Shown here piece after piece: positions 1-22,879 of a stretch of DNA of 22,879 nt. Under the pieces are notes generated by a model. That model was given only the letters and a program-made list of their open reading frames with translations. It had not been told where the DNA came from and searched no databases. Both the position numbers and the translations under genes were made by a program. The DNA is from a virus. How positions within the stretch are numbered: the first letter of the stretch is position 1; the number at the start of each line of letters is the position of its first letter. The stretch spans positions 1 to 22,879 of the IMG/VR virus record IMGVR_UViG_3300020220_000363; one strand, 5' to 3'.

Positions 1-1
1 G

Positions 2-667
2 CTCAAACGCCGCCTGCCGGTTGGTGCCTCCGCCCATCGCGGCTCCGCTATCGAGGCCGGCGTGTCAGCCGGGCTGTTCGAGCCTGAGAAGCCGGTGGAT
101 GATTGCGTTGCAGTCGCCCTGGCCGAGTATGACCGGCTCACTGCCTTATCCGGTGATCCGCGCCGGGAAGCGCAGCGTAAAGTGGTACAAGACACTGTAC
201 CAGTTGCGCTGGCGGAACTCCGCCAATATGGCCGCCCGACACCGCCAGAAGAAGGGCAGCACCAGCACCGGATCAGCAAGCCGCTGGGCGAAGGGCTGCC
301 AGACTTGGTTGGCTATCTGGATTTCTATTGGCAGGAACACGGCTTGGTGCTGGACCTGAAAACGACCGAGCGCGTGCCTGGCCAGATTTCTAGCGCCCAT
401 GCGCGCCAGGGCTGTGGGTACATTGTCAATACAAATAACATCTGCCGATTTGCCTACGCATCACCAAAGAAGATCGCCGTCTATCAGTTGGAAGGTGTCC
501 AAGATCATTGGACACATATGCAGGCCATCGCCCAACGACTGAAGCGGTTTTTGGCGTTATCAGAAGACAAGCAAGAATTGATCGGTTTGCTGGTGCCGGA
601 TGCAGACAGCTTCTACTGGTCCGATCCAGCCGCAGAGGCAGCCCGTAAAGAGATTTACGGGATGTGA
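2..667 (+). CDS. PD-(D/E)XK nuclease, RecB/Cas4-like exonuclease (5' partial)
   Basis: The reading frame is open to the left edge, so the true start lies outside the window; GTG at 62 is only an internal candidate. The visible N-terminus has HRGSAIEAG (about 38-64), which matches the helical start of RecB/Cas4-type nucleases. The active-site core follows: GYLD with the acidic residue at 320-322, then LDLKTTE with the D-x-K pair at 353-361. Further on is ARQGCGY, a QxxxY motif typical of the RecB/Cas4/AddB branch. By family, it should be a metal-dependent DNA exonuclease or nuclease used in phage recombination or genome processing. It sits directly before a probable ssDNA-binding protein, a common recombination pairing. 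Nuclease fold is well supported; polarity and substrate are not visible. Confidence 0.8.
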   Translation, partial: LKRRLPVGASAHRGSAIEAGVSAGLFEPEKPVDDCVAVALAEYDRLTALSGDPRREAQRKVVQDTVPVALAELRQYGRPTPPEEGQHQHRISKPLGEGLPDLVGYLDFYWQEHGLVLDLKTTERVPGQISSAHARQGCGYIVNTNNICRFAYASPKKIAVYQLEGVQDHWTHMQAIAQRLKRFLALSEDKQELIGLLVPDADSFYWSDPAAEAARKEIYGM

Positions 668-723
668 GCAGCAAGCGCCACGCTGCGGAAATGTGGCGCA
701 TTTCAAGGAATATGGAGATTGTT

Positions 724-1401
724 ATGGGTTTGGGTCTTAATATCGGCACCGAGAGCGCCGGCAACGGCGAGTTCCTGCCACTGGTGAACTACAACGCCAA
801 GGCAGGCCGGCTGAAGTTCAGCCAGCGCGTGGAAATCAATGGCCGATGGGAAAAGCAGGAAGAAGATGTGTCCTTCCAACAGCCCGCATTTGTGGCCGAC
901 ATGGAAAACATCCAAGTGGGGTGGCTGTTTTTCAAGGCTGGGATGGCCCCGGTTCGCGCGCTGGTGAAGATTGGTCAGCCGATCCCGCCATGCCCGTTGG
1001 GCGATTATGGTGTTGATGAACGCGGCAATGCCGCCAAGCCAAAGCAAGGCTTCGCCATGCGCCTGCTGGATGGCAATCGCACAGTGCGGGAGTTCTCCAG
1101 CAACGCCGGGGCAGTGTTGGCCGCAATCGACGCATTACACACCCAATACGAAGCCGCGCCAGAGCGCCAACAAGGCATGTTGCCGGTGGTGCAGTTCCAG
1201 GGGGCCACGGAGGTGAAGGGCAAACATGGCAGCAACTACACTCCGAACTTCGCCGTTATCAAATGGGTTCCGCGCCCCGCCGAGTTGGCGGGCAGCCCGA
1301 GTGCGGCGGCTAGCCAGGTTGCTGTGGCTCCGGTTGCCCCCGCCCCAGCGGCTCCGCTACCTCCGCCAACCCCACAAGCCGCCAAGCCTTTGCCGTTTTA
1401 A
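724..1401 (+). CDS. Probable phage single-stranded DNA-binding protein
   Basis: A 225-residue protein starting MGLGLNIG. ATG at 724 is preferred because GGAG lies at 713-716, seven bases upstream; GTG at 664 overlapping the nuclease stop would add 20 residues with no clear ribosome site. The first 180 residues are a mixed, mostly beta-type sequence (for example LVKIGQPIPP and NYTPNFAVIKWV). The tail is a flexible Ala/Pro-rich stretch ending PLPF, like the Pro-Phe end of many SSBs that recruits partner proteins. It lacks the acidic residues usual before that end. Position between a nuclease and a primase-helicase supports an ssDNA-binding or annealing role. I do not recognise a specific family, so the function is inferred from tail and context. 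Confidence 0.5.
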   Translation: MGLGLNIGTESAGNGEFLPLVNYNAKAGRLKFSQRVEINGRWEKQEEDVSFQQPAFVADMENIQVGWLFFKAGMAPVRALVKIGQPIPPCPLGDYGVDERGNAAKPKQGFAMRLLDGNRTVREFSSNAGAVLAAIDALHTQYEAAPERQQGMLPVVQFQGATEVKGKHGSNYTPNFAVIKWVPRPAELAGSPSAAASQVAVAPVAPAPAAPLPPPTPQAAKPLPF

Positions 1402-1415
1402 GCAGGCTTAAATAG

Positions 1416-1445
1416 AAGGGGGCGCAATTAAAGGTTGCGCCCCTT
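1416..1445 (+). terminator. GC-rich hairpin after the SSB-like gene
   Basis: GGGGCGCAA (1419-1427) pairs with TTGCGCCCC (1435-1443) around a 7-base loop. Flanking AA/TT pairs extend the stem past one bulged G. The following bases (AACTTTAA) give only a weak U tract, so it may be a partial terminator, an attenuator or an mRNA 3'-end stabiliser between the SSB-like gene and the primase gene. Confidence 0.5.
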
Positions 1446-1471
1446 AACTTTAATAAAGGGAAGAAAACAAC

Positions 1472-1555
1472 ATGCAGAATTGCATCCCACTTGATGATCC
1501 GTTCTACCCGCCGCACAGTGAGTACCCGCAGAAAAAGCCGAGGCCAGCCCAATGA
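1472..1555 (+). CDS. 27-residue small ORF coupled to the primase gene
   Basis: ATG at 1472 follows the purine-rich stretch AAAGGGAAGAAAA, a plausible ribosome site. It encodes 27 residues starting MQNCIPLDDPFYPPH and rich in Pro, with a basic KKPRP near the end. Its TGA (1553-1555) overlaps the ATG of the primase-helicase gene at 1552 (ATGA), so it could be a real microprotein or a leader ORF that couples ribosomes into the large gene. No family is recognised. The spacing, ribosome site and overlap support translation; the peptide itself may have no function. Confidence 0.45.
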   Translation: MQNCIPLDDPFYPPHSEYPQKKPRPAQ

Positions 1556-3534
1556 GCAGCCCATACAACGCCCCCAGCCTGTCAGCGCCCGCAAAAGAAT
1601 GGGCGCTGTATTATCTGCGGCGCGGTTTTTCCGTGGTTCCGGTGCGAAGGGGCGAAAAAATCCCGGCTGTCCCCTGGCACCAATACCAGCACAGACGCGC
1701 CACTCTGGCAGAGATTGAAGACTGGTTCACTGATCTTACCATGGGCGTTGGCATTGTAACCGGTGCAATCAGCAACATCATCGTGCTGGATTTCGATGGC
1801 AGCCTGGGCGCGGAAACCGAGGCGCAGATACTGCCGAGAATCGGGGTTGGCCCGGTGGCCCTGACCGGTGGTGGCGGGGCGCACCGCATCATGGCTCACC
1901 CTGGGCGGAAGGTATTCACCAGAACAGGGGTGCTGCCCGGCATGGATGTGCGGGGCGATGGTGGCTTCATCGTCGCACCACCCAGTGTCCACGCGTCAGG
2001 CCGGCAATACAGTTGGGACGTGGACTTCCATATCGACGATTACGGGCTGCCCACGCTCACCGATAGCCTGACCGAGATCATCTGCCGGGACGTTATCCAC
2101 GGCACCGGCAGCGTGTCAGCAGTTACCCATGCAGCCGGGCCGCTGGGGCTGCCTGGCGTTATTACAGACGGCAGAGAGCAATACATGCGGGATACCGTGC
2201 TGGCGGTGGTCAGCGGGCTTTCTAAGCGGCTGGGGAGGCTGCCAACGGAGGAAGAGGTCGTGGCCGAAGGCTGGCCCCAGTACGCCGCCAAAGTGGACTT
2301 CCGGCGGCCTGGCCGGGGGGAGGCCGAATTTAGGATGAAGGTGCGATACACCCTGGACCGGGCAGAGCGGGGGGTATTGCGGTTGGAGCAACCAAACTCA
2401 GTTGCAACAGACAGCGCAACACCAAGTGCCCAAGGTGTTGCGGAGGATGTTGCGCCCGATGACGGGCTGCCGCTGGTCTATTTCACCGACATCAACGCCA
2501 ATCTGGATGCTGCGGATTTCGTGGAGGGGCTGCTAACTGAAGGCGGTATGTCAGTTACCTACGGGGAAAGTAACTGCGGCAAAACCTTCTTCATGACTGA
2601 CCTGGCGCTGCATGTGGCCAGCGGCATGGAGTGGAATGGCCGGGCAGTGGAAGAAGGAGGCGTGATTTACTGCGCCCTGGAAGGCAGCCACGGTATCAGC
2701 AACCGGGTTACCGCTTGGCGCAAGCACCACCAGATGGAGGGGGTTATTATCCCCTTCGCCATCATTCCCATCAGCATCAACCTGCTGGACCCGGCAGCCG
2801 ATACCGAGCGGCTCATCACCGCCATCACCAAGGCACAGGGCGAGATGCAGAAGCCCGTTAGGCTGGTGATCCTGGATACCCTGTCTCGCGCCTTGGCCGG
2901 AGGCAATGAGAACGCGCCAGATGATATGGGGGCGCTGGTGGCAAACATCGACCGGGTACGCCAAGTAACAGGCGCACACGTCAATGGGGTTCACCATTCA
3001 GGCAAGGACACCGCCAAAGGGGCAAGAGGCCATAGCCTGCTGCGGGCAGCCACGGATACCGAGATAGAGATCACCAGGGCATCCAAGGACAGCCCGTCCG
3101 TCGCCACGGTGAAGAAGCAGCGCGACCTGGAAATCGAGGGCGAGTGGATATTCAAACTGACCACCATCGAACTGGGGCGCAACCGGCGCAACAAGCCCGT
3201 CACCTCCTGCATCATCACGCCAGCCGATCCCGAGGAAGCAAAGCCGTCCGGTCCAAGGCTCAATATGTGGGAAGCCATGGCTGTCCAGGCCCTGAAAGAC
3301 GCCATCGGAGAGCGGGGGGAGATGGGTTTTGGCAACCTTCCAAGGGTCAAAATGGTGCCCGTGGACACCTGGAAGGCCAAGTGGTGGAGCCGTGCAAGCA
3401 TCGAACCGGACAACAAGAAACGCGCAACATGGGCGCGCACCAAGAACAGGATTCTGTTGCTCAAGGTCGCCGTCCATGTGGACAATAAAGTGTGGCTTTA
3501 TCAAGAGGATAGCGAAGAATGTCGCCAGGCGTGA
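1552..3534 (+). CDS. Primase-polymerase / RepA-like helicase fusion
   Basis: A 660-residue replication protein with two domains. Residues about 12-170 match the bifunctional prim-pol domain of AEP-type primases: VLDFD with the D-x-D metal ligands at 80-82, GGGGAH at 107-111, and MDVRGDGGFIVAPPS at 131-145. Residues about 305-560 are a RecA-fold ATPase of the RSF1010 RepA/AAA_25 kind: Walker A GESNCGKT at 338-345, Walker B LVILDTLSR at 438-446, then HHSGKD at 481-486. By family it should unwind DNA and synthesise primers at the fork. ATG at 1552 overlaps the upstream small ORF. The interdomain linker (about residues 285-305) is Ala/Thr/Pro-rich and its DNA carries the GCGCAACAC motif also clustered downstream. 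No separate DNA polymerase is visible here. Confidence 0.88.
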   Translation: MSSPYNAPSLSAPAKEWALYYLRRGFSVVPVRRGEKIPAVPWHQYQHRRATLAEIEDWFTDLTMGVGIVTGAISNIIVLDFDGSLGAETEAQILPRIGVGPVALTGGGGAHRIMAHPGRKVFTRTGVLPGMDVRGDGGFIVAPPSVHASGRQYSWDVDFHIDDYGLPTLTDSLTEIICRDVIHGTGSVSAVTHAAGPLGLPGVITDGREQYMRDTVLAVVSGLSKRLGRLPTEEEVVAEGWPQYAAKVDFRRPGRGEAEFRMKVRYTLDRAERGVLRLEQPNSVATDSATPSAQGVAEDVAPDDGLPLVYFTDINANLDAADFVEGLLTEGGMSVTYGESNCGKTFFMTDLALHVASGMEWNGRAVEEGGVIYCALEGSHGISNRVTAWRKHHQMEGVIIPFAIIPISINLLDPAADTERLITAITKAQGEMQKPVRLVILDTLSRALAGGNENAPDDMGALVANIDRVRQVTGAHVNGVHHSGKDTAKGARGHSLLRAATDTEIEITRASKDSPSVATVKKQRDLEIEGEWIFKLTTIELGRNRRNKPVTSCIITPADPEEAKPSGPRLNMWEAMAVQALKDAIGERGEMGFGNLPRVKMVPVDTWKAKWWSRASIEPDNKKRATWARTKNRILLLKVAVHVDNKVWLYQEDSEECRQA

Positions 3535-3558
3535 CCAAGAAGCGCAACACCGCAACAG

Positions 3559-3600
3559 AAAGCGCAACACGTTTTTGGGTGGTCGTGTTGCGCTTTTTGT
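3559..3600 (+). terminator. Intrinsic terminator after primase-helicase
   Basis: A perfect 13-bp stem pairs AAAGCGCAACACG (3559-3571) with CGTGTTGCGCTTT (3584-3596) around a 12-base loop and is followed by TTGT, giving a short T-rich tail. It is 24 bases past the primase-helicase stop, the usual place for a Rho-independent terminator. The stem arms are themselves copies of the GCGCAACAC motif. Confidence 0.65.
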
Positions 3601-3640
3601 TTCGCCGGGCTTATGAGCGCAACACCGCAACACGCGCAAC

Positions 3641-3658
3641 ACACACCTATAGGTGTGT
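3641..3658. promoter_or_regulatory. 18-bp perfect palindrome
   Basis: ACACACCTA followed by TAGGTGTGT is a perfect inverted repeat with no spacer. GCGCAAC-type motifs flank both sides. It lies about 70 bases upstream of the next gene start at 3726, so a dimeric regulator operator or the centre of an origin structure is plausible. No promoter hexamers of good quality are visible beside it. Confidence 0.4.
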
Positions 3659-3725
3659 TGCGTGTTGCGCGTTGCGGTCAGCTCCAAGTTGGGTGGGGTA
3701 GTTGGAAAGGGAGGGAGAGTGAGAC

Positions 3726-4280
3726 ATGGTGATGAATGGTGATTATCTGGCCCCGATCCCAGACACGGTGGGTAGTTGGGTTTGGCGACAACATAGTGCC
3801 AGGCGTGCGCTGGATGACGTGGTTGCCGATCTGGAGCGACGGTGGGGGTTTGAGCGGCTGCCGCGTCTGGTGTCGCCGGAGTTGCGGGAACGGTTTGTGG
3901 GCGCCCAGGATATGCACCGGCAGGCGACCATGGCTGGCGAGGATATGGCGGAGATGGACGCCATGATGATACGGGCATGGCGGGCCTTGGAAGCGGAGGC
4001 CGTTTCACGCGGGGAGACGGAGTTGCCCGGGGCCGTGGTGATTTGGCAGGCGGAGGAGCCAGAACGGGGGACCATCTGCCTGTGCCTGGATGACGAACAC
4101 GCGCAGGCGTTGCTGGCGAGGGCGAAGGCGGAAGGGGTTAACGTGGAGACTTGGACGCTGGCGGAGGTTGGGCGTGTCGTGAAGGCGGTCACGCCACTAG
4201 CGGAAATTAAGCAGGCTTTCCCGGGGGCGACTGTGCAGGGTAAAAGGAAGCCGTTTCCGGTGGATGAGATACCGATATGA
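3726..4280 (+). CDS. Conserved-looking phage protein, function unknown
   Basis: A 184-residue protein starting MVMNGDYLAPIPD; the GGGAGGGAG run at about 3709-3717 supports initiation at 3726 or at ATG 3732. It is soluble and mostly helical in its first half: LDDVVADLERRWGFERLPRL, then VSPELRERFVGAQ and a Met/Ala-rich helix. The second half has a beta-alpha pattern (GAVVIWQAEE, TICLCLDDEHAQALLARA, VETWTLAEVGRVV). I cannot name a family or a catalytic motif. It overlaps the next gene by ATGA, so the two are likely translated together. It is the first gene after the repeat region and before the late block, which would suit an accessory or regulatory role, but that is inference. Confidence 0.7.
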   Translation: MVMNGDYLAPIPDTVGSWVWRQHSARRALDDVVADLERRWGFERLPRLVSPELRERFVGAQDMHRQATMAGEDMAEMDAMMIRAWRALEAEAVSRGETELPGAVVIWQAEEPERGTICLCLDDEHAQALLARAKAEGVNVETWTLAEVGRVVKAVTPLAEIKQAFPGATVQGKRKPFPVDEIPI

Positions 4281-4771
4281 GGCGTAAAGGTAGGACAGGG
4301 CCAGAAGGCGATATAGGGCCGCCAGAGGGCCTTAAAACGGGCGCTGTGGTGGTTTCCTTTGGGCCTGATGTGGATGACCCAAATAAGACTGTACGGCGGG
4401 CTAAGAGGGTTTGGGCGCCTGATACGCTGCTGAGTAAGGGCGCCATTACTGCGGCGCACCATGCGGCGGCTTGTCGGTATCTGGATCAGTATCAGCGCGG
4501 GGTGTTGGGAGCGGGCAAGAATCGGTCTGTGGTGCCGATGCAGCGGAGTGTGGGGCCTGGCGGCTATCAGGAAACGCAACTTGCGGCGATGAAGGCATTT
4601 CGGGAAGCAGAGAAGGTGGTTGGCCTTACACTTGCGCCAGCCTTGGCGTGGTGTGTTCTGTCACACGGAACAGTGTCAGGCTGGGCGGAATGTAAGGGGT
4701 GGAACGCTCACAAAGCGGCTGGGTTTGTGGTGGCGGCCTTGGATCGGTTGGCTGAGCATTATGGAATGTAA
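4277..4771 (+). CDS. Hypothetical protein with a DUF6456-like C-terminus
   Basis: A 164-residue basic protein whose ATG (4277) overlaps the previous stop. The N-terminal 45 residues are polar and Lys/Arg-rich. The middle (ITAAHHAAACRYLDQYQRG) and the end (WNAHKAAGFVVAALDRLAEHYG) resemble the helical layout of DUF6456-type alphaproteobacterial proteins, in which a C-terminal helix ends in LD-x-L-A-x-HYG. That resemblance is from memory and weak. The family has no settled biochemical role, although a DNA-binding or transcriptional function would fit a gene just before the late region. A long non-coding stretch follows it. Confidence 0.55.
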   Translation: MRRKGRTGPEGDIGPPEGLKTGAVVVSFGPDVDDPNKTVRRAKRVWAPDTLLSKGAITAAHHAAACRYLDQYQRGVLGAGKNRSVVPMQRSVGPGGYQETQLAAMKAFREAEKVVGLTLAPALAWCVLSHGTVSGWAECKGWNAHKAAGFVVAALDRLAEHYGM

Positions 4772-4774
4772 TAA

Positions 4775-4808
4775 TTCCAAAAATCAGGGCAATTTCAAAA
4801 ATCAGAGC
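4775..4808. repeat. Tandem 16-bp direct repeat, 18-bp period
   Basis: TTCCAAAAATCAGGGC (4775-4790) and TTTCAAAAATCAGAGC (4793-4808) match at 14 of 16 positions, with CAAAAATCAG exact in both. The pair starts just after a stop codon at the head of a 345-bp non-coding region. Two sites less than two helical turns apart would suit regulator binding, but no protein can be assigned. Confidence 0.4.
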
Positions 4809-5042
4809 CGAAATTTTTCCCGTTAAAATTGGTTTTTCTAACTAAAGCCTAGACAGGGGTAGTTTTGTAACAGAACCGAGCAAGGCTGCGCCATTGGGCG
4901 GAATACCACCATTTTTTGACAAAAACCGGCAGCCGCATCAAAGCGCGCTATCAAATGCACAATAAGCAAACACCGTGCCGAAAAAGCGCGATTTATAGGG
5001 CAGCGCGCGCATATTTATTTTGCGTGAAGTGATATTTTTTTC

Positions 5043-5070
5043 TTGACGTGATTCTGCGCCGCGATATCTT
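5043..5070 (+). promoter_or_regulatory. Candidate sigma70 promoter for the micropeptide/gp88 unit
   Basis: TTGACG (5043-5048) is 5 of 6 to the -35 consensus. A 16-base spacer leads to TATCTT (5065-5070), 4 of 6 to the -10. A T-rich run lies just upstream of the -35. Transcription would begin near 5077, about 40 bases before the ATG at 5117. Confidence 0.45.
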
Positions 5071-5116
5071 TCTCACCTGGCAGCGCATGGGGCGCGCCTA
5101 TGTGGGAGAAAGTATC

Positions 5117-5200
5117 ATGTGGGAAATTATTGGGAATGTTCTGGGGGGCGCCATTTGGGCAGGGTTGGTTTGGGCGGCTTTTGTGGTGGTGGGGGGCTAA
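5117..5200 (+). CDS. 27-residue single-pass membrane micropeptide
   Basis: ATG at 5117 is preceded by GGGAG at 5104-5108, eight bases away, the best ribosome site in this region. The 27-residue product begins MWEIIGNVLGG and then continues as one hydrophobic segment (about residues 4-27) rich in Gly, Ala, Val and Trp, enough for one membrane span. It has no cleavable signal-peptide layout. Its TAA (5198-5200) is four bases before the ATG of the gp88-like gene. Small hydrophobic phage peptides can be holin-like, superinfection-exclusion or membrane-anchoring factors; none is proven here. The same bases read in another frame would extend the gp88-like gene upstream, but the ribosome site favours this frame. 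Confidence 0.55.
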   Translation: MWEIIGNVLGGAIWAGLVWAAFVVVGG

Positions 5201-5204
5201 GGAA

Positions 5205-5945
5205 ATGGAAAATCGCATTTTTAGCTTTGATTCTGCCAAAGCCATAAAAGCGCATGGCTTTGGTTATTTAAACGCAATTCACTACATGGCGCCCGCCGAT
5301 GTGGCAGGGGTGGGGAATCTCTGCCCCAAAGCCACTATCGGTTGCCAGGAAGCATGCTTAGGCTGGTATTCCGGCCAAGCAGGAATGGTGGCCAATGATG
5401 CAGATTTGAATAACGTACGGAAAAGCAGGATTCAGAAAGCGCAGCGTTTCATGAGAAACCGCGCCGCATATATGCGCGACATGGTGCGTTCAATTCAATT
5501 GGCCGAGAAGAAGGCGCAGCGCATGGGCTTGAAGCTTTGCGTTCGGTTGAACGGTTCAACCGATATTTCATGGGAAGGTTTAAAGGTGGAGGCCTATGGG
5601 CTTTCACATCAGAATATCATGGCGGTTTTTCCTCATGTGCAATTTGTCGATTATACGAAAATCGCATCTAGGCTAGATCGGCCATTGCCTGCCAATTATC
5701 ATCTAACGCTATCCCGCACCGAATCTAATGATTCGGCTGTGATTAAGTTAGTGAAGGCTGGCCGTAACGTGGCCGTGGTGTTTGACGCGTTACCTGAAAG
5801 GTGGAATGGCTTGCGTGTTATTGATGGGGATAAGCACGATTTACGCCATTTGGATCCTAAGGGCGTTATTGTTGGATTGACGCCTAAGGGGCGGAAAGCC
5901 AAGCGGGATAAATCCGGGTTTGTTGTGCGGGGGGTGGCAGCGTGA
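5205..5945 (+). CDS. gp88-like protein (GP88/DUF7227-type), function unknown
   Basis: A 246-residue protein read from ATG 5205 (MENRIFSFD). An upstream ATG at 5100 would add 35 Trp/Gly-rich residues that overlap the micropeptide and look non-native. Hallmarks of the phage gp88 family are visible: LCPKATIGCQEAC with Cys 40, 47 and 51; RLNGSTDISWE at 114-124; FVDYTK at 147-152; and a C-terminal VIDGD...GVIVGLTPKG segment. The family is widespread in phages without an agreed function. The C-x6-C-x3-C cluster may bind a metal or Fe-S centre, which is inference. AAGGA (5199-5203) sits almost against the start, so initiation probably relies on ribosomes finishing the micropeptide. The next gene overlaps by GTGA. 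Confidence 0.72.
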   Translation: MENRIFSFDSAKAIKAHGFGYLNAIHYMAPADVAGVGNLCPKATIGCQEACLGWYSGQAGMVANDADLNNVRKSRIQKAQRFMRNRAAYMRDMVRSIQLAEKKAQRMGLKLCVRLNGSTDISWEGLKVEAYGLSHQNIMAVFPHVQFVDYTKIASRLDRPLPANYHLTLSRTESNDSAVIKLVKAGRNVAVVFDALPERWNGLRVIDGDKHDLRHLDPKGVIVGLTPKGRKAKRDKSGFVVRGVAA

Positions 5946-6253
5946 AAAATAACACCCTCAAAACCCGCCAGCCAAAACGCGGCCTGGCAGATCATCCCGC
6001 CGTGATCGCGGCGCAGATCGGATATTCGGAAGCGCGCGCTGGTAAGCCGTTTAATCCTGATCGGTTTGCGGATCATATAGGGCAAGCCAATCACGAAATT
6101 GGCCGCTTGTGGTGTTTGAATATGCGCGTTGCTGGCATTGATCCGCCGCCATGGCCGTCTGGCCGGAATCTTCCCGCCATTGTGCGGGATCGGGTTCGGC
6201 AATCACTAGACCTAGTCGGCGGATGCCAACCAGGGCAAGGCGACGGAAAATAG
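5942..6253 (+). CDS. Small hypothetical protein after gp88-like gene
   Basis: A 103-residue basic protein beginning with GTG at 5942, overlapping the previous TGA (GTGA). The core HPAVIAAQIGYSEARAGKPFNP followed by a Trp-containing helix is faintly like the A-x-x-x-GY-x-A-x-x-G pattern of ribosome-modulation-factor/CrpP-like small phage proteins, but the match is too weak for a name. It is the last gene of the unit closed by the terminator at 6274-6300. No membrane segment or catalytic motif is seen. Confidence 0.6.
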   Translation: MKNNTLKTRQPKRGLADHPAVIAAQIGYSEARAGKPFNPDRFADHIGQANHEIGRLWCLNMRVAGIDPPPWPSGRNLPAIVRDRVRQSLDLVGGCQPGQGDGK

Positions 6254-6273
6254 GCCGGATTTAGTTATTTTTC

Positions 6274-6300
6274 AGCCCCGCAAAAGCGGGGCTTTTTTTT
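6274..6300 (+). terminator. Strong Rho-independent terminator
   Basis: AGCCCCGC (6274-6281) pairs with GCGGGGCT (6286-6293) around an AAAA loop and runs into a tract of eight T (6293-6300). It separates the gp88-containing unit from the terminase/head operon. Confidence 0.93.
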
Positions 6301-6309
6301 CATTTGGCG

Positions 6310-6327
6310 TATCATTAGAATCTAGGG
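6310..6327 (+). promoter_or_regulatory. Candidate -10 elements directly before terS; possible leaderless start
   Basis: TATCAT (6310-6315) and TAGAAT (6316-6321) each match the -10 consensus at 5 of 6 positions. No good -35 is present because the terminator occupies that space. Starting seven bases past TAGAAT would put the transcript start on the A of the terS ATG (6328). There is no convincing ribosome site before that ATG. Confidence 0.3.
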
Positions 6328-6909
6328 ATGGCCGAAAAACGCGAAGCCCCAGAATTGGTTTTGAATGGAAGAACGGCGAGGGTTGATACTTCTAAGCCAC
6401 CTGGGACAATTTCTTTTCCATGTGATGAAAAATATTTTGAGATATTTTGCCAAAGGTTAATAGATGGCGAAAGCCTTAAGGCGATAGTCAAAGATCCAGA
6501 AATGCCTTCTTGGTATGCCATCTGGGACTACATGAGCCGCGATCCCGAGGCGCAAGCGCGCTACGCGCACGCGCGCGCGGCTCAAGCGCACTGTATCGCC
6601 CAGGACGCGATTGATGATGCGGTTGAGGGATCAGGCGACCCAGCGCGGGACCGATTAGCGTTTGAAGCAAGGCGTTGGTATGTGTCAAAGATCGCGCCAA
6701 AATGGTTCGGGGATCGCGTGGAACACAAGATCGAGGTGGGTGAAAGCTACATTGAAGCCCTGCGGCTAGCCAATGAGCGTCTACGGATCAGAGAGCGTGA
6801 AGCCAGGCGGGTGATCGACGTTGATCCGCACACCGGGGACGAGGTGCAGAAAATAGGAAACGAGTCCGTGATAGGCGAAGGTAAGAAGCGTGAAAAATCA
6901 AAGGGTTAG
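6328..6909 (+). CDS. terS: Terminase small subunit
   Basis: A 193-residue protein directly upstream of the large terminase. Residues about 45-72 (DGESLKAIVKDPEMPSW then a helix with WDYMSRDPE) form the helix-turn-helix DNA-recognition region typical of small terminases. A long Ala/Arg helix follows (ARYAHARAAQAHCIAQDAI), then RLAFEARRWYVSKIAPKWFGD at about 109-129, a well-known signature of this family. The C-terminus is charged and Lys-rich. By family it forms a ring, recognises the packaging site and stimulates TerL. ATG at 6328 lacks a clear ribosome site; later in-frame starts would cut into the charged N-terminal arm. Identity is strong from motif and neighbour. Confidence 0.85.
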   Translation: MAEKREAPELVLNGRTARVDTSKPPGTISFPCDEKYFEIFCQRLIDGESLKAIVKDPEMPSWYAIWDYMSRDPEAQARYAHARAAQAHCIAQDAIDDAVEGSGDPARDRLAFEARRWYVSKIAPKWFGDRVEHKIEVGESYIEALRLANERLRIREREARRVIDVDPHTGDEVQKIGNESVIGEGKKREKSKG

Positions 6910-6965
6910 CTTGGAATTTTCCATAATGGACCTTATGCGGTTCCAGCGGAAACGATCAGCCTAGA

Positions 6966-7052
6966 CACCCCCCCCCACCCGCCCCCCTTGCAAAAAAACC
7001 GGGGGGCGGGCTGACCAGGGCCATATGCAGTACTCACCCCCCCCTGGGGGTG
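6966..7052. other. G/C-run hairpins between terS and terL
   Basis: The 174-bp gap 6910-7083 is non-coding. It holds a run of nine C (6968-6976), a 10-bp stem CCCGCCCCCC (6978-6987) with GGGGGGCGGG (7001-7010) and a 13-base A-rich loop, then a second hairpin pairing CACCCCC (7035-7041) with GGGGGTG (7046-7052). Neither has a T tract. A packaging (cos/pac) or regulatory role is possible because terminase recognition sites often lie near terS, but this is only positional inference. Homopolymer runs here are also prone to sequencing error. Confidence 0.5.
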
Positions 7053-7083
7053 GCCCCTTTAACCCCGGAGTCCCGTTCCACCG

Positions 7084-8634
7084 ATGGCAGGCCGTCCCAA
7101 ACGCAGAGCAAGATTAGCAGCCGAGGCCGCAGCCAGAGAGGCAGCCGAGGCCGAAGCCATGGCGAATGGCGAAGCCCCGCCCCCGCCGCCACCCCTGCCA
7201 CCCGGTCCCCCGCCACCCAAGACCGAGTCGTTCGACGCCAAGGCGCAAGCCGAGATTATTGAGCGTTTGGCGCAAGACCCGGTTCTCTTTGTCGAATCGA
7301 TGCTTGGTGCCAAGCCGCAAAAGTGGCAGGCCGAGGCGTTGAAGGCGATTGCCAGCAAGGACCGTGTGGCGATTCGCTCAGGCCATGGCGTCGGCAAAAC
7401 GGCGTTCCTGTCTTGGCTGGTGTTGTGGTGGTTGCTCACGCGTATGCCCACCAAGGTGGTCTGCACCGCCAACACGGCGCACCAGTTATCGGATGTGCTT
7501 TGGTCGGAGATTGGCAAGTGGCACCGTCAGTTACCCGAGGGGATGCGACGGCTGCTGGAGATCAAGTCAGACAAGATTGAATTGACTGGCGTTCCCGACA
7601 GCTTTGCTGTGGCGAGAACCAGCCGGCGCGAACAGCCCGAAGCCTTACAAGGCTTTCACAGTGAGAACCTGTTGTTTGTGATTGATGAAGCTTCTGGCGT
7701 CCCTGATGTGGTGTTTGAAGTGGGGCAGGGCGCCCTATCAACTGAGGGCGCCAAGGTAGTAATGACTGGCAACCCCACCAGGGCGAGCGGGTATTTCTAT
7801 GATGCGTTCACTAAGAATCAGAAGCGGTGGTGGGGCAAGAAGGTTAGCTGCCATGATGCGGAAACGGTGGATAGGGGTTTCTTGGATGAGATGGCCGCGC
7901 AATATGGCGATGGTTCAAACCAGTACCGGGTGCGGGTATTGGGAGATTTCCCTGCTGGTGACGATGATGCGCTGATTGCGCGGCATTTGATTGAAGCGGC
8001 GAAGAGTAGACAGGTGGAACAATCGCAAACGGCGCCTGTGGTCTGGGGGTTGGACGTTGCGCGGTTTGGTGATGACGCCAGCGCATTGGCAAAACGGAAA
8101 GGTAATTCGCTGATTGAGCCTGTCCGTGTATGGCGCGGCAAAGACCTGATGGAAACATGCGGTCTTATCAAGATGGAATGGGACGCCACCCCCGGATCAA
8201 TGCGCCCAATTGAAATCATGGTGGACGTTATCGGCTTGGGCGCCGGGGTAGTGGATCGCTTGCGTGAATTGAATCTCCCCGTCCGTGGCGTCAATGTTGC
8301 GGAGTTGCCCGCGATAGATGGAAACCGCTTCCAGCGTCTGCGGGATGAATTATGGTGGAAGGCCCGCGAATGGTTTGAGGCGCGGGACTGTGTGGTGCCG
8401 AATGATGATAGTTTTGTGGATGAATTGTGTGGCCCGTTGTATAGTGTGACCAGTGGGGGCAAAATTCAGATTGAGCCAAAGGCGCAGATGAAACGCAGGC
8501 TTGGTAGGTCGCCGGACAAGGCGGATGCGTTTTGTTTAACCTTTGCGGGTGTCGCGGCGGCTGTGTCTGGGTCTGGCGGGTATTCTGCTCGTTGGGGCCA
8601 GCCGCTTCGAAGGGCGGTAAAAGGGGTGGTGTGA
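7084..8634 (+). CDS. terL: Terminase large subunit (ATPase/nuclease)
   Basis: A 516-residue packaging motor. The N-terminus is Ala/Arg-rich and then carries a poly-Pro segment (about residues 32-45), an unusual linker. The ATPase has Walker A SGHGVGKT (99-106), Walker B LLFVIDEAS (196-204) with catalytic Glu 202, and coupling motif TGNP (228-231). The RNase H-like nuclease has GLDVARFGDD (322-331, Asp 324), Asp 381 in VDVIGLGAG, and SPDKADAF (476-483), giving the usual acidic triad. By family it pumps DNA into the prohead through the portal and cuts the concatemer. ATG at 7084 has only GGAG 13 bases upstream. Its TGA overlaps the next ATG (TGATG). Confidence 0.96.
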   Translation: MAGRPKRRARLAAEAAAREAAEAEAMANGEAPPPPPPLPPGPPPPKTESFDAKAQAEIIERLAQDPVLFVESMLGAKPQKWQAEALKAIASKDRVAIRSGHGVGKTAFLSWLVLWWLLTRMPTKVVCTANTAHQLSDVLWSEIGKWHRQLPEGMRRLLEIKSDKIELTGVPDSFAVARTSRREQPEALQGFHSENLLFVIDEASGVPDVVFEVGQGALSTEGAKVVMTGNPTRASGYFYDAFTKNQKRWWGKKVSCHDAETVDRGFLDEMAAQYGDGSNQYRVRVLGDFPAGDDDALIARHLIEAAKSRQVEQSQTAPVVWGLDVARFGDDASALAKRKGNSLIEPVRVWRGKDLMETCGLIKMEWDATPGSMRPIEIMVDVIGLGAGVVDRLRELNLPVRGVNVAELPAIDGNRFQRLRDELWWKAREWFEARDCVVPNDDSFVDELCGPLYSVTSGGKIQIEPKAQMKRRLGRSPDKADAFCLTFAGVAAAVSGSGGYSARWGQPLRRAVKGVV

Positions 8635-8792
8635 TGAAAGAAATCTGGGACAAGAACCGGCCAAAGGATTTGCCGAAACCCAAGAAGTTGTCGCCAGCCA
8701 AGAAGGCTGCGGCAATGTCTCGGGCGAAGGCAGCGGGGCGCCCGTATCCTAATCTTATCGATAATATGATGGCGGCGAAGAAGAAGAAGTGA
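8634..8792 (+). CDS. Lys-rich 52-residue phage protein
   Basis: ATG at 8634 overlaps the terL stop (TGATG). The product has 52 residues with many Lys and Ala: KPKKLSPAKKAAAMSRAKAAGRPYPNLIDN and a final poly-Lys. It looks like the short basic proteins found beside terL in several environmental phages, whose role is unknown. A nucleic-acid or capsid-interior binding role would fit the charge, but that is inference. Its stop overlaps the GTG of the next gene (GTGA), which supports it being translated. Confidence 0.75.
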   Translation: MKEIWDKNRPKDLPKPKKLSPAKKAAAMSRAKAAGRPYPNLIDNMMAAKKKK

Positions 8793-9394
8793 AGTATTAT
8801 TGTATTTCGCTGCGGGAAACGCCTGAGCGCACGGCGCGGGTGCAAAAAGAGTTTGAGCGCGAGGGTGTGCCGGTAACTTGGGTCTGGGGTGTGTATGGTA
8901 AATCCATGCAGATCAAGTCAGAGATACCCATGCACTCGGATTATTATGTGACCCGTGGTGCGACTGCTTTGGTGCTTAGTCACCATTTCGCCTGGAACAT
9001 GGCGCAGCATGACGGTGCTGATGAGTTCATGGTGTTTGAAGATGATGTGGTGTTGCCAGAGAACTTCTTGGCGAAATGGGCCGCCATTCGCGCCAAGGTT
9101 CCAGATGATGTGGATGGCGTTTATTTGCAGAGTTGTTGTGTGGATGATCAGAAGTGGAAGCAGAAGTTCCACGATGAATTATATGATGTGAGGTATCCGC
9201 TTTGTACGGCGGCGATTTGGTGGCGGCAGCGTGCGATTCCGACATTGGTGGAGCATACGAAACCGGCGAATACGCCGGTTGATATTTTGTTGGAGCAAAA
9301 GACGCTGCGGCACTTGAAGGTTTTGACGGTGTTGCCGGAGTTGGTCAGCCAGTTGACGTTACAGGGCAAAATGTCGAGCGAGGTTCACGCATGA
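8789..9394 (+). CDS. Glycosyltransferase family 25-like protein
   Basis: A 201-residue protein starting with GTG at 8789, overlapping the previous stop. The N-terminus YCISLRETPERTARVQKEF matches the opening of GT25 (LPS beta-galactosyltransferase-like) enzymes. The middle has RGATALVLSHHFAW, the GA-x-x-x-SH signature. FEDDVVLP (about 83-90) carries the acidic motif that binds the metal and nucleotide sugar. By family it moves a sugar, often galactose, to a glycan or protein. Donor and acceptor cannot be read from the sequence. It opens a three-gene cassette with a methyltransferase and a beta-propeller protein, all with overlapping starts. It is somewhat short for the family but keeps the core. 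Confidence 0.75.
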   Translation: MKYYCISLRETPERTARVQKEFEREGVPVTWVWGVYGKSMQIKSEIPMHSDYYVTRGATALVLSHHFAWNMAQHDGADEFMVFEDDVVLPENFLAKWAAIRAKVPDDVDGVYLQSCCVDDQKWKQKFHDELYDVRYPLCTAAIWWRQRAIPTLVEHTKPANTPVDILLEQKTLRHLKVLTVLPELVSQLTLQGKMSSEVHA

Positions 9395-9948
9395 GCATGG
9401 AACATTTGGGTGGCTATTATGAGGAAGGCGATGGGCATACGTTCACGCCGGATATTTGGGGCTGGTTGTTGGTGGAATATGGGATTGAGTCTGTGCTGGA
9501 TATTGGGTGTGGCACGGCGGTCAATCTGAAGTGGTTTCAGGACATGGGGTGCAAAATACTTGGGGTAGAAGGGCATCCCGATGCGGTGGCGAAGGCCAAG
9601 TGTGGCCCGATTATTATGCACGATTATACCAAGGGGCCGTTGGCGTTGGGCCAGCGGTTTGACTTGTGTATTTCGACAGAATTTGTTGAGCATGTGGACG
9701 CCCAGTATGAGGCGAACTGGTTTGCCACCATGCAATCAGCGGATCGTGTTTTGATGTGTCATGCGGTGCCGGGGCAGGGCGGGCACCATCATGTGAATGA
9801 GCAAACGGCGGAATATTGGATAGAGCGGTTTGGTCAGAATGGGTTTCGGAACTTGGTGGTTGAGAGTGCCATGTTTCAGGAAACCACTAGCCGGAAGCCT
9901 GCGCCTTGGGGCCGCAATACGCTGATGTTATTTGAGCGTGTGGTATGA
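9391..9948 (+). CDS. Class I SAM-dependent methyltransferase
   Basis: A 185-residue protein whose ATG overlaps the GT25 stop (ATGA). It has a full small-molecule-type Rossmann methyltransferase core: motif I VLDIGCGTA (35-43), acidic strand-2 end GVEGHP with Glu 60, an acidic residue in MHDYT near 78, and motif IV-like ISTEFVEHV (94-102). The C-terminal part holds GGHHHVNEQTAEYWIERFG, typical of Methyltransf_11/23-type enzymes. There is no target-recognition domain and no DPPY/NPPY or PCQ motif, so a DNA base methyltransferase is unlikely. The substrate is more likely a sugar, lipid or protein, in line with the neighbouring glycosyltransferase. Substrate is inference. Confidence 0.85.
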   Translation: MSMEHLGGYYEEGDGHTFTPDIWGWLLVEYGIESVLDIGCGTAVNLKWFQDMGCKILGVEGHPDAVAKAKCGPIIMHDYTKGPLALGQRFDLCISTEFVEHVDAQYEANWFATMQSADRVLMCHAVPGQGGHHHVNEQTAEYWIERFGQNGFRNLVVESAMFQETTSRKPAPWGRNTLMLFERVV

Positions 9949-10838
9949 GACTGGCGGAGCATCCAGCAGCGAAGCTGGTGGAGATTAAGCTGCCATCTAT
10001 GATGGCGGCTTGTAACCCATCGATTGCGCTGGATGGTGACCGTATTCGGGCGGTTGTGCGAACGGTGAACTATCGGTTGCTGCCTACGGGTTCTATTTGG
10101 ATCAAGGGCAGCGGGCCGGACACGGTAAATTGGTTGGTTGATTTGGATGCCCAGACACTGGAGCAGAGCGAAACTATTCAGATTGATGATAGTGTTATTC
10201 GGGCAGCGCCAATGGCGTCGAATGGCCTGGAAGATATGCGGCTGTTTGCTTGGCGCGGTGGTTGGTGGGGGTTGGCGAGCGGGTATTGTGGGCGAAATGA
10301 CGCCAATACGATGATTTTGGCGCCCGTTGCGCCGGTTATGGATCGGAAGGTGGTGCTGTTATCGCCAACAGGGGAGAGGAAGGAAAAGAATTGGGTTATT
10401 TGCACCATAAATGGCGAATTATACGTCATTCATTGGATTAGTCCTATTTCTGTCTATAAGTATGCCGGTAATCAAATGCTGGAACCTGTGTTTTTTGGTG
10501 ATGCTCATAAGGATTTGATGGGGTGGAGTGGTTCCAGCCAGGCGATTCCCTATAATGGCAAGCTATTGGCCTGTATTCACCGCCGTATGGGCGAAAAGTG
10601 TGGGCGTGATCCAATAACCTATGTGCATAGATTGGTTGAAATAGACCCGGACACTTGGGAAATCGGGCGTTTGTCGCCCATTTTTGCGTTTGAGGGCGAT
10701 CAGGTGGAGTTTAATTCTGGGCTATCAGTGACCAGTGATAATGTGTTATTTAGTTATGGTGTCAAGGATTGCGCCGCAGTGGTGTTAAGATTGCCGATTG
10801 ATGCGGTGGATCAGATATTTAAGGGGCAGTTGGTATGA
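9945..10838 (+). CDS. Five-bladed beta-propeller, glycosidase-like (GH130/GH43/GH32 superfamily type)
   Basis: A 297-residue protein overlapping the methyltransferase stop. Recurrent motifs match the propeller proteins related to GH130 mannoside phosphorylases and GH43/32/68 enzymes: NPSI (24-27), VRTVNYR (38-44), LEDMRLF (95-101), EKNW (147-150), GSSQ (196-199), YVHR (226-229), EFNSGLS (255-261) and SYGVKDC (270-276). Similar proteins occur in viruses and near glycosyltransferases. It may hydrolyse, phosphorolyse or transfer a sugar, or just bind one. The usual catalytic Asp in the ED-x-R-L blade is replaced by the sequence EDMRL, which is common in this group. Exact reaction unknown; fold assignment is from motif memory. 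Confidence 0.68.
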   Translation: MRLAEHPAAKLVEIKLPSMMAACNPSIALDGDRIRAVVRTVNYRLLPTGSIWIKGSGPDTVNWLVDLDAQTLEQSETIQIDDSVIRAAPMASNGLEDMRLFAWRGGWWGLASGYCGRNDANTMILAPVAPVMDRKVVLLSPTGERKEKNWVICTINGELYVIHWISPISVYKYAGNQMLEPVFFGDAHKDLMGWSGSSQAIPYNGKLLACIHRRMGEKCGRDPITYVHRLVEIDPDTWEIGRLSPIFAFEGDQVEFNSGLSVTSDNVLFSYGVKDCAAVVLRLPIDAVDQIFKGQLV

Positions 10839-11143
10839 AGTCGCCTGCCTGGACCCGGAAAGCCGGTAAATCAGCAAGTGGTGGTTTGAATGAGGCCGGG
10901 CGCCGGTCTTATGAGGCGGCTAATCCGGGTTCTAACCTGAAACCTCCGGTGAAGTCTGGCGATAACCCCCGCCGCGCCAGTTTTTTGGCGCGTATGGGTA
11001 ACATGCCCGGCCCGGAGCGTGACGCGAAGGGCGAGCCAACGCGCTTATTGAAGTCTTTGCAGGCATGGGGGGCATCCAGCAAGGCGGATGCGCGGGCAAA
11101 GGCGAAGGCTATTTCTTCTCGTAACAAGGGGAAGTCCAAATGA
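10835..11143 (+). CDS. DUF6321-like small basic protein
   Basis: A 102-residue Lys/Arg-rich protein starting at ATG 10835 overlapping the previous stop. The order AWTRKAGKSASGGLNEAGRR, a Lys-Pro-Pro-Val-Lys stretch, then NPRRASFLARMGNMPGP and KSLQAWGASSKADA is the pattern of DUF6321-type phage proteins. The family is recurrent in environmental phages and has no known activity; its charge and lack of hydrophobic segments suit nucleic-acid or virion contact. It is coupled to the genes on both sides by 4-base overlaps. Confidence 0.75.
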   Translation: MKSPAWTRKAGKSASGGLNEAGRRSYEAANPGSNLKPPVKSGDNPRRASFLARMGNMPGPERDAKGEPTRLLKSLQAWGASSKADARAKAKAISSRNKGKSK

Positions 11144-11457
11144 GCCGCCAGATGAAGGACGATACCGGGCATGTTATTGCCCAGGTATTCGAGATGGATG
11201 GCACGCACGTTATCAGCAATCCATCCACCAGCACGCAAACGCCTGCCTTTGGCGCGCAAACAACGGCGGTTCGGGTCGCAACCACAGGCAACCATGTGCA
11301 TATTGCTATCAATGGTGATCCTACTGCCACCACCAACAGCACGATGTTGCCGGATGGGTGGGTGGAGATTTTTGCGGTGAAGCCTGGCTGGAAGTTGGCG
11401 GCGATCAAAGGTAGTGGCGCTGGTAGTCCGGTTATCTCCATTACGGAGTTGGTTTGA
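11140..11457 (+). CDS. Small beta-rich, probably virion-associated protein
   Basis: A 105-residue protein overlapping the previous stop by ATGA. The sequence is Thr/Ala/Gly-rich and alternates in a beta pattern: VRVATTGNHVHIAING, then LPDGWVEIFAVKPGWKLAAI and a terminal VISITELV. Such short beta proteins before the portal are common in environmental phages and may be decoration or fibre components. I do not recognise a named family. No signal peptide, membrane segment or catalytic motif is visible. Confidence 0.65.
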   Translation: MSRQMKDDTGHVIAQVFEMDGTHVISNPSTSTQTPAFGAQTTAVRVATTGNHVHIAINGDPTATTNSTMLPDGWVEIFAVKPGWKLAAIKGSGAGSPVISITELV

Positions 11458-11924
11458 TGAAGTGTCCGAAGGCCACTTATGATCTCAAAGAAAACCTGGA
11501 ATACCGCGACCGGGCGTTCAAGGATTTCGGTTATGGCCCGGCCAATCCGAATAGTGAGGATGATTACTTTTGGCGTTTGCGTGCTGATGAATGGAATACT
11601 TCGCCAGAGGAAGCGAAGGGTATGCGGTGTGGTAATTGCTCCGCGTTCATTCAGACCCCAGAGATGATGGCGTGCATTGTTAAGGGCATCCAGGGGGAAG
11701 AAAGTAACGATGAGACGTATGCGCCCGAAGTTAGTAAAGCGGCGAATTTGGGGTATTGTGAATTGTTGGAGTTCAAGTGCGCGGCGGATCGGACTTGTTC
11801 CGCGTGGTTGGTGGGTGGCCCGATTAAGAAGGCTTTGAGTGGCCGCCAGCGTGATATGGTGTTGATGGCGAAGGCCATGATTCCGCCGATGCGTGAAGGG
11901 GCGGAAGATGAGGAAGAAGATTGA
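11457..11924 (+). CDS. Cysteine-rich late protein with HiPIP-like spacing
   Basis: A 155-residue protein from ATG 11457 (TGATG overlap). Seven cysteines are present: C3, C58, C61, C73, C101, C108 and C114. MRCGNCSAF gives C-x2-C, and the last is in TCSAW, a C-x2-W end. C-x2-C, then Cys, then C-x-x-W is the order in high-potential iron-sulfur proteins, though the long gap between the third and last Cys is unusual. A structural zinc site is the alternative. The C-terminus is very acidic (GAEDEEED). It sits in the head operon before the portal. Fe-S or Zn binding is inference from the cysteines. Confidence 0.65.
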   Translation: MKCPKATYDLKENLEYRDRAFKDFGYGPANPNSEDDYFWRLRADEWNTSPEEAKGMRCGNCSAFIQTPEMMACIVKGIQGEESNDETYAPEVSKAANLGYCELLEFKCAADRTCSAWLVGGPIKKALSGRQRDMVLMAKAMIPPMREGAEDEEED

Positions 11925-12754
11925 TGAAAAGCGTTACCGCGCCGCGCAATCTGAAGATCAAGGGCCAGGATCATATGCTGGCTTACATTACCGCCAAAGA
12001 GGCTGCGCTGTTGAAGGCGCGCGGTGGTTCCGGGCGCATGACTGAGCATGGCGTCAGGGCGTATAACGAAGGCCCTGGTGGCGACCCTAGCGACAATGCC
12101 AATTCAATGTCTGAGTCGGCCACCCAAGATGCTGTTGGCGGCAACATGGGCCAAGGCGCTGGCCCTACTGGGGCTGGGGCTGGTTCTGGCCCTCCAGGCG
12201 ACCCTGACCCTAGCTCTAATGAAGACGCGGGGAATGTAGAGGCTACAGCGCAACAGGTAGGGCCGTTATCATTCAGTGCGCCTTTTGGTGTGTTTGACGC
12301 TAGTCGCGGGATGGGTGTTATTGGTGGGTTGGCTAGTTTAGGGCTTGGTGCTCCTGGCCTTGGAGTGGGTTTGTCTGCGATTGGGGCTGCTATAGATGCC
12401 CAGAAGGCCCAAGACCAACTTGATCAAATGGGCATACAGGCGAACATAAGTACTCCCCAAGCTGTGGCGAATGCTGCCTCTATTGGCGCATTAGGTCAAA
12501 GTGCTGTCAATCAATTTGGAAATGCATTGGGTTTTGATGCGTTTGCAGAAGCCCCTATGAGTGCTACGTTTGGGGCGCCTGATCCTCTCGGGGATATTGC
12601 CGCGTCTCAAATGGATTCTGGTGGCGCTGACCAAGGTTTGTTAGATGCAGTTCCGCCCGTTGAATTGCCTAGCGCGGTTGGTTCTTTGCAAAAGCCGCGC
12701 TATCAGATTGTGAATAATACGCTTGTTCCTGTTCCTTCCGGTTTGCTGGGGTAA
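11924..12754 (+). CDS. Gly/Ala-rich probable structural or internal virion protein
   Basis: A 276-residue protein from ATG 11924, with GAGGAAGAAG just upstream as ribosome site and a TGATG overlap. The N-terminal part (MLAYITAKEAALLKARGGSG then a Gly/Asn-rich stretch) matches a motif I associate with phage structural proteins of environmental podoviruses. Residues about 60-110 are low-complexity Gly/Ala/Pro/Asp. The middle has a Gly-rich hydrophobic stretch (GVIGGLASLGLGAPGLGVGLSAIGAA), which could insert in or cross a membrane. That would suit an ejection protein, but it may also be packing within the virion. Position immediately before the portal supports a head role. No family is certain. 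Confidence 0.6.
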   Translation: MKSVTAPRNLKIKGQDHMLAYITAKEAALLKARGGSGRMTEHGVRAYNEGPGGDPSDNANSMSESATQDAVGGNMGQGAGPTGAGAGSGPPGDPDPSSNEDAGNVEATAQQVGPLSFSAPFGVFDASRGMGVIGGLASLGLGAPGLGVGLSAIGAAIDAQKAQDQLDQMGIQANISTPQAVANAASIGALGQSAVNQFGNALGFDAFAEAPMSATFGAPDPLGDIAASQMDSGGADQGLLDAVPPVELPSAVGSLQKPRYQIVNNTLVPVPSGLLG

Positions 12755-12760
12755 TCAGAT

Positions 12761-14950
12761 ATGGACCCGAAGATTTCCGATTTGGTTTCCGAAGTAACTG
12801 ATATGATGCAGGAAGCCGCGATTGATGCTGGCATGGATACTGATTTGCCGGATGAGATTGATATTCAGGCGATTGTAGCTGGCGAGATTGAAGACGCTGT
12901 TGATTATATCGACAGTGTGATTTCGCCAGACCGGGCGCTTGCTACTCAGTATTACCGTGGCGAGCCATTTGGCAATGAGGAGGATGGCCGGTCACAGGTA
13001 GTTAGCCGTGATGTGCGCGATACGGTGCAGGCGATTTTGCCAAGCATGATGCGTATGTTCTTTGGTGGCACTAACATTGTTGAATTTGCGCCAAATGGCC
13101 CTGAAGATGTGGCGGCGGCCCAGCAAGCAACGGATTATATCAATTATGTGGTGACCCGCGATAATCCGGGTTTTGAGATTTTCTATTCCGCGTTCAAGGA
13201 TGCCTTGGTTTGCAAGACAGGGATTATCAAGTTCTATTGGGACGCGGCGGAAGAGGTTGAAACGTCTGACTTGTCTGGGCTGGATGAGACTGCCTTGGCG
13301 GTTCTCAATTCTGATCCGGAATTAGAAGTGCAAGTAACGGTGGCGTATCAGGGGGACGTTGACCCGGCTACGGGTATGCCTGGCCCAACCGTTTATGACG
13401 TTCGCGTAATCCGCCGCCGTGACAAAGGGCGCTTGCGGATTGCGTCTGTTCCGCCTGAAGAGTTCTTGGTCAGCCGCGCAGCGATTAGCCTGGATGATGC
13501 GTCTATCATTGCCCACCGCCGTATTATGACGGTAAGTGAATTGGTGGCGATGGGTTACAGTGAAGAAGAGATTGAACCATACGCCAATGAAGTCGATGAA
13601 CTGGAGGACAACGAAGAACGGTTTGTTCGTAATCCCCAGGCCACAATTGATTTTGCCAATCGGTCTGATGTTGCGGCGAAGAAGGTTTTGTATGTCGAAG
13701 CCTATGTAAAGATCGACATGGATGGCGATGGCATCGCTGAGTTGCGTAAGGTTTGCACGGTTGGCGGTGGTTATGAGGTGGTTCGGAATGAACCAGCTGA
13801 TATGATCCCGTTTGCTGTGTTCTGCCCTGATCCGGAACCCCATACCTTCTTTGGTATGTCTGTGGCGGATCAGGTTATGGATATTCAACGGATTAAGTCG
13901 AATATCCAGCGCAATATGTTGGACAGTTTGGCGTTGGCGATCCACCCGCGGGTTGGCGTGGTTGAAGGCCAGGCCAATATGGATGATGTGTTGAATACTG
14001 AAGTTGGTGGCGTCATTCGTATGCGCGCCCCTGGTATGGTGCAACCTTTCGCTATGCCGTTTGTTGGTCAGCAGGCGTTCCCAATGCTGGCTTACATGGA
14101 TGAAATGCGGGAGAACCGCACAGGTATCACCAAGGCTGCTTCTGGTTTGGCGGCTGATTCGCTGCAATCTTCCACCAAGGCTGCGGTGGCTGCTACGGTT
14201 TCGGCGGCCCAACAGCGCATGGAGTTGATTGCGCGTATCTTTGCCGAAACGGGCATGAAGCGCCTGTTTGGTGGTTTGCTGCGGTTGGCGATCCAGAACC
14301 AGCGTCCTAATCGCATGGTTCGGCTGCGCGGGCAGTTTGTTCCGATTGATCCGCGAGGCTGGGATGCCAATATGGATGTGGTTGTTAATGTGGCGCTTGG
14401 CGGCGGCACGGATCAGGAAAAGGTTCAGGTTCTTACTACGGTTTTGGCGAAACAAGAGCAGATTTTGCAATTAGCGGGTATGAATAATCCGTTGGTAAGC
14501 CTTTCTCAGTACCGTAATACGCTGGCGCAGATTTTGGCGTTGTCTGGCTTTAAGGACGCGGATCAGTTCTTCAGCGATCCGGCCATGATGCCACCGCAGC
14601 CGCCGCAACCGCCAAAGCCTTCGCCGGAAGAAATGCTAGCCCAGGCGCAGATGGCGGCAATCCAGGCGGATATTCAGAAGAAGGCGGCAGAACTAGATTT
14701 GAAGCGTGAAGAGATGATCCGAAAGGATGATTTGCAACGCGATCAGTTTGAGGCTGACTTGATGGTGAAGATTGCGGAAATGCAGGCCCGTTATGGCGCG
14801 CAGATTGATGTGGCGGCGATCCGCGCCAATATGGAGCGGGACCGCGAAATGATGCGCCAGCAGGCAATGCAGCGCCAGCAGATGATGGCGCCCCCACAAG
14901 TGATGGGCGCTAACATGGCGCCTGGTGGAATGGGTGGCCCAATTGTCTGA
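12761..14950 (+). CDS. Portal protein
   Basis: A 729-residue protein, in the size range of P22/SU10-type portals. RSQVVSRDVRDTV (77-89) and LPSMMRMFFG (93-102) are the recognisable start of this portal family, followed by the wing and stem regions. Residues about 620-715 form a long charged, Gln/Met-rich helical or coiled-coil extension (LAQAQMAAIQADIQKKAAEL and onward), as in portals with a barrel. By family it forms the dodecameric ring at the capsid vertex through which TerL packs DNA and to which the adaptor binds. ATG at 12761 is six bases past the previous stop; the ribosome site is weak, so coupling is likely. Confidence 0.9.
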   Translation: MDPKISDLVSEVTDMMQEAAIDAGMDTDLPDEIDIQAIVAGEIEDAVDYIDSVISPDRALATQYYRGEPFGNEEDGRSQVVSRDVRDTVQAILPSMMRMFFGGTNIVEFAPNGPEDVAAAQQATDYINYVVTRDNPGFEIFYSAFKDALVCKTGIIKFYWDAAEEVETSDLSGLDETALAVLNSDPELEVQVTVAYQGDVDPATGMPGPTVYDVRVIRRRDKGRLRIASVPPEEFLVSRAAISLDDASIIAHRRIMTVSELVAMGYSEEEIEPYANEVDELEDNEERFVRNPQATIDFANRSDVAAKKVLYVEAYVKIDMDGDGIAELRKVCTVGGGYEVVRNEPADMIPFAVFCPDPEPHTFFGMSVADQVMDIQRIKSNIQRNMLDSLALAIHPRVGVVEGQANMDDVLNTEVGGVIRMRAPGMVQPFAMPFVGQQAFPMLAYMDEMRENRTGITKAASGLAADSLQSSTKAAVAATVSAAQQRMELIARIFAETGMKRLFGGLLRLAIQNQRPNRMVRLRGQFVPIDPRGWDANMDVVVNVALGGGTDQEKVQVLTTVLAKQEQILQLAGMNNPLVSLSQYRNTLAQILALSGFKDADQFFSDPAMMPPQPPQPPKPSPEEMLAQAQMAAIQADIQKKAAELDLKREEMIRKDDLQRDQFEADLMVKIAEMQARYGAQIDVAAIRANMERDREMMRQQAMQRQQMMAPPQVMGANMAPGGMGGPIV

Positions 14951-15191
14951 TTTGGCTTCACAGATTGCCGCAGGGAATGATGCCCTGCGGTTGATGAATG
15001 ACCCGACGCTGAAGGCAGCGGTGGAAGTGGTTGAAAAGGATTTGTTTGAACAGTGGCGTAACGCCAAGTTTGAAGCAGATCAGAAGTATATCCATGCCAC
15101 AATGCGTGGTTTGCATGAGTTTTTGCGGGCGCTTCAAGCCGCTATTGATAGTGGAAAAGTGGCCGCGTCACTCGCTGAGAAGCGATATTAG
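14925..15191 (+). CDS. Small hypothetical protein between portal and scaffold
   Basis: An 88-residue, mostly helical protein in a frame overlapping the 3' end of the portal gene. GTG at 14925 gives a 26-base overlap; TTG at 14943 would give 82 residues, starting nearer SDLASQIAAGND, and an 8-base overlap. The sequence DALRLMNDPTLKAAVEVVEKDLFEQW and a second helix (ATMRGLHEFLRALQAAI) resemble the short helical proteins often found between portal and scaffold in podoviruses. Function is unknown. The overlap and unbroken frame support expression; the start is uncertain. Confidence 0.65.
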   Translation: MEWVAQLSDLASQIAAGNDALRLMNDPTLKAAVEVVEKDLFEQWRNAKFEADQKYIHATMRGLHEFLRALQAAIDSGKVAASLAEKRY

Positions 15192-15205
15192 AAAAGGAAG
15201 ATTTG

Positions 15206-16219
15206 ATGTCTGTAACATCCGGCACCCCCGCTGAAGGCGGGATCGGAATCCACCAGGCACAAGATGCCATAGCCGATATTCTGGCCACCGATGAAGGTGA
15301 CATCCAGGACGGTGAGGCGCAGCAGCCCGAGGCGCAAGCCGAAGGCACCGAGACAGAGGAAGCGGTGCAATCCGAAGATACTGTTGAGGAAACCGATGAA
15401 AGTGAGGATAGCGACCAGCAAGAAGAGCAACCTCAAGAAAGGCTTCCTGAGTCCATTAAGGTTAAAGTTAATGGCGAAGAAGTCGAGGTCACGCTTGACG
15501 AGTTGGCCCGTGGTTATTCGCGGCAGTCGGACTATAGCCGGAAGACACAGCAACTAGCGGAAGAGCGCAAGGCGTTCCATGCAGAGGCTGAAGCCATCCG
15601 GCAAGAGCGGGCGCAGTATGCGACGCTTTTGGGCGCGTTACAGCAGCAGTTGCAGGCGCAACAACAACTGGATCAACAACCTGATTGGGACCGTCTTTAT
15701 GATGAAGACCCCATTCAGGCGACCAAGTTAGAGCGTCAGTGGCGGAAGGCTCAAGAGGAACGCCATGCTAAGTTGACGGCTATTCAGGCCGAGCAACAAA
15801 GGATTGGTCAGGCTTTTGAGCAACAAACCACCGAGCAAATGAAGGCTTTGCTTATTCAACAAGCACAGCGGCTTCCTGAAATCATTCCTGAATGGAAAGA
15901 TGAGAAGGTGGCCACTGAAGGCAAAAAGCAGTTGCGTAGTTGGCTTGCGGATCAGGGATTGAGTGACGTTGAAATCAATTCTTTGAGCAAAGCCGAGCAT
16001 GTGGCGATTTTGCGTAAAGCCATGCTGTATGACATGGGGAACAGAAAGGCGCAGTCTTCAGTGAAGCCGCAGCCTGTGGCGACAAGGCCCGTTAAGCCGG
16101 GTTCCGCCGTAAATGTTCCTGGCACCAAGAGCGTTACAGATGTAACCCGTGCAAAGCAGCGTCTCGCTAAAACCGGGACTGTCAACGATGCCGCCAGCGT
16201 TTTGGCGGCGATGCTCTGA
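15206..16219 (+). CDS. Scaffolding protein
   Basis: A 337-residue protein from ATG 15206, with AAAAGGAAG at about 15193-15201 as ribosome site. The first 80 residues are very acidic (many Glu/Asp/Gln), then KVKVNGEEVEVTLDELARGYSRQ and a Gln/Glu-rich coiled coil (about residues 105-205). The C-terminal tail is basic with Lys, Arg and Pro. Acidic start, coiled coil and basic end directly before the major capsid gene are the usual scaffold layout. By family it guides prohead assembly and leaves or is cleaved before packaging. No protease motif is visible in it. Confidence 0.82.
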   Translation: MSVTSGTPAEGGIGIHQAQDAIADILATDEGDIQDGEAQQPEAQAEGTETEEAVQSEDTVEETDESEDSDQQEEQPQERLPESIKVKVNGEEVEVTLDELARGYSRQSDYSRKTQQLAEERKAFHAEAEAIRQERAQYATLLGALQQQLQAQQQLDQQPDWDRLYDEDPIQATKLERQWRKAQEERHAKLTAIQAEQQRIGQAFEQQTTEQMKALLIQQAQRLPEIIPEWKDEKVATEGKKQLRSWLADQGLSDVEINSLSKAEHVAILRKAMLYDMGNRKAQSSVKPQPVATRPVKPGSAVNVPGTKSVTDVTRAKQRLAKTGTVNDAASVLAAML

Positions 16220-16232
16220 AAGGAAATAGGCT

Positions 16233-17198
16233 ATGACTATCGTAACCAATACCTTCACGCGTTATGATGCCAAGGGCATCCGTGAAGACCTGGCGAATGT
16301 GATCTACAACATTTCGCCGGAAGAAACCCCGTTCCAGTCTAACACTGCCCGCGTGAACGTGAAGAACACGTTCTTTGAGTGGCAGACCGATAGCCTGGCG
16401 GCGGCTTCTACCACCAATGCGGCGCTTGAAGGCGATGATATTTCGTCCTTCGATGCCGTGACCCCCACCACTCGTCTGGGCAATTACACGCAGATCAGCC
16501 GCAAGACGGTTGTGATCTCCGGTACCCTGGAGAGCGTGGACAAGGCTGGTCGCCGTTCGGAACTCGCTTATCAGATGGCGAAGAACGGTGCAGAACTGAA
16601 GCGCGACATGGAAGCCACGTTGCTTGCCTCTAAGGCCGCCAACGCTGGTAACAACGCCACTGCGCGCCAGACTGCGGGCCTTCCCGCGTTCCTGCGCACC
16701 AACACCAACTATGGCTCTGGCGGTTCTGACCCCACCGTTTCTAACGGTGTTGTGAACGCCACCCGCGTTGATGGTACGCAGCGCACTTTCACGGAAACCA
16801 TCCTGAAGGATGTCATTTCCAAGGTGTGGACGCAGGGCGGTACGCCGAAAATCCTGATGGTTGGCCCGTTCAACAAGCAGGCGGTTTCTGGCTTCGCTGG
16901 CATTGCCGAAATCCGTTACAATCAGGCGACCCCTCGCCCGACTGTGATTATCGGCGCTGCTGACGTTTATGTGTCTGACTTTGGTGCGGTGTCTGTAGTG
17001 CCTAACCGCTTCCAGCGTGAGCGTGATGCGTTCGTGCTTGATCCGGAATACGCGGCTACCGCCATTCTCCGCCCGATCCAGACGATGGACCTGGCGAAGA
17101 CGGGCGATGCGGAAAAGCGCATGATGCTTTGCGAATATGGCCTCATGGTTCGCCAGCAGGCCGCGCACGGCATTGCTGCTGACTTGAACGCGTCGTAA
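16233..17198 (+). CDS. Major capsid protein (DUF5309 / SU10-like)
   Basis: A 321-residue protein with GAAAGGAAA just before ATG 16233. The start TNTFTRYDAKGIREDLANVIYNISPEETPF is the characteristic DUF5309 opening, followed by NTFFEWQTDSLAAAS and LGNYTQISRKTVVISGT. The C-terminal half has the TPKILMVGPFNKQAVSGF and VYVSDFGAVSVVPNRF segments seen in this capsid family. By family it is an HK97-fold subunit that builds the icosahedral head. It follows the scaffold, and a hairpin lies in the following gap. It is one of the clearest calls in the window. Confidence 0.93.
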   Translation: MTIVTNTFTRYDAKGIREDLANVIYNISPEETPFQSNTARVNVKNTFFEWQTDSLAAASTTNAALEGDDISSFDAVTPTTRLGNYTQISRKTVVISGTLESVDKAGRRSELAYQMAKNGAELKRDMEATLLASKAANAGNNATARQTAGLPAFLRTNTNYGSGGSDPTVSNGVVNATRVDGTQRTFTETILKDVISKVWTQGGTPKILMVGPFNKQAVSGFAGIAEIRYNQATPRPTVIIGAADVYVSDFGAVSVVPNRFQRERDAFVLDPEYAATAILRPIQTMDLAKTGDAEKRMMLCEYGLMVRQQAAHGIAADLNAS

Positions 17199-17205
17199 TT
17201 TGATA

Positions 17206-17231
17206 GGGGCTGGCGGGTAACTGCCAGCCCC
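17206..17231 (+). terminator. Hairpin after the capsid gene
   Basis: GGGGCTGGC (17206-17214) pairs perfectly with GCCAGCCCC (17223-17231) around an 8-base loop, seven bases after the capsid stop. No T tract follows (ACTTCAT), so it is more likely a partial attenuator or RNA-end stabiliser that leaves the capsid message more abundant than the genes behind it. Complete termination is unlikely because the tail genes have no other promoter nearby. Confidence 0.55.
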
Positions 17232-17247
17232 ACTTCATGGGTGAGGC

Positions 17248-17553
17248 ATGACTGAGAAGATTTTCGATATTGACCCGCTAACTGGGATCAAGTCGGTTTG
17301 GCATTATGATGATGCCACGGATACGGCTTTCATTGAGAAGCGCCAGGACGTTACCGCTATTGTGGAGGCAAACAAGGCGGAGATGAATAGCGACCATGGG
17401 CGTTATGGCGAGTGGAACAAGGTGGCGACCATCCCGCTTAGCGTTTACTATGATTTAAAGATGAAGGGCATCGCGGATGATCCGGTTGCCTTTAAGAAGT
17501 GGTTGAATGATCCGGACAATATGTATTTCCGCACCAGGCCGGGGCGCGTTTGA
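17248..17553 (+). CDS. Conserved small phage protein after capsid
   Basis: A 101-residue protein from ATG 17248. The middle and C-terminus (IPLSVYYDLKMKGIADDP, then KKWLNDPDNMYFRTRPGRV) follow a pattern seen in small proteins next to the major capsid gene of many podo- and environmental phages. Function is not known; position suggests a head or head-tail part. The N-terminus DIDPLTGIKSVWHYD is a short beta hairpin-like stretch. The stop overlaps the next ATG (TGATG). Confidence 0.75.
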   Translation: MTEKIFDIDPLTGIKSVWHYDDATDTAFIEKRQDVTAIVEANKAEMNSDHGRYGEWNKVATIPLSVYYDLKMKGIADDPVAFKKWLNDPDNMYFRTRPGRV

Positions 17554-18179
17554 TGCGGAATACGATTTCAGTCTGTGTCCCTTGCCGGGATGTTGTGGAT
17601 AGCGGGTTTGCCTTTGATCTTGCCCGCTGTGTGGCGGCCCATACGGCTTCCACCAATGACCGGGTTTTATTGTTCCAGAACCAGGGGACGTTGATTGTAA
17701 ACCAGCGCCAGGAACTGGCGCAGGCATCTTTGGATGCGGGGGCTACGCATATCGTGTTTATTGACGCGGATATGCGGTTTCCGAAGGATGCGATCTTTAA
17801 GTTGCTGATGTCCGGCAAAGATATTATTGCCGCTAATTACTGCACAAGAAAGTTGCCTTTGCGGTCTGTGGCGTTTGCGGATGATGAAACCCAAGAGCGG
17901 GTATATTCCGGCCCGGATGATACAGGGATTCAGTCTGTAGCAGCGGTGGGTATGGGCCTTATGGCGATCAGGGCTGAAGTTTTCGAGAAGATGCCGAAGC
18001 CTTGGTTTCACATCCATTATCAAAATGGTGTATATAGTGGCGAAGACATTTGGTTTTGCCGGGGCGCGCGGGAAATGGGGTTTGAGGTATTTATAGACCA
18101 CGATCTTAGCCAGGATGTGCGCCATTCGGGGGTGTTTGAGTTTTCCAATGCCCATGCGTTTGCAGCGAGGGATCAGTAG
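17553..18179 (+). CDS. GT2-like glycosyltransferase in the head gene cluster
   Basis: A 208-residue protein from ATG 17553, overlapping the previous stop. The N-terminus ISVCVPCRDVVDSGF is the first beta strand of a GT-A fold. Residues around 49-75 (VNQRQELAQASL and then THIVFIDADMRFP) contain a D-x-D (71-73) for metal and nucleotide-sugar binding. GEDIWFCRGAREMGFEVFIDHD near the C-terminus is the acceptor-side/catalytic segment usual in GT2-like enzymes. Its place between capsid and adaptor genes suggests it may glycosylate a virion protein, but the acceptor is not visible. It is unrelated in sequence to the GT25-like gene upstream. Confidence 0.78.
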   Translation: MRNTISVCVPCRDVVDSGFAFDLARCVAAHTASTNDRVLLFQNQGTLIVNQRQELAQASLDAGATHIVFIDADMRFPKDAIFKLLMSGKDIIAANYCTRKLPLRSVAFADDETQERVYSGPDDTGIQSVAAVGMGLMAIRAEVFEKMPKPWFHIHYQNGVYSGEDIWFCRGAREMGFEVFIDHDLSQDVRHSGVFEFSNAHAFAARDQ

Positions 18180-18181
18180 TT

Positions 18182-18808
18182 ATGGCGATCACCAACTACA
18201 GCACGTTGCAGACAAGTATAGGCGACTGGCTTAATCGGTCTGATCTAACGTCTGTTATTCCTGACTTCATTACCATGGCGGAGGCGCAGTTCAACCGCGT
18301 GTTGCGCCACAGGAAGATGGTGGAGCGGGCGACGGCTACGCTGGACAGTGAATATAGCGCCATGCCTGGCGATTGGCTGGAAAGCATCCGGTATCAGTTG
18401 AACACCAACCCAATTACGGTGATGGAGTTTGTTTCACCAGATCAGGCAGCGGTGTTAAAGGGCGCTTATTCCACCAGTGGGAAGCCGATTTTCTACAGCC
18501 AGATTGGCCAGCAGTTTCAGGTTATCCCAGGGCCGGATAGCGGGTCTGCCTACACTGGCGAATTGACGTATTACGCAAAGATACCGGCTCTTTCCGCTGG
18601 TAATACGACTAATTGGCTGCTGACGGATTCGCCGGATATTTATTTGTATGGCTCTCTTTTACAGGCGGCGCCCTATTTGCAGGATGATAACCGCATTGCG
18701 GTATGGGGTGCCATTCATGCTAAATTGTTGGAAGATTTGAAGGTATCCGATGAGCGGAGCCGGATGGCGACAAGTTCACTGCGAATGAGGGCAAGGAGCC
18801 TAGGTTAA
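18182..18808 (+). CDS. Head-tail adaptor (SU10-like)
   Basis: A 208-residue protein from ATG 18182. ITNYSTLQTSIGDWLNRSDL followed by IPDFITMAEAQFNRVLRHRKM and LPGDW-like MPGDWLESI matches the SU10-type adaptor family found in podoviruses. By family it forms a ring under the portal and links it to the tail. The middle (GKPIFYSQIGQQFQVIPGP, then ELTYYAKIPALSA) is the beta part, and the C-terminus is helical. Its stop overlaps the ATG of the next gene at 18808. Together with the capsid family it is the main reason for calling the phage short-tailed. Confidence 0.82.
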   Translation: MAITNYSTLQTSIGDWLNRSDLTSVIPDFITMAEAQFNRVLRHRKMVERATATLDSEYSAMPGDWLESIRYQLNTNPITVMEFVSPDQAAVLKGAYSTSGKPIFYSQIGQQFQVIPGPDSGSAYTGELTYYAKIPALSAGNTTNWLLTDSPDIYLYGSLLQAAPYLQDDNRIAVWGAIHAKLLEDLKVSDERSRMATSSLRMRARSLG

Positions 18809-19200
18809 TGACCACAAATGCTTTCACCAATTATCTTGAAAACAAGATAATGGCTTATGTGTTCAGTGGGACGGCTTTTTCTTCGCCGTCTGCTACGTTG
18901 TATCTTGGGTTGTTTACTTCTGCGCCAGGTGAAGGCGGTGGTGGTACGGAAGTTTCAGGTAATGGGTATGCCCGCAAGCAACTCACTTTGACCACAACCA
19001 ATAATGCCAGCACCAACGGTTCCGCTATTGAGTTTGATGCTGCGACTGGTTCTTGGGGTACGATTACCTACGCTGCGATTTTCGATGCTTCAACATCTGG
19101 TAATATGTTGGCTTATTCGCAGCTAACTACTTCACGCACCATTGAGAATGGCGATGTTTTGCGCGTCCCCGCTGGTGAATTAGACATCACTCTTGAATAG
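18808..19200 (+). CDS. Beta-sandwich tail-type protein
   Basis: A 130-residue protein whose ATG overlaps the adaptor stop. LENKIMAYVFSGTAFSSPSATLYLGLFTSAPGEGG and then VSGNGYARKQLTLTT is a motif series common in small phage tail proteins of many hosts. The rest (FDAATGSWGTITYAAIFDA and the ending VPAGELDITLE) is beta-rich, with alternating strands. It is probably a tail or fibre-base component. No enzyme motif is present. Confidence 0.72.
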   Translation: MTTNAFTNYLENKIMAYVFSGTAFSSPSATLYLGLFTSAPGEGGGGTEVSGNGYARKQLTLTTTNNASTNGSAIEFDAATGSWGTITYAAIFDASTSGNMLAYSQLTTSRTIENGDVLRVPAGELDITLE

Positions 19201-19211
19201 GGTTTCCGTAG

Positions 19212-20285
19212 ATGGCTTTCGTAATCGCTGATCGGGTTAAAGAAACTTCGACCAGTACCGGAACGGGTAATTTTACCCTAGCTGGTGCGGTTACGGGCTT
19301 CCGTGCCTTTTCTTCTGTGCTGTCTTCTAGTGACACAACTTATTATACAATTGCTGAACAAGGCGGGACCAATTGGGAAGTTGGAGTTGGGACATTTACA
19401 TCCCCTTCTACTTTGGCCCGTACAACTATTTTGTCTTCCAGTAATTCTGGAAATGCCGTTAATTTTGCGGCTGGCACAAAAGATGTTTTTATTACTTTAC
19501 CGGCTGCTAGAACGGTTCAATCTGTTGATGGTGGTACTACTGGTTTAACGCCATCAACCGCTTCTTATGGTTCTATTACTTTAGCTGGTACGCTGGTTGC
19601 GGCTAACGGCGGAACGGGCCAATCATCATACACAACTGGTGATTTGCTTTATGCTAGTGGCTCTACGGCACTCTCTAAGTTGGCTGGTGTGGCCACTGGG
19701 AATGCACTCATTTCTGGCGGTGTTGGGACTGCGCCATCTTATGGTAAAATCGGTTTAACAACACATATTAGCGGGACGTTACCAGTCGCAAATGGTGGTA
19801 CTGGGACAACAACAGCATTTACAACTGGTTCTGTTGTTTTTGCTGGGGCGTCTGGCGTTTATTCACAAGATAATGCGAATTTATTTTGGGATGATACTAA
19901 TAATCGGTTGGGTATTGGTACGGCAACGCCAAGCACGGCTTTGGATGTAAACGGCACTATTCGGGATAGTAAGGGTGATGTTCGTACTGTTGTACAGAAC
20001 TCCCAGACTTCTGCTTATACATTGGTTGTTGGAGATGCTGGTAAGCATATCAGTATCACTACTGGCGGTGTTACTGTTCCTGCTAGTGTGTTCAGTGCTG
20101 GCGATGCGATTAGTATTTACAATAATAGCACTAGTAATCAGACGATTACCCAAGGCGCTAGCGTAACTATGTATCTTGGGGGAACCGCCACAACGGGTAA
20201 TAGAACCTTGGCGCAGCGCGGTATTTGTACTGTGTTGTGTGTAGCTTCTAACACGTTTGTTATTTCTGGCGCTGGGGTTACCTGA
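19212..20285 (+). CDS. Tail-fibre-like repetitive structural protein
   Basis: A 357-residue Thr/Ser/Gly-rich protein from ATG 19212. The N-terminal part (FVIADRVKETSTSTGTGNF and TNWEVGVGTF) is an attachment-type domain often found at the start of phage fibre proteins. The middle contains the repeated VAANGGTG and VANGGTG motifs of beta-helical fibres, then LFWDDTNNRLGIGTATPSTAL, a motif also common in tail fibre and adhesin stalks. The C-terminus is beta-rich. It probably forms an elongated trimeric fibre or its adaptor. The coding sequence is more A/T-rich than the head genes. Confidence 0.72.
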   Translation: MAFVIADRVKETSTSTGTGNFTLAGAVTGFRAFSSVLSSSDTTYYTIAEQGGTNWEVGVGTFTSPSTLARTTILSSSNSGNAVNFAAGTKDVFITLPAARTVQSVDGGTTGLTPSTASYGSITLAGTLVAANGGTGQSSYTTGDLLYASGSTALSKLAGVATGNALISGGVGTAPSYGKIGLTTHISGTLPVANGGTGTTTAFTTGSVVFAGASGVYSQDNANLFWDDTNNRLGIGTATPSTALDVNGTIRDSKGDVRTVVQNSQTSAYTLVVGDAGKHISITTGGVTVPASVFSAGDAISIYNNSTSNQTITQGASVTMYLGGTATTGNRTLAQRGICTVLCVASNTFVISGAGVT

Positions 20286-21142
20286 TGACTATTCAGCAGA
20301 TGTTTTTATCAACTTCTGCGGCTGCTGGCGCTCCGACTGCGGTTGAATATTTAGTTGTCGCTGGTGGCGGTGGCGGTGGCGGCAATCGTGGCGGTGGTGG
20401 AGGCGCCGGAGGATTTAGAACAGCCAGTGGTTTTTCTGTAACTGCTGGAAGTGCAATTACAGTAACAGTTGGTGCGGGAGGTAGCGGAGGTCCGTCAGAT
20501 CAAGGAGCAACGGTTGCATCAAAAGGAAGTAATTCTCTTTTTTCTACAATAACATCAACTGGCGGCGGTGGTGGTGGTAGAAATTCTGCTGGCGCCGCCG
20601 GGGGGTCTGGTGGGGGCGGTGGCTCCAATGTTGTTGGCGCTGGTGGCGCAGGTAATCAGGGGGGATATTCTCCAGCAGAAGGTAATAATGGGGGCGGTTC
20701 TCGCGATAATTCCCCAAATTATCCTGGTGGTGGTGGCGGTGGTGCTGGCGCTGCTGGAACGACACCCGCAAATGGCAGTGCGATAGGTAATGGTGGGAAC
20801 GGTTTATCATCTTCAATTTCTGGTTCTTCTGTAACTTATGCAGGGGGTGGAGGAGGTAATTCTTATTCTACTAATCCTGGGGGAACAGGGGGGACAGGTG
20901 GTGGTGGACATGGGGGGGATGCAAATAATTCTGGTTTAACTGATGGTGGTACAAATACTGGTGGTGGAGGCGGCGGGGCAAATGATGGGTTTGGTGGTGG
21001 TAAGGGCGGTTCCGGTATAGTGATTATTCGTTATGCTGATTCTTTCACCGCAGCTACAGCAACCACAGGATCACCAACAATTACAGTTTCAGGGGGATAC
21101 CGTATCTATAAATGGACAGGTTCCGGCTCAATCACATTCTAA
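20285..21142 (+). CDS. Glycine-rich tail fibre/tip-type protein
   Basis: A 285-residue protein overlapping the previous stop by ATGA. After about 20 residues, VEYLVVAGGGGGG begins a long Gly-rich region, with several runs of four or more glycines, matching the phage Gly-rich domain family. It ends SGIVIIRYAD and then a short beta domain (GGYRIYKWTGSGSITF). Gly-rich domains of this type form polyglycine-II-like bundles in some phage adhesins. A paralogue starts at 22389. It is likely an adhesin or fibre tip; receptor unknown. Confidence 0.75.
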   Translation: MTIQQMFLSTSAAAGAPTAVEYLVVAGGGGGGGNRGGGGGAGGFRTASGFSVTAGSAITVTVGAGGSGGPSDQGATVASKGSNSLFSTITSTGGGGGGRNSAGAAGGSGGGGGSNVVGAGGAGNQGGYSPAEGNNGGGSRDNSPNYPGGGGGGAGAAGTTPANGSAIGNGGNGLSSSISGSSVTYAGGGGGNSYSTNPGGTGGTGGGGHGGDANNSGLTDGGTNTGGGGGGANDGFGGGKGGSGIVIIRYADSFTAATATTGSPTITVSGGYRIYKWTGSGSITF

Positions 21143-21154
21143 GGAATAAAATTG

Positions 21155-21586
21155 ATGTTTGGTGCTGCTTCTTTTGCTGAAATACCATTTTCTGCTGCAA
21201 AAGGGGTAACCATATCTATTGATGTGGCGATTGATGCTGCTTCTGATTTTGTTTCTTCCGTAATAAGATTAGCGCAAGCCAACATTCAAATAGATGCTGT
21301 TTCTGAAATTTCTATACAAACAAATAAAATAACATCTACTAGTTTAGTTATTGATGGTGTTTCTAACTTTGCCGTAAATATACAAAAAATAAAAGAATCA
21401 TCAATTGTTATTGATGGTATTTCTGATTTTACTATAAACACAAACCGCATATTCATTAACCCAATAGCCTTTAACGCGGTATCTGATTTTACTTTTGGGC
21501 CAAGTTTAAAATGGACGCAAATTCCAGATGGTACCAAAACATGGAATCAAATATCTGATTCTGTTACAACATGGACGCCGGTATAG
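21155..21586 (+). CDS. Repeat-built beta protein (five 20-residue repeats)
   Basis: A 143-residue protein from ATG 21155, with AAGGA at 21141-21145 as ribosome site. After a short head (MFGAASFAEIPFSAAKG), about 100 residues are five repeats of exactly 20 codons, each carrying a variant of IDGVSDFTINTNRI and starting at 21230, 21290, 21350, 21410 and 21470. The C-terminus (KWTQIPDGTKTWNQISD) is a different, Trp-containing motif with two near-copies of TKTWNQISD-type text. It is likely a beta-solenoid or strand-rich tail part. No named family; A/T-rich codons set it apart from the head genes. Confidence 0.65.
   Translation: MFGAASFAEIPFSAAKGVTISIDVAIDAASDFVSSVIRLAQANIQIDAVSEISIQTNKITSTSLVIDGVSNFAVNIQKIKESSIVIDGISDFTINTNRIFINPIAFNAVSDFTFGPSLKWTQIPDGTKTWNQISDSVTTWTPV
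21230..21529 (+). repeat. Five tandem 60-bp repeats inside the 21155 gene
   Basis: Repeat boundaries fall at 21230, 21290, 21350, 21410 and 21470, an exact 60-bp period, so all copies stay in frame. Units 3 and 4 are closest (ATTGATGGTG/ATTGATGGTA then TTTCT). The last unit is degenerate and runs into the unique C-terminal part. Confidence 0.7.
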
Positions 21587-21603
21587 CCGTGAGGGTGCAA
21601 TAA

Positions 21604-22380
21604 ATGGCTGACTCAACAACCACCAATCTCGGGCTTACAAAGCCGGAAGTTGGCGCTTCTGCTGATACTTGGGGAACCAAGATCAATAGCGATTTAGACT
21701 CAATTGATGCGTTGTTTGCGGCATCTGGTGCCTTGACTGTAGCCAATGGTGGTACTGGCGTTAAGACTATTACTGGTATCATTAAAGGTGCTGGTACGAG
21801 TGCTTTTGCTGCCGCGACTGCTGGCACGGATTACCTGGCACCCCCGTCTGGTACTGCTATCCTAAAGGCTAATTCTGGTGGAGCATTGGCCAATGCGACG
21901 GCTGGAACTGATTATGTTGCGCCGGGTTCTACCACTACTTTTACGGCCACACAGACTTTCAATGGCAGCAGCAGCACGCTTGCAAGTGTGTTAGCTAACG
22001 CGGCTGAAACCACCACGGTTTCCGCGACGGCAGCGACTGGCACCATTAACTATGATGTCACCACTCAATCTGTTTTGTATTACACCACAAACGCTTCTGG
22101 TAATTTCACCATAAATATCAGGGCATCGAGCGGAACAACGCTCAACAATGCTTTGTCCATTGGCCAGGCTGTTACAGTGGCATTTTTGGCCACCATTGGT
22201 TCTACTGGCTATTATAATAATGTCATTCAGGTTGACGGTTCTACCGTTACTGCAAAATGGCAAGGGGGCGTTGCGCCAGCCACAGGTAATGCCTCCAGTA
22301 TTGATGTTTATACATACACGGTAATCAAGACGGCAAACGCCACATTCACCGTTCTTGCCAGCCAAAGCCGGTTTGCTTGA
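21604..22380 (+). CDS. Tail-fibre-like protein
   Basis: A 258-residue protein from ATG 21604. The start [20 protein letters not shown] with [11 protein letters not shown] is a motif widespread at the N-terminus of phage tail fibres and probably forms the attachment part. The [13 protein letters not shown] motif is shared with the 19212 gene. The second half ([29 protein letters not shown]) is beta-rich and ends in TVLASQSRF. It is likely a trimeric fibre or its connector. No catalytic motif or chaperone domain is visible. Confidence 0.72.
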
Positions 22381-22388
22381 GGTAAGAT

Positions 22389-22879
22389 ATGCCCACAGCG
22401 ATCACACATGGCGCCATGACAGCCCGTGCTTTTGGGTTGTTTACGGGTAATATTGTCACGCCAAGTTTTGAATATTTGATTGTTGCGGGTGGTGGTGCGG
22501 GTGGTACGCCAGCCGGGGATGGTGGTGGTGGTGGTGCGGGTGGTATGAGAAGCGGAACTTTTAGTTCTGTTGTTTACAATAATGCCTATACTGTAACTGT
22601 TGGCGCTGGTGGTTCGGCTGGTAACGCTGATGATGCGATTGCGCCCACAAACGGGTCTAATTCACTAATATCTTCAGTTGTAACATCCACAGGCGGTGGT
22701 TTTGGGGGGTATCTTAATAGAAATGTTGCCCAAAAAGACGGCGCAAATGGCGGGTCTGGTGGTGGTGGTTTAGGTAATAATGGCGGAGGCGCTGCCGGTT
22801 CTGGAACTGCTGGTCAGGGTAATAATGGCGGTACAGGTTTTGATAACCCAGCATCTGGACAGCATAGTGGTGGTGGTGG
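22389..22879 (+). CDS. Second glycine-rich fibre protein (3' partial)
   Basis: ATG at 22389 opens a frame without stop to the right edge, 163 residues so far. After 26 residues FEYLIVAGGGAGG starts a Gly-rich domain like VEYLVVAGGG in the 20285 gene, followed by YTVTVGAGGSAG and a Gly/Asn-rich body. The weak GGTAAG just upstream (22381-22386) may be the ribosome site. The two Gly-rich genes look like paralogues from a duplication, now diverged. The C-terminal part, which should carry the receptor-binding segment, lies outside the window. Confidence 0.72.
   Translation, partial: MPTAITHGAMTARAFGLFTGNIVTPSFEYLIVAGGGAGGTPAGDGGGGGAGGMRSGTFSSVVYNNAYTVTVGAGGSAGNADDAIAPTNGSNSLISSVVTSTGGGFGGYLNRNVAQKDGANGGSGGGGLGNNGGGAAGSGTAGQGNNGGTGFDNPASGQHSGGG

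Follow-up and report, generated by a model that had tools for sequence, protein, structure and literature searches.

In the literature consulted, glycosylation of the virion has been described for mycobacteriophages (PMC4351075, PMC11600133, PMC12363180). In the cluster O (Corndog-type) mycobacteriophages, an O-methyltransferase and three glycosyltransferases are encoded between the portal and the protease, and the authors of that study suggested that the enzymes of this cassette modify the capsid (PMC4351075). The same enzymes are cited as modifying both capsid and tail tube proteins (PMC11600133, PMC12363180), and Corndog gp38 is there called essential for capsid glycosylation (PMC12363180). 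The other described enzymes with a bearing on this locus are those of GH130, whose characterised members are mostly phosphorylases or hydrolases, told apart by phosphate-binding residues in the former and a second carboxylate in the latter; GT108 belongs to the same fold-sharing clan, and the fold also serves mannosyltransferases (PMC8950772).

The window analysed here is a whole virus record of 22,879 bases, from a phage which, according to family matches, encodes an SU10-type portal together with major capsid and adaptor proteins. Between terL (7084-8634) and the portal gene (12761-14950) lie three ORFs, found on checking to be complete and on the plus strand: those of a GT25-family glycosyltransferase (8789-9394, 201 aa, GTG start), a class I SAM-dependent methyltransferase (9391-9948, 185 aa) and a beta-propeller enzyme with a predicted GH130/GT108 fold (9945-10838, 297 aa). 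This cassette is coupled to terL by a 52-aa basic ORF (8634-8792, plus strand) which, from a reading of the sequence, overlaps the stop codon of terL as well as the start of the GT25 gene. Downstream follow the gene of a DUF6321 protein (10835-11143, plus strand; PF19846, 2.9e-24), an operon neighbour for which we make no sugar-enzyme claim, and three small genes, one at 11140-11457 for a candidate decoration protein and two with starts at 11454 and 11921, the last of which (11921-12754, 277 aa, directly before the portal) has its place taken by a gene of 428-541 aa in several relatives (L006, L008, L009). The 4-base overlaps which the initial annotation had seen to link the three genes between terL and portal are indeed present (GTGA at 8789; ATGA at 9391, 9945 and 10835, the last between the propeller and DUF6321 genes). 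The same type of overlap joins the small genes between propeller and portal, and as such overlaps run through the entire operon they mark the operon as a whole rather than the cassette alone. The cassette thus shares both operon and direction with terL and the genes of the portal and capsid; start-stop overlaps occur along the whole operon, and no signal for a promoter or terminator of its own exceeded the expectation from shuffled sequence.

The Corndog-type gene order was checked in the records of Firecracker and Catdawg, standing in for Corndog. The sets there (Corndog gp35-gp38, Firecracker gp33-gp36) resemble the window cassette in that methyltransferase and glycosyltransferase genes stand in tandem, with start-stop overlaps, in the head operon, and in that each cassette includes one GT25-like glycosyltransferase; Firecracker gp36, the last glycosyltransferase of the cluster O set and syntenic with Corndog gp38, matches PF01755 at 2.9e-5. 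However, the Corndog-type sets hold several glycosyltransferases and no propeller, they lie between portal and protease rather than between terL and portal, and their methyltransferase is of the TylF/Methyltransf_24 type whereas that of the window is of the Methyltransf_11/23 type. Beyond the shared GT25-family match, no significant BLASTP or profile similarity was found between the window cassette and the Corndog-type sets. The window cassette thus most likely works like the Corndog-type system but does not belong to it; its strategy would most likely be the virion decoration already known from some mycobacteriophages, carried out by a differently composed enzyme set. A second lineage whose head-operon cassette has just a GT25-type enzyme in common with the known one would point to more than one origin of head-coupled glycan decoration.

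The GT25-like enzyme and the class I methyltransferase lacking DNA-methylase motifs, both proposed initially, are supported by profile searches. The glycosyltransferase matches PF01755 over residues 2-126 (Pfam, E 7.6e-14, 52.5 bits against a curated cut-off of 24) and the PHROGs glucosyltransferase family phrog_2835 (8.3e-11), with weak matches only among PDB sequences, to GT25 8xlz (E 0.018); its acidic E/DDD-type motif, FEDD (residues 83-86), is invariant in an alignment with eight relatives. The methyltransferase passes the cut-offs of both PF08241 (2.8e-8) and PF13489 (2.7e-8), and its SAM motif (motif I, DxGCGTA) is likewise invariant in aligned relatives. The best sugar-related match of this enzyme in NCBIfam (E 0.066) falls far short of the cut-off, and against the PDB it finds sugar N-methyltransferases at a weak E of 0.022. 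Some phage glycosyltransferases act on DNA (cited in PMC12619734), and the two enzymes might be supposed to modify phage DNA or RNA and so counter host nucleases. We give this very little credence, since a motif check found none of the DNA-methylase motifs NPP[FY], DPP[YF], SPP[YF] and PCQ in the methyltransferase, and the family matches obtained, a non-exhaustive set, included no recognisable base-hydroxymethylating gene. Enzymes of the GT25 or GH130 type are, moreover, not known to us to glycosylate DNA.

Bacterial GT25 enzymes are best known from LPS synthesis, according to the Pfam description of the family, and temperate phages alter the serotype of their hosts via glycosyltransferases (cited in PMC12619734). 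Both would fit a cassette which changes LPS or glycan precursors in the cytosol during infection and thereby blocks superinfection, or the sticking of phage to debris. Around the bacterial relatives of this phage's methyltransferase, neighbouring genes include GT2 (3/43) and LptF/G (2/43), which would point the same way; with FkbM (2/43) and otherwise housekeeping genes among these 43 neighbours, the neighbourhoods are mixed and were dropped as support. Such a modification of the host surface, the chief rival reading, is nevertheless unlikely in our estimation, as the cassette genes are inside the head operon and translationally coupled to it, and the cassette contains no flippase, polyprenyl transferase or other membrane-anchored partner. 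No strongly hydrophobic, membrane or secretion-signal-like segment was seen in the three cassette proteins, which suggests that the enzymes are cytosolic.

The propeller was recognisable only through structure and family alignment, since scans with its own sequence returned no significant family in Pfam, NCBIfam or PHROGs and no match to PF04041. On sequence profiles it is accordingly not filed as a GH130 member; 16 of 38 phage homologues match PF04041 weakly, the best at 4.3e-5. An AlphaFold model built from the alignment of these 38 homologues (pLDDT 90.9, pTM 0.90) was compared with PDB structures using Foldseek and VIA-align. Its best match is GH130 9fj8 (Z 24.9, rmsd 3.0 A, 265 residues aligned), and after the GH130 matches come the Leishmania GT108 mannosyltransferases (Z 19.5) and GH43 enzymes (Z no higher than 19.5); the mannoside synthase 9erg is also found. 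Judged from the model, the propeller is a GH130/GT108-fold enzyme, closer to GH130 than to GH43, in agreement with the GH130/GH43-type propeller of the initial annotation. The structural comparison, made for this protein of the three only, thus leads to sugar enzymes. An apparent identity as 6-phosphogluconate dehydrogenase (phmmer against the PDB, E 0.015) was rejected as spurious because of poor alignments, and a profile comparison with a single GH130 protein from Chitinophagaceae was informative for the last blade only.

With the GH130 beta-mannoside phosphorylases (Teth514_1788, BfMGP, Uhgb_MS) the window protein shares a five-bladed propeller (Z 22-25 over ~265 residues), and both the E-D-x-R motif and the last-blade motif align. 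However, identity is ~15%, the PF04041 match is missing, and a glutamate, E255, stands where two aligned phosphorylases have Val; this Glu is invariant across the phage propellers and is a candidate for a family-specific catalytic residue. The GDP-mannose-dependent GT108 mannosyltransferases of Leishmania (MPT-1, MPT-2, MPT-4) share the fold (Z 19-19.5), although the structural score is lower than with GH130. Also invariant in the 38 phage homologues are EDxR (96-99), KNW (148-150), H212, Y226, H228 and D275, so that the acidic motif residues, whose loss would have spoken against the enzyme, are kept throughout. The EDxR aligns with the EDPR of the solved phosphorylases 9fj8 and 7fip, and the Asp within this E-D-P-R-type motif we take to be the proton donor. 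A literature search turned up no relevant description of a GH130 or GT108 enzyme from a phage, with a coverage too incomplete to establish absence.

As the nearest solved structures are phosphorylases, the propeller could be a true phosphorylase or hydrolase which breaks host beta-mannosides, for removal or salvage, with the glycosyltransferase and methyltransferase serving otherwise. We regard this as improbable. The GH130/GT108 fold is also used by mannosyltransferases (PMC8950772), a mannoside synthase is among the structural matches, and a hydrophobic segment resembling a secretion signal was not seen. The chemistry of the propeller would instead be that of a transferase, and its relatives bear on the same question. 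A search with the propeller found more than 550 viral loci with relatives; the fusion partners of several distant ones are GT25 (L033), GT17 plus a methyltransferase (L068), an FkbM methyltransferase or radical SAM/SPASM domains. The gene directly downstream of propeller homologues is often that of a TPR protein, DUF6445, an FkbM methyltransferase or GT25, and GT17 genes also adjoin them. Such fusions and adjacency to glycosyltransferases and methyltransferases argue for the building of a glycan rather than its degradation, and are the strongest sequence evidence for it.

In some phages the homologous propellers have received names, namely beta-mannosyltransferase (Synechococcus phage DSL-LC02, Actinomycetia phage DSL-LC01) or MGP protein (S-SCSM2R), with 24-26% identity to the window propeller over 87-97% of its length, and those of DSL-LC02 and DSL-LC01 adjoin methyltransferase genes. 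However, these are larger phages, and their propeller genes lie close to tail-fibre or metabolic genes instead of in the terL-portal interval. Across viral metagenomes the family is common, with fusions to numerous modifying domains, and PHROGs and Pfam hardly give it a name; learning its reaction would thus annotate hundreds of phage genes at once. An unusual phage architecture is seen in L049, L057, L072, L037 and L075, where the propeller is fused to radical SAM/SPASM, in some cases with an intervening FkbM methyltransferase domain. One Rhodobacteraceae MAG (Water_Bin34) has three contigs (L164, L167, L168) that each encode a distant propeller, and no GT25 relatives were found at 1e-10 in 289 genomes of the class which contains the L164 genome; the distant matches in this and other MAGs do not reveal the host of the phage.

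Closer relatives were sought with the propeller, portal, GT25 and methyltransferase as queries, and their genes were mapped by tblastn. All three cassette genes were found in 24 distinct contigs, in the order GT25-methyltransferase-propeller in every one. Thirteen contigs span the distance from terL to portal; the trio is present in 11, a few of which nearly duplicate the window or one another, and the propeller alone in two (L022, L023), where it begins as soon as terL ends. In the records of these two, profile searches found neither GT25 nor the methyltransferase. The three genes thus do occur together in related phages, but the trio is not obligatory and the propeller can act without the other two, which speaks for a phosphorylase or hydrolase. 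Extra genes stand upstream of the cassette in L006 and L020 and downstream of it in L007 and L020, and in none of these is it split. In L006, an insertion between terL and GT25 (4021-4671) resembles a DNA-methylase gene and has a DPPYG motif; in L020, what appears by eye to be an endonuclease-VII-like ORF (4372-4836) separates the small ORF from GT25, with the cassette intact.

Selection was estimated as dN/dS (Nei-Gojobori) against relatives other than the closest, at a dS of ~0.7 to 2. Values of 0.05-0.08 for GT25 and 0.035-0.09 for the methyltransferase reveal a constraint equal to that on terL and the portal, whereas the propeller (0.16-0.21) evolves two to three times faster, yet under purifying selection. 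The gene order kept in 24 contigs, together with the low dN/dS, indicates that the cassette is not a product of chance. The interval which it occupies is another matter: in five contigs with portals 52-55% identical, other genes or nothing at all are found between terL and portal, and among the nearest named phages phiM5 has a peptidase there, two Manatee Spring phages hypothetical proteins and HTVC106P no gene. As content differs in this way among relatives, the interval is a variable accessory slot, occupied in the clade of the window, a family of uncultured phages, by a stably kept cassette. The initial annotation had considered a position in the core late operon to be unusual; it is less so than proposed, and no support was found for an exceptional placement, given the variability of the slot and the Corndog-type sets between portal and protease.

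Four long relatives with the cassette, the records of which may be incomplete, yielded neither a tyrosine nor a serine integrase. This suggests a lytic lifestyle, weakens the case for lysogenic conversion and counts further against a modified host surface. The propeller-only relative L023 (record G001) has a tyrosine integrase at 1264-1665.

Taken together, we put at about one in two the probability that this is a cytosolic, glycan-building cassette which is expressed late, with the head genes, and decorates the virion with a methylated sugar. This reading draws on the position in an operon with head genes, the joint conservation under selection, the fusions and neighbours of homologues, the cytosolic enzymes, the Corndog-type precedent and the lack of a detected integrase in the four long relatives. 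The GT25 enzyme would add a sugar from a nucleotide-sugar donor, starting or extending a glycan on an acceptor, most likely a protein of the virion; the propeller, of GH130/GT108 type, would extend or remodel the glycan with a beta-linked sugar, presumably of mannose type; and the methyltransferase, placed last in this presumed order, would cap what we infer to be a sugar hydroxyl. The decorated surface of the particle may then alter the encounter between virion and host surface, or shield the virion. Of the initial proposal that the phage builds such a glycan, the enzyme types, their linkage and the building role stand, the last through the propeller fusions and the Corndog-type precedent, whilst the exceptional placement is not supported. 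This reading should be considered with caution, as the propeller-only relatives, the link of GT25 to LPS, a methyltransferase without a sugar-specific family and the predominance of phosphorylases and hydrolases in GH130 count against it. More tentatively still, and with some doubt, it is possible that a large, essentially unnamed phage propeller family uses the GH130 phosphorylase fold as a GT108-like virion-protein glycosyltransferase, which together with GT25 and a methyltransferase builds a previously unseen methylated, beta-linked glycan on the head.

A second glycosyltransferase-like gene of the window (17550-18179, plus strand; phrog_1574, 4.3e-22; the glycosyltransferase phrog_12406, 1.5e-6; weak Anp1) is located between the major capsid region and the SU10-type adaptor. 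The propeller-only lineage has it too, as do the examined relatives with the full cassette, and it may act in the same pathway as the cassette, as a possible partner. At the corresponding position, phiM5 encodes a GDSL/SGNH hydrolase and the Manatee Spring phage ctyzp037 a putative glycosyltransferase. Elsewhere in the window, a Gene product 88 family protein (5100-5945; PF17338, 1.4e-35) is encoded upstream of the terminase genes, and the tail region encodes glycine-rich proteins at 20285-21142 and 22389-22877, the first of which belongs to PF21722 (2.2e-25).
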